Source: Flavobacteriaceae bacterium
Lineage (GTDB): Bacteria > Bacteroidota > Bacteroidia > Flavobacteriales > Flavobacteriaceae
DNA length: 64,000 nt
Direction: 5' to 3'
Assembly: GCA_021647985.1 (NCBI GenBank)
Contig: JAKITQ010000003.1
Span: 1 to 64,000 of the forward strand
Under the pieces are notes generated by a model, which made no database searches, was not told the origin of the DNA, and saw only the letters and a list, made by a program, of their open reading frames with translations. The translations under genes and the position numbers were made by a program. Shown one piece after another: positions 1 through 64,000 of this stretch (its first letter is position 1; each line of letters starts with the position of its first letter).

Positions 1-717
1 GTATTTTTGTTTTACATTTTAACACCTTTTATAACTCCAGCATTACCAGAAAGTAGATTGCAAATGTTATATTTTTACATCACCATTATACTTGCAATGG
101 CTATAGGTAGGTTATTGTACATTGGGTTAATACATTCTCCAAAATTTAAAAAATCGGTAATTGTAATAGCAGACGGAAATAGGATAACCGAAATAGCAGA
201 CGGACTAACAAAAGCAGATGGCAATTATAAAATAAAATACTATTTAAGTACTACGAAATCTGGAAACCCTAAAACAGATTTAAAAGAACTTTTTGAAAGT
301 AACTTATTAAAAGTAGTACAAGAAGAAGGAATACACGAAATAGTAGTAACGGAAAATTCAAAATTTTCATCATCAGAACTATATAATAGCTTACTTACCC
401 TTTTTAATTTAGGCTACAATATTAAAGATTATTCAGAAGTGTACGAAGAGTTAACAGGAAAAGTATTTGTGAGTTTTACAGATGCGGAGTTATATAAACA
501 ATTTCCGTTTAGTAAGTACAATAATAAACCATTGTATTTAGTGTATCAACGTGTTTTTGATATTTTAATTAGTAGCATAGGGTTATTTGTTTTGATGGTT
601 TTACTACCATTTATATTTGTTTTAAATTTAAAAACTATTGAAAATCTCTTTAACTTATTTAAGTGTATATACCTTGTATGTCGTTCTAGGCTTAACTGTT
701 TTGGTAGCACACATTAG
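1..717 (+). pseudogene. 5' remnant of a polyprenyl-phosphate sugar transferase (WcaJ-like), catalytic half missing
   Basis: The frame is open from the first base of the window, so the true start lies upstream. The translation has a membrane helix, a CoA-binding-like cytosolic domain, then the basic/aromatic stretch and hydrophobic helix (VFDILISSIGLFVLMVLLPF) that normally enters the catalytic transferase domain of WcaJ/exopolysaccharide glycosylphosphotransferases. Homology stops about base 630, just after that helix. The remaining 29 or so codons look random, and they overlap the next gene in another frame. The whole catalytic domain is therefore absent and the protein is probably non-functional. 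Such enzymes normally transfer the first sugar phosphate to undecaprenyl phosphate. The break looks like a deletion or rearrangement junction. Confidence 0.8.
592..619 (+). promoter_or_regulatory. Bacteroidota-type promoter inside the sugar transferase remnant
   Basis: TTG at 592-594, a 17-bp spacer and TATATTTG at 612-619 match the Bacteroidota sigma-A pattern (TTG-N17-23-TAnnTTTG). Transcription would start near 626, about a dozen bases before the TTG start codon of the sensor kinase. The bases also encode the last membrane helix of the truncated sugar transferase, so the match could be chance or a promoter captured at the junction. Confidence 0.5.
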
Positions 718-2686
718 TTGTAAAACAAATACGAACGATAAGGTTACAGTACATGATATTTTGGTAGATAGTACAACAGTTTGCCTTCAAAATGCCAAAA
801 ATAATAAGCTAAAACTAAAAAAGAGAATAGAATTTTTATACAAGGCCTATGTTGATAATAAGAGTCAAAAGAATGATTCTATTAAGAATAGTAATTTATT
901 GAAAATTGCATTTCAATTATATAATTTTAAGGATACCATCTTTTATAAAAAGATAAATAAAGAAGCACAAGATTTATCTTTACAAATTAAAGACACCTTA
1001 GCATTGGCGGAAACCTATTGGAATGATGCTATCCTTTATTCTGATAATGAAAAAATGGACCTTACTTTTTATAACTATTTTCAGGCCTATAAAAATTACG
1101 AGAGTGTTAATAATGAGTATTATGCTGCTAAGATGATGTATAATATGGGTTTTATTCAGTCACAGATTAAAGATTATACAGGAAGTGAAATTTCTACTTT
1201 TAAAGCCATTCAAAAATTTAATAAATTAGATAGAAACCTTAATTTATACAGGAGTTATAAGCTGTTAGGATCTGTTTTTAGAGATCTTGAAGAATACGAA
1301 AAAGCCTTGTTTTATCATAAAAAAGCTTTAACATATATAGAAAATATCAAAAATAATCAAATTTATATTGAAGGCAGTTTAAATGATATCGGTTTGGTTT
1401 ATCAAAAAAAAGGTGACTATAAAAAAGCTATTGAGTATTTTCAAAAGGTATTAATAAATAAAGATCTTAAACACAATAATGTATGGCATTACGCTAGAAT
1501 CATTGACAATATTGCTTACACTAACTTTCTAAGCGGAGATACAATAGATGTATTATTAAACTTTAAAAATGCGTTAACCATTAAAGATAGTTTAGGAAAT
1601 ATACCAGGTAGAATAGTTAGTAAATTGCATTTGGCAGAATTTTATGCAGCAAGGGGAGATACCATAACTGCAGTTAACAATGCTAAGGAATCTAATAAAT
1701 TGGCTATGCAATTAAATAATAATAGAGATGTATTAAAGTCTTTGTTATTACTTTCTAAAATTGACAAGGATGGTTCAAGTAGGTATTTGGAACAATACGT
1801 AACTTTAAGCGATAGTTTACAAGTAGAAGAAAGAAAATTAAGAGGTAAATTTACCAGAATACGTTTTGAAACAGATGTATATAAAGAAGAGACCGAAAAA
1901 CTGTCAGAACAGAGAATAATGATTGTTGCCATTAGTGTGGTAGTGGTGCTTATTATCTTTTTACTTTATTTTATTAAGGTGCAACATGCAAAAAATACGG
2001 CTTTAGAATTTGAAAAGGAACAACAAAAAGCCAAAGAAGAAATCTATGAGCTTGTGATTAAACAGCAGTCTAAGTTAGAAGAGGGACGATTAAATGAACG
2101 GCATAGAATTTCGGAAGATTTACATGACGGTGTATTGGGTAAGCTTTTTGGTACTCGATTGGGTTTGGGCTTTTTAGATGTTAAAGGCGATTCGGAAACC
2201 ATTACAAAACACAATGCTTTGATAGACGAATTACAAACCATTGAAAAAGAAATTAGAACCATATCTCATGAGTTAAAAAATGATATGTTTTCATCAGAGA
2301 TTAGTTTTATTGATTTGGTGGAAGATCTAATAAAAAACCAAAGTGAAATAGGAGAATTTCAATATGCTGTTTTATTTGATGAAAATATAAATTGGAAAAA
2401 TATCAACGAAAATATTAAAATTAATTGTTATAGAATCATTCAGGAAGCAATACAAAACATCAATAAATATGCGAATGCAAAAATGGTTCATTTAGAATTT
2501 AATTTGAATGAAGAGAAACTAAAATTAACTATTAAAGATAATGGCATTGGTTTTGATAAAAAGAAAATTAGAAGTGGAATTGGATTGAAAAACATGGAGT
2601 CGAGAATACATAAGATTAAGGGAGAATTTTTTATAAATACTGTTATAAATGAGGGAACTAATTTGATATTTATTATTCCTGTTTAA
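638..2686 (+). CDS. TPR-containing sensor histidine kinase (HisKA_3/NarX-type)
   Basis: A 682-aa membrane sensor. An N-terminal hydrophobic segment ends in Cys28 (HISC, a poor lipobox). It is followed by tetratricopeptide-like helices at about residues 60-390, a transmembrane helix at about 428-447 and a short coiled coil. A HisKA_3 dimerisation box follows, with His496 in the motif SEDLHDG, and then a HATPase_c domain with an N-box (EAIQNINKYA) and a G-box (DNGIGFDKK). The start is TTG, and no ATG is available in frame near the N terminus. The response regulator gene follows after 12 bp, so they form one operon and presumably one two-component pair. The periplasmic or outer TPR part is a likely protein-interaction sensor; the signal is unknown. 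Confidence 0.88.
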   Translation: MKISLTYLSVYTLYVVLGLTVLVAHISCKTNTNDKVTVHDILVDSTTVCLQNAKNNKLKLKKRIEFLYKAYVDNKSQKNDSIKNSNLLKIAFQLYNFKDTIFYKKINKEAQDLSLQIKDTLALAETYWNDAILYSDNEKMDLTFYNYFQAYKNYESVNNEYYAAKMMYNMGFIQSQIKDYTGSEISTFKAIQKFNKLDRNLNLYRSYKLLGSVFRDLEEYEKALFYHKKALTYIENIKNNQIYIEGSLNDIGLVYQKKGDYKKAIEYFQKVLINKDLKHNNVWHYARIIDNIAYTNFLSGDTIDVLLNFKNALTIKDSLGNIPGRIVSKLHLAEFYAARGDTITAVNNAKESNKLAMQLNNNRDVLKSLLLLSKIDKDGSSRYLEQYVTLSDSLQVEERKLRGKFTRIRFETDVYKEETEKLSEQRIMIVAISVVVVLIIFLLYFIKVQHAKNTALEFEKEQQKAKEEIYELVIKQQSKLEEGRLNERHRISEDLHDGVLGKLFGTRLGLGFLDVKGDSETITKHNALIDELQTIEKEIRTISHELKNDMFSSEISFIDLVEDLIKNQSEIGEFQYAVLFDENINWKNINENIKINCYRIIQEAIQNINKYANAKMVHLEFNLNEEKLKLTIKDNGIGFDKKKIRSGIGLKNMESRIHKIKGEFFINTVINEGTNLIFIIPV

Positions 2687-2698
2687 AACAAATAAGTT

Positions 2699-3376
2699 AT
2701 GATTACAAATTATACCGTATTAATTATTGATGATCACCCTTTGATCTCTAATGCATATGAAAGTGCTTTTAAACATATTAGCACAACAGACGAAAATTAT
2801 ACTTTTAGTATTGATATTGTTGATAATTGTGATAATGCCGTTCAAAAAATAAATATAGCTTCAAAAAAAGAAGGGATAGATATTATATTTTTAGATATGA
2901 GATTACCTCCATCATCTGACGGAAAAATTTTATCTGGTGAGGATTTGGGTATTTTAATAAATGAATTGTTGCCAGATTCAAAAATTATTGTTTCCACTAC
3001 TTTTAATGATAATTTCAGGGTAAATAGTATTTTGAAAAGTGTAAATCCAGATGGTTTTTTAATTAAAAATGATATTACACCGCAGGAGTTGGTAACCGCT
3101 ATTAAAACTGTAATCAGCAGTCCACCATATTATAGTAAATCGGTTTTAATGTCGCTTAGAAGGCAAGTTTCTAATGATTTTTCATTAGATAAAATTGATA
3201 GGCATCTGCTTTTTGAATTATCTATTGGTACAAAAATGACCGAATTACCAAATATTTTAATGATGTCATTAAGAGGTCTTCACAAAAGAAAAGAGCACTT
3301 AAAAGAAATTTTTGATATTACCGGTAGAGAGGATCGAGATTTGATTTTAATTGCAAAAGAAAAAGGATTTATTTGA
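2699..3376 (+). CDS. Response regulator, LuxR/NarL-like family
   Basis: A 225-aa partner of the upstream TPR kinase. The receiver domain has the acidic pair DD at residues 11-12, phospho-acceptor Asp66 (FLDMRLP) and the Lys of the LIKND motif. The loop after the phospho-acceptor is longer than usual (SSDGKILSGED). The C-terminal part (about 155-225) resembles a helix-turn-helix output domain, but the classical LuxR signature is weak, so the DNA-binding role is inferred from the kinase type. The gene is followed by 127 bp and a large surface protein gene, a possible but unproven target. Confidence 0.85.
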   Translation: MITNYTVLIIDDHPLISNAYESAFKHISTTDENYTFSIDIVDNCDNAVQKINIASKKEGIDIIFLDMRLPPSSDGKILSGEDLGILINELLPDSKIIVSTTFNDNFRVNSILKSVNPDGFLIKNDITPQELVTAIKTVISSPPYYSKSVLMSLRRQVSNDFSLDKIDRHLLFELSIGTKMTELPNILMMSLRGLHKRKEHLKEIFDITGREDRDLILIAKEKGFI

Positions 3377-3503
3377 AGGTTTTGTTCAAAATACAATTCA
3401 ATTATTATTTTGAGTATACCAAAACAAATGGGTAGCATATAATATTTAGCAGACTAGTTCGTTTTTTCATAGATATTTTGAAATAAAAAATAAACTAAAT
3501 TAT

Positions 3504-5966
3504 ATGTTAAGAATAATTCTCCCATTATTCATTTCTATATATACTATAGAATTATGTGCCCAATATACCGATGATTTTGAAAGGTATAATTACTCACAAA
3601 GACTTAGTTCTCAGTCATTAAATTGGATTACTTGGTCAGAAAACCCAACAGCTGGAACTGGTTATATAGTAGATGAAGATGGTATTGTTAGTAATACCGA
3701 TTTTCCAAATAATGGTGAATCTGTTCATTTTGCTAATTCTGGTAAACAAGCCATGTTTATTGGGAAATCTAATTTAGGATCTGTACCTCAAGATGTCGTT
3801 TTAAATTTACAAAACAAATCAACTGGTATTTGGAATTTATCATGGCAAATGTATATTCCTAAAAGAAGAAATAAGGCTTACTATAATTTTCAAGAATTTA
3901 CACCAATAAATGGTGTTGGTAATTGGGCTATTCAAGTTTATTTTAATGGTAGAGGAAGAGGTGAAATTCGAGACGATAGGGGAGGTTCAATAGTTAATTT
4001 TAATTATCCTTGGAGAGAATGGTTTGAACTACAGCATACTATTGATTTAGATAACGATACTATAAAAATTATGCTTATTTCAAATTCAGGATCTACAGAA
4101 ATTTACAATAGTTCATTTTTAAGTAATAATCAGTTTTTAGGTGGCGTTGATTTCTATGCTAATGGTCGTAGAAATAAATTTTATATAGATGATGTAGTTT
4201 TCGCAAAAAGCAATTTAGATAATAATGTATTTGTTTGGGATAATAATAGGTGGGAAGATATTTTAGGAAATCCATTATCTGGTAGCCCGGATTCATCGTA
4301 TGATGCAATTTTAAGAGACCAATTTACTGTAAATTCTGGTACTACATTAAATGCTTTAAATTTAATAATTGAAGGTAATGGTAGTTTAAACGTGTTAAAT
4401 GGTGCAAATGTGGAGGTTTCGGGTAACCTTAAAACAAGCTCAAGTAATAATAAAATAAAAATAGAAGATGGAGGCTCGTTTGTCATGTTGAATAATGATG
4501 CAAATATTGACTTGGTTGATAATAATAGTTTTGAGTATATAAGAAATTCAGCGGTTTTAACAAATGCATACGATTATACTTATTGGTCTTCTCCGGTAAC
4601 GGGAATCAATATTTCTAATTTAGGAATTTCAACTGTATATACCTTTAACACAGCCAATTATTTAGATTTATATTCGGGTAATGGGTATCCACAAACATCA
4701 GGTTCTCCAGATGATTTTGATGATAATGGTGATGATTGGCAATTAGCAAACGCTACAGATAATATAATTGAGGGTAAAGGGTACGCTGCTTTATCAGATG
4801 GATCAGAATCAATGCAAACCATTTCATTTAAAGGTATACCTAATAATGGATATATTACAGTTCCGGTATCTTTAAGTGGAAATAGCTTGAATACCGATGA
4901 TGATTGGAATTTAATTGGTAACCCATATCCATCTGCTATTGATGCAAGCGTATTGATAAATTCCAATATTAATATGAGTGGTACTTTATATTTTTGGACC
5001 CATAATACTAAATTAGGTGATGGCAGTAATATTGGCCCAGACGATAAAAATTATGATACCAATGATTATGCTTCATTTAATTTATCTGGAGGTGTTGCTG
5101 CAGGTTCGGGTGGAGAGATACCAAATGGATATATCGCTGCGGGTCAAGGTTTTTTTATGGAAGTAAATGACAATGGTGCGATTACTTTTAATAACGATAT
5201 GAGAGTTTTAAATACTGTTGATGAGAATACACAGTTTTATAAATCAACTAAAAATAAAAGTAAGATTATAAATAATGAGGTTGCGATTAATGAAAATAAA
5301 ATTTGGTTGAATTTTACCAATGAAAAGGGTGCATTTAGTCAATCTTTAATCGCTTTTACACCAAATGCCACCAATGGTTATGAGCCTAATTATGATGGCA
5401 CAAGAGCTAGTACCGAATTGAATTCAAAATTCTTTTCTGTTTTGGGTGAAAGAGAGTTAGCAATTCAAGGTAGATCAGAATTGAAACAAAGTGATCAAAT
5501 AATCTTGGGCTTCTATATTGCTAAGCCCGATGCTTTTGTTATTTCTATCAAAAAAATGGAAGGCTTAATAAAGAATGATAATATCGATATTTATTTAAAA
5601 GACCATGTATTGCATAAAGTTCATGATTTAAAATTATCTGATTATCATTTTAATGTATCTGAGGCGGGTAAAAATACAACCAGGTTTACATTGCAATTCG
5701 AGAATATGGCATCAAAAGAAAACGATATAGAGCATGCTAAAAGTTTATCTGTTGTTAATCAAGAAAATAGATTTAAAATTGACACAAATGAAAAAGTTTC
5801 AAGAATATTTTTGTATGATATTTTTGGCAGGTTATTGATTCAGGAAACACCCAATAGCAAAAGTTTTTATTTAGAGAATAGCAGTATTAAAAAAGGAACT
5901 TTAATCATTGTACAGGTACAATTAGAAACGGGTATTGTTTTAAATAAAAAAATTATTAGGTATTAA
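3504..5966 (+). CDS. Secreted surface protein with C-terminal type IX-like sorting domain
   Basis: 820 aa with a signal peptide (cleavage probably after LCAQ near residue 20). Residues about 25-235 form a beta-rich region like a concanavalin/LamG-type domain (WSWQMYIP-like and FYIDDVVF motifs). Residues 240-340 are a short beta-helix-like stretch, followed by a repetitive Asn/Asp/Gly-rich region with WNLIGNPYPS, a phrase common in flavobacterial surface proteins. The last 75 or so residues (FLYDIFGRLL ... GTLIIVQVQ) resemble the type IX secretion C-terminal sorting domain. Function beyond surface display is not recognisable; binding of a polymer is a guess. It ends 6 bp from the convergent channel gene. 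Confidence 0.8.
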   Translation: MLRIILPLFISIYTIELCAQYTDDFERYNYSQRLSSQSLNWITWSENPTAGTGYIVDEDGIVSNTDFPNNGESVHFANSGKQAMFIGKSNLGSVPQDVVLNLQNKSTGIWNLSWQMYIPKRRNKAYYNFQEFTPINGVGNWAIQVYFNGRGRGEIRDDRGGSIVNFNYPWREWFELQHTIDLDNDTIKIMLISNSGSTEIYNSSFLSNNQFLGGVDFYANGRRNKFYIDDVVFAKSNLDNNVFVWDNNRWEDILGNPLSGSPDSSYDAILRDQFTVNSGTTLNALNLIIEGNGSLNVLNGANVEVSGNLKTSSSNNKIKIEDGGSFVMLNNDANIDLVDNNSFEYIRNSAVLTNAYDYTYWSSPVTGINISNLGISTVYTFNTANYLDLYSGNGYPQTSGSPDDFDDNGDDWQLANATDNIIEGKGYAALSDGSESMQTISFKGIPNNGYITVPVSLSGNSLNTDDDWNLIGNPYPSAIDASVLINSNINMSGTLYFWTHNTKLGDGSNIGPDDKNYDTNDYASFNLSGGVAAGSGGEIPNGYIAAGQGFFMEVNDNGAITFNNDMRVLNTVDENTQFYKSTKNKSKIINNEVAINENKIWLNFTNEKGAFSQSLIAFTPNATNGYEPNYDGTRASTELNSKFFSVLGERELAIQGRSELKQSDQIILGFYIAKPDAFVISIKKMEGLIKNDNIDIYLKDHVLHKVHDLKLSDYHFNVSEAGKNTTRFTLQFENMASKENDIEHAKSLSVVNQENRFKIDTNEKVSRIFLYDIFGRLLIQETPNSKSFYLENSSIKKGTLIIVQVQLETGIVLNKKIIRY

Positions 5967-5972
5967 TCTATT

Positions 5973-6788
5973 TTAAATTTTCTCACCGCATTTATAACAA
6001 AAAGTAGCATCATCATTATGCCTTTCCGTAGAGCAATTCGGACAAGCTTGTGTATTCGTGCTTACCTTTTGTTTTACAATTTCTGCCGTAATAATTCCTG
6101 TTGGAATTGCAATGACACCATAACCCAAAATCATCACCATACTGGCAATAAATTGTCCTAGTCCTGTTTGTGGTGCAATATCTCCATAACCAACAGTGGT
6201 TAAGGTTACTATGGCCCAATAAATCCCTTTTGGAATACTTGTAAAACCACTTTTGTCACCTTCAATTAAATACATAACAGTTCCTATTATTATACAAATA
6301 ACCAACACTGCTGAGATAAAAACAGAAATTTTATACTTACTTTCCTTTAAAGCTTTTCTTAAATTGTTTGTAGCTCCAACAAACCGTACTAATTTTAATA
6401 TTCTAAATACCCTTAGTAACCGCAATGCCCTTAATGCTACCAAAGCATGAGCACCTCCAAATACTAACGATAAGTATTTTGGAATAGTAGATAACAAATC
6501 AATAACACCATAAAAACTAAAGATATATTTTTTAGGTTGCCTTACACTTATTATTCTAAGTATATATTCAATGGTAAAAAATACAGTAATCACCCATTCT
6601 GAAATGTTAAAAAAAGAATGGTATTTGGCATCAAGTTCAGCGATGCTCTCTAACATAACCAAAGCAATACTCGCCAATATTGCCCATAACAATATAATAT
6701 CAAAAAATTTACCAGGTTTTGTATCTGCTTCGTATATTACTTGGTGGATTTTATCTTGCCAGTTTTTGTTTTTAGATGTGTTAGTCAA
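5973..6788 (-). CDS. Voltage-gated-type potassium channel with C-terminal zinc ribbon
   Basis: 271 aa with six membrane segments. S4 (residues about 117-137) has basic residues every third position (R120, R123, R126, R129, K132, R135), the pattern of a voltage sensor. The pore loop holds the selectivity filter TVGYGD at 198-203. After S6 the protein ends in a zinc-ribbon-like CxxC...CxxC motif (CPNC at about 249 and CYKCGEKI at the end). This matches prokaryotic Kv-like ion transport proteins of the inner membrane. The zinc ribbon may be a ligand or assembly module. Single gene, convergent with the surface protein gene. Confidence 0.92.
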   Translation of the reverse strand: MTNTSKNKNWQDKIHQVIYEADTKPGKFFDIILLWAILASIALVMLESIAELDAKYHSFFNISEWVITVFFTIEYILRIISVRQPKKYIFSFYGVIDLLSTIPKYLSLVFGGAHALVALRALRLLRVFRILKLVRFVGATNNLRKALKESKYKISVFISAVLVICIIIGTVMYLIEGDKSGFTSIPKGIYWAIVTLTTVGYGDIAPQTGLGQFIASMVMILGYGVIAIPTGIITAEIVKQKVSTNTQACPNCSTERHNDDATFCYKCGEKI

Positions 6789-6894
6789 TGGATATTAGTT
6801 TTTCTAAAGTTATTAAACTATTTTGAGTTTTTATAATTTGATTAATAAAAAATTTAATTAACTGCACTTTGCTCATTTTAAAACAGGTTGATTT

Positions 6895-7974
6895 TTAATA
6901 TCTAATTATTTTTTCTACAGAATTATGCTTTAAATATTTTATAATAATATCATTTTGAATATCTGTGGTTATTGATGATGTTATCAATTTTTTCAAAATC
7001 TCTAAATTACTTATTTGGTATCCTAAATTGGTAAATGCATACCCTTTGTAACAATTTTCTTCTATAAGTATAACCGATTTTTCTAATAAATCCCTGCCTT
7101 TATCAATAAGTATCATATTCGGGTTACTAAAATTGGTATATTGTATTTTAGTTTTTTGAGCCTTGTTGTATTTAGGTTTATGCGTTTTTAATTCTTCTTG
7201 ATATTTTAAAAGAGCAACCAATTCGCTTCCAGTTACGTCAAAGGTAACCGACACCAATTCCTTTTGTAAAGATCTCGCTTTTTTTGAACTGCGTAAAAAA
7301 ACCTGATTAACAATTTTTTTAATATTCTTTCCTTGACCAATATACATGATATCTCCAGAGTATCTATGAAAATAAAAAACACCAGTTTTTGTTGGTAATT
7401 CATCAAGTAATGTGAGTAATTTTTTAGATAAATCTCTTTGGTTACCCGATTTTATTGTGCTTTTTATGATTGTTTTTTCGGTATCTTTTTGTAATAAAAT
7501 TTCTAGTAATTTAACCGTAGCCAAAGCATCACCATTGGCTCTATGTCTATCGGTTACCGGAATTCCAATAGTTCGACATAATTTCCCTAAGCTATACGAT
7601 TCAAGATCCGGAATTAACTTTTTACTCAATTCAACCGTACACAAAGTTGGCATTTCAAATGGGTAGCCCAACCTCCTGAATTCTGAGCGAAGTATGCGAT
7701 AATCAAAACTTGCATTATGAGCAACCAAAGTACAATCGTTAGTTATTTCAATTATTCGTTTGGCAACTTCATGAAATTTAGGTGCATTTCTAAGCATTTT
7801 ATTGTTGATACCTGTTAGATTAACAACAAAGGGTTGAATTTCCTTTTCAGGATTTACCAAGCTAATAAAAGAATCAATTACATCGTTACCATCAAATTTA
7901 TGTATAGCAATTTCTGTAATTCCTTCTTCATTGTATTTACCACCAGTGGTTTCTATGTCGATTATAACGTACAA
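6895..7974 (-). CDS. DEDDh exonuclease fused to a GIY-YIG nuclease domain
   Basis: 359 aa. Residues 1-165 form an exonuclease of the DnaQ/epsilon type: D6 and E8 in DIETTG, the NASFDY motif, and HRANGDALAT carrying the final His and Asp, hence DEDDh. Residues about 195-280 form a UvrC/Cho-type GIY-YIG domain (GVFYFHR ... IMYIGQGKNI). The combination is known in Bacteroidota as a DNA polymerase III epsilon-like/excinuclease hybrid, with a likely role in DNA repair. The C-terminal 80 residues have no recognised motif. The gene starts 11 bp after the M28 peptidase gene and is probably cotranscribed with it. Confidence 0.88.
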   Translation of the reverse strand: MYVIIDIETTGGKYNEEGITEIAIHKFDGNDVIDSFISLVNPEKEIQPFVVNLTGINNKMLRNAPKFHEVAKRIIEITNDCTLVAHNASFDYRILRSEFRRLGYPFEMPTLCTVELSKKLIPDLESYSLGKLCRTIGIPVTDRHRANGDALATVKLLEILLQKDTEKTIIKSTIKSGNQRDLSKKLLTLLDELPTKTGVFYFHRYSGDIMYIGQGKNIKKIVNQVFLRSSKKARSLQKELVSVTFDVTGSELVALLKYQEELKTHKPKYNKAQKTKIQYTNFSNPNMILIDKGRDLLEKSVILIEENCYKGYAFTNLGYQISNLEILKKLITSSITTDIQNDIIIKYLKHNSVEKIIRY

Positions 7975-7985
7975 ATTATAAGGTA

Positions 7986-8993
7986 TTATTTTTTGTCAAC
8001 AACCAATCTATTTTCTCTGTTGGCTATTTCCCAGGCAGTATAAAATACCAATTGGGCTCTTTTCGCCAATATTTCATAATTTATTTTATCTGCAGTATCT
8101 GTAGTTTTATGGTAGTCTTCATGAACACCATTAAAATAAAAAATTACCGGAATATTGTTTTTTGCAAAATTATAATGATCTGATCTATAATAAAATCTAT
8201 TAGGATCATTTTCATCATTAAAGGTATAGTCTAATTTTAATTGGCTGTATTTTTTATTGGTTTGTTCTGATAATTTATGCAATTCACTACTCAATTTATC
8301 AGCACCAATTAGGTATATATAATTAGGTTTATCTTCATGTTTTTTATCAACTCGCCCAACCATATCAATATTTAAATTAACGACCGTATTTTCTAAAGGG
8401 AATAATGGGTGCGATGTATAGTATTTAGACCCATATAACCCTTCTTCTTCTCCCGTCAGATTTAAAAATAAAATAGATCTTTTTGGTCCATAGCCGTCTT
8501 TTTTTGCTTTTTGAAAGGCTTGGGCAATTTCTAAAACCGCAGAAGTACCTGATGCGTCGTCATCGGCACCGTTAAAAACTTCTTCTCCATCCATACCTAA
8601 ATGATCGTAATGTGCAGATATTACAATAATTTCATCTGGTTTTTCGCTTCCGCTGATATAGGCAACTACATTTTCAGAATCTGCATTTGACTTGCCATTA
8701 AAAAATGCTTTGGGTATTTCTTGCAAATAATTATCATGCCCTTCGGGTGCTTTTAACCCTAAGTTCTTGTAAAATGCAGTGATATAGTTGGCGGCCATTT
8801 TTTGACCTTTTTCCCCGGTTCTTCTTCCTTCTAAAATATCTGAAGCAAGAATATAAAGATGTTCTTTAATATCTTTGGCCTTAATTTCTGCAGCATATTT
8901 ATTTTTTACAGAATCGTCATTTAAACTTAATTGTTTATTTGAACCACATGATATTAACAAGACAGATATGGCTAGAATAATAATATTTTTCAT
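7986..8993 (-). CDS. M28-family zinc metallopeptidase, lipoprotein
   Basis: 335 aa with a lipoprotein signal (LLISC, Cys16). It has the M28 metal ligands and catalytic residues: SAHYDHLG (His, Asp), GADDDASGT (Asp), LTGEEEGLYGS (catalytic Glu and metal Glu), NIDMVGR (Asp) and a late His in HEDYHKTTDT. A PA-like insert is absent. It is probably an aminopeptidase anchored in the envelope, acting on peptides in the periplasm or at the surface. A -7-like box lies at 9020-9027 on the minus strand. It is the first gene of a two-gene unit with the exonuclease fusion. Confidence 0.92.
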   Translation of the reverse strand: MKNIIILAISVLLISCGSNKQLSLNDDSVKNKYAAEIKAKDIKEHLYILASDILEGRRTGEKGQKMAANYITAFYKNLGLKAPEGHDNYLQEIPKAFFNGKSNADSENVVAYISGSEKPDEIIVISAHYDHLGMDGEEVFNGADDDASGTSAVLEIAQAFQKAKKDGYGPKRSILFLNLTGEEEGLYGSKYYTSHPLFPLENTVVNLNIDMVGRVDKKHEDKPNYIYLIGADKLSSELHKLSEQTNKKYSQLKLDYTFNDENDPNRFYYRSDHYNFAKNNIPVIFYFNGVHEDYHKTTDTADKINYEILAKRAQLVFYTAWEIANRENRLVVDKK

Positions 8994-9019
8994 TGATGTT
9001 TTTTATATTTTATCGACTT

Positions 9020-9027
9020 CAAAAGTA
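9020..9027 (-). promoter_or_regulatory. -7 box for the M28 peptidase operon
   Basis: CAAAAGTA on the plus strand reads TACTTTTG on the minus strand, a full match to TAnnTTTG, 27 bases before the start codon. Confidence 0.45.
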
Positions 9028-9125
9028 GCAATTTATTATGGAGCAAATAAAAGAATATAAAAATGAATAGTTTTGTTAGTGAAAGATTTCGAATTTCTAG
9101 TTTTTAATATTCACTTTTTGGGCAT

Positions 9126-9920
9126 TCATTTAATTTTTATTATTTTAAATTGTTTACTTTTTTTGTCGAAATGAATGGTATTACTATCAAAAATTTGATT
9201 GATTTTATCGTTTTCAATTAAATAATCAGGTGCACCTGAAATCAATTCGGTATCGGTCATTAACCAAAGAGTATTTGCCATTTGAATAGCCAATTGAATT
9301 TCGTGTGTTGAAATTAATATAGTTTTATTCAATTTTTCTGCCAAGTATTTTAATAAAATAAAGGTCTCTATTTTGTGCTGAATATCTAAATGTGCAGTGG
9401 GTTCATCTAAAATTATAATATCGGTATTCTGAGCTAAAGCTCTACATATCATAACTCTTTGTAATTGCCCATCACTTAATTCATCACATCTTTTATTTAT
9501 TAATTTTTGCAAATGGGTTTGTTCTATCGCCAAATTAATTTGATGGATATCCTCTTTTGTTAATGTACCTATCCAATTGGTATATGGTTGTCTGCCTAAA
9601 GCAATTAATTCATATACGGTTAGATTATTTGGCGGAATTTTCTCGGTTAAAACCAAACTGATATTTTTAGCTAAAGTATTTATATCTATTTGCTCAAGAT
9701 CTACATTGTTTATCTTTATAATTCCAGATAATTTTGGTTGCACTTGGGTCAATGTTCTTAATAAAGTAGATTTTCCAATACCATTTTTGCCTAACAAACA
9801 AACCAATTTTCCTTTAGAAAGGTTTAAATTTAAGTTTGTTGCGATAATACTTTCCTCCTTTTTAGATTTATATCCTATACTTAAATTTTCGGTTACGAGT
9901 ATGTTTTTTTCTACTTTCAA
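9126..9920 (-). CDS. btuD: ABC transporter ATP-binding protein, cobalamin/iron-siderophore type (BtuD-like)
   Basis: About 264 aa. It has Walker A (GKNGIGKST), a Q-loop, the signature LSDGQLQR, Walker B (IIILDEPTAHLD) and the H-loop (ISTHE). It energises the permease encoded just upstream. I placed the start at TTG 9920, two bases after the btuC stop. The frame also stays open to a TTG at 9959, which would add 13 Lys/Glu-rich residues and overlap btuC by 37 bp. Third gene of the btuF-btuC-btuD group. Sequence alone cannot separate B12 from haem or siderophore importers; the divergent riboswitch and BtuB/BtuG genes support B12. Confidence 0.85.
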   Translation of the reverse strand: MKVEKNILVTENLSIGYKSKKEESIIATNLNLNLSKGKLVCLLGKNGIGKSTLLRTLTQVQPKLSGIIKINNVDLEQIDINTLAKNISLVLTEKIPPNNLTVYELIALGRQPYTNWIGTLTKEDIHQINLAIEQTHLQKLINKRCDELSDGQLQRVMICRALAQNTDIIILDEPTAHLDIQHKIETFILLKYLAEKLNKTILISTHEIQLAIQMANTLWLMTDTELISGAPDYLIENDKINQIFDSNTIHFDKKSKQFKIIKIK

Positions 9921-9922
9921 AT

Positions 9923-10918
9923 TTATAAATTCATTTTCTTTTTTCTTAATAATAACCAAATTACAACCGGTGCGCCAAACAGAGAAGTAATGGCATTGAT
10001 TGGTAAAGTAAATTCACTGTTTGGTAATTGGGCTATAGTATCACTAATCAACATGATTATTGCACCCAATATGGCTACAGCCGGAATTAAAACTTTATGA
10101 TTTGAGGTTGTAAAAATTAATTTAGTAATATGTGGTGTTGCCAACCCTATAAAAGCAATTGGTCCCGAAAAAGCAGTAATTACACCAGTAAACAAACTCG
10201 TTGCAATTAAAATTAAATTTCGAGTTCTATTAAAATTAATTCCTAAACTTTTGGCATAGTTTTCACCCAACAATAGGCTGTTTAATGGTTTTATGGTAGG
10301 TAAAATTAGAAGAATACTGCATATGTAGATAATTGTAAAAATGCTAATTTCGTTCCAAGATAAATTACCTAAACTACCAAAACTCCAAAATAAATATTGT
10401 TGTAAATTTTCTGCACTACTAAAGTAAGCCAAAACACTAATGGTAGCGGCTGTTAAACTACTAAACATCAATCCTATAATTAAAATTGTCATGGTGTTTT
10501 TAACTTTCTTCGCTACAATCATAACTGCAAAAAGAACCAAAAAAGAACCAAGGCTTGCAAAGATGCTGAGTAGAATATTGGAGTATGCAAATACCATAAA
10601 GCTCCCACCTAAAATTGAAGTTCCTAATATTAAAATAGCAACACCCAAACTTGCACCTGAACTTATTCCTAAAACATATGGACCAGCAAGAGGATTTCTA
10701 AATAATGTTTGCATTAATAAGCCACTTATTGCCAATCCTGAACCCACAAGTATTGCAGTAATTGCTTTTGGAACCCTGTAATCTAAAATGATATAATTCC
10801 ATGATTCTTGAGTAGTTTCCTGATTAAAGATGCTCGTAAAAATGTCTTTAAAAGGAATACTTACCGAGCCAAAACTTATATTTATAATGGCAGTTATAAT
10901 CAATGCTAAAAAAAGCAT
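9923..10918 (-). CDS. btuC: FecCD-family ABC transporter permease (BtuC-like)
   Basis: 331 aa, multiple membrane helices, with typical FecCD phrases (RVPKAITAILVGSGLAISGLLMQTLFRNPLAGP in two parts, GLATPHI, PINAITSLFGAPVVIWLLLR). The first ATG falls inside what should be the first helix. The frame remains open for about 25 codons upstream (Q-L-T-T-Y-R-V-A-F-I) with no ATG, GTG or TTG, so either the short form is real or an uncommon start such as ATT is used. Lies between the solute-binding protein and ATPase genes. Confidence 0.85.
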   Translation of the reverse strand: MLFLALIITAIINISFGSVSIPFKDIFTSIFNQETTQESWNYIILDYRVPKAITAILVGSGLAISGLLMQTLFRNPLAGPYVLGISSGASLGVAILILGTSILGGSFMVFAYSNILLSIFASLGSFLVLFAVMIVAKKVKNTMTILIIGLMFSSLTAATISVLAYFSSAENLQQYLFWSFGSLGNLSWNEISIFTIIYICSILLILPTIKPLNSLLLGENYAKSLGINFNRTRNLILIATSLFTGVITAFSGPIAFIGLATPHITKLIFTTSNHKVLIPAVAILGAIIMLISDTIAQLPNSEFTLPINAITSLFGAPVVIWLLLRKKKMNL

Positions 10919-11077
10919 GATAAAAGCAACTCGATATGTGGTTAATTGTTTAATAATGCTTTTGTTAGTTGTTTGTTTTTCGTTGTTGGTGGTTTATTTG
11001 TTTCAATTTATTTTACCTAAAATCTAAAATCTACTACCTGCTACCTTACTTTTAAATTTATCATTATACCATTGTCA

Positions 11078-12250
11078 TCAATTTTCATCTAACTTTTCCA
11101 AAAAATAAGGTTTATAATTAGGTAATAGATCTGGATGTGTAACTTTAATCAAATCCTGTAAAACTATATGTGGTTGTATCGCAGCCAATTCAAAATAAAT
11201 AACACCGCCATTTATTCCCTTTTTTTTTGAAAAAGTATAAATTTGTTTGTTTTTATAGGCTTTAAACTCTGTATAATGTGCGTTGGTATCTGCTAATTCT
11301 TTACGATTTGTATAATATCCCGACCCTATCCAAAAATCTGCATTTTGCGCTTTTTCTAATACGGCTTCAAAACTTAAAACCAAACTACCCTGACCTTTTG
11401 AATTTTTCCATAAATAATTGGTATTGGCATCTTTATATAGTTGTGCAGTAAAGCTTTCGCCAGCAGGCAAATTCCATTTATCTTTATATAAAACACCAGT
11501 TAATATAGTTGGTATATATTTCGACTTTTTAGCAATTTGCTTGGCTTTTAAGTACTTGGTTTCAATTTCCTCAAAAATGCTATCCGCCAAGTTATTTTTA
11601 TCATATAGGGCACCAAAAAATTTAATCCATTCGGCTCTGCCAAGTGGTGTTTCTTCTAACCAATCGCTATTATAAATTACCGGAATACCATTTTTATTAA
11701 TGGTATTGTACATTTTGGTAGTATTGCCCATTGAAAATGCAATTACGGCATCTGGCTGTAAAGTTAACAGTATTTCGGTGTTAACAGATTGTTCATTTCC
11801 AATGTCTTGGATCTTGCCATTTTTAATTAACACACTTGTTTTTGGTGAAGTAATATAATCCGTATTAGGAAAACCAATCAATGAGTTTTCTGCCCCTATT
11901 AATTCAAGCATCGGTATGTGTGTTGTTGAAGTAGCAATAATTTTTTTTAATGGAATAGTAATGTGGTTTTGATTTTTTGTTTTGATTTGATCATTAGACT
12001 TTAATAAAATAAACTCCTGCTTTATTTTTGCACCTGGGTAAGGCGATTTGATTATTAATTTCGTGTATGTATCAAAAACCTGAATATCAAAGCCTTTCGC
12101 GTATTTTATTGACGATTTAAAATTTATATTTCCCTCTGTAATCACATCCTTTTTTAGATTGTTTTTGCATGAAATTAAAAGAATTATACATAGCGTAAAT
12201 ACACCTGTTTTAAGTTTAGATCGTAATTTAAATTGCGAGTTGGATAGCAT
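11078..12250 (-). CDS. btuF: ABC transporter substrate-binding lipoprotein (BtuF-like)
   Basis: 390 aa with a lipoprotein signal (LLISC, Cys28). The body is a periplasmic-binding-protein type III fold as in BtuF/FhuD/FecB: IIATSTTHIPMLELIGAENSLIGF near residue 105-130, LQPDAVIAF in the first lobe, a long linking helix, and ADFWIGSG in the second lobe. It delivers the ligand to the BtuC-like permease downstream; 159 bp separate the two genes. It faces the cobalamin riboswitch divergently. Its own leader is only about 20 nt if the box at 12277-12284 is used, so the importer is not under that riboswitch. Confidence 0.85.
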   Translation of the reverse strand: MLSNSQFKLRSKLKTGVFTLCIILLISCKNNLKKDVITEGNINFKSSIKYAKGFDIQVFDTYTKLIIKSPYPGAKIKQEFILLKSNDQIKTKNQNHITIPLKKIIATSTTHIPMLELIGAENSLIGFPNTDYITSPKTSVLIKNGKIQDIGNEQSVNTEILLTLQPDAVIAFSMGNTTKMYNTINKNGIPVIYNSDWLEETPLGRAEWIKFFGALYDKNNLADSIFEEIETKYLKAKQIAKKSKYIPTILTGVLYKDKWNLPAGESFTAQLYKDANTNYLWKNSKGQGSLVLSFEAVLEKAQNADFWIGSGYYTNRKELADTNAHYTEFKAYKNKQIYTFSKKKGINGGVIYFELAAIQPHIVLQDLIKVTHPDLLPNYKPYFLEKLDEN

Positions 12251-12276
12251 GATTTTAGATGGCTATTAAATTTTAG

Positions 12277-12284
12277 CAAGTTTA
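12277..12284 (-). promoter_or_regulatory. -7-like box for the btuFCD group
   Basis: CAAGTTTA on the plus strand reads TAAACTTG on the minus strand, one mismatch from TAnnTTTG, 27 bases ahead of the btuF start. It leaves no room for a riboswitch leader. Confidence 0.35.
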
Positions 12285-12351
12285 CGATTTTTTAAAATAA
12301 TGACTCCTATTATTTTTTTCAATCAATAATTAGACTAATTTCGCTTCAGAA

Positions 12352-12541
12352 TTTGGTCACGTAATTGACGTGATAAATAAAAGGGAATCTCGTGTACTTT
12401 AAGGTACATAATCGAGAGCTGTCTCCGCAACTGTAAGCTAAGTTATGCTAGTCATAATGCTTGTTGTTAATCTTTAAGTCACTTTTTGCTAGAGCAAATG
12501 GGAAGACAAACAACAAGACGCAAGCCAGGAAACCTGCCAAG
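12352..12541 (+). ncRNA. Cobalamin riboswitch
   Basis: All hallmark blocks are present in order: GGGAATC at about 12383, the conserved core GCTGTCTCCGCAACTGTAAG at 12418-12437, AGTCACT at 12477-12483, TGGGAAG at 12499-12505, and the B12 box AGCCAGGAAACCTGCCA at 12523-12539. UUGGU near 12353 can pair with GCCAA at the 3' end to close P1, and CACGT-aattg-ACGTG at 12358-12372 forms a side hairpin. It ends 45 bp before the BtuB-like gene and no U-run terminator follows, so control of translation initiation is likely. It should reduce BtuB/BtuG synthesis when B12 is abundant. Confidence 0.97.
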
Positions 12542-12585
12542 TTAAATATTATAATCAAAGTTTTCGGAAGAAAAACGATGGTATT

Positions 12586-14406
12586 ATGGCTAAAAAACTT
12601 ACACTTATTTTATTGTTGGTATCTGCGATTTCTTTTTCGCAAAAAGATAGTATCAATCCTTTGGAAGAAATTGTCTTAAAGGGTAGTTTTTCACCAATTT
12701 TAAATTCTGGCTATACGGTAGAAGTAATATCGGATAGTATTTTAAAAAGTAATAACCAAAGCCTAGGAAATTTATTGCAAGAGCATGCCAATTTATATTT
12801 TAAACAAAATGGTAACGGCATGGTATCATCTATTGCCTTACGTGGAACGAATGCATCTCAAACTGGTGTTTATTGGAATGGTATAGCTATTAATTCTTCA
12901 TTAAATGGTCAGACAGATTTTAATACATTAACAGCCAATAGTTTTGATGAGGTTGAAATTAGAAAAGGTGGTGCAAGTGTATTACTAGGGAGTGGGGCTG
13001 TTGGTGGTGCCATTAATTTAAGAGATAAAGTTATTTTTCGTGACAAAAAAGAAGCGAATTTACAATTAGGTTTAGGGTCTTATCAAAGTTATAGCTCACA
13101 ATTGTATGGATTAATTAGTAATGATAATATTTTTATTAAACTTGGTTTAGGCGGAGCGACATCTGAAAATGATTACCCTTATTTGAACAATTCTTTGAGC
13201 AATAAAAATGGTCAGTTTAAAAATTATAATATAAATGGTGTTTTTGCTTATAAATTCAATGATAAGAATACATTGACCTATTATAATTCTTTTATTGACA
13301 ATGACAGGAATACATCTAGAACCATTACTTCAGCAAGCAATGCGAAACTCTTAAATTTCAATTCTCGTAATTTGTTAGACTGGAAATATTTGGCAAATAG
13401 ATTTTCTTCTTCTTTAAAGTTAGCTTATTTAACTGAAGAATTTACCTATTTTTTTGATAAAGATGAAAGTAAATTTTCTGATGGGAAAAGTTTTAATTTA
13501 ATTTCAAAATATGACTTCACATATTATTTAAACAAAACTATTTTAATTAATGCCGGATTGGAATTTAAAAAAGAGCAGGGTAGTGGAACCAGTATTCCCG
13601 AACATGAGCAGAACACTTTTAACACGTATCTGTTATTCCACCACCAACCTTTTACAAAATGGAATTATAATTTAAGCATCCGAAAAGCAAATTCTTCAGT
13701 TTTTGAGATACCGTTTATTTATGCCATAGATTTAAAATACGATATTAATACACAATTGATTTTAAAATCGGCATTTTCAACAAATTATAGAACACCAACA
13801 TTTAATGATTTGTATTGGGAACCAGGAGGGAATCCAGAATTGAAATCTGAAGAAAGTAAATCAGCAGAAATAGGTTTGGTATACAACCCTAGTTTTTTAA
13901 AATTTCAAATTACGTCCTATTATATAAATAGTAAAAATTTAATCCAATGGAAACCTGTTAATGGTACTTTTTGGCAACCACAAAACATACAAAATGTAAA
14001 TAATTATGGTTTAGAGTTTTTGCTTACAGCAGAAAAGAAATTAGATAAGCATAAGATAAAATTAAAAATACAATATGATTATACATTTTCAGAAGATGCA
14101 TCGATAAGTAAACAGCTTATATATGTTCCTTTTCATAAGGCAAATAGCATATTGAGCTATGTTTATGGTAAATGGAATTTTAATTATTATTTACAGTATA
14201 CCGGCAAAGTATTCACTACTACAAGTAATACCGAATCGTTAAATGCCTATAGCCTTTCAAATTTAGATTTGAACAGAAGTTTTTTTAAAAATAAAATGCA
14301 ATTGGCATTTAGAATAAACAATTTGTTTGATAAGAATTATCAATCCGTTGCATATCGGCCTATGCCAAACAGAAATTACACACTTAATATCAATTTAAAA
14401 ATTTAA
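12586..14406 (+). CDS. btuB: BtuB-like TonB-dependent vitamin B12 receptor
   Basis: 606 aa with a signal peptide (cleavage after SFSQ near residue 19). A TonB-box-like EEIVLKG follows at residues 27-33, then a plug domain (SIALRGTNASQTGVYWNGI; VEIRKGGASVLLGSGAVGGAINL) and an outer-membrane beta-barrel that ends in an aromatic-rich strand (NYTLNINLKI). The length is close to that of E. coli BtuB. There is no N-terminal carboxypeptidase-like extension, unlike SusC-type receptors. The cobalamin riboswitch directly upstream identifies the ligand. The BtuG-like lipoprotein gene follows after 7 bp. Confidence 0.93.
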   Translation: MAKKLTLILLLVSAISFSQKDSINPLEEIVLKGSFSPILNSGYTVEVISDSILKSNNQSLGNLLQEHANLYFKQNGNGMVSSIALRGTNASQTGVYWNGIAINSSLNGQTDFNTLTANSFDEVEIRKGGASVLLGSGAVGGAINLRDKVIFRDKKEANLQLGLGSYQSYSSQLYGLISNDNIFIKLGLGGATSENDYPYLNNSLSNKNGQFKNYNINGVFAYKFNDKNTLTYYNSFIDNDRNTSRTITSASNAKLLNFNSRNLLDWKYLANRFSSSLKLAYLTEEFTYFFDKDESKFSDGKSFNLISKYDFTYYLNKTILINAGLEFKKEQGSGTSIPEHEQNTFNTYLLFHHQPFTKWNYNLSIRKANSSVFEIPFIYAIDLKYDINTQLILKSAFSTNYRTPTFNDLYWEPGGNPELKSEESKSAEIGLVYNPSFLKFQITSYYINSKNLIQWKPVNGTFWQPQNIQNVNNYGLEFLLTAEKKLDKHKIKLKIQYDYTFSEDASISKQLIYVPFHKANSILSYVYGKWNFNYYLQYTGKVFTTTSNTESLNAYSLSNLDLNRSFFKNKMQLAFRINNLFDKNYQSVAYRPMPNRNYTLNINLKI

Positions 14407-14413
14407 AACTAAA

Positions 14414-15469
14414 ATGAAAACTTTAAAATTAGCAGTATTATTATTAGCGTTGGTGTTTTTAAACGCTTGTTCGGATGACAATAATGAACCCGATTTACCA
14501 AAGGGAGATTATGAAAAAGGTTATTTTATTACCAATGAAGGACCTTTTCAAAATGGTAGTGGTTCCATTACTTTTGTTGGGGATGATGGTGTAGTTTATC
14601 AAAATATATATAGATCGGTAAATAATGAAAATTTAGGTAATATTGTGAATTCTATGGCTTTATCTGATGAAAATGCCTATGTGGTTGTAAATAATTCACA
14701 TAAAATTATTGTAGCAAATAGATTTACTATGCAAAAAATCGCTATTATTGAAGGGCAAGATATTAATAACCCTAGATATATGGTTATAGATGACAATATT
14801 GGTTATGTAAGTAACTGGGGAGACCCTTCAAATCCTGATGATGATTTTATTACTGTAATTGACTTGCAAACAAACACTGTTATAAATACAATAGCCGTTG
14901 GTGAAGGACCAGAGAACATGGTTCTTGAAGATGATTTGTTATTTGTAACCCTCGAAGGTGGTTGGAGTCAAAATAATAAAGTTGTTGTTATCGATACAAA
15001 TAGTAATACCATTGTTAAAACTATTACTGTTGGTTATGTACCAAATGCTATTGTAGACGATGACAATGATAATATATGGGTTTTATGTGGTGGTAAACCT
15101 AGTTGGGCAAGTGATGAAACTAACGGAGTTTTATATAAAATTAAGATGAGTAATTTAGAGATTACTTCATTTGAATTTGCATTAACTGAACACCCTGACT
15201 TATTAATAAATGATGATAACACCTTGTATTACAGTCTAAATGGCAAGGTATATGCAATGAATGCCAATGATACAACACTGCCAAATGAAAGTATAAATGG
15301 ATTGGATGGTTTTTATTATGCAATGCAAGCGCATGATGGTGAATTATTTGCTACAGATGCCAAAGATTTTACTAGTGAAGGAACTTTAAAAAATTACGAT
15401 TTAACATCAGGAACATTATTAGAAACTGTAACTACCGGTATTATTCCGGGAGATATAATATTCGATTAA
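14414..15469 (+). CDS. BtuG-like beta-propeller lipoprotein (YncE/DUF5074 type)
   Basis: 351 aa with a lipoprotein signal (FLNAC, Cys19) followed by the acidic stretch SDDNNEPD, typical of surface export in Bacteroidota. The rest is a chain of YncE-like blades: repeated phrases of the type VIDLQTNTVINTIAVGEGPENM and VIDTNSNTIVKTITVGYVPNAI, about seven blades. Position directly behind a BtuB receptor and the B12 riboswitch matches BtuG, the surface B12-binding propeller of Bacteroides that caps BtuB. Function is inferred from fold plus context. Confidence 0.82.
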   Translation: MKTLKLAVLLLALVFLNACSDDNNEPDLPKGDYEKGYFITNEGPFQNGSGSITFVGDDGVVYQNIYRSVNNENLGNIVNSMALSDENAYVVVNNSHKIIVANRFTMQKIAIIEGQDINNPRYMVIDDNIGYVSNWGDPSNPDDDFITVIDLQTNTVINTIAVGEGPENMVLEDDLLFVTLEGGWSQNNKVVVIDTNSNTIVKTITVGYVPNAIVDDDNDNIWVLCGGKPSWASDETNGVLYKIKMSNLEITSFEFALTEHPDLLINDDNTLYYSLNGKVYAMNANDTTLPNESINGLDGFYYAMQAHDGELFATDAKDFTSEGTLKNYDLTSGTLLETVTTGIIPGDIIFD

Positions 15470-15512
15470 AATTAACCAATTATTTTATACATTAGAGGAC
15501 AAATTATTAAGC

Positions 15513-15575
15513 ATGAAACGAGCATCTAAAATTTTGATACCCAAGAAAATGATTATTAGCGAACAGCATGTGACC
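15513..15575 (+). promoter_or_regulatory. Leader element, copy A (shared with 25185-25249)
   Basis: Begins ATGAAACGAGCAT and ends CAGCATGTGACC, both shared with copy B. In between, TTGATA (15534-15539) and TATTAG (15554-15559) can pair around a 14-nt loop. In copy B the arms are different but still pair, and the loop has the same length. The element ends 25 bases before the start codon of the outer-membrane protein gene at 15601. It is probably a structured 5' leader. It contains a 24-codon frame (15513-15587) that is not preserved in copy B. Confidence 0.55.
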
Positions 15576-15600
15576 AATAAAAAATAATAAATATAAACAC

Positions 15601-16032
15601 ATGAAAAAGTTACTTTTTATATTAATATTATGTCCTTTTTTTAATTTTTTGATAGCCCAAGAAATTGGTATTCGACTGGGTGAAATGGCAGGTAATAATG
15701 TTGCTATAGATGCTGTATACCCTTTAAAAGAAGGAAGAATACATGGTAATATTATTTTTGGTAATGGTGTTGGTATTGACGTGATTTATGATTTTATTTA
15801 TAAACCAATTCAAGGTTTACCTAACTTTCATTATTATTTAGGTATCGGTATCACAACACTATTTAAAAGTGATTATGAGTTGGGTGCTGCCACCGAAGTT
15901 GGAATTGCTTACCAGTTTACAGGGTCACCATTAACTTTAAGCTTAGATTATAGACCTTCTATTATTGTTTTAGAATCAACTATTTTTCATTGGAATGGAT
16001 TTGGTTTGAATTTTAGATATGTGTTAAATTGA
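15601..16032 (+). CDS. Small predicted outer-membrane beta-barrel protein, unknown function
   Basis: 143 aa with a signal peptide (cleavage after LIAQ, about residue 20). The mature part alternates hydrophobic and polar residues with many Gly and aromatic residues (GNIIFGNGVGIDVIYDFIY, FHYYLGIGITTLF, FGLNFRYVLN) and ends in an aromatic strand, as outer-membrane barrels do. At this size it could make an eight-stranded barrel. I do not recognise the family. It is preceded by leader element copy A and lies 131 bp behind the BtuG-like gene, so a link to B12 is possible but not shown. Confidence 0.65.
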   Translation: MKKLLFILILCPFFNFLIAQEIGIRLGEMAGNNVAIDAVYPLKEGRIHGNIIFGNGVGIDVIYDFIYKPIQGLPNFHYYLGIGITTLFKSDYELGAATEVGIAYQFTGSPLTLSLDYRPSIIVLESTIFHWNGFGLNFRYVLN

Positions 16033-16076
16033 TATAAGAAATCAATTAATAACGCATTTTGGTGTTTGTTTATTAT

Positions 16077-16210
16077 TTCGTTATATTTTTACATAAAACT
16101 GATTTAGAGTTAGTTATATCGAAATGATTGAGTGTGGAAACGCATTGGTATTCAAAAAATTAATTCAAAATGCAACATTTATAATTCATAATTCAACAAA
16201 GTGTTGCTAT
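16077..16210 (+). repeat. Dispersed intergenic repeat, copy 1
   Basis: This stretch aligns by eye with 30274-30410 over its full length. Shared blocks are TTCGTTATATTTTT, ACTGATTTA, AACGCA, ATTCAAA, TTAATTC, ATAATTCAACA and GTGTTG(C/T)TAT. It fills most of the 285-bp space between the barrel gene and the rhomboid gene and has no reading frame of note. Confidence 0.55.
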
Positions 16211-16317
16211 TACTACATAGAAAAAATTAAATTCGAACGGATTAGTCTGCACATAATTGAATACTTTCGTAAAATATATCAACTATAAAAATACCATTGG
16301 GTATAAAGAATTAAAGA

Positions 16318-16962
16318 ATGAATAAAGCTGTATTGTTAATAATAATTGCGAATGTTTTGGTATCCTTAAAAGGATTTCAAGATCGCTCTTTTTTTGAAAG
16401 ATTTAAATTTCAAATAGGACCAATTGCAAAAGGTGAAAAAGTAAGAATGTTAACTTCTGGGTTTTTACATGTAGATCAATCTCATTTATTTTTTAATATG
16501 TTGACCTTGTATTTTTTTGCAGACGCTGTGTTGAATTATGTTGGAATACTTAAATTTACTGTAATATATTTTGGGTCGTTATTGGCTGGTAGTTTGTTTG
16601 CCGTGACATTTCATAAAAAAGACCCATATTACAGCGCCGTTGGTGCTTCAGGAGCTGTAATGGGTGTGCTATATGCAGCTATAATGTTGAATCCGGGTAT
16701 GAATTTGTATATGTTTTTTATCCCTATTCCAATACCTGCTTATATTTTTGGTGTTGGTTATTTGTTGTACTCTATGTTTGGTATGAAAAAACAGTGGGGA
16801 AATATTGGTCATAGTGCACATTTAGGAGGTGCTATTGGTGGGTTTTTATTGACTATAATTTTGTATCCACAGGTTTTGGATAAAAATAGAATGATGGTGA
16901 TGATTTTAGCTATACCGATAATATTGATGTTTGTTTTTAAAGAAAAATTGGAACAAAACTAA
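16318..16962 (+). CDS. Rhomboid-family intramembrane serine protease
   Basis: 214 aa, six predicted membrane helices. The catalytic serine lies in GASGAVMG (about residue 110) and the catalytic histidine in GHSAHLGG (about residue 166). An early HVDQSHLFFNM motif carries the conserved His/Asn of the oxyanion region. It cleaves membrane protein substrates in the inner membrane; substrates are unknown. A TACTTTCG box close to the -7 consensus lies at about 16262. Single gene, flanked by a dispersed repeat. Confidence 0.93.
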   Translation: MNKAVLLIIIANVLVSLKGFQDRSFFERFKFQIGPIAKGEKVRMLTSGFLHVDQSHLFFNMLTLYFFADAVLNYVGILKFTVIYFGSLLAGSLFAVTFHKKDPYYSAVGASGAVMGVLYAAIMLNPGMNLYMFFIPIPIPAYIFGVGYLLYSMFGMKKQWGNIGHSAHLGGAIGGFLLTIILYPQVLDKNRMMVMILAIPIILMFVFKEKLEQN

Positions 16963-17094
16963 ATGGATATTGATCGTTTTTAATAATTTGAATTATTGCC
17001 TGTGTAGTAGTTGAAATAAGAACTTTATTCTATAAGTGAAGCGTTCTATATCTTTTATCTAATACTATTGATTAAGTTTAAAAATGCCGCAAAG

Positions 17095-17751
17095 ATGTGT
17101 TACAGTACTAAATTAACAAAAAAGGCATCAGAAATTGAAACTCGTTTTAATGCGATATTTGATGATTTAAATTTGTATAGTACGAATAAAGAGATAAATG
17201 CTTTTACTTATCCCAAAACACCAATAATTATAAATTTACAAAGCAATATCATTCAACATGGCTATTGGGGATTAATTCCGGATTGGGTAAAAGATGAAAG
17301 TATTAAAAAATACACATTAAATGCCAGAATTGATACGATTTCTCAAAAACTATCTTTTAAAAATAACTTAAATAACCGATGTTTAATTATTGCAAACGGA
17401 TTTTATGAATGGCAATGGTTAAACGAAAGAGGAAGTGCGAAACAAAAATACGAAATAGGTATAGCAAACAGTGCACTTTTTTCATTTGGAGGTTTGTGGA
17501 ATTCTCGATATGATAAAAGTACCAATTCGTATAAAAAAACTTATACCATAGTTACTACCAAAGCGCTAGGGATTATGGAACAAATTCATAATTCAAAAAA
17601 AAGAATGCCCATAATACTCAGTAAAGAAAGTGAAAGACAATGGTTGTTAGGTGATTCTGCAGAAAATTTTAAAAAGGCTGATGTGGAATTATTTGCAAAT
17701 AAGATCAGTTTAGATAATTCTGATAACTCGCAATTATCGATTTTCAATTAA
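17095..17751 (+). CDS. SOS response-associated peptidase family protein (SRAP, YedK/HMCES-like)
   Basis: 218 aa. The start is set at the ATG of MCYSTK because the family needs Cys2 exposed as the N-terminal nucleophile. The frame is open further upstream from a TTG at 17068, but that start would bury the cysteine. Conserved residues are Cys2, the Asn of LNARIDT, Glu of GFYEW and His of QIHNSKKRMP. The family forms a covalent thiazolidine link with abasic sites in single-stranded DNA and shields them during replication. Single gene before yidC. Confidence 0.93.
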   Translation: MCYSTKLTKKASEIETRFNAIFDDLNLYSTNKEINAFTYPKTPIIINLQSNIIQHGYWGLIPDWVKDESIKKYTLNARIDTISQKLSFKNNLNNRCLIIANGFYEWQWLNERGSAKQKYEIGIANSALFSFGGLWNSRYDKSTNSYKKTYTIVTTKALGIMEQIHNSKKRMPIILSKESERQWLLGDSAENFKKADVELFANKISLDNSDNSQLSIFN

Positions 17752-17832
17752 ATTTACCATACCTTTTATAGTTGTAATTGATTATAATGATATTTAATGT
17801 GCAATTTTAAATATTAATTTAGTCGTTTTTAC

Positions 17833-17840
17833 TACATTTG
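17833..17840 (+). promoter_or_regulatory. -7 box for yidC
   Basis: TACATTTG, a full match to TAnnTTTG, 57 bases before the yidC start codon. Confidence 0.45.
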
Positions 17841-17896
17841 CCGAACATTTCAAAAATTGAAAAACACTTATTTTTCAGATAGATAAAAAAATCAAA

Positions 17897-19822
17897 ATGG
17901 AAGAAAAAAAATTTGATCTTAATTCCTTAATAGGATTTGTATTGCTTGGTGCAATTATGCTTTACTATTTTTATACCAACCAACCAACGCCAGAAGAAAT
18001 TGCAAAGCAAAAAACAGAGCAAGTTCAAGATTCTATTCAAAAATCACATCAAATTTCAAACCAGCGTGATAAAATTATTGATAATAATGATGTTGCAGTT
18101 TCTAATACCACCGATTCTTTGATTAATGTACAAATGCATAATATGTTGGGTGCTTTTGCTTATAGTGCAGGCTTACCTTCCGCGAAAGCAAATGAAACAA
18201 TAATTGAAAATGATTTAGTTAGAATAAAAATATCCAATTTAGGAGGGCAGGTTACAGAAGTTCTGTTAAAGGAATATTCTACTTTTAATAAGATGCCTTT
18301 ATATTTGGTAAAGGATAAAAATGCCTCTTTTAATATTTCTTTTGCAACAAATGACAACAGAAATTTACAAACAAAAAATTTATATTTTGAACCGACACTA
18401 ACTAGAATTGGAGACAATCAGGTTTTATCGATGAAACTTAAAGTTTCGGCAGATAAATATTTGGAATACCGTTACGAATTGAAACCTAATGATTACATGT
18501 TAGATTTTGCCATTCGTTCACAAGGTATGAATTCGGCTATAAACACATCTCAAAATATTATTCTTAACTGGAGTTTAAAAAGTTTTAGAACTGAAAAAAG
18601 TATAAAGTACGAAAACCAGTATACTGATTTACGTTATTTGCATGATAAGGAGTTTGAAGATATGAGTCCGATGGGTGATGGTGATGAAGAAGATGTAGAA
18701 AAACTAAACTGGGTAGCTTTTAAACAACAGTTTTTTACATCGATATTATTATCTGACGAACCTTTTGATAAAGCGAAATTGGCATTGAGAAATTTGGTTC
18801 AAGATGAGGATATTGATACGGTATTTACCAAACAATATTTAGCATCAATACCCCTGCAAACGAAAAATGGGGAACTGAGCTATAATATGAATATGTATTA
18901 TGGACCTGTAGATTATAACATTTTAATCAAGTATGAAGGTAAACAATTAGATAGAATTGTTAGTTTGGGTTGGGGAATATTTAGGTGGATTAATAAATTT
19001 GCATTTATACCTGTATTTAGTTTTTTAAGTTCATTTATTGGGAATTTTGGGATTGTAATCATTCTATTGACCTTGGTGGTAAGAATAATTATGTCTCCCG
19101 TAGTTTATAAATCGTATTTATCAAGCGCCAAAATGAAGGTTTTACGACCTGAAATGGAAGAGATAAATAACAAACTAAAAGGTAAAGAAAATGCCATGAA
19201 ACGTCAGCAAGAAACTATGGCTTTACAGAGAAAAGCCGGTGTAAACCCACTTTCTGGATGTATACCTGCCTTGATACAAATGCCAGTGTTTTTTGCCTTG
19301 TTTAGGTTTTTTCCTGCCAATATTGATATTAGACATAAAGGATTTTTATGGGCAGATGATTTATCGGCTTATGATGAAGTATTACAATTGCCGTTTAAAA
19401 TTCCGTTTTATGGTGATCACGTAAGTTTGTTTCCAATTTTGGCTTCAATTGCTATATTCTTTTATATGCAAATGACGCAAAGTCAGCAAATGAATATGCA
19501 ACAACCAGCTCAAGAAGGTATGCCTGATATGCAAAAGATGATGAAAATGATGATGTATTTTTCACCATTAATGATGTTATTTTTCTTTAATAGTTTTGCA
19601 AGTAGTTTGAGTTTGTACTATTTTATTTCTAATCTACTTACCATAGTTATTATGTTGATAATCAAGCACTATATAATAGATGAAGATAAGATTCATGCCC
19701 AAATTCAGGAAAATAAAAAGAAACCAGCTAAGAAAAAAAGTGCTTTTCGAGAGCGTTTAGATTCTGCAATGAAACAAGCACAAGTTCAACAAGAAAAACA
19801 AAAAAAGGGAAAGAAGCGTTAA
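17897..19822 (+). CDS. yidC: Membrane protein insertase YidC
   Basis: 641 aa. It has an N-terminal signal-anchor helix (LIGFVLLGAIMLYYFYT) and a large periplasmic beta-sandwich domain (about 90-360). The conserved insertase core follows, with its helices (FGIVIILLTLVVRIIMSPVVYKSY; NPLSGCIPALIQMPVFFALF; a final hairpin near 540-600), and then a Lys-rich C-terminal tail that can bind ribosomes. It inserts inner-membrane proteins alone or with Sec. The secA and yajC genes elsewhere in the window belong to the same pathway but are not linked. Confidence 0.97.
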   Translation: MEEKKFDLNSLIGFVLLGAIMLYYFYTNQPTPEEIAKQKTEQVQDSIQKSHQISNQRDKIIDNNDVAVSNTTDSLINVQMHNMLGAFAYSAGLPSAKANETIIENDLVRIKISNLGGQVTEVLLKEYSTFNKMPLYLVKDKNASFNISFATNDNRNLQTKNLYFEPTLTRIGDNQVLSMKLKVSADKYLEYRYELKPNDYMLDFAIRSQGMNSAINTSQNIILNWSLKSFRTEKSIKYENQYTDLRYLHDKEFEDMSPMGDGDEEDVEKLNWVAFKQQFFTSILLSDEPFDKAKLALRNLVQDEDIDTVFTKQYLASIPLQTKNGELSYNMNMYYGPVDYNILIKYEGKQLDRIVSLGWGIFRWINKFAFIPVFSFLSSFIGNFGIVIILLTLVVRIIMSPVVYKSYLSSAKMKVLRPEMEEINNKLKGKENAMKRQQETMALQRKAGVNPLSGCIPALIQMPVFFALFRFFPANIDIRHKGFLWADDLSAYDEVLQLPFKIPFYGDHVSLFPILASIAIFFYMQMTQSQQMNMQQPAQEGMPDMQKMMKMMMYFSPLMMLFFFNSFASSLSLYYFISNLLTIVIMLIIKHYIIDEDKIHAQIQENKKKPAKKKSAFRERLDSAMKQAQVQQEKQKKGKKR

Positions 19823-19842
19823 GAGGCTTTTGGATAAATGAT

Positions 19843-19884
19843 AAAAAAGGATTTAAATGTTAATAATTTGAATCCTTTTTTTTT
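19843..19884 (+). terminator. Rho-independent terminator of yidC
   Basis: AAAAAAGGATT and AATCCTTTTTTTTT form the stem around a 17-nt AT-rich loop, ending in a T-run, 20 bp after the stop codon. Confidence 0.8.
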
Positions 19885-19888
19885 ATGA

Positions 19889-19921
19889 CCTAAGCTTTAA
19901 AATTTAATTTTAAAGCTTAGG
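19889..19921. repeat. 33-bp perfect palindrome with one central base
   Basis: The arms CCTAAGCTTTAAAATT and AATTTTAAAGCTTAGG (16 bp each) flank a single T. It lies 5 bp behind the yidC terminator and 70 bp before hisS. There is no T-run on either side, so it is not a classic terminator; a binding site or cruciform is possible. Confidence 0.7.
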
Positions 19922-19990
19922 CTTAAAGAATTATTTTCGGATATTTGCATCTATTAGTAAATAATTTTTTATTTTAAAGAACATAAATTA

Positions 19991-21355
19991 ATGAAACCAA
20001 GTATTCCCAAAGGAACAAGAGATTTTTCTCCTATTGAAATAGCCAAAAGAAATTATATTTTTACTACGATCAAACAAACTTTTGAAACTTTTGGTTTTCA
20101 GCCTATTGAAACACCTTCTTTTGAAAATTCAAGTACCTTGATGGGAAAATATGGAGAGGAAGGCGACCGATTGATTTTTAAGATATTAAACTCTGGTGAT
20201 TATTTAAAAAAAGTAGATAATGATTTATGGAAGGAAAAAAATTCTACTAAGATAATATCAAAAATCTCCGAAAAAGCACTGCGATACGACTTAACAGTAC
20301 CTTTTGCGAGGTATGTTGTACAACATCAAAATGAGATAACATTTCCGTTTAAACGCTATCAAATGCAACCAGTTTGGAGGGCAGATAGACCACAAAAAGG
20401 TAGGTTTAGAGAGTTTTACCAATGTGATGCCGATGTGGTTGGAAGTAAAAGCTTATGGCAAGAAGTAGAATTTGTTCAATTGTACGATGCTGTTTTTACT
20501 AAATTGGGTTTAACAGAGGTGGTGATCAAATTGAATAACAGAAAAATATTATCTGGTATTGCTGAAATTATTGGGGCTAAAGATAAATTGATCGATTTTA
20601 CTATTGCTTTAGATAAATTAGATAAAATAGGGGTAGAGGGTGTAAGCAATGAAATGCTATCTAAAGGTATAAGTAAAGAGGCAATTGAAAAAATACAACC
20701 ACTTTTCGATTTTACAGGATCAAATAATGACAAATTAGAGCAGTTAACAAAAATGTTGTCAAGTTCTGAAGAGGGAATGCAAGGTGTTGAAGAATTACAA
20801 TTTGTTATTGATAATATTGATAAACTAAGTTTACAAAGTGCTGCTTTAGAAATTGATGTTACCTTAGCAAGAGGCTTAAATTATTATACCGGTGCCATAA
20901 TAGAAGTACAAACCAACAAAGTTAAAATGGGTTCTATTGGAGGTGGAGGAAGGTATGATGACTTAACGGGAGTTTTCGGTTTAAAAGATATTAGTGGTAT
21001 AGGTATCTCTTTTGGTTTAGATAGAATTTACCTGGTTTTAGATGCATTGAACTTGTTTGAAAAAGCAGAACTGTCAAAACCACAAATCATATTTTTAAAT
21101 TTTGATAAAATTGAAAGCTTAAGCTTCTTCAAAGCTATAAAAGCACTTCGTGAAAACGATATAAAATGTGAAATGTACCCAGATCTAGGTTTATCTAATA
21201 AGCAGCAAAAAAAGCAATGGAAATATGTTTCCAACCGAGATATTAGTTTTGTAGTTTCAAAAATGGAAGGTGAAAAATTTGTTGTAAAGAATAGAAATAA
21301 TGATGAACAATTTATATGTAATCTGGATGAACTAATTCGACTAATGTCAAAATAA
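19991..21355 (+). CDS. hisS: Histidine--tRNA ligase
   Basis: 454 aa, class II synthetase. Motif 1 is around [22 protein letters not shown], motif 2 around [24 protein letters not shown], and the histidine-specific signatures are [12 protein letters not shown] (HisA) and [12 protein letters not shown] (HisB). Motif 3 is [13 protein letters not shown]. A C-terminal anticodon-binding domain follows (about 365-454). It charges tRNA-His in the cytosol. The start ATG precedes [13 protein letters not shown], the usual N terminus. The folE gene follows in the same direction with its own -7 box. Confidence 0.97.
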   Translation: [454 protein letters not shown]

Positions 21356-21379
21356 TATTAATTATTAATTACAATGTTG

Positions 21380-21387
21380 TATTTTTG
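21380..21387 (+). promoter_or_regulatory. -7 box for folE
   Basis: TATTTTTG matches TAnnTTTG, 20 bases before the start codon, leaving a very short leader. Confidence 0.45.
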
Positions 21388-21407
21388 CAAATTAAATTAC
21401 AGGACTA

Positions 21408-22097
21408 ATGTTTGAAGGAAATAATGGAAAAATAAACGAATTGATTGAAGAAATGGGTGATAATCATATTTCAAATTCTGCACAAACTCCTTTGCGTGAT
21501 GATGCGTTTTCAATATCAGATGAAGATAAAATAAAATCTATACAAAAAGATTTTTCAAATATTTTACACACGCTTGGAATGGACTTAAACGATGATAGTT
21601 TAAAAGGTACACCTTCAAGAGTTGCACATATGTTTGTAAATGAAATTTTTGGTGGATTAAATCCAAATAACAAACCCAAACTATCAACTTTTGATAATAA
21701 TTATAAATATGGTGAAATGTTGGTTGAAAAAAATATTACAGTTTACTCTACCTGTGAACATCATTTATTACCAATAGTTGGGCGTGCTCATGTTGCTTAT
21801 ATATCTAAAGGTAAGGTTATTGGCTTGTCAAAAATGAACAGAATTGTTGATTATTATGCCAAAAGACCTCAAGTACAAGAAAGGTTGACCATGCAAATAG
21901 TTAAGGCTTTACAAGAGGCTTTGGGTACTGATGATGTGGCATGTATTATTGATGCAAAACATTTATGTGTGAATTCGAGAGGTATTAAAGATATTACGAG
22001 TAGTACAGTTACATCTGAATTTGGAGGTAAATTTAAAGAGCAAGAAGTTAAAAAAGAGCTGTTGGATTATATCAAATTAAACACTTCTTTTGAATAA
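21408..22097 (+). CDS. folE: GTP cyclohydrolase I
   Basis: 229 aa. It has the zinc and catalytic residues CEHHLLP (Cys and His), GLSKMNRIVDYYAKRPQVQERLT, and the second zinc Cys with its context in AKHLCVNSRGIKD. Residues 1-45 are a variable lead typical of Bacteroidota. It converts GTP to 7,8-dihydroneopterin triphosphate, the first step to tetrahydrofolate and also a source for queuosine; tgt at 43 kb is the last queuosine step. It is followed by a terminator shared with the convergent gene. Confidence 0.96.
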   Translation: MFEGNNGKINELIEEMGDNHISNSAQTPLRDDAFSISDEDKIKSIQKDFSNILHTLGMDLNDDSLKGTPSRVAHMFVNEIFGGLNPNNKPKLSTFDNNYKYGEMLVEKNITVYSTCEHHLLPIVGRAHVAYISKGKVIGLSKMNRIVDYYAKRPQVQERLTMQIVKALQEALGTDDVACIIDAKHLCVNSRGIKDITSSTVTSEFGGKFKEQEVKKELLDYIKLNTSFE

Positions 22098-22118
22098 ATA
22101 TTGACAAGGACAAAAAGT

Positions 22119-22150
22119 AAAGGTGTTGCAATTTTCAACACCTTTTTTTT
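22119..22150. terminator. Bidirectional terminator between folE and the acyl-CoA reductase gene
   Basis: AAAGGTGTTG and CAACACCTTT form a 10-bp stem with a 7-nt loop. A T-run follows on the plus strand and an A-rich tract precedes it, so it can act in both directions. Confidence 0.8.
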
Positions 22151-23207
22151 ATAAATTTTGTAAAAATTCTAAAGTGTCGATGCCGTCTGCATAATCCCAA
22201 AGTTGCGGTTGTTGAGTTTCACCAAATGAGACAATATTTGAAATATTAAGATTTCCAACAATGCATTGGATGGATTCTTTTTCTATGTTTAATTGTTGTT
22301 TTAATTGGTCTTCATTTTCATAATATTCATAAAATAAAGAAGCGATTGGTGAAGAATAACTGTTGTCTTCTTTTAACATTAGAAAACCATTTTCAAGAAG
22401 TTTAAACTGACTCATTAAATATACGGCTTTGTTATAATCGTAATTATTTTGATATTTTATATAGTTGATAAGATCTTTATAAGAGTATATAGCTTTAAAT
22501 AATTGATCGAAATCATAATTTTTAGGAACAAATATTTTAGCAACACTTCTACAGCCTAAACCAAAATATCGAAAGATATCTTCTCCTAATTTCTCTAGTT
22601 CATTTTCGGATTCTTTTCCTGTTAAAACTGCAATTGAATTTCTATTTTGACGAATAATGTTTGGGTATTTACCAAAATAATAATCAAAATATCGAGCTGT
22701 ATTGTTACTTCCTGTTGCAATAATGGCATCAAAGTCGCTTAATTTTTCTTCAGTAAAAGTTATTCTTCCTTTAAATAGAGGTTCAATATGCTCTAAATAC
22801 TTTGCAATAAGAGGCAATAAATATTTATCTGTAGACGATTGTTTTACCATTATTTGATTACCAGAAATTAAAACGGTTAAAAAATCATGAAACCCAACCA
22901 AAGGAATATTACCAGCCATTATAACACCAATACTTTTTGTTTTGGTATTATTTAAATTGTAAGTAGACACCCATTTATTAAGATTTTTATGGGTCAATAT
23001 TTTGCTCCAACTTGAAAAAGAATAAATTACATTTTCTACAGTAAACCAGGCATTACTTTCTTGCGCTCTTTTTATTTGCATATGAAACGGTTCAAAAAAT
23101 AGATCGTTTAACAGAATATTATCTTTTTTTTCAATTTTTTTCAATTGAAACTGACCTAAAAAATCACCTAGTTTTACAAAAGCTTCAATTCTTTTTTCAA
23201 TAGTCAT
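22149..23207 (-). CDS. Acyl-CoA reductase, LuxC-like
   Basis: 352 aa. The family marks are IMAGNIPLVGFHDFLTVLISGN in the cofactor domain, a probable catalytic Cys in GLGCRSVAKIFVP (about residue 222), and YDYNKAVYLM. LuxC-type enzymes reduce acyl-CoA to aldehyde in an aldehyde dehydrogenase-like fold; this flavobacterial branch has no known substrate. It is divergent from a ferredoxin gene, with 59 bp and interleaved promoters between them, a pairing I recall as common in Flavobacteriia. A role in fatty aldehyde or pigment metabolism is only inference. Confidence 0.85.
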   Translation of the reverse strand: MTIEKRIEAFVKLGDFLGQFQLKKIEKKDNILLNDLFFEPFHMQIKRAQESNAWFTVENVIYSFSSWSKILTHKNLNKWVSTYNLNNTKTKSIGVIMAGNIPLVGFHDFLTVLISGNQIMVKQSSTDKYLLPLIAKYLEHIEPLFKGRITFTEEKLSDFDAIIATGSNNTARYFDYYFGKYPNIIRQNRNSIAVLTGKESENELEKLGEDIFRYFGLGCRSVAKIFVPKNYDFDQLFKAIYSYKDLINYIKYQNNYDYNKAVYLMSQFKLLENGFLMLKEDNSYSSPIASLFYEYYENEDQLKQQLNIEKESIQCIVGNLNISNIVSFGETQQPQLWDYADGIDTLEFLQNL

Positions 23208-23235
23208 GTTTATAGATTTTTTAATAAGGAAGCAT

Positions 23236-23255
23236 TATATTTGCATGCAAATTTA
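23236..23255. promoter_or_regulatory. Interleaved divergent promoters over a palindrome
   Basis: The plus strand has TATATTTG at 23236-23243 for the ferredoxin gene. The minus strand has TAAATTTG (23255-23248) for the acyl-CoA reductase gene. The two boxes meet in the perfect 14-bp palindrome ATTTGCATGCAAAT (23239-23252). RNA polymerase could hardly occupy both at once. Confidence 0.5.
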
Positions 23256-23266
23256 GCTAAAAAATC

Positions 23267-23617
23267 ATGGCAATACTAATAACGGATGAATGTATTAATT
23301 GTGGTGCTTGTGAACCCGAATGTCCTAATAATGCAATATATGAAGCTGCAGAAGAATGGAAGTTTTCTGACGGAACTGTATTGACGGGTGATATAATGTT
23401 GCCCAATGGAAAGCGTTTTAATGCAGATGAGGATCAGGAGCCAATAAATGATGAAGTTTATTATATTATTGCTGATAAATGTACAGAATGTAAAGGTTTC
23501 CATGATGAGCCACAATGTGCAGCAGTTTGCCCAGTAGATTGCTGTTTACCAGATGAAGAACATATAGAAACTGAAAAAAATTTATTGGCAAAAAAACGTT
23601 TTATGCATAATGAATAG
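23267..23617 (+). CDS. 4Fe-4S dicluster ferredoxin
   Basis: 116 aa. The first cluster motif is CINCGACEPECPNNAI (residues about 9-24). The second is CTECKGFHDEPQCAAVCPVDC, with the longer spacing between the second and third Cys seen in the Allochromatium-type 2[4Fe-4S] ferredoxins. An insert of about 40 residues lies between the two clusters. It is a soluble low-potential electron carrier. The neighbouring acyl-CoA reductase gene is transcribed divergently from an overlapping promoter. It overlaps the next gene by 8 bp if that gene starts at its first ATG. Confidence 0.95.
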   Translation: MAILITDECINCGACEPECPNNAIYEAAEEWKFSDGTVLTGDIMLPNGKRFNADEDQEPINDEVYYIIADKCTECKGFHDEPQCAAVCPVDCCLPDEEHIETEKNLLAKKRFMHNE

Positions 23618-24161
23618 ATTAAATTTTATGAATCAATTAAAAATAGCATTATTGTTCGTTCTATTTACTTTTTCAAGTTATGCCCAGTTGGTTAATTCGG
23701 ATTCTGTAGGTAATTTTTCTGTAATAAAGAATAAATTGGTTTGGCAAAAATCATATTACTTAAGTGATGTGAATGAGCTAGATCAATACTTAAAAAGCAA
23801 TCCCTTTACTGCAAAATTAAGGATATTAGATTTTATTGATGATACAATCACAGATAATTTTAAATTAATAGCTTATAATTTACCTCCATATGCACAAAGT
23901 AGTTACAGAGTGTTTATTGCCATAGATGTATACCGTGATTATTTTAGGGTTACCATTAGAAATATTATTTTTCCCAATTTTGTTGAGAATTATTATTATA
24001 ACGGTATGCGACAAAATTCTCGTTCTGGTTCACTTGAAGATTATATCTTAAGAAATGACGGATTTATAAACAGAACAAGTGCTAATATGCACGTATTAAA
24101 AAGTTTTGACATAAGTTTTGAATCCATTTTTAATGAAATAGCAGAACCATTGAAAGAATAA
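23610..24161 (+). CDS. Secreted protein of unknown function
   Basis: 183 aa from the first ATG. A second ATG at 23628 gives MNQLKIALLFVLF, the more usual signal peptide start, with cleavage after SYAQ. The mature part has a beta-rich pattern (FKLIAYNLPPYAQSSYRVFIAIDVYRDYFRVTI) with aromatic clusters, perhaps of the DUF4468 type, but I cannot name the family with confidence. It is transcriptionally coupled to the ferredoxin gene. Confidence 0.6.
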   Translation: MNRLNFMNQLKIALLFVLFTFSSYAQLVNSDSVGNFSVIKNKLVWQKSYYLSDVNELDQYLKSNPFTAKLRILDFIDDTITDNFKLIAYNLPPYAQSSYRVFIAIDVYRDYFRVTIRNIIFPNFVENYYYNGMRQNSRSGSLEDYILRNDGFINRTSANMHVLKSFDISFESIFNEIAEPLKE

Positions 24162-24404
24162 TTATATTTTTTCATTCTAAGAAAACTCTTTCATAAATAT
24201 CATACAGGTACAATAGCTCAAATTATGAATTATGAATTAAATACATGATTATCAATAAGCTACATAATCTAAGTACTCGAGTGTAACTGACTTTAAATCA
24301 CTATTTTATTAATGTATTACATTTAAATCAACCTTATCGGGTATGATATAAGTCACTCTTTTATTGATGTAATAAGAGTAATTTTGTTTATTCATACGTT
24401 TTAG
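24162..24404. other. AT-rich intergenic region with direct repeats before the metal-related gene
   Basis: It holds a minus-strand fragment of the dispersed repeat sequence (ATTTAATTCATAATTCATAA at about 24222-24243, read in reverse). Two direct repeats follow, at 24295-24320 and 24350-24376, identical at about 21 of 26 positions. The second overlaps the operator-like palindrome. No reading frame is convincing. Confidence 0.5.
24355..24386 (+). promoter_or_regulatory. Operator-like palindrome overlapping the -7 box of the HYC_CC_PP gene
   Basis: The arms ACTCTTTTATT and AATAAGAGT (24355-24365 and 24371-24379) pair with one bulged T around GATGT. The last T of the palindrome is the first base of TAATTTTG (24379-24386), a full -7 match 18 bases before the start codon. 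A repressor bound here would block the promoter. The upstream direct repeat at 24295-24320 may be a second, weaker site. Confidence 0.5.
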
Positions 24405-24785
24405 ATGAAATTGTATTTAAAAAATATTGCATCAATTTTTTTAGCAAGCATCGTTTTTTTATCAACGATGTCATTTAGCATGAATATACACCATTGTATG
24501 AATAACATGATGGAAGAATCATGCACTATGGAAACCGAGTTGTCACCAACAAACTGTAATCTTGTTAGCAATAATAAATGTTGTTCAACAGATATTATCA
24601 TTAAAGTGGCAGATAATGAACTAAAGAAAACTACTATTAATAATTATTCAGATACAGTAATATTTTTATACGCATACATAAATTTATTTGAAGGTCTTGA
24701 AGAAAACATAATTCCTTTTTTAAATTATGATTCACCTTTGATATCTAAAGATCTTCAAGTAATTAACGAAACTTTCCTTATTTGA
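24405..24785 (+). CDS. HYC_CC_PP family Cys-rich envelope protein
   Basis: 126 aa with a signal peptide or anchor (IASIFLASIVFLSTMSFSMN). The family motifs follow: HHC (about residues 28-30), a downstream Met/Cys run (CMNNMMEESCTME), NKCCSTD (about 64-70) and a short C-terminal part where the PP motif would lie (IPFLNYDSPL, degenerate). The Cys, Met and His pattern suggests binding of a soft metal such as copper. In Flavobacteriia these genes are usually next to metal efflux or TonB receptor genes; none is present here. Likely controlled by the palindrome over its promoter. Confidence 0.75.
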   Translation: MKLYLKNIASIFLASIVFLSTMSFSMNIHHCMNNMMEESCTMETELSPTNCNLVSNNKCCSTDIIIKVADNELKKTTINNYSDTVIFLYAYINLFEGLEENIIPFLNYDSPLISKDLQVINETFLI

Positions 24786-25073
24786 TTTTGACCGTCAATT
24801 TGTCGACAGAGTAGTTTATGCTTTGTAACTAAGCAACACATTATTAATAACTCAATAATTATACTAGTCATTAATTCATTAGTTATTAGGGTTCAAGAAT
24901 AAACTTTGATAAATATTTTACGTAAATTATTTCATATAGTATTTATAGAATATCTAAGAAGTAAAACCAATTTAAAATGTACAATTAAGTACAAGTTCAA
25001 TTAGAATCTAAGTGTTAGAAAAATTGACAAAACTCAATTTAAATGAATAAATAAAAAATAAAGACCTGTTTTT

Positions 25074-25149
25074 AGAAAAAGGGAACTCCCTATTCAGGGG
25101 ATAGGGAGTTTGGTAATATAATCTAAATTGTATACAGACCCCTTTTTCT
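25074..25149 (+). ncRNA. Nested two-helix structure, candidate RNA element
   Basis: The outer arms AGAAAAAGGG (25074-25083) and CCCTTTTTCT (25140-25149) are fully complementary. Immediately inside, AACTCCCTAT (25084-25093) and ATAGGGAGTT (25101-25110) form a perfect 10-bp hairpin with loop TCAGGGG, stacked directly on the outer helix, then 29 unpaired bases. The inner hairpin has no T-run after it, so it is not a simple terminator. It lies 35 bp before leader copy B. Confidence 0.5.
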
Positions 25150-25184
25150 TTGACAGGCACAAATTATATATAAATAATTTTATT

Positions 25185-25249
25185 ATGAAACGAGCATGTT
25201 AAAAAGCTTATCACTAAAGGAAATGATTGATAACGAGCAGCATGTGACC
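25185..25249 (+). promoter_or_regulatory. Leader element, copy B (shared with 15513-15575)
   Basis: It starts ATGAAACGAGCATGT and ends CGAGCAGCATGTGACC. TTATCA (25208-25213) and TGATAA (25228-25233) pair around a 14-nt loop ending AAATGAT, as in copy A. Two of the six base pairs differ from copy A by compensating changes. GCATG near the 5' end can pair with CATGT near the 3' end. The frame opened by its ATG stops after five codons. It ends 26 bases before the start codon of the metal-related lipoprotein gene. Confidence 0.55.
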
Positions 25250-25275
25250 GTTAAAAAACAATAAATAATAAACAT

Positions 25276-25707
25276 ATGAAATCAAAAATCTCATTTTTAG
25301 GAATCGCTATTTTAATACTTATAATTAGTGTAAGTTGTAATAGTCAGAGCAATAGTAATGATAATAATCAAATTGCAGAAAAAGAAAGTATCGTTAAAGA
25401 ATCATCTAATACAATAGTTTCAGCACCGGATAAAGATGCTAAACTTAAATCTAGTTATGTTTGCTATGTAAATAATAGCTATTTCGGAAAAGAACAAATT
25501 CCTGTTGAAGTAGATGGTAAAACTTATTATGGTTGTTGTGAAGGATGTGTAGATAAACTACATAATATCAGAGAATTTCGTTATGCTACAGATCCATTAT
25601 CAGGTGTTGAAGTAGATAAGGCAAAAGCTTATATTGTCTTAAAACCGGATGGTAATGGTGAAGTTTTATACTTTGAAAATAAAGACAATTATCTAAAATT
25701 TATTTAA
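25276..25707 (+). CDS. Lipoprotein with YHS/TRASH-like metal-binding motif
   Basis: 143 aa with a lipoprotein signal (ISVSC, Cys21). A low-complexity Asn/Ser/Lys linker (22-55) leads to the motif VCYVNNSYFGKEQIPVEV followed by GKTYYGCCEGCVDKL, a Cys...CCxxC arrangement resembling TRASH/YHS metal-binding folds, and then a second conserved half (SGVEVDKAKAYIVL). A heavy metal such as copper is the likely ligand. It is preceded by leader copy B and a nested hairpin, and followed by a terminator shared with secA. I infer a metal role together with the HYC_CC_PP gene upstream. Confidence 0.7.
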   Translation: MKSKISFLGIAILILIISVSCNSQSNSNDNNQIAEKESIVKESSNTIVSAPDKDAKLKSSYVCYVNNSYFGKEQIPVEVDGKTYYGCCEGCVDKLHNIREFRYATDPLSGVEVDKAKAYIVLKPDGNGEVLYFENKDNYLKFI

Positions 25708-25730
25708 GTAAAAATTTAATATTTTGACAT

Positions 25731-25770
25731 AAAAAAGAGGATTGGTAATTTAAACCAATCCTCTTTTTTT
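25731..25770. terminator. Bidirectional terminator between the metal lipoprotein gene and secA
   Basis: AAAAAAGAGGATTGGT and ACCAATCCTCTTTTTT form a 16-bp stem with a 7-nt loop, with T-runs on both strands. Confidence 0.88.
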
Positions 25771-25787
25771 GTTTTTCAATTAAAAAA

Positions 25788-28700
25788 TTAATCGTCAATT
25801 AAAACCCATTGCCCTTTATCAATTAGGGGAATAGCCTGTTTGAATTTTAAAGTTTTGCTTTCTCCAGTGGTAATGCTTTTAATTGTAACCTTTTCGTTTC
25901 TGCCAATTTTTCGCTCTGTTCTTACAATAGTTTCTGTTACATGCTGTTCTTGCGTTTGATTGATGTTTTTGTCATGTGTTGGACTATTAAATTCAGCTTT
26001 ACTCAACTGTACATTTTCTCGTTTCTGCTCTCTTGCCTGAGAAACTTGTTGTGGATTTTGACTTGGTAATTCACCTTTGAACAAGAAAGATAAAACTTCT
26101 TTATTGACTTTGTCAAGCATGGATTTAAACAGTTCAAAAGCTTCAAATTTATAGATCAATAAAGGATCTTTTTGTTCATATGTCGCGTTTTGAACAGACT
26201 GTTTTAAATCATCCATTTTTCGTAAATGATCTTTCCAGGTATCGTCAATTATTGCTAATGAAATATTTTTTTCGAAATCATCAACCAATTGTTTTCCTTT
26301 AGTTTCGTAGGCATCTTTTAAATTGGTAGTAACCTGTAAAGTTTTTACACCATCAGTAAATGGCACAACAATTCGCTCGTATCTATCTCCTTGTTTTTCA
26401 TAAACATCTTTTATTACTGGATACGCAGCAATAGCATTTCTTTCAATTCTATTTTGATAATGTTTATAGACAGTTTCAAACAAGGCATCTACCAATTCTC
26501 TTTCATCTTTAGAATTAAATTCTTCTTCTGTAAATGGTGATGTTGTTGATGAGAATCGGATCAATTCAAATTCAAAATTTGAATAATCACTATTTACTTT
26601 ATTATCTAATACGATAGCGTCGCAGGTGTCGTAAATCATATTAACAATATCAACTTGCAAACGTTTACCATACAATGCATGTTTACGACGTTTGTAAATT
26701 ACCTCACGCTGCGCATTCATAATATCATCATACTCCAACAATCGCTTACGAATTCCAAAGTTGTTTTCTTCTACTTTTTTCTGAGCCCTTTCAATAGATT
26801 TGGAGATCATAGAATGCTGAATAACTTCACCTTCTTTAAGTCCCATTTTATCCATCATTTTTGCAATTCTTTCCGAACCGAATAAGCGCATTAAATTATC
26901 TTCTAAAGAAACATAAAATTGTGAAGAACCCGGATCACCTTGGCGCCCAGCTCTACCACGTAATTGTCTATCAACTCTTCGTGAATCATGACGTTCTGTA
27001 CCAATAATTGCCAAACCACCTGCTCCTTTTACTTCTTCTGATAATTTAATATCTGTACCACGACCAGCCATGTTTGTTGCAATGGTGACAACACCAGGGT
27101 TTCCTGCAGAAGCAACAATATCGGCTTCTTTTTTATGTAACTTGGCATTCAATACGTTATGAGGTATTTTTCTGATAGACAACATTTTAGATAGCAATTC
27201 AGATATTTCAACGGAAGTTGTACCTACCAAAACAGGTCGTTTATTATTTACTAAATTTCCAATTTCATCAATAACAGCATTGTATTTTTCACGTTTAGTT
27301 TTGTAAATTAAATCTTCACGATCATCACGAATCAATGGCACGTTGGTTGGTATTTCAACTACATCTAATTTGTAAATTTCCCAAAACTCACCAGCTTCTG
27401 TAATAGCCGTACCTGTCATACCCGAAAGTTTGCGGTACATTCTAAAATAATTTTGTAGTGTAATTGTAGCAAAAGTTTGTGTTGCAGCTTCAATTTTTAC
27501 ATTTTCTTTTGCTTCAATGGCTTGATGTAAACCATCAGAATATCTTCGGCCATCCATAACACGACCTGTTTGTTCATCAACAATCTTAATTTGTTCATCC
27601 ATAATTACATATTCAACATCTTTTTCGAATAAAGAATATGCTTTTAATAATTGATTTAAGGTATGAATACGTTCACTTTTTATACTAAAGTCACGATATA
27701 GTTCTTCCTTTTCTTTTGCCTTTTCTTCAGTAGAAATATCTTTATTTTCAATTTCTCCAACTGCCAATCCCATATCTGGTAAAACAAAGAAGTGCCCATC
27801 GGTATTATCGCCAGAAAGATGTGCTATTCCTTTATCTGTAAGATCAATAGAGTTATTTTTTTCATCAATCACATAATACAAGGCTTCATCAATCTTAGGC
27901 ATTTCACGATTATTATCCTGCATATGGAAATTCTCAGTTTTTTGTAATAACTGCTTGATTCCTTCCTGACTTAAAAATTTAATTAAAGCTTTATTTTTTG
28001 GAATACCTCTAAATACTCTAAATAAAAGGAAGCCACCTTCTTTGGTATTACCTTCCGCAATCATTTTTTTTGATTCGGCAAGAATTCCTATTAAATATTT
28101 ATTTTGAAGTTTAACAATTTCGTCAACTTTAGGTCTTAGTTCATTAAATTCATGACGGTCACCTTGAGGAATTGCACCTGATATGATTAAAGGTGTACGC
28201 GCATCATCAACCAATACAGAATCGACTTCATCAACAATGGAGTAATTGTGTGGACGTTGCACCAAATCTTTTGGTGAATGCGCCATATTGTCTCTTAGAT
28301 AATCAAATCCAAATTCATTATTAGTACCATAAGTAATATCAGCCAAATAAGCTTTTCTACGCCCATCTGAATTGGGTTGGTGATTGTCAACACAATCAAT
28401 AGATAAACCATGAAATTCAAAAATAGGTCCCATCCATTTGGCATCACGTTTTGCTAAATAATCATTTACAGTAACTACATGTACACCATTTCCCGTCAAG
28501 GCATTAAGGTAAATAGGTAAGGTAGCAACAAGGGTTTTACCTTCACCAGTCATCATCTCAGCAATATTTCCTTGGTGCAATACGGAACCACCTATTAATT
28601 GTACATCATAATGCACCATATTCCAAGTAATTGGCATTCCGGCGGCATCCCATGAACTATTCCATACAGCATAGTCACCATCTAAGTTTACATAATCGTT

Positions 28701-29123
28701 TACAGAAAGTTCACGGTCAAATGAAGTTGCCTTAACTTTTAAAGTACTGTTGTTTGTAAACCGTTTAGCAGTTTCTTTAATTACAGCAAATGCTTCTGGT
28801 TGAATCTCATTTAAAGTAATTTCAGATGCTTCATATGCATCATCTTTTAATTGATCAATTTCTTTATAGATTTCTTCTTTGCGATCAATATTAGCATTTT
28901 CAATCTCTTCATTTAATGTATCTATTTTATCTTGAAATGGCTTGGTAGCCTCCTTGATAATATTTTTAAAAGAGTTTGTTTTTTCGCGAAGTTGATCCAT
29001 ATTAAGAGCCGCTATAGCATCATCAAATGATCGCACTTTATCAACTATTGGTTGTAATAATTTTAAGTCTTTTTTCTTTTTATCGCCTACAAAGGCTTTT
29101 ATTACTGAATTAAGAAAATTCAT
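25788..29123 (-). CDS. secA: Protein translocase ATPase SecA
   Basis: 1111 aa, the long Bacteroidota form. Walker A is MTGEGKTLVATLP (about residue 188). The DEAD-like box is VDEVDSVLVDDARTPLIISG. A family-specific insert separates this from the preprotein cross-linking region. NBD2 motifs are GTTSVEISE and TNMAGRGTDIKL ... RQLRGRAGRQGDPG. The tail (after about 1040) is Gln/Glu-rich and ends KGQWVLIDD, with no CxCx8C zinc motif. It drives export through SecYEG. The start ATG gives MNFLNSVIKAFVGDKKKKD, as expected. Single transcription unit. Confidence 0.98.
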   Translation of the reverse strand: MNFLNSVIKAFVGDKKKKDLKLLQPIVDKVRSFDDAIAALNMDQLREKTNSFKNIIKEATKPFQDKIDTLNEEIENANIDRKEEIYKEIDQLKDDAYEASEITLNEIQPEAFAVIKETAKRFTNNSTLKVKATSFDRELSVNDYVNLDGDYAVWNSSWDAAGMPITWNMVHYDVQLIGGSVLHQGNIAEMMTGEGKTLVATLPIYLNALTGNGVHVVTVNDYLAKRDAKWMGPIFEFHGLSIDCVDNHQPNSDGRRKAYLADITYGTNNEFGFDYLRDNMAHSPKDLVQRPHNYSIVDEVDSVLVDDARTPLIISGAIPQGDRHEFNELRPKVDEIVKLQNKYLIGILAESKKMIAEGNTKEGGFLLFRVFRGIPKNKALIKFLSQEGIKQLLQKTENFHMQDNNREMPKIDEALYYVIDEKNNSIDLTDKGIAHLSGDNTDGHFFVLPDMGLAVGEIENKDISTEEKAKEKEELYRDFSIKSERIHTLNQLLKAYSLFEKDVEYVIMDEQIKIVDEQTGRVMDGRRYSDGLHQAIEAKENVKIEAATQTFATITLQNYFRMYRKLSGMTGTAITEAGEFWEIYKLDVVEIPTNVPLIRDDREDLIYKTKREKYNAVIDEIGNLVNNKRPVLVGTTSVEISELLSKMLSIRKIPHNVLNAKLHKKEADIVASAGNPGVVTIATNMAGRGTDIKLSEEVKGAGGLAIIGTERHDSRRVDRQLRGRAGRQGDPGSSQFYVSLEDNLMRLFGSERIAKMMDKMGLKEGEVIQHSMISKSIERAQKKVEENNFGIRKRLLEYDDIMNAQREVIYKRRKHALYGKRLQVDIVNMIYDTCDAIVLDNKVNSDYSNFEFELIRFSSTTSPFTEEEFNSKDERELVDALFETVYKHYQNRIERNAIAAYPVIKDVYEKQGDRYERIVVPFTDGVKTLQVTTNLKDAYETKGKQLVDDFEKNISLAIIDDTWKDHLRKMDDLKQSVQNATYEQKDPLLIYKFEAFELFKSMLDKVNKEVLSFLFKGELPSQNPQQVSQAREQKRENVQLSKAEFNSPTHDKNINQTQEQHVTETIVRTERKIGRNEKVTIKSITTGESKTLKFKQAIPLIDKGQWVLIDD

Positions 29124-29216
29124 ATTTTTTAATATTATTCTCGCATAACGAGAGATTAAAGTTGTATAATAACCAAAAAAATGAAATTTAGAAAGTAAAT
29201 TATATTTTCATGTAAA

Positions 29217-29242
29217 AAAAAAAGTCCCTTTGGAGACTTTTA
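29217..29242 (-). terminator. Terminator of the DUF2795 gene
   Basis: On the minus strand AAAAGTCTCC and GGGACTTTT pair around a short loop, followed by a long T-run. It lies 5 bp behind the stop codon. Confidence 0.7.
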
Positions 29243-29246
29243 AATT

Positions 29247-29468
29247 TTAATATTCATCTTCATTCCAGAGAAAATCCTCATCTGTAGGATAATCTGGCCA
29301 AATCTCTTGAATAATTTCATAACTTTCGCCTTCGTCTTCTAGGGCTTGCAAATTTTCGACAACTTCTAAAGGTGCTCCTGTTCTTATTGCATAATCAATA
29401 AGTTCATCTTTTGTTGCCGGCCAAGGTGCATCACTTAAGTACGATGCTAATTCTAATGTCCAATACAT
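29247..29468 (-). CDS. DUF2795 family small acidic protein
   Basis: 73 aa. It starts MYWTLELASYLSDAPWPATKDELIDYAIRTGAP and ends in an acidic tail rich in Asp, Glu and Trp (DYPTDEDFLWNEDEY). This matches the small conserved DUF2795 proteins of Bacteroidota, whose role is unknown. No signal peptide or membrane segment, so cytosolic. It has its own -7 box at 29496-29503 (TACTTTTG on the minus strand) and its own terminator, so it is monocistronic between secA and the cobalamin adenosyltransferase gene. Confidence 0.88.
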   Translation of the reverse strand: MYWTLELASYLSDAPWPATKDELIDYAIRTGAPLEVVENLQALEDEGESYEIIQEIWPDYPTDEDFLWNEDEY

Positions 29469-29495
29469 AATTGAAACGTAATTTTAATTGAATTG

Positions 29496-29503
29496 CAAAA
29501 GTA
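29496..29503 (-). promoter_or_regulatory. -7 box for the DUF2795 gene
   Basis: CAAAAGTA on the plus strand, i.e. TACTTTTG on the minus strand, 28 bases before the start codon; full match to TAnnTTTG. Confidence 0.45.
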
Positions 29504-29607
29504 ATTTTTTTGAGCAAAAAAGCAAGCTTTTTAGTTATAATTTTTAATTAGATTAAAGAACGTATTTTTTAACTGTGTTTAAGCGTAAATTTTTTAATAA
29601 AAAATTG

Positions 29608-30177
29608 TTATTTTTTTGGGTTCCAAGGTATTTCCTTTAACTTATTATCAAAAGTCAATTTTCGTGCCAACACAAATAAATAATCAGACAATCTGTTCAA
29701 ATAAATTAACAAATTACTATTAATCGTTTCATTTTCATTGAGTTCTACAGCTATTCTTTCAGCTCGTCTACAAACGCACCTAGCAATATGACAGAATGAC
29801 ACCAGCGTATTGCCCCCGGGTAAAATAAAACTCTTCATTGCTTGTAGGGATTTGTTCATACAATCAATTTCAGCTTCCAAAAAATGAATTTCAGTATCCT
29901 CTATTTTTGGTATTCGCAATCTGTCCTTCCCACTTTTTAACTTTTCTTTAGCAGGAGGTGTTGCTAACATGGCACCAAGTGTGAATAAATTATTTTGAAT
30001 TTCAATCAATGCACTGTATGATTCTTTGTCAATTTTTTGGTCTCTTATTAAACCAATATAAGAGTTTAATTCATCAACAGTGCCATAAGCTTCTATTCTT
30101 AAATCGTATTTTTTAACTTTTGTACCTCCAAAAAGAGAAGTTTCTCCTTTATCGCCAGTTTTGGTGTATATTTTCAT
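29608..30177 (-). CDS. Cob(I)alamin adenosyltransferase, PduO/MMAB type
   Basis: 189 aa. The N-terminal ATP-binding signature is YTKTGDKGETSLFGG (residues 3-18). The conserved core FILPGGNTLVSFCHIARCVCRRAER contains the Arg residues that bind ATP and cobalamin. The end LNRLSDYLFVLARKL is typical of the five-helix bundle. It makes adenosylcobalamin from cob(I)alamin and ATP. It is the intracellular counterpart of the B12 uptake genes at 9-15.5 kb but is not under a riboswitch. Its promoter region carries a tandem heptamer repeat. Confidence 0.95.
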   Translation of the reverse strand: MKIYTKTGDKGETSLFGGTKVKKYDLRIEAYGTVDELNSYIGLIRDQKIDKESYSALIEIQNNLFTLGAMLATPPAKEKLKSGKDRLRIPKIEDTEIHFLEAEIDCMNKSLQAMKSFILPGGNTLVSFCHIARCVCRRAERIAVELNENETINSNLLIYLNRLSDYLFVLARKLTFDNKLKEIPWNPKK

Positions 30178-30182
30178 AATCC

Positions 30183-30217
30183 AAAAGTAAAAAGTAAAAA
30201 GTAAAAAGACAAAAGTA
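30183..30217. repeat. Tandem 7-bp repeat (AAAAGTA) in the adenosyltransferase promoter
   Basis: Five consecutive heptamers: three exact AAAAGTA copies, one AAAAGAC, then AAAAGTA again. The last copy with its preceding C reads TACTTTTG on the minus strand, a -7 match 33 bases ahead of the start codon. Unit gain or loss would shift the promoter relative to the gene. Confidence 0.7.
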
Positions 30218-30273
30218 ATTGAGAATAATTAGTAAAAAATTATTCAAGTGATTATAGTTACTATATAAAGTAG

Positions 30274-30410
30274 TTCGTTATATTTTTGGTATATGACTGA
30301 TTTATATCTATTTATACCATAACGATTCAGAATAACAACGCAAAGGCATTCAAATATTTAATTCATAATTCAACATTCATAATTTAAAATTACCCCCAGT
30401 GTTGTTATAC
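30274..30410 (+). repeat. Dispersed intergenic repeat, copy 2
   Basis: This aligns with 16077-16210 over about 135 bp with many shared blocks (TTCGTTATATTTTT, ACTGATTTA, AACGCA, CATTCAAA, TTTAATTC, ATAATTCAACA, AGTGTTG). It includes ATAATTCAACATTCATAATT and reaches the stop codon of the methyltransferase gene. Confidence 0.55.
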
Positions 30411-31187
30411 CCTTATGGTAAAGTGTTCTTTAGCTTGTTCTTTTCTAAAAAACACGAACCCCCATTGGTAAGTATCTATACTAATTGTTACCATTTTATG
30501 ATTTTTAATATAAAACCAGGCTTCCTCCATTCCATTACTCCAATGTATATCGTCAAAAATAAAAACAGTTTCATTGTTTATTGCAGTTAAACATTGTTTA
30601 AAATAATTAATAGTGGCCTCTTTTTTGTGATTTCCGTCAAAATAAATTAAATCATATTTTTTATTATGCAGGGCAACATTTAAGGTTTTACTAAAATTCC
30701 CCACTTCTAAATGAATGTTTTTAAGTCCAAAAGTTTCGAATTGTTTTTCAGCAATTTTAGCAGTTTCTAAACATCCTTCTAGGGTGGTGATTTTGGCATT
30801 TGGGTTGGCTGCTGAAAAACATGCTGTTGCAATACCTAATGAAGTGCCAATTTCAAGTATTTTTTCTGTGTTAAAATATTGCGTTATTTTAAATAATAAC
30901 AAGCCTCTTTTATTAGATATTCCCGCTCGTTTTGCAATTGTAGAAATTTTACGATTATTGCTATTAAAATGCTTAGAACCAGCACCAAAATCTGTTATAG
31001 AAATGATATTATCATTTTTAACCAATGCTATTTTATAATGCTTTAATAACTTGATTTTTTCATGTTCAATGAGGTCCTTTTTATAAAGGCATTTCGTTAT
31101 AAATTCATAAACAAAAGGTGAGTGTATACCATGCTGATTGGTAGATTTTAAAAGGAAATTAATATAGGATCGTATTTTAGTTATCAA
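30405..31187 (-). CDS. Class I SAM-dependent methyltransferase
   Basis: 260 aa from the TTG at 31187. The frame is open to another TTG at 31238, but a -7-like box (31205-31212 on the minus strand) would then lie inside the gene, and the shorter form begins with the usual KIRSYINFLLKSTNQHGIHSPFVYEF. The SAM motif I is ILEIGTSLGIATACFS (about 100-115), motif II NAKITTLEG, and the acidic post-motif YDLIYFDGNHKKEAT resembles O-methyltransferases of the catechol/caffeoyl-CoA type. Substrate unknown. It is divergent from the polysaccharide export operon. Confidence 0.82.
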   Translation of the reverse strand: MITKIRSYINFLLKSTNQHGIHSPFVYEFITKCLYKKDLIEHEKIKLLKHYKIALVKNDNIISITDFGAGSKHFNSNNRKISTIAKRAGISNKRGLLLFKITQYFNTEKILEIGTSLGIATACFSAANPNAKITTLEGCLETAKIAEKQFETFGLKNIHLEVGNFSKTLNVALHNKKYDLIYFDGNHKKEATINYFKQCLTAINNETVFIFDDIHWSNGMEEAWFYIKNHKMVTISIDTYQWGFVFFRKEQAKEHFTIRV

Positions 31188-31228
31188 GACTACTATTTTA
31201 TTTGCGAAAATAGGAAGAAAAATTATGG

Positions 31229-31255
31229 TTGTGAACAATTTAAAAATTATATTTG
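31229..31255 (+). promoter_or_regulatory. Promoter of the exopolysaccharide operon
   Basis: TTG at 31229-31231, a 16-bp spacer and TATATTTG at 31248-31255 fit the Bacteroidota consensus. The start codon of the export lipoprotein follows 22 bases after the box. Confidence 0.55.
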
Positions 31256-31277
31256 CCTTTCAGTCAAAAAACCAAAT

Positions 31278-32066
31278 ATGAAAAAATTGCTAACTATTTT
31301 AGTACTTGTTGTTTTATCTACATCCTGCATACCCAATAGAGATTTAGTGTATTTTCAAGGAGAAAAGTTAGAAAATCAATCTTTGAAAAAATTACAAAAT
31401 GCACCATATAAGTTGCAGGTTAATGATATGATTGATATTCAAATTAAATCAGCAGATGAAAAATTAGTTGCATTATTTAAAACTACAGCAAGTAATAATG
31501 TAAATCCGAATATACAGTATACTGCAGAAAGTCTTTACTTTACCGCTTACAGTATTGATAGACACGGTAATATTAGATTGCCCTATATTGGTGAGATTAA
31601 TGTTTTAGGTTACACAACTACTGAGGTTCGTGAAAAAATAGAAAAAAAGTTTGAAATATTTTTTAAGAACCCAGATGATGTTTTTATAATTGTTAAACTT
31701 GCCGGTATAAGATTTACCGTTTTGGGTGAAGTTAAAAGTACTGGGGCAAAAGTTTTATATTTAAATCAGGTAAACTTAATAGAAGCTCTAGCTACTGCTG
31801 GTGATATAACCATTACCGGAAACAGGGAAAGAGTTTCCATCTTTAGAAAGAATATTGACGGAACCAAAAGATTTGATATAAACATGCTCGATATCAATAG
31901 TTTTGATTCAGACCATTTTTATATTCAATCCAATGATATTATTTATATAGAGCCGTTAAAACAAAAATCTTGGGGTACGGGTACTAGTGGTATGCAAACC
32001 ATAACATCATTGATCGCTGTTTTATCATTAGTAACAACAACAATTTTATTAATAAATGCATTATAA
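31278..32066 (+). CDS. Polysaccharide export lipoprotein, Wza/BexD-like
   Basis: 262 aa with a lipoprotein signal (LSTSC, Cys17). The poly-export domain begins at YKLQVNDMIDIQIKSAD (about 48-64), followed by SLBB-like segments (IRLPYIGEINVLGYTTTEVREKIEKK; FTVLGEVKSTGA). It ends in a C-terminal hydrophobic helix (TSLIAVLSLVTTTILLINAL) that may cross the outer membrane. It forms the outer-membrane channel for capsule or exopolysaccharide and works with the co-polymerase encoded 7 bp downstream. First gene of the operon. Confidence 0.93.
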   Translation: MKKLLTILVLVVLSTSCIPNRDLVYFQGEKLENQSLKKLQNAPYKLQVNDMIDIQIKSADEKLVALFKTTASNNVNPNIQYTAESLYFTAYSIDRHGNIRLPYIGEINVLGYTTTEVREKIEKKFEIFFKNPDDVFIIVKLAGIRFTVLGEVKSTGAKVLYLNQVNLIEALATAGDITITGNRERVSIFRKNIDGTKRFDINMLDINSFDSDHFYIQSNDIIYIEPLKQKSWGTGTSGMQTITSLIAVLSLVTTTILLINAL

Positions 32067-32073
32067 AGTTTAA

Positions 32074-34521
32074 ATGAAAGAGAATAATAAATTTGATATT
32101 GAACTTCAAACGTTTGATATAAAAGAGTACTTTTTTAAAATAATAAGCTATTGGAAATTATTTTTAATAGTTATTGTATTTGCATTGATTATAGCCAAAA
32201 TAGTAAACACTACATCTAAAAGAATATTTAATTTAAAAAGTGTAATCACAGTTAGTGATGAACAAAACCCACTTTTTTCTTCGAGTACTAATATTGCATT
32301 TAACTGGGGAGGACCAAGTGATAAGGTTGAAACGATAATTACCATATTAAAATCTAGATCACATAATGAAAAAGTAGTAAAAAGATTAAATTATAATATT
32401 GATTATTTAATTGATGGAAGATTTAGAAAAGAAAATGTTTATGGAAAAGTTCCATTTATTATTGTTTTAGACTCCTTAAAATACCATTTAAAAGGCAACG
32501 ATATAAAATTAGAGTTTTTGAATAATGATGAGGTTAGAATTTCAGTCGAATTTGATGATGAAGAAAATAGATTGATTAATTACTACACCAATGACAGTAA
32601 ATCATTTATGCCAAATGATCTTATTTTTTCACAAGTTTTTGTTGTAGAATCAACAATAGAAACTCCTTTTTTTTCGTTTAAAATTCTAAACCAAAGCCCT
32701 TTATTTGATTTAGCAGATAAAACATATTTTATAAGGTTTAATGGCTTTGATAGTACAGTAAAAAAGTATCAAAAAATAGAAGTTGCTACAACGAAAAAAG
32801 GAACTTCAATAATTGAATTGAGTATAAACGGTACCAATAAAAAAAGAATTGTTGATTTTATTAATACCACGGTTGAAGTTTTAGATGAAGATCAAAGAAG
32901 ACAAAAAATAAAATATGCATTAAAAACCCAAAAATATATCGATACCTTATTTGATGTTGAGGCGAATAGTTTGAAGAATATTGAATCTGATTTGGGAGAT
33001 TTTAAGCAAAGAAATAATATTTATGATTTGTCTGCTGAGGGAAGTTCTTTGTTGAACGAAGTGACGTTATTAGACGGAGAGGCGCAATCTTTTCAAAATA
33101 GAATTTCATATTTGATTAATTTAGAAAATTATTTATTGAACAATAATACCCTGAAAAGTGATTATATACAGGCTCCTGCAATTGTTAATATTGAAGATCC
33201 AAATATAATAACAAGTGTAAATAATATAATTGTTCTTTCTAAAACAAGAGAGGGTTTAGAAAAAAGAGTTAACCCATCCTACCCACCATTGATTAGAATT
33301 AATGATGAAATAAAATTAGAGCGTCAAATTTTATTAGAACAAATAGGGTCTTTAAAAAGTATTTTAAAAAATAATTTAAATAGTGTTCACACAAGGTTAA
33401 CAAAGATTAACTCTAAGCTAAATAGGCTTTCCCCTAAAGAGCAAAAACTACTTAATTTTCAAAGAAAATACAATATTACGGAAGCCAATTATAATTATTT
33501 AAAACAAAAAAGTTATGAGGCGGGTACTGCAATTGCTGCCAATGTTTCAGATATAAAAATATTGGATATAGCAAAAGATGTTGGACAAATGCCAATAAGT
33601 CCGAAACAACCATTTAATTATTTAATAGCTTTAATGTTAGGTACCATATTGCCTATGTTATATGTGCTTACTAAAGAAACTTTAAACAATAAAATACAAA
33701 CGGTTGAAGAGATAGAAAAATCTTATAAAATACCGGTTTTAGGGGTTATTGGAAAAAACAGACACGATAAAGATAGGTTGGTGGTTCATAGAAAACCAAA
33801 TTCTACTATAGCAGAATCATTTAGGGCACTGCGATCAAACATACAATTTTTATTCAATAATAAAAGTGCTTCAAAAACTATTGTAATTACATCTTCGGTA
33901 AGTGGTGAGGGGAAAACACTATGTGCTGAGAATATGGCAACTGTTTTTGCTTTAAGCGGTAAAAAAACAGTTCTAGTTGGTTTGGATTTGCGTAAACCAA
34001 AAATGCATGCCGATTTTGAAGCTGATAATACTATTGGTGTTGTAAATTATTTAATAGGTGAAAAATCATTAGAGGAGGTTACAACTTTTTCGGGAATTGA
34101 TAATTTAGATATAATTACTTCGGGCCCTGTTCCTCCAAATCCTTCTGAATTACTTATAAGTGACTATGCAAATGAGTTGTTTGAAAAACTTAAGGGAAAA
34201 TATGAATACATAATTGTTGATACACCTCCTGTTGGATTGGTTGCTGACGCATTAGAATTATTTATATATTCTGATGCTATAATCTATATGATTAGACAAA
34301 ATTATACACAAAGAGGAATGCCTAAAATGATTGATGTTAAATATGAAAATAATGAGGTAAAGAATATTAGTTATGTTTTGAATGATTTTGAAGTAAAAAA
34401 CAAATATGGAGCAGGTTATGGATATGGTTATGGATACGGCTATGGTTACGGTAAGTATGGCAATGGTTACCACCAAGATGAAAAAATCTCTCTGATGCAA
34501 CGCATCTTAAAGCGTTTCTAA
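32074..34521 (+). CDS. Polysaccharide co-polymerase / BY-type tyrosine autokinase (Wzc-like)
   Basis: 815 aa. An N-terminal Wzz domain with first membrane helix at about 28-45 and second at about 510-530 (PFNYLIALMLGTILPMLYVL) encloses a long periplasmic coiled coil. The cytosolic kinase follows: Walker A VSGEGKTL near 609, Walker A' VLVGLDLRKPKM near 635, Walker B YIIVDTPPVG near 712. The end carries a GY repeat (nine Tyr within residues about 778-800), the autophosphorylation cluster of BY-kinases. It sets chain length and couples polymerisation to export. The Tyr cluster is encoded by a repetitive DNA tract. Confidence 0.95.
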   Translation: MKENNKFDIELQTFDIKEYFFKIISYWKLFLIVIVFALIIAKIVNTTSKRIFNLKSVITVSDEQNPLFSSSTNIAFNWGGPSDKVETIITILKSRSHNEKVVKRLNYNIDYLIDGRFRKENVYGKVPFIIVLDSLKYHLKGNDIKLEFLNNDEVRISVEFDDEENRLINYYTNDSKSFMPNDLIFSQVFVVESTIETPFFSFKILNQSPLFDLADKTYFIRFNGFDSTVKKYQKIEVATTKKGTSIIELSINGTNKKRIVDFINTTVEVLDEDQRRQKIKYALKTQKYIDTLFDVEANSLKNIESDLGDFKQRNNIYDLSAEGSSLLNEVTLLDGEAQSFQNRISYLINLENYLLNNNTLKSDYIQAPAIVNIEDPNIITSVNNIIVLSKTREGLEKRVNPSYPPLIRINDEIKLERQILLEQIGSLKSILKNNLNSVHTRLTKINSKLNRLSPKEQKLLNFQRKYNITEANYNYLKQKSYEAGTAIAANVSDIKILDIAKDVGQMPISPKQPFNYLIALMLGTILPMLYVLTKETLNNKIQTVEEIEKSYKIPVLGVIGKNRHDKDRLVVHRKPNSTIAESFRALRSNIQFLFNNKSASKTIVITSSVSGEGKTLCAENMATVFALSGKKTVLVGLDLRKPKMHADFEADNTIGVVNYLIGEKSLEEVTTFSGIDNLDIITSGPVPPNPSELLISDYANELFEKLKGKYEYIIVDTPPVGLVADALELFIYSDAIIYMIRQNYTQRGMPKMIDVKYENNEVKNISYVLNDFEVKNKYGAGYGYGYGYGYGYGKYGNGYHQDEKISLMQRILKRF
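34405..34471 (+). repeat. In-frame GY-codon repeat encoding the tyrosine cluster
   Basis: Alternating TAT/TAC and GGN codons (GGTTATGGATAT-like 12-mers) encode six consecutive Tyr-Gly pairs plus three more Tyr. Such a tract can expand or shrink by slippage in multiples of six without breaking the frame. Confidence 0.75.
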
Positions 34522-34535
34522 TAAATAATAAATTT

Positions 34536-35147
34536 TTGAAAAATGTAAAAGGTTTAAATAGGGAACAACGTGTGTTGAAAAGAGTGTTTGATCTTTTACT
34601 TGCATTAATTGGGTCATTGATTTTTTTCTTTCCCATTTTACTATTAATCGCTTTAGCCACAATATCCACAAAGAAATTTGGTTTATATACCCAATATCGT
34701 GTTGGGCAACATGCGAAATTGTTTGTAATGTTTAAGATTAGAACTATGCAAGGAGATGATGATGGCTTATTTATTTATATAAAAAATAATTCTAGAGTTA
34801 CTGTTTTTGGAAAATATTTAAGAAAGTTCAAATTAGATGAATTACCACAATTATTTAATGTTTTATTGGGCAGCATGAGCTTTGTTGGTCCTAGACCCGA
34901 TGTAAAGGGTTATGCAGATGAATTACAAGGTGAAGATCGAATTATTCTTACTGTAAAACCTGGGATTACTGGTCCTGCTACATTACAATTTAAAGACGAA
35001 GAAGAGTTACTCGATTTGCAAAAGAACCCTCTAAAATATAATGATGAGGTTATTTGGAAAGAAAAAGTTAGAATTAATAAAAAATATATTACAAATTGGT
35101 CATTGATAGGAGATTTAAAATTTATTTTAAAAACTATTTTTGGTTAA
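34536..35147 (+). CDS. Sugar transferase (polyprenyl-phosphate glycosyl-1-phosphate transferase)
   Basis: 203 aa, catalytic domain only, as in PglC-type enzymes. It begins with a basic segment and re-entrant hydrophobic helix (VLKRVFDLLLALIGSLIFFFPILLL), then TQYRVGQHAKLFVMFKIRTM, the acidic catalytic region LDELPQLFNVLLGSMSFVGPRPDV and PGITGPATLQF. It starts at TTG; no ATG is available in frame. It attaches the first sugar phosphate to undecaprenyl phosphate at the inner membrane. It is not the missing half of the remnant at 1-717, since it has its own membrane hairpin and N terminus. Confidence 0.93.
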   Translation: MKNVKGLNREQRVLKRVFDLLLALIGSLIFFFPILLLIALATISTKKFGLYTQYRVGQHAKLFVMFKIRTMQGDDDGLFIYIKNNSRVTVFGKYLRKFKLDELPQLFNVLLGSMSFVGPRPDVKGYADELQGEDRIILTVKPGITGPATLQFKDEEELLDLQKNPLKYNDEVIWKEKVRINKKYITNWSLIGDLKFILKTIFG

Positions 35148-35173
35148 ATTTGCCATGCTTATAAGAAGAAATT

Positions 35174-36475
35174 ATGAAGAATACAAAAATTGCAATTATT
35201 GGCTTAGGCTATGTGGGTTTACCTCTGGCTGTTGAGTTTGCAAAAAAATATCAGGTAGTTGGTTTTGACATAAATCAAACTCGAGTTGATGCATTAAAAA
35301 ATAATAAGGATCATACCTTAGAAACCTCATCTGATGAACTAAAATCAGTAAATGTAGATGCATTAGAATCATTACAAAAAAATAAGAGAGGTTTATGGCT
35401 AACATGTAAATTAGAAGAAATTAAAGATGCCAATTTTTATGTGGTGACAGTTCCAACTCCGGTAGATAAAAATAACCGACCAGATTTGACACCACTTTAT
35501 AAAGCAAGTGAAAGTGTAGGTAAAATACTAAAAAGTGACGATGTGGTTGTTTATGAATCTACAGTCTTCCCTGGGGCAACTGAAGATGAATGTATGCCAA
35601 TTTTAGAAAAATTTTCTGGACTAAAGTTTAATAAAGATTTTTATTTAGGCTATTCCCCTGAAAGAATAAACCCAGGAGATAAAGAACATACCGTAACAAA
35701 AATTTTAAAGATCACCTCTGGGTCAACACCAGAGATAGCAGATTATGTTGATGAAGTTTATAAATCGATAATTGTTGCGGGTACATATAAAGCTGCAACC
35801 ATTAAAGTTGCAGAAGCCGCTAAAGTTATTGAAAATGCGCAACGAGATGTTAATATTGCTTTTGTAAATGAATTGTCTAAAATATTTCGTTTGATGAATA
35901 TCGATACCAATGATGTTTTAGAAGCAGCAGGAACCAAATGGAATTTTTTACCTTTCAGACCAGGATTGGTTGGAGGTCATTGTATAGGTGTTGACCCGTA
36001 TTATTTGGCACATAAAGCAATGGAATTAGGTTATAACCCTGAAATTATTTTATCAGGAAGAAGATTAAATGATAGTATGGGGCCTTATGTGGCGCAAGAA
36101 ACTATAAAATTGATGATTAGAAAAGGAATTGCCGTGAACAATTCGAATATACTTGTTTTGGGTATCACCTTTAAAGAAGATTGTCCGGATATTAGAAATA
36201 CACGTGCAATAGATATTATTAAAGAATTGAAATCTTATTCTGTAAATGTTGATGTTTACGACCCTTGGGCTTCCGCCGAAGAAGTTAAACATGAATACAA
36301 TATTGATATTACATCTGCCAAGGAAAATCTAAAGAATAATTATGACGCTATAATTTTAGCTGTTTCTCATAAAGAATTTTTAAAATTAGATTTAGATCAA
36401 TTTGTTAATGGTACACATGTAAAATTTGATGTAAAATCAATTCTTAGCAAAGATATTATTGATAGTAGATTATAA
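35174..36475 (+). CDS. Nucleotide sugar dehydrogenase (UDP-HexNAc or UDP-Glc 6-dehydrogenase family)
   Basis: 433 aa. Rossmann motif GLGYVGLPLAVEFAKKY (residues 8-24). The substrate motif is YESTVFPGATEDECMPILE, the central YSPERINPGDKEHT, Lys in KVAEAAKVIENAQRDVNIAFVNE, the catalytic Cys in GGHCIGVDPYYL (about residue 268), and the C-terminal domain GITFKEDCPDIRNT. The sequence is closest in feel to WbpO/TviB (UDP-N-acetylhexosamine dehydrogenases), but the exact sugar is not certain. It yields a UDP-uronic acid for the polymer. Confidence 0.92.
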   Translation: MKNTKIAIIGLGYVGLPLAVEFAKKYQVVGFDINQTRVDALKNNKDHTLETSSDELKSVNVDALESLQKNKRGLWLTCKLEEIKDANFYVVTVPTPVDKNNRPDLTPLYKASESVGKILKSDDVVVYESTVFPGATEDECMPILEKFSGLKFNKDFYLGYSPERINPGDKEHTVTKILKITSGSTPEIADYVDEVYKSIIVAGTYKAATIKVAEAAKVIENAQRDVNIAFVNELSKIFRLMNIDTNDVLEAAGTKWNFLPFRPGLVGGHCIGVDPYYLAHKAMELGYNPEIILSGRRLNDSMGPYVAQETIKLMIRKGIAVNNSNILVLGITFKEDCPDIRNTRAIDIIKELKSYSVNVDVYDPWASAEEVKHEYNIDITSAKENLKNNYDAIILAVSHKEFLKLDLDQFVNGTHVKFDVKSILSKDIIDSRL

Positions 36476-36511
36476 TTTTTAATCACCAGATAAATTCAAA
36501 TATAATTACTT

Positions 36512-37570
36512 ATGACTGAAAAAAAATATACAGTATTAGTTACCGGTGCCGCTGGATTTATTGGGCATCATTTGTCAAAATTATTAATTAAAGAAGGTTA
36601 TAAAGTTGTTGGATTAGATAATATTAATAATTATTACGACCCGAATTTAAAATTAGCGAGGTTAAAAGATATGAATATCGATACATCTGATATTCAATAC
36701 AATAAAGAAATTGAAGGAGATATTACTTTTGTTAAATTAGATCTGACAGACAAAGATAAAATTAAAGATCTATTCGAGAAATATCGATTTGATTATGTGG
36801 TTAATTTAGCTGCTCAAGCAGGAGTGCGTTATTCTTTAATTAACCCACACTCGTATGTGGATAGTAACATAACAGGTTTTTTAAATATTTTAGAAGCATG
36901 TAGAGCATTTCCGGTTAAACATTTGGTATTTGCTTCATCCAGTTCTGTTTATGGATTAAACCAAAATATTCCTTTTAAAACTAGCGATCATACCGATCAT
37001 CCATTGGCCATGTATGCTGCAAGTAAAAAAGCCAATGAAATGATGGGGCATTCTTATGCGCAATTATTTGATATCCCTTGTACAGGATTGCGATTTTTCA
37101 CCGTTTATGGCCCTTGGGGTAGACCTGATATGGCCTTGCATATATTTACCAAAGCCATTGTAGAAGATAAAGAATTTGAGGTGTTTAATTTTGGTGAAAT
37201 GAGTAGAGATTTTACTTATGTTTTAGATATTGTTGAAAGCGTCAAAAGGTTAATTCCGCTACCGCCAAAACCGAACAATCCAAAATATGATCCAAAACAT
37301 CCAAACCCTGCTGTAAGTTCAGCACCTTATCAAATTTTTAATATTGGTAATAATAGTCCGGTGGCTTTAATGGATTATGTGCATGCTGTTGAAAAAGCAT
37401 TGGGTAAAAAAGGAAAAATTGTATATAAAGAAATACAACCTGGTGATGTACCTTCCACTTATGCTGACGTACAAAGCTTATTTGAATATATTAACTTTAA
37501 ACCTTCTACTACTATTGAGGAAGGAATACAAGTTTTTGTAGATAAATATTTAGAACTAAATAAAAAATGA
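36512..37570 (+). CDS. NAD-dependent epimerase, UDP-glucuronate 4-epimerase-like
   Basis: 352 aa, extended short-chain dehydrogenase. NAD motif GAAGFIGHH (residues 11-19), LDNINNYYDPNLKLARL as in CapI/LpsL-type UDP-glucuronate 4-epimerases, the catalytic Ser in FASSSSVYG, and the YAASKK Tyr/Lys pair. It would convert UDP-glucuronate (or a related uronate made by the neighbouring dehydrogenase) to its galacto form. Its stop overlaps the start of the cysQ gene (ATGA), so the sulfur genes are translationally coupled to the polysaccharide operon. Confidence 0.93.
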   Translation: MTEKKYTVLVTGAAGFIGHHLSKLLIKEGYKVVGLDNINNYYDPNLKLARLKDMNIDTSDIQYNKEIEGDITFVKLDLTDKDKIKDLFEKYRFDYVVNLAAQAGVRYSLINPHSYVDSNITGFLNILEACRAFPVKHLVFASSSSVYGLNQNIPFKTSDHTDHPLAMYAASKKANEMMGHSYAQLFDIPCTGLRFFTVYGPWGRPDMALHIFTKAIVEDKEFEVFNFGEMSRDFTYVLDIVESVKRLIPLPPKPNNPKYDPKHPNPAVSSAPYQIFNIGNNSPVALMDYVHAVEKALGKKGKIVYKEIQPGDVPSTYADVQSLFEYINFKPSTTIEEGIQVFVDKYLELNKK

Positions 37571-38367
37571 ATCTAAATTTAAAAATAGCGATCAAAGCAG
37601 CTGTTGATGGTGGTGCTGAGATCATGAAAATATATCAAAAAGAAGATCTTGGAGTTGAATATAAAGAAGATAACTCTCCGCTTACTTTGGCAGATAAAAA
37701 ATGTAATGATATTATTAATTCTTATTTGATAAATACTGAGTTTCCAATTATAAGTGAAGAGAATAAACAATTAGATTTCTCTGAAAGAAAAGATTGGGAA
37801 ACTTGTTGGATTGTAGATCCGCTTGACGGGACAAAAGAATTTGTTAAACGCAATGGTGAATTTACCGTAAATATTGCTTTGGTTAAAAATGGAATACCAC
37901 AATTGGGTGTGATTTATGTACCCGATACTAAAGAATTATATTTTGCAGATGTTAATAAAAAAAATGCTTCTAAGGTTGTTTTAATCAAGCATGAAATAAA
38001 TGTTGATGATTTGGATTTGAGCTTAAATAATATTAAGCCAAATAAGTTGAATAAAAAAATGCTTAAAGTTGTGGGAAGTAGATCTCATATGAGTGAGGCT
38101 ACTCAGGATTTTGTGGATTCGATGAAAGATGACTTTGATGAGGTAGAAATTGTTTCCAAAGGAAGTTCTTTAAAATTTTGCTTGGTTGCAGAAGGCAAAG
38201 CAGATGTATATCCAAGATTTGCTCCGACCATGGAATGGGATACTGCTGCTGGTCAAGCAATATGTGAAGCTGTAGGGTTAAAGGTTATTTCTAATGATAC
38301 AAATAAACCTTTACTTTATAATAAGGAAAATTTATTGAATCCATGGTTTTCGGTTTCAAAATGTTGA
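37567..38367 (+). CDS. cysQ: 3'(2'),5'-bisphosphate nucleotidase
   Basis: 266 aa, inositol-monophosphatase fold. The metal motifs are EENK (Glu), WIVDPLDGTKEFVKRNGEFTVNIAL (Asp-Pro-Leu-Asp-Gly-Thr) and APTMEWDTAAGQAICEA (Trp-Asp). It hydrolyses PAP to AMP and phosphate, removing the by-product of PAPS-dependent sulfotransferases or PAPS reductase. The 4-bp overlap with the epimerase gene and its place just before cysC, cysD and cysN support a role in sulfation or assimilation. Confidence 0.93.
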   Translation: MNLNLKIAIKAAVDGGAEIMKIYQKEDLGVEYKEDNSPLTLADKKCNDIINSYLINTEFPIISEENKQLDFSERKDWETCWIVDPLDGTKEFVKRNGEFTVNIALVKNGIPQLGVIYVPDTKELYFADVNKKNASKVVLIKHEINVDDLDLSLNNIKPNKLNKKMLKVVGSRSHMSEATQDFVDSMKDDFDEVEIVSKGSSLKFCLVAEGKADVYPRFAPTMEWDTAAGQAICEAVGLKVISNDTNKPLLYNKENLLNPWFSVSKC

Positions 38368-38789
38368 AAGATAAATCATATAAACGACACTTAGCAAAAA
38401 CCATAACCTGGAGAATTGTTGCAACGACAGATACAATAATTTTATCATGGATAATTACAGGAAGCCCAATTTTTGGATTAAAAATTGGACTAACTGAACT
38501 TGTCACCAAAATGGTTTTATACTTTGTACATGAAAGAGTGTGGTTTAAAGTTAATATAACAAAAGATGGTAAAATCTTAGAAAGCAGAAAACGTCATTTG
38601 GCAAAAGCTTTTACTTGGCGATCCATAGGTTCTTTAGATACAATTATTATAGCATGGTTTATTACAGGCAACCCATTAACAGGGTTGAAAATAGGATTTG
38701 CAGAAATAATTACCAAAATGGTATTTTATTACTTCCATGAAAGAGTTTGGATTAGATTAAACTACGGTTTAGACCAAAGAAAAAATTAA
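38361..38789 (+). CDS. DUF2061 membrane protein, two tandem copies of the domain
   Basis: 142 aa from the ATG of MLKDKSYKRH; an in-frame ATG 18 bases earlier would add six residues. Two homologous halves are obvious: KRHLAKTITWRIVATTDTIILSWIITG ... FVHERVWF and KRHLAKAFTWRSIGSLDTIIIAWFITG ... FHERVWI. Each has two membrane segments. Known members of DUF2061 have no proven function; in many Bacteroidota they sit in sulfate assimilation operons as here. It overlaps cysQ by 7 bp. A part in sulfate or PAPS handling is inference. Confidence 0.88.
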   Translation: MLKDKSYKRHLAKTITWRIVATTDTIILSWIITGSPIFGLKIGLTELVTKMVLYFVHERVWFKVNITKDGKILESRKRHLAKAFTWRSIGSLDTIIIAWFITGNPLTGLKIGFAEIITKMVFYYFHERVWIRLNYGLDQRKN

Positions 38790-38793
38790 TAGT

Positions 38794-39390
38794 ATGGATA
38801 AAAATATAATAAAACACGATTATATTGTTTCTAAAAAAGATAGAAAAAAATTAAATAAACAAAATTCTTTTTTAATTTGGTTTACGGGTTTATCTGGTTC
38901 TGGCAAGTCTACCATAGCAAATGCGCTAGAGCATAAATTACACCAATCGGGTTATAAAACATATGCCTTAGATGGTGATAATATACGTAAAGGGATAAAT
39001 AACGATTTAAATTTTAGCCCGAATGATCGCACTGAAAATATTAGAAGAATAGCCGAAATAGCCAATTTAATGATTGATGCCGGACTTATAGTTTTGGCAG
39101 CTTTTGTATCACCCTATAAAAAAGATAGGGAAAGTATAGTAAATATTGTAGGAATTGATAACTTTGTCGAAATTTTTATAAATACTTCTATTGAAGAATG
39201 TGAAAAAAGAGATGTAAAGGGCTTGTACAAAAAGGCTAGAGCTGGTGAAATAAAAGATTTCACGGGCGTTAATGCTCCTTATGAAGCGCCGATAAATCCT
39301 GATGTTGAACTTGTTACAGATAACATGACAGTAGTAGAAGCTGTCGAAAAAATATATAAAGTAATCCAATTAAAATTAAAGAATGAATAA
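38794..39390 (+). CDS. cysC: Adenylyl-sulfate kinase
   Basis: 198 aa. Walker A GLSGSGKST at 32-40; APS-binding DGDNIRKGINNDLNFSPNDRTENIRR; the Ser/Lys region AAFVSPYKKDRE; and the lid KARAGEIKDFTGVNAPYEAP. It phosphorylates adenosine 5'-phosphosulfate to PAPS in the cytosol. Its stop overlaps the cysD start by 8 bp. With cysD and cysN it makes a full sulfate activation pathway; no PAPS reductase or sulfite reductase gene is in the window. Confidence 0.97.
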   Translation: MDKNIIKHDYIVSKKDRKKLNKQNSFLIWFTGLSGSGKSTIANALEHKLHQSGYKTYALDGDNIRKGINNDLNFSPNDRTENIRRIAEIANLMIDAGLIVLAAFVSPYKKDRESIVNIVGIDNFVEIFINTSIEECEKRDVKGLYKKARAGEIKDFTGVNAPYEAPINPDVELVTDNMTVVEAVEKIYKVIQLKLKNE

Positions 39391-40288
39391 GTATTTTTTA
39401 AATTATTTAGATGAATTAGAATCTGAGGCCGTCTATGTATTGCGAGAAGTGTACGCACAGTTTCAAAATCCAGTAATATTATTTTCTGGAGGTAAAGACT
39501 CTATAGTATTGGCGCATTTAGCAAATAAAGCATTTTATCCCGCAAAGATTCCTTTTCCTCTTATGCATATTGATACTGGGCATAATTTTCCTGAAACAAT
39601 TCAGTTTAGAGATGATTTGATAAAAGAACTTGGTGCTCAATTGATTGTAGGCTCTGTGCAAGAAGCGATCGACAATAAAAGGGTAGTTGAAGAAAGAGGT
39701 AAAAATGCAACTCGTAATGAGCTTCAAATTACTACTTTATTAGATGCTATTGAAAGTAATCAAATTGATTGCGCAATTGGTGGAGGTCGTCGTGATGAAG
39801 AAAAGGCAAGAGCAAAAGAAAGGTTTTTCTCCCATAGAGATGATTTTGGACAATGGTCACCAAAAAATCAACGCCCCGAATTATGGAACTTGTTTAATGG
39901 GAAAATGCACCATGGTGAACATTTTAGAGCTTTTCCGATAAGTAACTGGACAGAAATGGATGTATGGAACTATATTCAAAGAGAAAATATTGCTATTCCA
40001 TCTTTGTATTTTGCTCATAATAGAGATGTTGTTTTTAGAAATGGAAGTTGGATTCCTGTTTCAGAGTATTTAATTATACAGGAGAACGATAAGGTAGAAA
40101 ATAAAAAAATTCGTTTTCGAACATTAGGCGATATTACAATTACCGGTGGAATTGAAAGTGAAGCAGATACCTTAGAGAAGATTGTGGAAGAAGTATCGGC
40201 AATGAGAGAGACAGAACGTGGAAATAGATCGGATGACAAACGATCTGAATCATCTATGGAAGATAGAAAGAGAATGGGGTATTTTTAA
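39383..40288 (+). CDS. cysD: Sulfate adenylyltransferase subunit 2
   Basis: 301 aa, PAPS reductase/ATP sulfurylase small-subunit fold. The PP-loop-like motif is LFSGGKDSIVLAHLA (about 33-47). MHIDTGHNFPETIQFRD, GGGRRDEEKARAKERFFSHRDDFGQWSPKNQRPELW and the basic C-terminal MEDRKRMGYF are all typical of CysD. It forms ATP sulfurylase with CysN and produces APS from ATP and sulfate. Confidence 0.97.
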   Translation: MNKYFLNYLDELESEAVYVLREVYAQFQNPVILFSGGKDSIVLAHLANKAFYPAKIPFPLMHIDTGHNFPETIQFRDDLIKELGAQLIVGSVQEAIDNKRVVEERGKNATRNELQITTLLDAIESNQIDCAIGGGRRDEEKARAKERFFSHRDDFGQWSPKNQRPELWNLFNGKMHHGEHFRAFPISNWTEMDVWNYIQRENIAIPSLYFAHNRDVVFRNGSWIPVSEYLIIQENDKVENKKIRFRTLGDITITGGIESEADTLEKIVEEVSAMRETERGNRSDDKRSESSMEDRKRMGYF

Positions 40289-40344
40289 TTCTGAATTTAT
40301 TTCAGGACACTTTTAATAATTGATAATTTACTAAACAAAATAAA

Positions 40345-41601
40345 ATGAGCATAAATAACAACCAACTTTTACGTTTTACTACAGCAGGTAGTGTTGATGA
40401 TGGTAAAAGTACTTTGATAGGAAGATTATTATATGATTCAAAATCTATTTTTGAAGATCAAATTGCTGCTGTTGAAAAAACAAGTAAGCGCAAAGGATTA
40501 GAAACAGTTGATTTGGCTTTATTTACAGACGGCTTAAAAGATGAAAGAGAACAAGGTATTACTATTGATGTTGCCTACAGATATTTTACTACGCCAAAAC
40601 GAAAATTTATAATTGCTGATACGCCAGGACATATACAATATACTCGAAATATGGTAACAGGTGCATCTACTGCAAATGTTGCAATAGTTTTAATTGATGC
40701 GAGAAAAGGTGTTATTGAGCAAACCAAAAGACATTCGTTTATTGCGTCTTTATTACAAATATCACATGTTATAGTTTGTGTAAATAAAATGGACCTGGTT
40801 GATTACAAAGAAGAAGTTTTTAATGATATTGTACATCAATATGAAGAAATATCTTCTAAAATGAGCTTTAAGGATGTTCGATATATACCGATAAGTGCTT
40901 TATTGGGAGATAATGTAGTAAACAGATCTAAGAATATGGCTTGGTATCAAGATGCTCCTTTGCTACATACTTTAGAAACAATTTATATTGTTAGTGACAA
41001 TAATATGGTAGATGCACGTTTTCCGGTGCAAACCGTTTTAAGACCCCAAGACAAAGAACATAGAGATTATCGTGGTTATGCAGGAACCATTGCAGGAGGT
41101 ATTTTTAGGGTAGGTGATGAGGTTAATTTATTGCCATCTGGATTTAGCTCTAAAATTAAAAGCATTAATAAATATGATAATTATATTAAAGAAGCTTTTG
41201 AAGGTATGAGCGTGGCAATTACTTTAGAAGATGATATTGATCTAAGTAGGGGAGATATGATTGTTAAAAAGAATAATTTACCTGAAAAAACACAAGATTT
41301 ATCGGCAATGATTTGCTGGTTTCATAATGATCCGGCAAGACCAAGAGCTAAATATATTTTAAAACACACAACCAATGAACCTATGGCAATGATAAGAGAG
41401 GTAGAGTACAAAGTAAATATTGATACTTTAAAAAGAGATGACTCTGATATAGAAATTGGTATGAATGATATTTGTAAGGTAAAAATTAGAACTACTTCAC
41501 CGATAATGAAAGATAAATACGCAAGAAATCGTAAAACGGGTAGTTTTATATTAATTGATGAAGGAACCAATGAAACAGTTGCTGCAGGTATGCTGCTATA
41601 A
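40345..41601 (+). CDS. cysN: Sulfate adenylyltransferase subunit 1 (GTPase)
   Basis: 418 aa. G1 GSVDDGKSTLIGR (about 16-28), the switch region DGLKDEREQGITIDVAYRYF, G3 DTPGH, G4 NKMD and two C-terminal beta-barrel domains. The length matches stand-alone CysN without a fused CysC domain, consistent with the separate cysC gene. GTP hydrolysis drives APS formation by CysD. Last gene of the polysaccharide-sulfate operon, followed by a strong terminator. Confidence 0.97.
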   Translation: MSINNNQLLRFTTAGSVDDGKSTLIGRLLYDSKSIFEDQIAAVEKTSKRKGLETVDLALFTDGLKDEREQGITIDVAYRYFTTPKRKFIIADTPGHIQYTRNMVTGASTANVAIVLIDARKGVIEQTKRHSFIASLLQISHVIVCVNKMDLVDYKEEVFNDIVHQYEEISSKMSFKDVRYIPISALLGDNVVNRSKNMAWYQDAPLLHTLETIYIVSDNNMVDARFPVQTVLRPQDKEHRDYRGYAGTIAGGIFRVGDEVNLLPSGFSSKIKSINKYDNYIKEAFEGMSVAITLEDDIDLSRGDMIVKKNNLPEKTQDLSAMICWFHNDPARPRAKYILKHTTNEPMAMIREVEYKVNIDTLKRDDSDIEIGMNDICKVKIRTTSPIMKDKYARNRKTGSFILIDEGTNETVAAGMLL

Positions 41602-41626
41602 GATTTACAAGAACATAATTAGAATT

Positions 41627-41657
41627 AAAAGACTGTTAGATAAAACAGTCTTTTTTT
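41627..41657 (+). terminator. Rho-independent terminator after cysN
   Basis: AAAAGACTGTT and AACAGTCTTTT form an 11-bp stem around a 6-nt loop, followed by a T-run. Confidence 0.88.
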
Positions 41658-41695
41658 ATGTAAAAAATCATAGATTAGATACAATAATAATCAAC

Positions 41696-41703
41696 TATAT
41701 TTG
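41696..41703 (+). promoter_or_regulatory. -7 box for ychF
   Basis: TATATTTG, a full consensus match 22 bases before the start codon. Confidence 0.5.
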
Positions 41704-41725
41704 CACTCTTTTAAAAATGAAATAA

Positions 41726-42820
41726 ATGAAAGCTGGAATTGTAGGATTACCAAATGTTGGAAAATCAACATTGTTCAATTGTTTGTCAAATGCCAAGGCA
41801 CAATCGGCAAACTTTCCGTTTTGTACCATTGAACCAAATATAGGTATAGTAAATGTGCCCGATTCAAGATTAGAAAAATTAGAAGAACTTGTAAATCCTG
41901 AACGAGTAATGCCTGCTACAGTTGAAATTGTAGATATTGCTGGTCTAGTAAAAGGTGCTAGTAAAGGTGAGGGACTGGGAAATAAATTTTTAGGGAATAT
42001 TCGTGAAACCGATGCTATTATTCACGTATTGCGCTGTTTTGATAATGATAACATTATACATGTTGATACTACAATTGACCCGATAAGAGATAAAGAGACT
42101 ATTGATTTTGAGTTGCAATTAAAAGATCTTGAAACTGTAGAAAAGAAATTAGAAAAGGTTAAAAAAGCATCAAGAACGGGAGATAAGCAAGCCTTAAAAG
42201 AATTAAGCGTTCTAACAAAGGTAAAAGATAGTCTAGAAAGCGCGATTTCCGTAAGAGCAATTGAACTTACAGATAAAGAAAGAGATGAATTTATAAGCCC
42301 TTTACAGTTGTTAACTGATAAGCCAGTTTTATATGTTTGTAATGTTGACGAAGCATCTGCAGTAAAAGGAAACAAATATGTTGATGCGGTAAAAAATTCT
42401 ATTGAAAATGAAAATGCTGAAATTATTATACTGGCTGTAGGTACAGAGGCAGATATTGTAGAATTAGAAGAATATGAAGAACGTCAAATGTTTTTGGAGG
42501 ATTTAGGGCTAGACGAACCAGGAGCATCTAAACTTATTCGTGCAGCCTATAATTTATTAAACTTACAAACCTATTTTACTGCTGGTGTTAAAGAAGTTAG
42601 AGCCTGGACTATACACATTGGAGATTCAGCACCCCAAGCGGCTGGTGTTATTCATACCGATTTTGAAAAAGGTTTTATACGTGCAGAGGTTATTAAATAT
42701 AATGATTTTATTGAATACGGTAGTGAAGCAAAAGTACGTGAGGCAGGAAAATTAGGTGTTGAAGGAAAAGAATATATTGTACAAGATGGTGATATGATGA
42801 ATTTTAGATTTAATGTTTAA
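41726..42820 (+). CDS. ychF: Redox-regulated ATPase YchF (Obg-like)
   Basis: 364 aa. G1 GLPNVGKSTLFN at 7-18, PNIGIVNVPDSRLEKL, the G3 region DIAGLVKGASKGEGLGNKFLGNIRE, and the NVDE version of G4 that shifts nucleotide preference to ATP. A helical coiled-coil insert (about 120-200) and a C-terminal TGS domain (YFTAGVKEVRAWTIHIGDSAPQAAGVIHTDF) follow. It is a universally conserved translation-associated ATPase. Confidence 0.97.
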   Translation: MKAGIVGLPNVGKSTLFNCLSNAKAQSANFPFCTIEPNIGIVNVPDSRLEKLEELVNPERVMPATVEIVDIAGLVKGASKGEGLGNKFLGNIRETDAIIHVLRCFDNDNIIHVDTTIDPIRDKETIDFELQLKDLETVEKKLEKVKKASRTGDKQALKELSVLTKVKDSLESAISVRAIELTDKERDEFISPLQLLTDKPVLYVCNVDEASAVKGNKYVDAVKNSIENENAEIIILAVGTEADIVELEEYEERQMFLEDLGLDEPGASKLIRAAYNLLNLQTYFTAGVKEVRAWTIHIGDSAPQAAGVIHTDFEKGFIRAEVIKYNDFIEYGSEAKVREAGKLGVEGKEYIVQDGDMMNFRFNV

Positions 42821-43058
42821 AATGTGATTCCCACGAAAGTGGAAATACTATTATTTTATCTAATACCTTAAATCCGAAAGGGTTTTCGTAGCGAAAAGTC
42901 TAAATGTCTGTTAGTGTTGGTCTAGCACATAAAAAAGTAACGCAGGCATATCACTAGATATGGTGAGTAAGTTTTTTTGAGCATTGTCAACAATGACAGG
43001 CAGTTAGGCTTTGCAGTAGAAATACTCTTACGGATTTAAGGTAATAATATAAAAGTAT
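42821..43058. repeat. Intergenic region with REP-like hairpins
   Basis: There is no gene in these 238 bp. Short inverted repeats follow each other: GATTCCCAC-GAAA-GTGGAA (42825-42843), which resembles the REP type GATTCCC..GGGAAT; TTTTCG-TAG-CGAAAA (42883-42897); a TCAC...GTGA pair near 42950-42965 before a T-run; and CATTGT-CA-ACAATG (about 42982-42995). The composition is more GC-rich than nearby spacers. Possibly a decayed repeat array, or a terminator plus leader. Confidence 0.45.
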
Positions 43059-44189
43059 ATGATTTTTGATATAAAAGGTTTAGACCAAAAAAGTTCTGCA
43101 AGAGCAGGGGAAATAACAACAGATCACGGTAAAATTCAAACACCGATTTTCATGCCAGTGGGAACTGTTGCTTCTGTAAAAGGAGTGCACCAAACTGAAT
43201 TAAAGGAAGATATCAATGCAGATATTATTCTTGGAAATACTTACCACTTATATCTTAGACCTCAAACTAAAATTTTAGAAAAGGCAGGAGGATTGCATAA
43301 ATTTATGAACTGGGATCGACCATTATTAACAGATTCAGGAGGTTATCAAGTCTATTCATTATCCGATAGTAGAAAGATAAAAGAAGAAGGGGTGAATTTT
43401 AAATCGCATATTGATGGATCATCACATTTTTTTTCTCCAGAATTTTCTATGGAAATTCAAAGAATTATTGGTGCTGATATTTTTATGGCCTTTGATGAAT
43501 GTACACCGTATCCTTGTGATTATAATTATGCCAAACGTTCTATGCATATGACCCATCGTTGGTTAGAAAGATGTATACAATGGTTAGATAAAAACCCTGA
43601 AAAATACGGTTATAAACAAACTTTTTTTCCAATAGTCCAAGGAAGTACTTATAAAGATTTGCGTAAACAATCGGCTGAGTATATTGCTAGTGTAGGGGCA
43701 GAAGGTAATGCAATTGGTGGCTTGTCGGTTGGTGAACCAGCAGATGAAATGTATGCAATGACGGAGATAGTTACAGATATATTGCCAAAAGATAAACCAA
43801 GGTATTTAATGGGGGTAGGAACTCCTATCAATATTTTAGAAAATATTGCCTTAGGTATTGATATGTTTGACTGTGTTATGCCCACTAGAAATGCGCGTAA
43901 TGGTATGCTATTTACTGCTTATGGATCGATTAATATAAAAAATAAAAAGTGGGAAGATGATTTTTCAGCTATTGATGCAATGGGTATTACCACTGTAGAC
44001 ACCTATTATTCAAAGGCCTATTTACGACACTTATTTGCTGCAAAGGAATATTTAGGAAAACAAATTGCAACAATTCACAATCTTGGGTTTTACCTTTGGT
44101 TGGTTCGTGAAGCTAGAAAGCATATATTAGCAGGAGATTTTACCGAATGGAAAAACAAGATGGTAAAACAAATGGACAATAGGTTGTAA
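43059..44189 (+). CDS. tgt: tRNA-guanine transglycosylase (queuine tRNA-ribosyltransferase)
   Basis: 376 aa, TIM barrel. FMPVGTVASVKGV, the catalytic Asp region LLTDSGGYQVYSLSD (about 89-103), FSMEIQRIIGADIFMAFDECTPY, GGLSVGEP, and the second catalytic region DMFDCVMPTRNARNG. It exchanges guanine 34 for preQ1 in tRNAs for Asn, Asp, His and Tyr. The usual zinc triad CxCxxC before YSRAYL is missing: the aligned stretch is MGITTVDTYYSKAYL, while the His of TIHNL is kept. I recall the same in other Bacteroidota. Confidence 0.96.
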   Translation: MIFDIKGLDQKSSARAGEITTDHGKIQTPIFMPVGTVASVKGVHQTELKEDINADIILGNTYHLYLRPQTKILEKAGGLHKFMNWDRPLLTDSGGYQVYSLSDSRKIKEEGVNFKSHIDGSSHFFSPEFSMEIQRIIGADIFMAFDECTPYPCDYNYAKRSMHMTHRWLERCIQWLDKNPEKYGYKQTFFPIVQGSTYKDLRKQSAEYIASVGAEGNAIGGLSVGEPADEMYAMTEIVTDILPKDKPRYLMGVGTPINILENIALGIDMFDCVMPTRNARNGMLFTAYGSINIKNKKWEDDFSAIDAMGITTVDTYYSKAYLRHLFAAKEYLGKQIATIHNLGFYLWLVREARKHILAGDFTEWKNKMVKQMDNRL

Positions 44190-44221
44190 AAATATTTAAT
44201 TGTAAAAGGCATTTCACCGGT

Positions 44222-45313
44222 TTGAAAATTCTTGATAAATACATATTAAAAAAATATTTCACTTCATTTTTCTTTACATTATTGATATTGATTCCCATTG
44301 CAATTGCTATCGATGTATCAGAAAAGGTTGGTAAGTTTTTAAAAGCTGAAAACCTCACTTTAGGTGAAATTGTTAAAGATTATTATGGTAGTTTCATTGT
44401 TAACTACGGTAATACCTTTATGCCATTGGCTTTGTTTATTTCTGTAATTATGTTTACTTCTAAATTATCAAGTAATTCGGAAGTAATTGCCATTCAAAGT
44501 TCTGGGGTTTCTTTTAATAGATTTTTACGCCCCTATTTTATGGGAGCAATATTAATTGCCCTATTTTCTTTATATGCGAATCATTTTATTGTACCTAACA
44601 CAAATAAAATTTTTGAAGATTTTAATGAAAAATATTTGCGTAATGCATCTAAAAAAAAGACTAAAAATTCAGTGAGTAAGGTAAGCTTACAATTGAGTGA
44701 AAATGATTATGTATATTTTGGTAATTATAATTTTAGATCAAATAATGGTTATAATTTTACTTTTGAGCATTTTGATGGAAATCAATTAAAATATAAATTG
44801 ATTGGTCAAACCATAAAATGGAAAGAAAAAGATAGTACTTTTAAGATAAGCAATTATAAAAAGAGGTATATTTTAGCGAGAAATGATAGTATTGTTTCAG
44901 GTTCTTATTTAGATACTGTTTTTAATTTTCAACCAAAAGATTTATTATATGTTGATTATTTGGCTAAGGCGATGTCATCCATTAATTTACATGATCATAT
45001 TAAGCAGTCAGAAGATAGAGGGGTTAAAAACTTAAACAATTATAAAGTTGAATTATACAAACGCACGAGTTTGCCCGTTTCCTCATTCATTTTAACTTTA
45101 ATTGCAGTTACACTGGCTTCTAAAAAAAGAAGAGGAGGTATAGGTGTAAATCTTGCTGCAGGACTAACCTTGATGTTTTTATATGTATTTTTTATGAAAG
45201 TTTCAGAAGTTTTGGGCTCAACTGCAGAGTCTTCACCTTTTATAATGGTTTGGATTCCTAATATTTTATTTGGAGCTTTATCAATTGGATTATATTTCAA
45301 TGCTAAGAGATAA
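44222..45313 (+). CDS. LptF/LptG family permease
   Basis: 363 aa, six membrane helices in two sets of three with a periplasmic beta-jellyroll between (about 125-270). It starts MKILDKYILKKYFTSFFFTLLILIP from a TTG codon, as family members usually begin. SSGVSFNRFLRPYF and the late GGIGVNLAAGLTLMFLYVFFMK are conserved. It works with LptB in pulling lipopolysaccharide from the inner membrane toward the Lpt bridge. Bacteroidota often carry separate LptF and LptG copies; which one this is cannot be told from the sequence alone. Confidence 0.9.
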   Translation: MKILDKYILKKYFTSFFFTLLILIPIAIAIDVSEKVGKFLKAENLTLGEIVKDYYGSFIVNYGNTFMPLALFISVIMFTSKLSSNSEVIAIQSSGVSFNRFLRPYFMGAILIALFSLYANHFIVPNTNKIFEDFNEKYLRNASKKKTKNSVSKVSLQLSENDYVYFGNYNFRSNNGYNFTFEHFDGNQLKYKLIGQTIKWKEKDSTFKISNYKKRYILARNDSIVSGSYLDTVFNFQPKDLLYVDYLAKAMSSINLHDHIKQSEDRGVKNLNNYKVELYKRTSLPVSSFILTLIAVTLASKKRRGGIGVNLAAGLTLMFLYVFFMKVSEVLGSTAESSPFIMVWIPNILFGALSIGLYFNAKR

Positions 45314-46193
45314 ATTAAAAAATCAACTTCACCTTCATCTAATAGTTTTTATTTGGGGGTTTACAGCTATACTAGCGGCTCTTATTAGTATAGATGCATT
45401 GTCACTTGTGTGGTATCGTGTGTTGATTGGAGTAATAACGATATTTATTTATTTTAAAATAAAGAAAATATCCTTACACGAGAATTTAGGTGACTTGATA
45501 AAATTTAGTATTGGAGGAGTGATTATTGCTGTTCATTGGTCTACTTTTTTTCATGCTATAAAAATATCAACTATATCTACAACCTTAATAACCATGTCGT
45601 CTAGTGCTTTTTTTGTAGTACTACTCAAACCTTTTTTTGGTGATAAGAAAATTGTTTTACATGAATTTATATTGGCAATTTTAGCAGTTATAGGATTTGT
45701 AATTATTTTTAAAGTTGAAAATGTCTACACCAAAGGAATTGTAACCGCATTGATTTCAGCTTTTTTAATTGCAGTTTTTTCATTGTATAACAGTAAATTG
45801 GTTAAAAATTATAAGGCTAGTAAAATTGCTTTTTACGAATTGTTTTTTGCATTTTTATTTATGTCTTTTGTTTTGGTGTATAAAGGTGTAATTAATTTTG
45901 AGTTTTTTATTCTATCCAATTTAGATTGGGTTTTTATAATTATTTTAGCCACAGTATGTACTGCATACCCATTCGTTGTTGCAACTAATTTGTTAAATAA
46001 AATGAGTCCGTTTACTATTGTTTTAACCAATAACTTAGAACCTGTTTATGGAATTATTTTAGCCATAATTATATTTGGAGATAGAGAGAAAATGAGCTGG
46101 CAATTTTATTTGGGGGCATTAATTATTTTTTCGAGTGTTTTGATAAATGCATTTTTGAAAAACAAAAAATTTAAATTAAGATTAAAAAGTTAA
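45300..46193 (+). CDS. EamA/DMT-family transporter
   Basis: 297 aa from the ATG of MLRDKLKNQLHLHLIVFIWG. The frame extends 30 bases further upstream, but ATG 45300 fits the family N terminus and overlaps the permease stop by 14 bp. Ten predicted helices in two EamA repeats; the first repeat has FIWGFTAILAALISIDALSLVWYR and the second ends with EPVYGIILAIIIFGDREKMSWQFYLGALIIF. It probably exports small metabolites; substrate unknown. Translationally coupled to the Lpt permease gene. Confidence 0.9.
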   Translation: MLRDKLKNQLHLHLIVFIWGFTAILAALISIDALSLVWYRVLIGVITIFIYFKIKKISLHENLGDLIKFSIGGVIIAVHWSTFFHAIKISTISTTLITMSSSAFFVVLLKPFFGDKKIVLHEFILAILAVIGFVIIFKVENVYTKGIVTALISAFLIAVFSLYNSKLVKNYKASKIAFYELFFAFLFMSFVLVYKGVINFEFFILSNLDWVFIIILATVCTAYPFVVATNLLNKMSPFTIVLTNNLEPVYGIILAIIIFGDREKMSWQFYLGALIIFSSVLINAFLKNKKFKLRLKS

Positions 46194-46216
46194 TAACATT
46201 TATTGGTCAAAGTTTA

Positions 46217-46224
46217 TATATTTG
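46217..46224 (+). promoter_or_regulatory. -7 box for accA
   Basis: TATATTTG, a full match, 66 bases before the start codon. Confidence 0.45.
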
Positions 46225-46290
46225 TACACTTAACCTAAAATTAAAAAACCAAATCAATATTATTTGGTTTACAAAAATAAATCATAAATA

Positions 46291-47244
46291 ATGGAATATT
46301 TAGATTTTGAATTACCCATAAAGGAGTTAGAAGATCAACTGAGTAAATGTAAGTTGATAGGTGAAGAAAGTGATGTAGATGTTACTAAAACCTGCGAGCA
46401 GATTGAAACTAAGCTTGTGTCTACTCGAAAAGATATCTTTAAAAATTTAACGGCTTGGCAAAGAGTTCAACTATCAAGACACCCTTCTCGCCCTTATACT
46501 TTAGATTTTATTAGAGCTTTGACTAAAGGAACTTTTATGGAGTTACATGGTGATAGAACTGTTAAAGATGATAAAGCCATGGTTGGAGGCTTAGGTAAAA
46601 TTGGAGACCAATCATATATGTTTATTGGTCAGCAAAAGGGATATAATACAAAAACAAGACAATACAGAAATTTTGGTATGTCTAATCCTGAAGGATATAG
46701 AAAAGCTTTGCGTTTAATGAAAATGGCTGAAAAGTTTGAGGTACCTGTTATTACCTTGATAGATACACCAGGTGCTTATCCAGGTTTGGAAGCCGAAGAA
46801 AGAGGGCAGGGCGAGGCCATTGCAAGAAATATTTATGAAATGACCAAGTTAAAAACACCAATTATAACCATTATTATTGGAGAAGGCGCATCAGGTGGGG
46901 CGGTTGGAATTGGGGTAGGAGATCGAGTGTTTATGTTAGAGAATACATGGTATACTGTTATATCGCCAGAATCTTGTTCGTCTATTTTATGGCGTAGTTG
47001 GGAACATAAAGAAGATGCAGCTGAATCATTGAAATTAACAGCAAAAGACATGAGTAAGTTAAAACTTATTGATGGAATAATAAAGGAACCTTTGGGTGGA
47101 GCACATACCAATCGAGAAAAAACTTATAAATCTGTTGAAACGGCTATAAAAAAAGCCTATGCAGAATTGAGTAAATTATCTGTAAAAAAATTAGTACAAC
47201 AAAGAATGGATAAATACGCTGATATGGGAGAATATAAGAGCTAA
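46291..47244 (+). CDS. accA: Acetyl-CoA carboxylase carboxyltransferase subunit alpha
   Basis: 317 aa, crotonase-like fold. [19 protein letters not shown], the dehydrated-oxyanion region [19 protein letters not shown]-like, [61 protein letters not shown] and [15 protein letters not shown] are all diagnostic. It transfers carboxyl from carboxybiotin to acetyl-CoA, the committed step of fatty acid synthesis. The partner accD is not in the window. Confidence 0.97.
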
Positions 47245-47345
47245 AATTAATAATGTTTTCTAATACTTAGTGCCTTGGTCAAAAATAGGCGATTTTTTTT
47301 TGAGATACTTTATATTCTGTTTAACTTTAATCAGAAATTTAAAGC

Positions 47346-48848
47346 ATGAAAATTCTTTCATCAAATCAAATGTATCAGGCCGATCAGGCAACTATTAAAA
47401 ATAGACCCATCCGTTCTATTGATTTGATGGAAGATGCTGCAATGCAATGTGTTGATTGGCTGTTGACATATTTAAAAAAAAACAAGCAACCTATTTATAT
47501 TTTTTGTGGTGTTGGAAATAACGGAGGGGATGGCTTGGTTATCGCTAGAAAATTAATACAAGCTAATTTTAATGTTAAAACATATATAGTAAAATTCAAT
47601 GATAAAAAAAGCAATGATTTTAATATTAACTTCAAAAGGTTAGTAGATATTGATCACTGTCCCATTGCACTAATTGATTCCAGTAAATTTCCTCTTATTA
47701 TAAAAAATGCCATCGTTATTGATGCTATTTTTGGCATAGGATTATCAAGACCACCTTCCGGTTTTGTTAAAAAAACTATACAAGCTATAAATAGTTCAAA
47801 ATCTTTTGTAATTGCTGTAGATATTCCATCGGGACTATTTGTAGAAAAAACAGTAACCTACCCCGAATCTGTAATTCGAGCAAATCATACATTAACTTTT
47901 CAAAATCCAAAATTAGCTTTTTATTTGTCTGAAAATAAGTGCTATATTGGTGATTGGACTTTGTTGGATATATGCCTAGATATAAATTTTATTGATTCTT
48001 TAGAATCTGTATATGCAACAATTAGTTTAGAACAAATTAAAACTATACACAGACCAAGAAAAAAATATTCTCATAAGGGAACTTTTGGCCATAGTTTAAT
48101 AATAGGTGGTAGTTTTGGTAAAATAGGAGCCGTAGTTTTAGCTTCAAAGGCTGCCCTAAAAATAGGAAGTGGTTTGGTAACTTCATACATTCCTAAATGT
48201 GGATATAACATTTTACAAACTTCAAATCCAGAAGTGATGGTTGAGGTTGATGACGAAAAATATTTACAGTATTTTAATTATAAAACAAATCCTAATGTTA
48301 TTGGAATAGGAGTTGGTTTAGGAACTCATATAAAGACTATAAATGGTTTTGAAAATTTTTTAAAAAGAAATTCTATTCCTTTGGTAATTGATGCGGATGC
48401 ATTGAATATTTTATCAAAACAAAAAGGATTATTAGAATTGATACCAAAAAATTCGGTATTGACACCACACCCAAAAGAGTTTGAAAGATTGGTTGGATCA
48501 TGGAATAATGATTATGAAAAGCTCGATTTATTACTAAAGTTTTCAAAAAAGCATCAAATAGTTGTTGTTTTAAAAGGAGCAAATTCTGCAATAGCATATC
48601 AAAATAAGATATATTTTAATACAACTGGTAATCCGGCACTAGCAACAGCAGGAAGTGGTGATGTTTTAACGGGTATGATAACTGGCTTAATGGCGCAGAA
48701 TTACAATGCATTAAATGCTAGTATTTTAGGTGTTTATTTGCATGGTAAAACAGCCGATATAGCGATTAGGAATAATTATACGATGGAAACTTTTATTGCT
48801 TCTGATAGTGTACATTTATTACCAAATGCTATAAAAGAAATATTTTAA
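47346..48848 (+). CDS. nnr: Bifunctional NAD(P)H-hydrate epimerase / ADP-dependent NAD(P)H-hydrate dehydratase
   Basis: 500 aa. The N-terminal YjeF domain (about 1-215) has YIFCGVGNNGGDGLVIARKL and VIDAIFGIGLSRPPSG. The C-terminal ribokinase-like domain (about 225-500) has KGTFGHSLIIGGSFGKIGAVVLASKAAL, VIDADALNIL, LTPHPKEFERL and GNPALATAGSGDVLTGMITGL. Together they repair damaged NADH and NADPH hydrates. The length matches the usual fused enzyme. Confidence 0.96.
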   Translation: MKILSSNQMYQADQATIKNRPIRSIDLMEDAAMQCVDWLLTYLKKNKQPIYIFCGVGNNGGDGLVIARKLIQANFNVKTYIVKFNDKKSNDFNINFKRLVDIDHCPIALIDSSKFPLIIKNAIVIDAIFGIGLSRPPSGFVKKTIQAINSSKSFVIAVDIPSGLFVEKTVTYPESVIRANHTLTFQNPKLAFYLSENKCYIGDWTLLDICLDINFIDSLESVYATISLEQIKTIHRPRKKYSHKGTFGHSLIIGGSFGKIGAVVLASKAALKIGSGLVTSYIPKCGYNILQTSNPEVMVEVDDEKYLQYFNYKTNPNVIGIGVGLGTHIKTINGFENFLKRNSIPLVIDADALNILSKQKGLLELIPKNSVLTPHPKEFERLVGSWNNDYEKLDLLLKFSKKHQIVVVLKGANSAIAYQNKIYFNTTGNPALATAGSGDVLTGMITGLMAQNYNALNASILGVYLHGKTADIAIRNNYTMETFIASDSVHLLPNAIKEIF

Positions 48849-48898
48849 AATATACTTGGCATTAATTTTGAGATTTATATAAGTTTAAGACCATCATT

Positions 48899-49312
48899 AT
48901 GAAATATATTATAATTTCTTTTTTGACAATTTTTATTTTATATAGTTGTAATTCTTCTCAAAAGACTACTAAAGTGAGTGGTATTGTTCCAACCGATTCG
49001 GTAAATGACACTATTAAAATTGTAAATGAAGAACTAGAATATGAGATATTAATTATTGAGATTGGTTTTGATTCCTGGTTACTAACACAAAGACCAATCT
49101 GGTTCTATCCAAATACTACACTTGCTTATAGAAACTATTTAAATGTTATTGAATGGAATAATAGAGTGATTCAACCCGCATTATACAATCCTAATTTATA
49201 CGAGCAAATAATTGATTATCAACCCAATATAGATTATGGTATTGAAGTGAATTATAAATTATTTATGTACTTTAAATTTTTTCAACAAAAATATAATCAA
49301 AGATTACGCTAA
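48899..49312 (+). CDS. DUF6146-like small lipoprotein
   Basis: 137 aa with a lipoprotein signal (ILYSC, Cys17). After a short Ser/Thr linker comes a conserved region ELEYEILIIEIGFDSWLLTQRP and then YRNYLNVIEWNNRVIQPALYNPNLYEQIIDYQPNIDYGIEVNYKL, strongly aromatic and charged. This matches a flavobacterial lipoprotein family that I recall as DUF6146; function unknown. It ends 5 bp from the convergent ACT-like gene. Confidence 0.78.
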   Translation: MKYIIISFLTIFILYSCNSSQKTTKVSGIVPTDSVNDTIKIVNEELEYEILIIEIGFDSWLLTQRPIWFYPNTTLAYRNYLNVIEWNNRVIQPALYNPNLYEQIIDYQPNIDYGIEVNYKLFMYFKFFQQKYNQRLR

Positions 49313-49317
49313 ATATG

Positions 49318-49977
49318 CTATGGTCTTTTCAAATCGATTAAAATAGAAAAAGCTTTATTGATATCACTTTCTTTAACAACTAAAGTAATTTCATGTGTTG
49401 TTGAAATTATTTCTTGAACTGGAATGTTAGACCATGCTAATTGTTTTAGAATGAAGTAATAAATTCCGGATTGTTCGATATTAGTTTTCGGTAATTTTAT
49501 GGTAATTGAAGCCAATTGCGACATAGAATTGATTAACTGTTCACTAGAAAAATATTTTTCTACCTCTTCTTTTAAGTTTGAACTGATCACTATATTAGTC
49601 TCAAAAATACCCTGAGAAACAGTAAAAAATGACTCTCTGTTAACACCAATTTTTGCAAAGATCAAAGATATTTGTTTGTGTAAAGTATTTGAGTTTTTAA
49701 ATGTGTAGTCAAATAGATCTGATCGAACAATAAAATCACCTAATTTTAACGAAAAAGATTTGATGTTTTTCCGAATCCTTAATATGTTAACAGGTGATAT
49801 GCGATTTATAGACATCATAATCGCACCCGGCTTCACTTTTTTGTTTAAGAGTTGCTCTACTTCAGGTTGAATTACTCTCGCCAATGACGATACATTGATG
49901 AGTTTTTCTTGCATTGCCTCTTCTATAAACGGAGTTCGTTTAATTATTGTCTCTACGGTTTCTTGAATAGTTTTCAT
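49318..49977 (-). CDS. ACT-domain-like protein beside aspartate kinase, function unknown
   Basis: 219 aa, soluble. The N-terminal half looks like a winged-helix or helical lead (ETVETIIKRTPFIEEAMQEKLINVSSLARVIQPEVEQLLNKKVKPGAIMMSINRI). The C-terminal half reads like two ACT-type beta-alpha-beta units (LASITIKLPKTNIEQSGIYYFILKQLAWSNIPVQEIISTTHEITLVVKESDINKAFSIL). It is divergent from the aspartate kinase gene with 95 bp between. An amino-acid-sensing regulator of that gene is a reasonable guess from layout, not proven. Confidence 0.65.
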   Translation of the reverse strand: MKTIQETVETIIKRTPFIEEAMQEKLINVSSLARVIQPEVEQLLNKKVKPGAIMMSINRISPVNILRIRKNIKSFSLKLGDFIVRSDLFDYTFKNSNTLHKQISLIFAKIGVNRESFFTVSQGIFETNIVISSNLKEEVEKYFSSEQLINSMSQLASITIKLPKTNIEQSGIYYFILKQLAWSNIPVQEIISTTHEITLVVKESDINKAFSILIDLKRP

Positions 49978-50072
49978 TGTTGCAAATTAAACAATTTGTT
50001 ATAATATGTAAATATATTTAAAAAATTTATTGAATTCAAATAAATAACAAATATTTGCTTAAAATTTACATT

Positions 50073-51398
50073 ATGATTGTCTTAAAATTTGGAGGTACAT
50101 CGGTTGGATCGGTAGAAAATATGCATAAGGTTGCCAATATAGTTAATGGCACTAATGGCTCTAAAATTGTGGTATTATCGGCCATGTCTGGTGTTACCAA
50201 TGTTTTACAAAAAATTGCAAACCTACTTTTTTTAAAGAATGTAAATGAGGCAAAATTAGAAATGGATCAATTACTTGAGAAATATATAAATGTGGCTCAA
50301 AATTTATATCATCACGATGAAAATATAACCATTTCTATAGCAATGATTCGTACCCATGATCAATTGTTACGAAACCTTTTAAGCATATCATTTACTGAAA
50401 ATGATGAAAAAATAATTTTGGCTCAAGGCGAAATGGTTTCAACACAGTTGTTTCAATTATTATTGAATGAATTGCATGTTAAATCAGACCTTATTTCAGC
50501 GATAGATTTTATGAGTATTGATAATATGGGTGAGCCTCAAATAGATGTAATTCAAAAAAAGTTAAATAAAATATTACGCATACATTCTAATACAAAAACA
50601 TTTATTACACAAGGGTTTATTTGCAAAAATCATGTTAATAAAATAGATAATTTAAAAAGAGGTGGAAGTGATTATACCGCATCTTTGATTGGTTCGGCAC
50701 TTGAGGTTGATCAAATTCAAATTTGGACGGATATCGATGGTATGCACAATAATGATCCGAGATATGTAGATAAAACTTTTTCAATCGAAGAAATTTCTTT
50801 TGATGAAGCAGCTGAACTGGCTTATTTTGGTGCAAAAATTTTACATCCACAAAGTATAATTCCTGCAAAAGAAAAAAATATTCCTGTTTTGGTTAAAAAT
50901 ACCTTCAAACCTGAAGCAAAAGGTACTTTAATTCATAATAAAGCTAAAATATTGAAAATCAGAGCTATTGCTGCTAAAGATAATATCACAGCAATTAAAA
51001 TAAAATCATACCGTATGTTAATGGCCTATGGTTTTTTAAAAAAAATATTTGAAGTTTTTGAACAAAATGAAACTTCAATTGATATGATCACAACCTCTGA
51101 GGTTGCAGTTTCATTAACCATAGATAATACCAGAAAGTTAAATAAAATTGTACAAGAATTAAACGGATTTGGTAATATAGAGATTGATTCTGATTTGAGT
51201 ATTATTTGTATTGCCGGTGATTTGGCTCAAAACGCCAAAGGTGTTACCTCATCAATTTTTAATTGCATAAAAGACATTCCAATAAGAATGATATCTTATG
51301 GCGGAAGTAAATATAATCTTTCGTTTTTGGTGAAAACGTCGGATAAAATATCAGTATTGAATTTATTGAATAAAGGATTGTTCTCTAATTCAATTTAA
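50073..51398 (+). CDS. lysC: Aspartate kinase
   Basis: 441 aa from the ATG of MIVLKFGGTSVGSVENM; an upstream TTG at 50055 is in frame but falls in a -7-like ATATTTG box. The kinase domain has KFGGTSVGS (4-12), GGSDYTASLIGSALEVDQIQIWTDIDGMHNNDPR and FGAKILHPQSI. The tail has two ACT domains (about 300-441) for amino-acid feedback. It makes aspartyl phosphate, the entry to lysine, threonine and methionine synthesis. No homoserine dehydrogenase domain is fused. Confidence 0.95.
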   Translation: MIVLKFGGTSVGSVENMHKVANIVNGTNGSKIVVLSAMSGVTNVLQKIANLLFLKNVNEAKLEMDQLLEKYINVAQNLYHHDENITISIAMIRTHDQLLRNLLSISFTENDEKIILAQGEMVSTQLFQLLLNELHVKSDLISAIDFMSIDNMGEPQIDVIQKKLNKILRIHSNTKTFITQGFICKNHVNKIDNLKRGGSDYTASLIGSALEVDQIQIWTDIDGMHNNDPRYVDKTFSIEEISFDEAAELAYFGAKILHPQSIIPAKEKNIPVLVKNTFKPEAKGTLIHNKAKILKIRAIAAKDNITAIKIKSYRMLMAYGFLKKIFEVFEQNETSIDMITTSEVAVSLTIDNTRKLNKIVQELNGFGNIEIDSDLSIICIAGDLAQNAKGVTSSIFNCIKDIPIRMISYGGSKYNLSFLVKTSDKISVLNLLNKGLFSNSI

Positions 51399-51492
51399 AT
51401 GTTTGAAGTCGTAAAATAAACCATTTTATGCAACATTAGATGTTCAAATTAGTATCATTCAAAAATGATAGATAGCCTACTTTCATAAATAT

Positions 51493-51524
51493 AAAAAACC
51501 ACTCAAATTTTTGAGTGGTTTTTT
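51493..51524. terminator. Bidirectional terminator between lysC and the PUR gene
   Basis: AAAAAACCACTCAAA and TTTGAGTGGTTTTTT are complementary around a short AT loop, with T-runs for both directions. The genes converge on it. Confidence 0.88.
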
Positions 51525-51529
51525 ATTTT

Positions 51530-51943
51530 TTAAATATCTTCAAAGCTTAAATCAGTAAAGTTTTTGGCAGAGGTATTGGTGGTTTCACTACTGTTGGTTT
51601 CACTATTATCGGTTTCACTTCCATTGCTTTCGATTTCACTTGGTTTGTGATAATCTTTTTGATGGCGATCACTAATTACTTCCTGACCTTTTTCATTAAC
51701 AATAAAGTCAGTAGCTTTATTTAAAATCTCACTAAATTCACTAAAATCTTCTTTGTATAAATAAATTTTATGTTTTTTATAATGAAATGAACCATCGTCA
51801 TGAGTAAATTTTTTACTCTCTGTAATAGTTAAATAATAATCACCTGCTTTTGTTTCTCTTACATCAAAAAAATAGGTTCTTCTACCAGCTCTTAAAACCT
51901 GAGAAAAAATCTCTTCTTGTTCTACAAACCCTTTGTCGTTCAT
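51530..51943 (-). CDS. PUR-family DNA/RNA-binding protein (DUF3276)
   Basis: 137 aa. The core at residues 8-100 has the PUR-repeat look (IFSQVLRAGRRTYFFDVRETKAGDYYLTITESKK; HKIYLYKEDFSEFSEILNKATDFI). The rest is a Ser/Glu/Asn/Thr-rich flexible tail that ends in the conserved LSFEDI. Bacteroidota PUR proteins bind purine-rich single-stranded nucleic acid and are very abundant, but their task is unclear. Cytosolic and monocistronic. Confidence 0.93.
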   Translation of the reverse strand: MNDKGFVEQEEIFSQVLRAGRRTYFFDVRETKAGDYYLTITESKKFTHDDGSFHYKKHKIYLYKEDFSEFSEILNKATDFIVNEKGQEVISDRHQKDYHKPSEIESNGSETDNSETNSSETTNTSAKNFTDLSFEDI

Positions 51944-52035
51944 ATTAATTATAATTTTTTATTATTGATTTATTTAGACAAATCTATAAAATTAAATAAC
52001 GTATGCAACAATTTTTTTAATTCAATTGAATCGAG

Positions 52036-53802
52036 TTATTCATTACTTGTTAACTTTTCTTCAAGTTGTTGATTGTAAATATCTTGGTAGTAACCAGATT
52101 CTAATAATAATTGATCATGAGTACCAGTTTGTATAATTTTCCCTTCATTTAGAACAATAATATAATTTGCGTTTTTAACTGAAGAAGTTCTATGACTAAT
52201 TATTATTGATGTTTTGCCTTTGGAAGCAATTTTCAAGTTGTTTAAAATTACCTCTTCAGTTTCTGTATCAACTGCAGAAAGGCAATCATCGAATATTAAT
52301 ATTTTAGGATTTGAAATTAAAGCTCTAGCAATGGATACTCTTTGTTTTTGTCCACCTGAAAGTGTTACGCCTCTTTCGCCAACTAAGGTTTCGTATTTTT
52401 TGCTAAATTCATCTATATTATGGTGTATGTATGCAGCTTTCGCGGAATTCATTATATCTAAATCACTTGCATCCTCATTACCTATTTTGATATTGTTTTT
52501 GATCGTATCAGAAAATAAAAAGGCATCTTGTGGTACAAATCCAATACTTTCCCTCAATGATTTCAAATGAATATTTTTCACAGGTATATTATCAATTAAA
52601 ATCTCACCATTTTCAACATCATACAATCTCGCAATAAGACTTGCTAGGGTTGATTTACCAGACCCTGTTTTACCTAAAATTGCCAAAGTATCACCTTGAT
52701 TTATTTTAAAACTCACATTTTTTAGGGCAGTTATATTGGTGTCTTCATAAGTAAAATAAACATTTTTAAAAGTAATTGAACCTTGAATAGTTGACTCAGT
52801 TTTTTGAGTATTTTGAATAGCAGGTATTTCTTCTAAAAATTCATTGATTCTACCCTGTGAAACTTCTGCTTGTTGTACAATGGATGTTACCCAGCCAACA
52901 ACGGCAACTGGCCAAGTTAGCATATTAACATAAATAATAAATTCGGCAATAATACCAATATTCTCAATTTCTCCATCAATATACTGCATACCTCCAATAT
53001 AAATCACCAATATATTACTCATTCCAATTAATAAAATCATTAACGGAAAAAATAATGCTTGGGCTTTAAAAAGAGAAATGTTTTTGTTTTTACTCGTTGC
53101 GGCCAAATTATCAAAATCGTGAGATGTTTGTTTTTCAATACCATAAGCTTTTACAACATTTACTCCCGAAAATATTTCTTGTGAAAATGTTGTTAATTTC
53201 GATAAATATTGTTGAACAACAGTACTTCTTTGATTGATAATTTTACTCAACAAATAAATTGCAATAGATAAAACTGGTAATGGAAGTAAAGTATACATGG
53301 TTAGTTTGGCATCTATACTCATCATTTTTGTAATGGCAACAACAAATAATACGAGCATATTCATGGTGTACATAATTGCAGGGCCAAAATACATCCGCAC
53401 TTTTCCAACGTCTTCGCTAATCCGATTCATAAGATCACCGGTCCTATTTTTTTTATAAAAATTTAAGGACAGTTGTTCATATTGGTGAAAAATTTCATTT
53501 TTTAGATCAAACTCAATTAATCTTGACATAACAATAAGTGTTTGCCTCATTAAAAAAGTGAAAAAACCTGAAATTAACGCAGCTCCAATAATATATAAAA
53601 TATTAACTATTAATTGCGATTTGACAAGTGCCAGATCACTAATTTTATTATTTTTATAATCTTCAACAATATTCAAAGATTCACGAATTAATTGTGGAAT
53701 TTGAAGCACAAATATTTTTGCCACTACGGTAATTAAAATACCTAGAATTAATCGATACCTATATTTATAAAAAAATTTGTTTAAGTATTGTAATGCCTTC
53801 AT
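52036..53802 (-). CDS. ABC exporter, fused permease and ATPase (MsbA/multidrug type)
   Basis: 588 aa. Residues about 15-310 form a six-helix exporter membrane domain. The ATPase has Walker A GKTGSGKST (near 370), Q-loop FVPQDAFLFSDTI, signature LSGGQKQR, Walker B KILIFDDCLSAVD and an H-loop His in SHRTSS. It works as a homodimer or heterodimer. The substrate is unknown: lipids, peptides or drugs are all possible. It is divergent from nusB. Confidence 0.93.
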   Translation of the reverse strand: MKALQYLNKFFYKYRYRLILGILITVVAKIFVLQIPQLIRESLNIVEDYKNNKISDLALVKSQLIVNILYIIGAALISGFFTFLMRQTLIVMSRLIEFDLKNEIFHQYEQLSLNFYKKNRTGDLMNRISEDVGKVRMYFGPAIMYTMNMLVLFVVAITKMMSIDAKLTMYTLLPLPVLSIAIYLLSKIINQRSTVVQQYLSKLTTFSQEIFSGVNVVKAYGIEKQTSHDFDNLAATSKNKNISLFKAQALFFPLMILLIGMSNILVIYIGGMQYIDGEIENIGIIAEFIIYVNMLTWPVAVVGWVTSIVQQAEVSQGRINEFLEEIPAIQNTQKTESTIQGSITFKNVYFTYEDTNITALKNVSFKINQGDTLAILGKTGSGKSTLASLIARLYDVENGEILIDNIPVKNIHLKSLRESIGFVPQDAFLFSDTIKNNIKIGNEDASDLDIMNSAKAAYIHHNIDEFSKKYETLVGERGVTLSGGQKQRVSIARALISNPKILIFDDCLSAVDTETEEVILNNLKIASKGKTSIIISHRTSSVKNANYIIVLNEGKIIQTGTHDQLLLESGYYQDIYNQQLEEKLTSNE

Positions 53803-53930
53803 TTAAATCGTTGCAATTTATTGTGTTTGCGAAGATACATAATAAATAAATTGGTTTTTTTTATAATTTTTTGCATATCTTTTTAGCGATATATTTCTAT
53901 TGGTCGAAGCTGTGATTCAAAAAAAAATAT

Positions 53931-53938
53931 TATTTTTG
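53931..53938 (+). promoter_or_regulatory. -7 box for the nusB-coaE operon
   Basis: TATTTTTG, a full match to TAnnTTTG, 43 bases before the nusB start. Confidence 0.5.
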
Positions 53939-53981
53939 CATTTTATTTTAATAAGGATTAAAACTTACGATCTTTCAAATT

Positions 53982-54920
53982 ATGGTAAATAGAAGACATA
54001 TTCGAATTAAGGTGATGCAAACTGTGTATGGAATTTTTCAGTCAAAAAATGATGATTTGACCAAAGAAGAAAAATATTTGTTATATAGTGTTCAAAAGGC
54101 AATTGATCTTTACGTTTTACAATTGAGATTATTCGTTGATGTCAAAAATTTGGCATTTGAACATCTTGAAATTAAAAAGAAAAATTTTTTAGCTACTGCT
54201 GAAGAAAAGAACCCAAATTCTAAATTTATTAATAATGAACTAATTCGCGCTATTGAAAATAGTGATGAAATAAACAGTTATTTAAACAAGAAAAAACTGG
54301 ATAACTGGAAAGAGGACAAAGAGTATGTACGTGTTATTTGGGACTTAATTCAAAAAAGTGAAGCTTATAAAAATTATATAAGTATAAATAATTCATCTTT
54401 AAAGGAAGATAAAGAGTTTGTAAGTGTTGTCTTTAAAGAAATAATTGCTCCAAATGAAAAGCTAATTGATTATTACGAAAGTATTAATTTGGGATGGGTA
54501 GATGATTTACCTATAGTGAATACTTCTATATTAAAATCAATTAAGCAATTTAAAACGGGTAAAATATTTTCTTTAAAAGGTTTGGATGTAAAAGAAGACG
54601 ATCAAGAGTTTTTAATAGACCTATTTAGAAAAACCATACTGCATCACCATGAGTTTACCGATGAGATTGATGCAAAAACTCCTAATTGGGATACAGATAG
54701 AATTGCTGAAATAGATTTAATTCTAATTAAAATGGCTTTAACTGAGTTTTTGTATTTCCCATCAATACCAACCAAAGTAACGATTAATGAGTATATTGAA
54801 ATAGCAAAAGATTACTCAACGGCTAAAAGTAGTTACTTTATTAATGGTGTTTTAGACAAACTTTTAAAAGATTTTAATAAAACTGAACGTTTACAGAAAA
54901 TAGGTAGAGGATTGTTGTAA
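53982..54920 (+). CDS. nusB: Transcription antitermination factor NusB (long Bacteroidota form)
   Basis: 312 aa, about twice the length of E. coli NusB. RRHIRIKVMQTVYGIFQ at the N terminus and WDTDRIAEIDLILIKMALTEFLYFPSIPTKVTINEYIEIAKDYSTAKSSYFINGVLDKL at the C terminus are the NusB signatures. The middle insert (about 60-200) is typical of the phylum. It binds boxA RNA with NusE in rRNA antitermination. First gene of the conserved set nusB, DUF1573, yajC, ybbR, coaE. Confidence 0.96.
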   Translation: MVNRRHIRIKVMQTVYGIFQSKNDDLTKEEKYLLYSVQKAIDLYVLQLRLFVDVKNLAFEHLEIKKKNFLATAEEKNPNSKFINNELIRAIENSDEINSYLNKKKLDNWKEDKEYVRVIWDLIQKSEAYKNYISINNSSLKEDKEFVSVVFKEIIAPNEKLIDYYESINLGWVDDLPIVNTSILKSIKQFKTGKIFSLKGLDVKEDDQEFLIDLFRKTILHHHEFTDEIDAKTPNWDTDRIAEIDLILIKMALTEFLYFPSIPTKVTINEYIEIAKDYSTAKSSYFINGVLDKLLKDFNKTERLQKIGRGLL

Positions 54921-54958
54921 AAAATTCTATTTTTGTGAAAATATTTAAATATTTAAAG

Positions 54959-55429
54959 ATGAAAAATTTTTTTACAGTGTCAATTTTAAGTTTGAGTTTG
55001 TTTTTTGTTTCTTGTAATGAAAATGCATCCAAAAAAATAAATAAGGAAAACTTACAAATTGCCAAAGAAAGAGATAGTGAAATTAAATTGGGTGGTTCAA
55101 AATTAAAGTTTGATAAAACCGAACATGATTTTGGCATTATTAATGAAGGTGATATTGTTGAAACAGTATTTAAGTTTACAAATACAGGTAAATCAGAATT
55201 AATTATTACTTCTGCCAAAGGGACCTGTGGTTGTACTGTTCCTGAATGGCCAAAACAACCTATTATGCCAGGTGAAACGGGTGAAATTAAAGTTAAATTT
55301 AATTCTTATAAGAAACCTAATTTACAACAAAAGCAGATTGTTTTAATTACCAATACAGAAAATGGCAAAGAAATTTTAAAAATTAAAGCCCAAGTTATTC
55401 CTAATCCAAATCTTAAATCAAATAGTTAA
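54959..55429 (+). CDS. DUF1573 lipoprotein
   Basis: 156 aa from the ATG of MKNFFTVSILSLSLFFVSC; a GTG 24 bases upstream is in frame but would bury the lipoprotein signal. Lipobox FFVSC, Cys19. The DUF1573 core is FDKTEHDFGIINEGDIVETVFKFTNTGKSELIITSAKGTCGCTVPEWPKQPIMPGETGEIKVKFNS, an Ig-like fold with a paired-Cys motif GTCGCT. Such proteins are frequent in Bacteroidota, role unknown. The constant place between nusB and yajC suggests envelope biogenesis. Confidence 0.93.
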   Translation: MKNFFTVSILSLSLFFVSCNENASKKINKENLQIAKERDSEIKLGGSKLKFDKTEHDFGIINEGDIVETVFKFTNTGKSELIITSAKGTCGCTVPEWPKQPIMPGETGEIKVKFNSYKKPNLQQKQIVLITNTENGKEILKIKAQVIPNPNLKSNS

Positions 55430-55441
55430 TACTTTATAATT

Positions 55442-55762
55442 ATGTATCAAGTAATATTTTTACAGGCAAGTGGTGGGGGAATTGGAAATTACATTTTAAT
55501 TCCGTTGATGTTTTTGGTTTTATATCTATTCATGATTAGACCGCAAATGAAGCGTCAAAAAAATGAGAAAAAATTTCAGTCATCTATTAAAAAAGGATCG
55601 AAAGTTATAACAACAAGTGGTATTCATGGTAAAATTATTGATTTAATTGATAGTGATAACACCTGTGTTATAGAAACGGGTGCTGGTAAAATTAAATTTG
55701 AAAGAACTGCCATTTCTATGGAGTTGAGTAAAAAATATTTACCAAAAGAAGTCAAAAAATAA
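55442..55762 (+). CDS. yajC: Preprotein translocase subunit YajC
   Basis: 106 aa. One N-terminal membrane helix (YILIPLMFLVLYLFMIRPQ) is followed by the conserved RPQMKRQKNEKKFQSSIKKGSKVITTSGIHGKI. It is an accessory subunit of the SecDF-YajC complex in the inner membrane. It lies 12 bp after the DUF1573 gene and is followed by a terminator, so the next two genes may need read-through or an own promoter. Confidence 0.95.
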   Translation: MYQVIFLQASGGGIGNYILIPLMFLVLYLFMIRPQMKRQKNEKKFQSSIKKGSKVITTSGIHGKIIDLIDSDNTCVIETGAGKIKFERTAISMELSKKYLPKEVKK

Positions 55763-55781
55763 TTTCACCATATATTTTTTT

Positions 55782-55820
55782 AAAGAGGCTATCTATTTTT
55801 TTTTTAGATAGCCTCTTTTT
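55782..55820 (+). terminator. Rho-independent terminator after yajC
   Basis: AAAGAGGCTATCTA and TAGATAGCCTCTTT form a 14-bp perfect stem with a T-rich 9-nt loop, followed by a T-run. It lies inside the otherwise conserved nusB-coaE gene set. Confidence 0.9.
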
Positions 55821-55855
55821 ATTTACTTTTATATTTCTTAGAAAAATAGATTAAT

Positions 55856-56821
55856 ATGCAAACTAAAACTTCTGTAAGTAAAATGGATTCTTTCAAAAAC
55901 AATAAAAAACTACATGTTTTTTTGTTGTTTTTGTTAATGTCATTTTTATTCTGGACCTTGATTAAGCTTTCTAAAAATTATATATCTAAAGTTGAGTTTG
56001 ATTTGGTTTATATAGATATTCCTAAAAATAAATTATTACAGAACACACCTAATAGCACCATTGAATTAACTATTAATACGATTGGGTTTAAATTGATTAA
56101 GTATGGGTTTAATAAGAAAACCTTAAATTATAGTTTGACAGAGATTAAGCGAAAAAAAGGATCTGAATATTTTAGTGTTACTAAGGTTAATATCAATAAT
56201 TTACAAGCACAGTTGTCTGCTGAAACTGATGTTTTAAAAATAAATCCAGACACTTTATATTTTGATCTAGGCGTTAAAAAATCTAAAAAAGTAAAAATTA
56301 TAAGTGAGGTTAATCTCGAGTTTAAGCCGGGATTTAATTTGATAAAAAATTATCGTATCGAGCCAAAATACATAACCATATCAGGCCCTACCAAAGTAAT
56401 TGATTCCATAAATGAAATTTATACAGAACCAATTGAATTAATAGATATCTCCGATTCATTTGATAAAAAGATCAATCTAAAATACCCAAATGATTTGATC
56501 TCGTTTTCAACCGATCAAATATCTATAATAGGTGAAGTTGAGAAAATTACAGAAGGATCATTCACTTTACCTTTTAAGGTAATTAATTTACCTAAAAATT
56601 ATATTATTAGTACCTACCCAAAAGAGGTTAAGGTAGTCTATCAGGTAGCATTAAAAGATTATAATAAAATTTCAGAAAACAGCTTTGTAGTTCATGTAGA
56701 TTATAAACAAACGGAAAAGAATAATTTGGATTACCTAATACCAAAGATTATTGAGAAACCAGAAATTTTATTTGATGTAAAGGTAGTTCCATATAAGATA
56801 GAATTCTTAATTAAAAAGTAA
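55856..56821 (+). CDS. YbbR-domain membrane protein
   Basis: 321 aa. An N-terminal membrane helix (LHVFLLFLLMSFLFWTLIKLS) is followed by a large extracytoplasmic part with YbbR-like beta units (ISEVNLEFKPGFNLIKNYRIEPKYITISGPTKVIDSINEIYTEPIEL is the clearest). YbbR/CdaR proteins regulate cyclic-di-AMP cyclase in Firmicutes; in Bacteroidota the function is not known. The next gene, coaE, starts on the base after its stop codon. Confidence 0.85.
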   Translation: MQTKTSVSKMDSFKNNKKLHVFLLFLLMSFLFWTLIKLSKNYISKVEFDLVYIDIPKNKLLQNTPNSTIELTINTIGFKLIKYGFNKKTLNYSLTEIKRKKGSEYFSVTKVNINNLQAQLSAETDVLKINPDTLYFDLGVKKSKKVKIISEVNLEFKPGFNLIKNYRIEPKYITISGPTKVIDSINEIYTEPIELIDISDSFDKKINLKYPNDLISFSTDQISIIGEVEKITEGSFTLPFKVINLPKNYIISTYPKEVKVVYQVALKDYNKISENSFVVHVDYKQTEKNNLDYLIPKIIEKPEILFDVKVVPYKIEFLIKK

Positions 56822-57403
56822 ATGAAAATAATTGGATTAACAGGTGGTATTGGAAGCGGTAAAACTACCATTGCAAAAATGTTTGAAGCATTGCATATTC
56901 CAGTTTATTATGCGGATATTGAAGCGAAAAAGCTTATGAACACCTCTGTTTTGATCAAGTCAAAATTGATTACACTGTTTGGGAAAAAGGCCTTTGTTGA
57001 GGATAAAATTAATAGATCTTTCATTGCTGATGTAGTTTTTAAGGATAAAGAAAAATTACAAAAGTTAAATGAAATAGTGCATCCTGAAGTTGATAAAAAT
57101 TTTAATGATTGGGTGCGAAGACAAGATTCATTCTATGTGATTCAAGAAAATGCCATTATTTTTGAAAGTAAAAATCAAAATAATTTTGATGAAATAATAA
57201 CGGTAATTGCGCCTGAATTAGACAAAATAAAAAGAGTAATAAAAAGAGATAATGTATCAGAAAAAATGGTGCGTGAAAGAATGAATAATCAGTTGGAGGA
57301 TACTTATAAGATAGAAAGATCCAAGTATACCATTGATAATACTGATATTAAGGAAAGCAGTAAGGAAGTATCAAGAATTCATCTAGAATTATCTAAAAAA
57401 TAA
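56822..57403 (+). CDS. coaE: Dephospho-CoA kinase
   Basis: 193 aa. Walker A GLTGGIGSGKTTIAKMF (5-21), the DNA-like YADIEAKKL motif, the CoA-binding helix HPEVDKNFNDWV and the lid RMNNQL. It phosphorylates the 3'-OH of dephospho-CoA in the last step of CoA synthesis. Directly adjacent to the YbbR gene with no intergenic base. Confidence 0.96.
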   Translation: MKIIGLTGGIGSGKTTIAKMFEALHIPVYYADIEAKKLMNTSVLIKSKLITLFGKKAFVEDKINRSFIADVVFKDKEKLQKLNEIVHPEVDKNFNDWVRRQDSFYVIQENAIIFESKNQNNFDEIITVIAPELDKIKRVIKRDNVSEKMVRERMNNQLEDTYKIERSKYTIDNTDIKESSKEVSRIHLELSKK

Positions 57404-57512
57404 ACTATCAATAAATTGGTTAATTCTTAAATAAATGTTAAATTAATCGCTACAATAGTTAACACTTGTTAAAAGAATAGAAATATGCCAAAGAAATTCT
57501 AAATTTGTTGCA

Positions 57513-59078
57513 ATGAAGAAAAGAATTTTTGTATTTTTAATTGTTTTGATGGGTTTTGCCTTAATTGGTATAATTACCGTCCAAATTTTTTGGATACGTT
57601 CAACAATTGAAATGCGAGAACAGCAGTTTACAACAAGTGTTAAGTTTGCTTTATCAGAAGTTTCTGAAAATATTAAGGATAGAGAATTTAAAGATAATGT
57701 AAAAAAATATTCTCCTTTATTGGATAGTATACAAGATTCTAAAGAAAGAAATGTTAAGGATTTCTTCTTTCAGCAAACCGATACAATTAACAACGAAATA
57801 TTTACCTTTCGTCAAAGTATAGTTGAAAATAATTTTAAAACTCAAATTTCACCATTTGATACAACTACAGTTAGTTTTAAGACGTTTTTTGGTAGAGAAG
57901 AGACACAAATTAAGAAAATAGAATTTGAGTCCAAAGATTTTGAAGAACTATCACCAAATGATCGCGTTGTTAAAGTTGAAAGATTAGATAGATATGATAA
58001 GCTCGAATTAGAAAACTTATTTAAAAATATCGTTACTAGAACTCCAATTTACAACAGAGTTAGTAATAATGAAATAAGATTGAATTTAGACAATGAATTA
58101 AGAGCTAGAAATATTGAAACCCAATTTGAATATGGAGTTTTTAATGGGGATTTAATAACTAAAGTTAAGTCTGAGAAGTTTAAAGAAAAGAAAGATTATA
58201 CATATAAAGTACCATTGTTTATTGATGGTGACGGGAATAGTGATTTTGATCTTTATGTAAGTTTTCCAGAAAAAAAGAGATATATTTTAGCGACAATATC
58301 TAAAATATTGTTGCTATCAGCACTATTTATTTTAATTATAATTATCGCTTTCGGTAGCTCTTTATATCAATTAATACGGCAAAAACAAATATCTGAAATA
58401 AAAACAGATTTTATTAATAATATGACACATGAATTTAAAACCCCTATTGCAACAATTAATTTGGCAATTGACTCTATTAAAAACCCAAAGGTTATTGTTG
58501 ATCAAGAAAAGGTTTTAAGATATGCTGAAATGATCCGTCAAGAAAATAAAAGAATGCATGCACAAGTTGAAAATGTATTGAGAATTTCAAAATTGGAAAA
58601 AAATCAATTAGACCTAAGTAGGGAAGTATTGGATTTACATGATATTATTGAGGATGCATTGGTACATGTTGATTTAATAATTGAAGATAAAAAAGGTTAT
58701 GTTAATAAAAATTTTAATGCAAAATTAAGCGAAATACTGGTTAGTGATTTTCACTTTACTAATGTGATAACCAATATTTTGGATAATGCAATTAAATATT
58801 CTGAAAACGAACCAAAAATTGATATTTGTACAGAAAATGTTGGAAATAACATTACCCTAAAAATACAAGATCGTGGTATTGGAATGTCAAAAATGGTGCA
58901 AAGAAAAGTATTTGATAAATTTTATCGAGAACAAACAGGAAATATTCACAATGTAAAAGGCCACGGCTTAGGTCTTTCTTACGTAAAAAGCATAGTAGAA
59001 AAACATCAAGGTTCTGTATATGTAGAAAGTGAGAAAGGCAAAGGAAGTGCTTTTATTATAAAAATCCCTTTAATTTAA
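57513..59078 (+). CDS. Membrane sensor histidine kinase (HisKA/OmpR-partner type, RprX-like)
   Basis: 521 aa. Membrane helices at about 5-27 and 255-290 enclose a large periplasmic sensor domain with many charged residues. The HisKA box has His306 in NMTHEFKTPIATI. The HATPase_c domain has an N-box NILDNAIKYS, a G1 box DRGIGMSK, an F-box KFYREQ and a G2 box GHGLGLSYV. It phosphorylates the response regulator encoded 10 bp downstream. The pair resembles RprX/RprY of Bacteroides; the signal is unknown. Confidence 0.95.
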   Translation: MKKRIFVFLIVLMGFALIGIITVQIFWIRSTIEMREQQFTTSVKFALSEVSENIKDREFKDNVKKYSPLLDSIQDSKERNVKDFFFQQTDTINNEIFTFRQSIVENNFKTQISPFDTTTVSFKTFFGREETQIKKIEFESKDFEELSPNDRVVKVERLDRYDKLELENLFKNIVTRTPIYNRVSNNEIRLNLDNELRARNIETQFEYGVFNGDLITKVKSEKFKEKKDYTYKVPLFIDGDGNSDFDLYVSFPEKKRYILATISKILLLSALFILIIIIAFGSSLYQLIRQKQISEIKTDFINNMTHEFKTPIATINLAIDSIKNPKVIVDQEKVLRYAEMIRQENKRMHAQVENVLRISKLEKNQLDLSREVLDLHDIIEDALVHVDLIIEDKKGYVNKNFNAKLSEILVSDFHFTNVITNILDNAIKYSENEPKIDICTENVGNNITLKIQDRGIGMSKMVQRKVFDKFYREQTGNIHNVKGHGLGLSYVKSIVEKHQGSVYVESEKGKGSAFIIKIPLI

Positions 59079-59088
59079 ATTAATTATC

Positions 59089-59784
59089 ATGGCAAATAAA
59101 AAAATATTGTTGGTAGAAGATGATCCAAATTTCGGAACTGTTTTAAAAGATTATTTAATGTTAAATGATTATGACGTTACACATGCTAAGGATGGCTTAG
59201 ATGGTCTAATATCATTTAAAAATGACGATTTTGACATTTGTATTTTAGACGTTATGATGCCAAAAAAAGATGGTTTTTCATTAGCAAAAGACATTAGATC
59301 CGTTAATAGTGATATACCTTTAATTTTTCTTACCGCAAAGTCTATGAAAGAAGATGTTTTAAGAGGATATCAAGTTGGAGCAGATGACTACTTGAACAAA
59401 CCTTTTGATTCGGAAGTATTGCTTTTAAAACTGAAAGCTATTTTACAAAGAAAAGAAGCCGATAGTTCGGCAGAGGATAATCAATTTGAATTTGAAATTG
59501 GAGGTTTTCATTTAAATTCTAAGCTACGTCAACTGTCTTTTCAAGGTGGTGAACCAAGAAAATTATCCCCTAAAGAAAATAAATTACTCAAGCTTTTAGC
59601 AATTTATAAAAATGACTTATTGCCTCGAGAAATGGCATTAACAAAAATTTGGAGAGACGATAATTATTTTACATCAAGAAGTATGGATGTTTATATTGCT
59701 AAATTGCGTAAATATTTAAAACCCGATGAAAAAGTAGAAATCATCAATATTCATGGAGAAGGATTTAGATTGGTAGAGGGTTAA
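59089..59784 (+). CDS. Response regulator, OmpR family (RprY-like)
   Basis: 231 aa. The receiver has acidic residues 11-12, phospho-acceptor Asp54 (CILDVMMPKKDG), Thr in FLTAKS and Lys in NKPFD. The C-terminal winged helix (about 135-231) reads LRQLSFQGGEPRKLSPKENKLLKLLA ... SRSMDVYIAKLRKYLKPDEKVEIINIHGEGFRL. It binds DNA as a phosphorylated dimer. Same operon as the upstream kinase; a hairpin terminator follows. Confidence 0.96.
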   Translation: MANKKILLVEDDPNFGTVLKDYLMLNDYDVTHAKDGLDGLISFKNDDFDICILDVMMPKKDGFSLAKDIRSVNSDIPLIFLTAKSMKEDVLRGYQVGADDYLNKPFDSEVLLLKLKAILQRKEADSSAEDNQFEFEIGGFHLNSKLRQLSFQGGEPRKLSPKENKLLKLLAIYKNDLLPREMALTKIWRDDNYFTSRSMDVYIAKLRKYLKPDEKVEIINIHGEGFRLVEG

Positions 59785-59810
59785 AAAATATTGTATTAAT
59801 TAAAGAATTG

Positions 59811-59842
59811 GCTGTATGATTATTGAAATTATACAGCTATTT
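59811..59842 (+). terminator. Terminator after the OmpR-type regulator gene
   Basis: GCTGTAT and ATACAGC pair around a 13-nt loop, followed by TATTTTTGTTTT. The stem is short, so efficiency is uncertain. Confidence 0.6.
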
Positions 59843-59902
59843 TTGTTTTAGTACGCTCAAATATTCTTTTTGTAGTTTGTAAATTTGATTAAAATAAATT
59901 TT

Positions 59903-60523
59903 ATGTCGCAACTTATTAAAATATATAATGAAAACCCCAATGATAAAGACATTGATAAAGCAGTTAATATATTAAAAAAAGGCGGTTTGATTATATACCC
60001 AACAGATACTGTATATGGATTAGGTTGTGATATTTCAAACAACAAAGCACTTGAAAAAATTGCTAGAATTAAAGGTATTAAATTAGAGAAAGCTAATTTT
60101 TCATTTATTTGTAACGATCTAAGTAATTTATCACAATATGTAAAGCAAATTGACACCCCTACTTATAAGATATTGAAAAGAGCATTACCAGGAGCATTTA
60201 CATTTATTTTAAATGGAAACAATAATTTACCTAAGGTATTCAAAAAGAAAAAAACCGTTGGAATAAGAATTCCAGATAATAATATTGTTAGACAAATTGT
60301 AAAAGTGTTAGGTAACCCTATAATTTCTACATCAATTTATGATGAGGATGATGTTATTGAATATACAACAGATCCAGAATTAATTTATGAAAAATGGCAA
60401 GACAAGGTAGATCTAGTTATAGATGGAGGTTATGGCGATAATTTAGCATCTACTGTTGTTGATTTAACCACCGACGAAATTCTAATAATTAGAGAGGGGA
60501 AAGGAAATATAGATCTCATTTAA
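59903..60523 (+). CDS. L-threonylcarbamoyladenylate synthase family protein (TsaC/YciO)
   Basis: 206 aa from the ATG of MSQLIKIYNENPN; an upstream TTG is in frame but less likely. YrdC-like fold: GGLIIYPTDTVYGLGCDI (about 27-44), ARIKGIKLEKANFSFICND, the basic cleft RALPGAFTFIL, and VGIRIPDN. It probably makes threonylcarbamoyl-AMP for the t6A modification of tRNA. The KANFSF phrase, where TsaC proteins usually have RP.PLS, leans to the YciO branch, whose role is less certain. Confidence 0.85.
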   Translation: MSQLIKIYNENPNDKDIDKAVNILKKGGLIIYPTDTVYGLGCDISNNKALEKIARIKGIKLEKANFSFICNDLSNLSQYVKQIDTPTYKILKRALPGAFTFILNGNNNLPKVFKKKKTVGIRIPDNNIVRQIVKVLGNPIISTSIYDEDDVIEYTTDPELIYEKWQDKVDLVIDGGYGDNLASTVVDLTTDEILIIREGKGNIDLI

Positions 60524-60601
60524 TCAAAAATAATTTCTTGGCTACTGTCAGGCAGGCTCGAGGTTCTACCTTGGAGATAGTTGGTGTCAATAAATTTCAT
60601 C
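60524..60601. other. Short spacer with a GC-rich insert
   Basis: About 50 bp (60538-60587) are clearly more GC-rich than the surroundings and contain CTGTCAGGCAGG and GAGGTTCTACCTTGGAG. There is no reading frame and no tRNA fold that I can make. It may be a fragment of a mobile or repeat element. Confidence 0.35.
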
Positions 60602-61216
60602 TTATTCATTATTAAGTAGTTCCGTGTAATTATCATTTAATTTTTTTAATAACAAACCATATATAACTCTATAAAAAACCCAAAATAAAATCAATACGAT
60701 AGAGAATATTATAATGGCAATGAGCCATACGGTCATCATATTTGTATTTTCAGGTAACTTGTCAATAAAAATTTCAGAATTAAAAACAATATAAAAAACA
60801 TGTAAACCTATAACCGCTGCCATAATTAAATTATAATAGATATAATACTTAACAGTTTTTCTTGTTTTTAAAATATTGTGTAAAAGGTTTTTAATGCTAC
60901 TTTCAACATTTATATTTTTATAATTTTTATAAAAAGTATAAATAAAACCTAAAATAATTACAATATGAATTATGGTATAAAAAAACATAATATTTTCTAA
61001 GCCATATTTTACATAAACTTCTTTTGATTGTTCAAAATCAGTAAATAATATAAATAGATTAGGCAATAAAAATTCTAATAAACTTATAACCAAAATCCAC
61101 TTTACTATAGATGAAGATTTCTTGTGAACCATTTTATAAATGTCACTTTCAGTGAATTTTATAGTCGATTCACTTTGATTTTTCCAAATATCTTTTAACT
61201 CTTCTAATTGGTCCAT
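60602..61216 (-). CDS. Four-helix membrane protein coupled to the ECF sigma factor (possible anti-sigma)
   Basis: 204 aa. A cytosolic N-terminal 38 residues (MDQLEELKDIWKNQ ...) are followed by four membrane helices at about 39-58, 75-97, 125-145 and 163-190. It starts 2 bp after the sigma factor stop, the usual place of an anti-sigma factor. The short N-terminal segment with DxxKDIWKNQ is common in Bacteroidota proteins next to ECF sigma genes. No zinc HxxxCxxC anti-sigma motif is seen. Confidence 0.7.
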   Translation of the reverse strand: MDQLEELKDIWKNQSESTIKFTESDIYKMVHKKSSSIVKWILVISLLEFLLPNLFILFTDFEQSKEVYVKYGLENIMFFYTIIHIVIILGFIYTFYKNYKNINVESSIKNLLHNILKTRKTVKYYIYYNLIMAAVIGLHVFYIVFNSEIFIDKLPENTNMMTVWLIAIIIFSIVLILFWVFYRVIYGLLLKKLNDNYTELLNNE

Positions 61217-61218
61217 AT

Positions 61219-61713
61219 TTATGGATTTAAAATGTTCTTTAATTTCGTTTTTGTTCGATTCATTTTCACTCTAGCATTTACCTCGCTAATACCTAGTGTT
61301 ATAGATATTTCTTTATAACTTTTATCTTCTAGGTACAATAAGGCTAAAGCTTTTTCAATATCATTTAAACTATAAATAGCATTGTATAAAAGCTGTAGTT
61401 GTTTGTCTTTTGTATCATCATAATCTTGAAATTCTAATTCTTTTAAATTATCAAAAATCTGAGTTGTTTCAATACTTCTCTTTGATTTACGATATAGTGA
61501 TATAGCAGTGTTAAATGCAACACGATACATCCAGGTACTAAATTTTGAATCTCCTCTAAATTTAGGATAGGCTTTCCAAAGTTGAATGGTAATTTCTTGA
61601 AATAAATCTTTATGGGCAGTTTCGTTATTTGTATATGATCTACAAACTTTGTGAATAATGCCTTGATTAGTTTCTAATTCACTAGCAAATTTTTTTTCAA
61701 GTTCCTTGGTCAC
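61219..61713 (-). CDS. RNA polymerase ECF sigma factor
   Basis: 164 aa. Region 2 (about 10-80) has HKDLFQEITIQLWKAYPKFRGDSKFSTWMYRVAFNTAISLYRK. Region 4 (about 110-160) has LYNAIYSLNDIEKALALLYLEDKSYKEISITLGISEVNARVKMNRTKTKLKN, a helix-turn-helix that reads the -35 site. First gene of a two-gene unit with a membrane partner. A stress or envelope signal is likely but not visible from the sequence. Confidence 0.95.
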   Translation of the reverse strand: MTKELEKKFASELETNQGIIHKVCRSYTNNETAHKDLFQEITIQLWKAYPKFRGDSKFSTWMYRVAFNTAISLYRKSKRSIETTQIFDNLKELEFQDYDDTKDKQLQLLYNAIYSLNDIEKALALLYLEDKSYKEISITLGISEVNARVKMNRTKTKLKNILNP

Positions 61714-61920
61714 TTAGTAGTTGATTTATTTATTAGTAGTAAAAATTAATAAATAGTTACACTCTTTATTAATTATAAAGATATAAATATTTTCTTTTTT
61801 GAAGTAGTTTATTACAATTCATCTACTATTTGTAACAATTCAGTATTATAAAATTTTTGAAGTGACTATTTTAACTGAGTTTTGACCTATAATTAAATAT
61901 TAATCCTTAAATAAAATATC

Positions 61921-62373
61921 ATGTTAAAAATTATTGTAGTACTATTAATGTATTTTATAAGCATAGTAGGTTTTGCTCAAACATCAAAAACTTTAGATAC
62001 CAAATCTGATAAAGAATCAAATTATCAAATTAATGTTATAATCAATAATGTTACTTCCGATAATGGAAAAGTATATTTTGCTTTATATGATTCTAAAAAC
62101 AATTTCAATAATAAAAAAGTTTTGAAAGTGGCTTTAGCCGAAATTAAAAATGGTAAAGTAAACGTAACTTTTAGTCAACTAAACCCAGGTACATACGCCG
62201 TTACTTGTTTTCATGATTCGAATAACAATGGTAAAATGGATTTTCAAACAAATGGCATGCCAATAGAAGATTATGGCGTTTCAAATAATGTAATGAGTTA
62301 TGGTCCACCCCAATTTGACGATGCTAAATTTGAATTAACAAATAAAGACCTTACTTTTGAGATTAAGTTATAA
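61921..62373 (+). CDS. DUF2141 secreted protein
   Basis: 150 aa with a signal peptide (cleavage after GFAQ near residue 20). The DUF2141 core is INVIINNVTSDNGKVYFALYDSKNNFNNKK, VNVTFSQLNPGTYAVTCFHDSNNNGKMDFQTNGMPIEDYGVSNNV, with a DxNNNGKMD loop that looks like a calcium site. Members are periplasmic or extracellular and of unknown function. It lies 16 bp before the LytS-type kinase gene and is likely cotranscribed with it. Confidence 0.9.
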   Translation: MLKIIVVLLMYFISIVGFAQTSKTLDTKSDKESNYQINVIINNVTSDNGKVYFALYDSKNNFNNKKVLKVALAEIKNGKVNVTFSQLNPGTYAVTCFHDSNNNGKMDFQTNGMPIEDYGVSNNVMSYGPPQFDDAKFELTNKDLTFEIKL

Positions 62374-62389
62374 TTATTAGATAATATAA

Positions 62390-63706
62390 ATGAAAAATTT
62401 AAGTAAAAAAATATTGATTGCATTTATAATTGGAACAATTATATTCATTATTGGAAACTATTTGTACAATGATTTTAATTTTGAAAGTTTCAACGATTTT
62501 ATATTAAACTTCAGTTTTTATCAACTGTATTCGTTTGTAATTGGGTTTTCGGTTATGTCATTTTTCACCTATTTAGGAAATAGAAAATGGGAAGAAAACG
62601 AAAGAGTTAAACGCATTGTTATTGGGATTACAGGCTCTGTAATAATTTCAATGGCTTGTTTATTCTTTTTACGAATGTTTACTGAAATGACCATGAATAG
62701 TAAAACATTTAATGAATTTATTGCGAATGAAAACATTAAAAATTATCAATTCGGTTTATGGATTTCATTAACATTGGTAATCATTTTTCATTTTATATAT
62801 TTTTATAATAAGTACCAGCAAAAAAAGGTTGAAGAGTCTCAAATTGTTGCTAAAACCGAATCTGCAAAATTTGAATCTCTTAAAAGTCAATTAGACCCAC
62901 ATTTTTTATTTAATAGTTTAAATGTATTAACCTCGTTGATTGATGAAAATCCGCGTCAAGCAGAAAAATTTACAACCAAATTATCAAAAGTTTATCGCTA
63001 TGTTTTAGAACAAAAAGATAAAGATTTAATTCCTTTAGAAGAAGAATTAAAGTTTGCAAAATCGTATATGGAATTGCTAAAAATGCGTTTTGAAGATGGA
63101 ATTAATTTTAATATTCCTGAAAAAGTAAGTAGTCAAGAGCTAAAAATCGCACCTCTTTCCTTACAATTATTACTTGAAAATGCAGTGAAACATAATGTGA
63201 TAACTTCTAAAGATCCTTTAGAAATTAAAATTTATGAGGAAAATAGATTCCTATCCATAGAAAATAATATCAACCCCAAGGCTTCTCTTGAAAAAAGCAC
63301 CAAAGTTGGATTAAAAAACATTAACCAACGCTATGGTTTAATTACTGATAAAACGGTTATCATAACAAATAACAATAATATTTTTAAGGTAAAACTACCT
63401 TTATTAACCAAAAAAATTACGACAATGAAAACAGATTATATAAACGATAATAACAAATATATTAGAGCCAAAAAACGAGTAGAAGAATTAAAAGGGTTTT
63501 ATGGCAATGTAGTAGCATACTGTGTTGTTATCCCATTTTTAATTTTTATTAATTACCGAACAGGTTGGGGGCATAAATGGTTTTTTTATCCAATGTTTGG
63601 TTGGGGAATAGGAGTTGTAATTCAGGCTTTTGTAGTTTTTGGTTACGGGTCTGATTGGGAAGAACGTAAAATACGTGAGTTTATGAAAAATGATACTAAT
63701 CTTTAA
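62390..63706 (+). CDS. LytS/YehU-type sensor histidine kinase fused to a C-terminal 2TM domain
   Basis: 438 aa. N-terminal membrane helices (about 8-25, 45-62, 78-100, 120-143) and a coiled coil lead to the His_kinase box QLDPHFLFNSLNVLTSLIDENP with His at about 172, then LQLLLENAVKHNVI and an ATPase end VGLKNINQRYGL. After about residue 345 a new module begins, MKTDYINDNNKYIRAKKRVEELKGFYG, with two helices, ending WEERKIREFMKND. This is a 2TM domain nearly identical in plan to the next gene. No LytTR regulator gene follows within the window. Confidence 0.88.
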   Translation: MKNLSKKILIAFIIGTIIFIIGNYLYNDFNFESFNDFILNFSFYQLYSFVIGFSVMSFFTYLGNRKWEENERVKRIVIGITGSVIISMACLFFLRMFTEMTMNSKTFNEFIANENIKNYQFGLWISLTLVIIFHFIYFYNKYQQKKVEESQIVAKTESAKFESLKSQLDPHFLFNSLNVLTSLIDENPRQAEKFTTKLSKVYRYVLEQKDKDLIPLEEELKFAKSYMELLKMRFEDGINFNIPEKVSSQELKIAPLSLQLLLENAVKHNVITSKDPLEIKIYEENRFLSIENNINPKASLEKSTKVGLKNINQRYGLITDKTVIITNNNNIFKVKLPLLTKKITTMKTDYINDNNKYIRAKKRVEELKGFYGNVVAYCVVIPFLIFINYRTGWGHKWFFYPMFGWGIGVVIQAFVVFGYGSDWEERKIREFMKNDTNL

Positions 63707-63717
63707 TATCCATATTT

Positions 63718-63996
63718 ATGAAAACAGATAATATACAAGAAAGTAATAAATATCATCGAGCAAGTAAGCGAGTAGATGAGTTAAAAGGGTTTTATAGTAG
63801 TTTGATAGCATATTTAGTTACAATTCCGTTTTTAGCTTTTATAAACTATCAAACAAATTGGCACTATCAATGGTTTTGGTGGCCAATGTTTGGTTGGGGT
63901 ATTGGTATTGTATTTCAAGGAATCTACGTGTATAGTTCTATTTCAAATTGGGAAGAACGTAAGATTAGAGAGTTTATGAAAAATGATAACAATTAA
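63718..63996 (+). CDS. 2TM domain protein
   Basis: 92 aa, complete. It begins MKTDNIQESNKYHRASKRVDELKGFY, has two membrane helices (about 28-46 and 52-75) joined by NWHYQWFWWPMFGWG, and ends WEERKIREFMKNDNN. It is a close paralogue of the C-terminal end of the kinase encoded 11 bp upstream, so a tandem duplication. Function unknown; a membrane partner or regulator of the kinase is plausible. Confidence 0.88.
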   Translation: MKTDNIQESNKYHRASKRVDELKGFYSSLIAYLVTIPFLAFINYQTNWHYQWFWWPMFGWGIGIVFQGIYVYSSISNWEERKIREFMKNDNN

Positions 63997-64000
63997 AAAC

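Follow-up and report, generated by a model that had tools for sequence, protein, structure and literature searches.

Two Copies of a Repeat in the Window

The 64-kb stretch of DNA analyzed here (the window) holds two copies of a short repeat, placed by a sequence-only model at 15513-15606 (copy A) and 25185-25281 (copy B), both on the forward strand. Copy A, with both flanking ATGAAA hexamers counted (left, 15513-15518; right, 15601-15606), matches model positions 1-96 with 79.3 bits (E 7e-22); its inserted unit is either 15519-15606 or 15513-15600, two options that are indistinguishable. A short reading frame on the forward strand (15513-15587; putative product MKRASKILIPKKMIISEQHVTNKK) begins at the left ATG and stops 13 nt 5' of the ATG of the gene behind the copy, which encodes a 143-aa protein with a signal-peptide-like start and no Pfam match (15601-16032, forward strand).

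Copy B, counted in the same way (left ATGAAA, 25185-25190; right, 25276-25281), matches model positions 1-96 with 77.7 bits (E 2e-21). Two short frames on the forward strand would be read here: the first (25185-25202; MKRAC and a stop) overlaps at its end an ATG at 25196, which opens the second (25196-25264; putative product MLKSLSLKEMIDNEQHVTVKKQ), and this stops 11 nt 5' of the gene ATG. The gene itself (25276-25707, forward strand) encodes a 143-aa lipoprotein-like protein whose resemblance to the TRASH and YHS metal-binding domains is weak and sub-threshold. No relative of it is present in 21 other genomes of the genus, so no empty site can be read there. Elsewhere in the window, a cobalamin riboswitch (Rfam RF00174, 80 bits) lies at 12337-12555 on the forward strand, ahead of a 606-aa open reading frame (ORF; 12586-14406).

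The sequence-only reading of this DNA had singled out the stretch 25185-25249, which falls within copy B, and had described it and a second stretch as leader elements with common ends. These ends are indeed shared, ATGAAACGAGCAT on the left (15513-15525 and 25185-25197) and CAGCATGTGACC on the right (15564-15575 and 25238-25249), all on the forward strand, and the gaps from the element ends so defined to the ATG are, as was said, 25 nt (ATG 15601) and 26 nt (ATG 25276). The unit does not end at CAGCATGTGACC, as was supposed; conservation continues through an A-rich stretch to ACAC-ATGAAA. A metal-responsive leader had also been considered, and across the copies there is no link to metal-related genes. 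With up to two mismatches the left motif occurs eight times in the window (1.7 expected), and the right motif three times (1.1 expected; 10 of 100 shuffles as high), which alone is not above chance; genome-wide, with at most one mismatch, the right motif gives 20 matches and the reversed pattern 0.

Extent and Ends of the Element

The full unit extends from ATGAAACGAGCAT to ...ACACATGAAA, the terminal ATGAAA being the first two codons of the downstream gene. It measures about 85-92 bp (~90 bp), and more where other repeats have landed inside it. Right ends in this genome are of two kinds, ACC.TTAAAAAACAATAAATATAAACACATGAAA (type 1) and TCACCTATAAAAATTAAAATTTAGACACATGAAA (type 2), and two nucleotide blocks, ATGAAACGAGCAT and GCGAACAGCATGTG, are almost invariant, third codon positions included. 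Comparison of the left end ATGAAACGAG with the reversed right end TTTCATGTGT gave no match that would indicate terminal inverted repeats, and no inverted repeat joining the two ends was listed for copy A or B. ATGAAA flanks the insertion on both sides and is single in empty sites; one of the two may be the element's own. Copies ahead of genes with another second codon still carry the left ATGAAA.

Some copies of the element (L003, L009, L010, L014, L015, L128, and others) have themselves been entered by other short palindromic repeats, such as CCTGCCTGCGGCAGGCAGG and AGCCTGCACTCAACTTGATTGGGTGA. A longer repeat of at least 100 bases lies inside copies near contig ends, as if it had broken the assembly there (L128, G000:C16:1-205; L133, G000:C8:1-183).

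Copy Number and Distribution

The model was built from 28 copies, all picked to end in ATGAAA, and so favors such copies. In the organism's own genome, a 3.0-Mb draft of 80 contigs that is 87% complete, it finds 63 matches at E<=0.001 and 69 at E<=0.1. The sequence-only reading had named an intragenomic repeat among its alternatives, and this proves correct. For a plain repeat it had named random positions and orientations; the many further copies are there, but they stand in sense orientation at gene start codons, which had not been foreseen.

Within the genus, 11 of 22 genomes have matches, this one included. Across the family, matches at E<=1e-6 occur in 95 of 397 genomes and in 71 of 237 genera; ten candidates were scored per genome, the E-values are rough, and lone weak matches may be due to chance. 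A stricter pattern is present in 7 of 149 genomes. Carriers among the matches listed include Winogradskyella, Lutibacter, Lacinutrix, Gelidibacter, Psychroserpens, Bizionia, Kordia, and Arcticiflavibacter, and a scan of named carriers yielded at least 111 stretches. Viral contigs (searched with one exact pattern) and plasmids and phages (one consensus query each) gave no match.

All 43 exact left ends in the genome fall within model matches, and by eye 42 of them are accompanied by the right end; the remaining one leads into a nested repeat close to the end of a contig. With every exact left end thus accounted for, no longer element with the same ends, as an autonomous parent would be, is seen in the 87% complete draft.

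Position at Gene Starts

Directly behind 42 of the 63 copies in this genome lies an ORF of at least 50 aa, and behind 12 a further (tandem) copy; nine have neither behind them, and these count against the interpretation that we prefer below. The right end was not used to find the exact genome matches of CAGCATGTGACC, and all 11 of these continue to an ATG. In a wider set of 250 distinct copies, drawn from 314 sequences, 239 have the terminal ATG and 11 lack it. Behind these 239 lie 191 ORFs of at least 50 aa, 19 further copies, and 23 short ORFs (some of which reflect errors in calling the end); six extend past the edge of the retrieved sequence. In 222 of the 239 copies AAA is the second codon, compared with 16 of 59 genes in the window as called by a simple script. 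Genes behind copies include some that, from the starts of their proteins, we take to be cmk, coaD, pheT, rpmC, rdgB, dapB, thrC, and lpdA.

One alternative is a plain repeat resembling miniature elements of the MITE kind, which would enter any ATGAAA, survive at start codons by rebuilding the start, and have its open frame by inheritance from a few sources, with no relay of ribosomes. It requires only a target site and the loss by selection of insertions that do harm, and most of the 139 ATGAAA hexamers in the window lie within genes (105; a further 16 are gene starts and 18 are otherwise intergenic). Yet gene starts are in excess even when only non-coding ATGAAA sites are considered: 42 of 51 non-tandem copies in this genome stand at gene starts, against 16 of 34 such sites in the one window that serves as yardstick (p 2e-7). 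That the repeat is targeted to start codons stands firmly.

Empty Sites in Relatives and Tandem Copies

Three loci were compared with relatives. At cmk, the genome reads ...GGATTTTAA-ATGAAA-element-ATGAAA-AAAACC, and its closest relative (G166) reads ...ATTTTAA-ATGAAA-ATC, without the element, which is absent in all 13 relatives read (of 16 with a match). At trpG it is G166 that carries the element (trpE-TAA-GCC-ATGAAA-element-ATGAAA-AAAGTA); 18 other genomes read, our own included, lack it (of 20 other orthologue matches), and ten of the 18 have an identical 3-nt gap behind the trpE stop. At rpmC the element is present in our genome and absent in all 11 relatives read (of 12 matches). Here G166 and three others have a short, element-free spacer and the seven others a longer, different one, so that the site is clean against only four relatives, which counts against the preferred interpretation. 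In seven relatives (L147-L153) the rplP-rpmC interval holds a common, different stretch of 50-75 nt, in some cases with ATGAAA or ATGATG near its start.

At cmk and trpG, then, ~90 bp have been inserted cleanly and exactly at the ATGAAA of a gene, and rpmC agrees in the closest relative. These comparisons identify the left ATGAAA as the original start codon and its counterpart on the right as the new one. With many copies at nonhomologous places, and the same places empty in relatives, the element behaves as a mobile interspersed repeat.

Where two copies are adjacent in this genome, the copy tested is nearer in sequence to a copy elsewhere than to its neighbor in eight of nine cases, which fits new copies inserting at the ATGAAA of existing ones. 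Neighbors are nevertheless slightly more similar on average (identity 0.898) than random pairs (0.863), and this counts against the same interpretation.

A Short Frame Leading up to the Start Codon

The short frame, read in register with AGC-GAA-CAG-CAT-GTG, could be followed in 203 copies; 14 further copies have no recognizable anchor. In 98 of the 203 it is open from the second ATG (position 12, overlapping the 3' end of MKRAC*), and in 45 from the native ATG. Another 34 have an inner ATG only and 26 no ATG in frame, and these too count against the preferred interpretation. As in translationally coupled leader ORFs, the open frame ends at the next start codon: its end lies -8 to +25 nt from the gene ATG in 180 of the 203 copies, with peaks at +10 (69 copies), -4 (31), and +4 (30). 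In 18 copies the short frame continues in frame into the gene, and five behave otherwise.

Stop codons are avoided in the frame. They occur in the variable stretch of 14 of 116 copies, where about 34 would be expected (33.6-34.5), and in 3 of 44 copies of a second set (14.2-14.7 expected); none of 600 simulations was as low, in a procedure that takes related copies as independent. Among 22 copies with inserted repeats, seven have spacings that fit neither frame, and the 15 that keep it are no better than chance, which counts against the preferred interpretation. The sequence-only reading had held that the peptides are not conserved. The frame is common to copies A and B through EQHVT, when B is read from its second ATG, a point which this view misses. 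Since stops are avoided and the peptide is hardly constrained, it is the frame that is kept open rather than the peptide that is conserved.

We consider it likely that the repeat is mobile but non-autonomous, inserts at start codons, and is rendered harmless by a relay of ribosomes. The element would enter in sense orientation at an ATGAAA start codon and, with its own right end ...ACACATGAAA, would leave the native ATGAAA on the left and supply, on the right, a rebuilt ATGAAA with a fresh A-rich start region; because that end carries ATGAAA, insertion rebuilds the gene start and leaves the protein unchanged. Copies sit between closely spaced genes (rplP-rpmC, trpE-trpG, and the gene before cmk), and for this reason the element is presumably part of the mRNA. 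Ribosomes would start at the native ATG and read the element's short frame, either directly or by way of MKRAC* and the overlapping second ATG; termination would fall at the rebuilt ATG or just ahead of it, with re-initiation there, and in some copies translation would continue in frame into the gene. Judged from the sequences, such a relay is the most likely way in which the element is tolerated, and translation of the frame, coupled to that of the gene, would explain how insertions in housekeeping genes are borne. In the consensus right end, position -6 is A and position -3 is C; Flavobacterium johnsoniae works without Shine-Dalgarno sequences and favors A at -3 and -6 (PMC6847099).

The lack of conservation in the peptide would also suit the plain repeat described above, in which no relay takes place. 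That stops are avoided despite the wide divergence of copies argues against inheritance of an open frame from a few sources, and together with the excess at gene starts it makes the plain repeat an unlikely account.

Regulatory Leaders, Leader Peptides, and RNA Structure

A second alternative to the start-codon element with its relay is a common regulatory leader, in which a trans-acting RNA or a protein that binds the conserved CGA(AC)GCATG blocks would control many genes. The near invariance of ATGAAACGAGCAT and GCGAACAGCATGTG, silent positions included, is what such a leader would show. The genes downstream speak against it: they have no common theme and mostly differ between species, with only 38 of 191 downstream proteins falling into clusters (16, all small) and most being unrelated. 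The element is, moreover, missing at cmk and rpmC in the closest relatives, and we regard a regulon of this kind as improbable.

The frame might instead encode a leader peptide whose amino-acid sequence matters, as in an attenuator or a signaling peptide. Many copies have the frame ...KGMINSEQHVT... in common, and type 1a copies show a slight excess of synonymous changes (229, compared with 190-202 in simulations, at most 2 of 600 of which were as high). No such excess is found in types 1b/2 (55 compared with 58-62), and the codons of SEQHV do not vary even at their third positions, which places the constraint there on nucleotides. A functional peptide is highly improbable.

The sequence-only reading itself had favored a selected RNA hairpin with compensating changes. 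The stems it named, TTGATA/TATTAG in copy A and TTATCA/TGATAA in copy B (25208-25233, forward strand), are legible at those places with their 14-nt loops, but they are not a conserved structure. Across 28 copies, one of the six pairs is broken in 20, and changes on both sides of a pair number 3, compared with 2.7 in shuffles (291 of 500 as high), so the covarying hairpin was rejected. Pairing as such is above most shuffles: 75.0% of cells pair in the 28 copies (6 of 500 shuffles as high), and 81.4% in a variant stem scored on 90 copies (1 of 500), a subset of 178 non-redundant full-length copies that consists almost entirely of type 1, the more frequent type, and under-represents type 2. The variant stem has no excess of double changes on these 90 copies (135 of 500 shuffles as high), and RNAalifold returned no such hairpin on the 28 or on the 90. 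Of eight copies folded singly, one folds much better than its shuffles (z -3.10) and five have z above -1. A different stem, CATGTG..CACATG, would hide the start codon; it is almost invariant in the 28 copies and therefore uninformative on covariation, and RNAalifold did not return it on the 90. No Rfam family reaches threshold at the element. There may be a weak stem at the place first proposed; with double changes within shuffles, a pair broken in most copies, and most single folds unremarkable, almost no credence can be given to a selected hairpin or an unnamed riboswitch, the above-shuffle pairing and the one strong fold notwithstanding.

Mobilization and Relation to Known Elements

A transposase or other mobilizing enzyme for the element was not found. 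It is possible, and we put it forward tentatively, that the element is a start-codon transposon in a stricter sense, whose machinery would recognize sites of translation start, ATGAAA in sense, with mRNA or single-stranded DNA as its possible substrate, and whose built-in relay permits harmless entry into essential genes. A single-strand (HUH) mechanism is conceivable, and only as an idea, in that each of the two conserved blocks contains a GCAT, which might base-pair with the ATG on either side of the element. Genes for Y1 transposases are present in 53 of 95 carrier genomes and in 104 of 302 non-carriers (odds ratio 2.4, p 0.0003, uncorrected for relatedness) and are absent in 42 carriers, as they are in 10 of 23 hand-picked copy-rich genomes. 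The two Y1 transposase genes of the genome itself have different flanks, without the ends of the element. A RAYT-like Y1 transposase gene (L143, G000:C1:9734-10072, reverse strand) is flanked by palindromes of its own, CCTTGTAGGT and CCTACAAGGT, that form a separate repeat family.

MITEs and the short interspersed repeats of bacteria include RUP, BOX, and Correia elements. The present element resembles these in its size of ~90 bp, its many copies without a transposase gene, an apparent direct repeat of the target on both sides, and its tandem and nested copies; it differs in having no terminal inverted repeats, in lying in sense at start codons, in an end that rebuilds the start codon, and in its open relay frame. 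RUP and BOX are also named in PMC3049150. The element is a short mobile repeat, but with no terminal inverted repeats seen it falls short of a MITE.

Repeats derived from the IS200/IS605 family, and REP sequences, share with it the lack of terminal inverted repeats and a short, fixed target. HEARO elements, of the IS200/IS605 world, target ATGA. Unlike these repeats, the element has no conserved hairpins (none of the subterminal kind was seen inside its left half), 42 of the 95 carriers have no Y1 transposase, and the genome's own Y1 genes are flanked otherwise. Rickettsia palindromic elements are short repeats as well, and genes tolerate them since the reading frame stays open; these elements add residues inside proteins, whereas the element sits before the protein, which is unchanged in most copies. 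Translationally coupled leader ORFs and attenuators likewise have a short frame with a stop that lies just ahead of the following start or overlaps it. Those are gene-specific, whereas here one repeat serves unrelated genes and its peptide is hardly constrained. Among papers with open-licence full text, none was found that by its title or the opening of its abstract describes the element.

Implications for Marine Flavobacteriaceae

If the interpretation is right, the element illustrates how housekeeping operons can take up mobile DNA unharmed. Start regions would have been rewritten, and an unannotated short frame placed, before dozens of genes per genome, which matters for the annotation of start sites and for studies of expression. 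The host group rarely uses Shine-Dalgarno sequences (PMC6847099), and the many natural copies, together with the unoccupied sites seen in relatives, allow a direct test of translational coupling that does not depend on Shine-Dalgarno pairing. The element would also point to an unknown mobilizing activity in marine Flavobacteriaceae.
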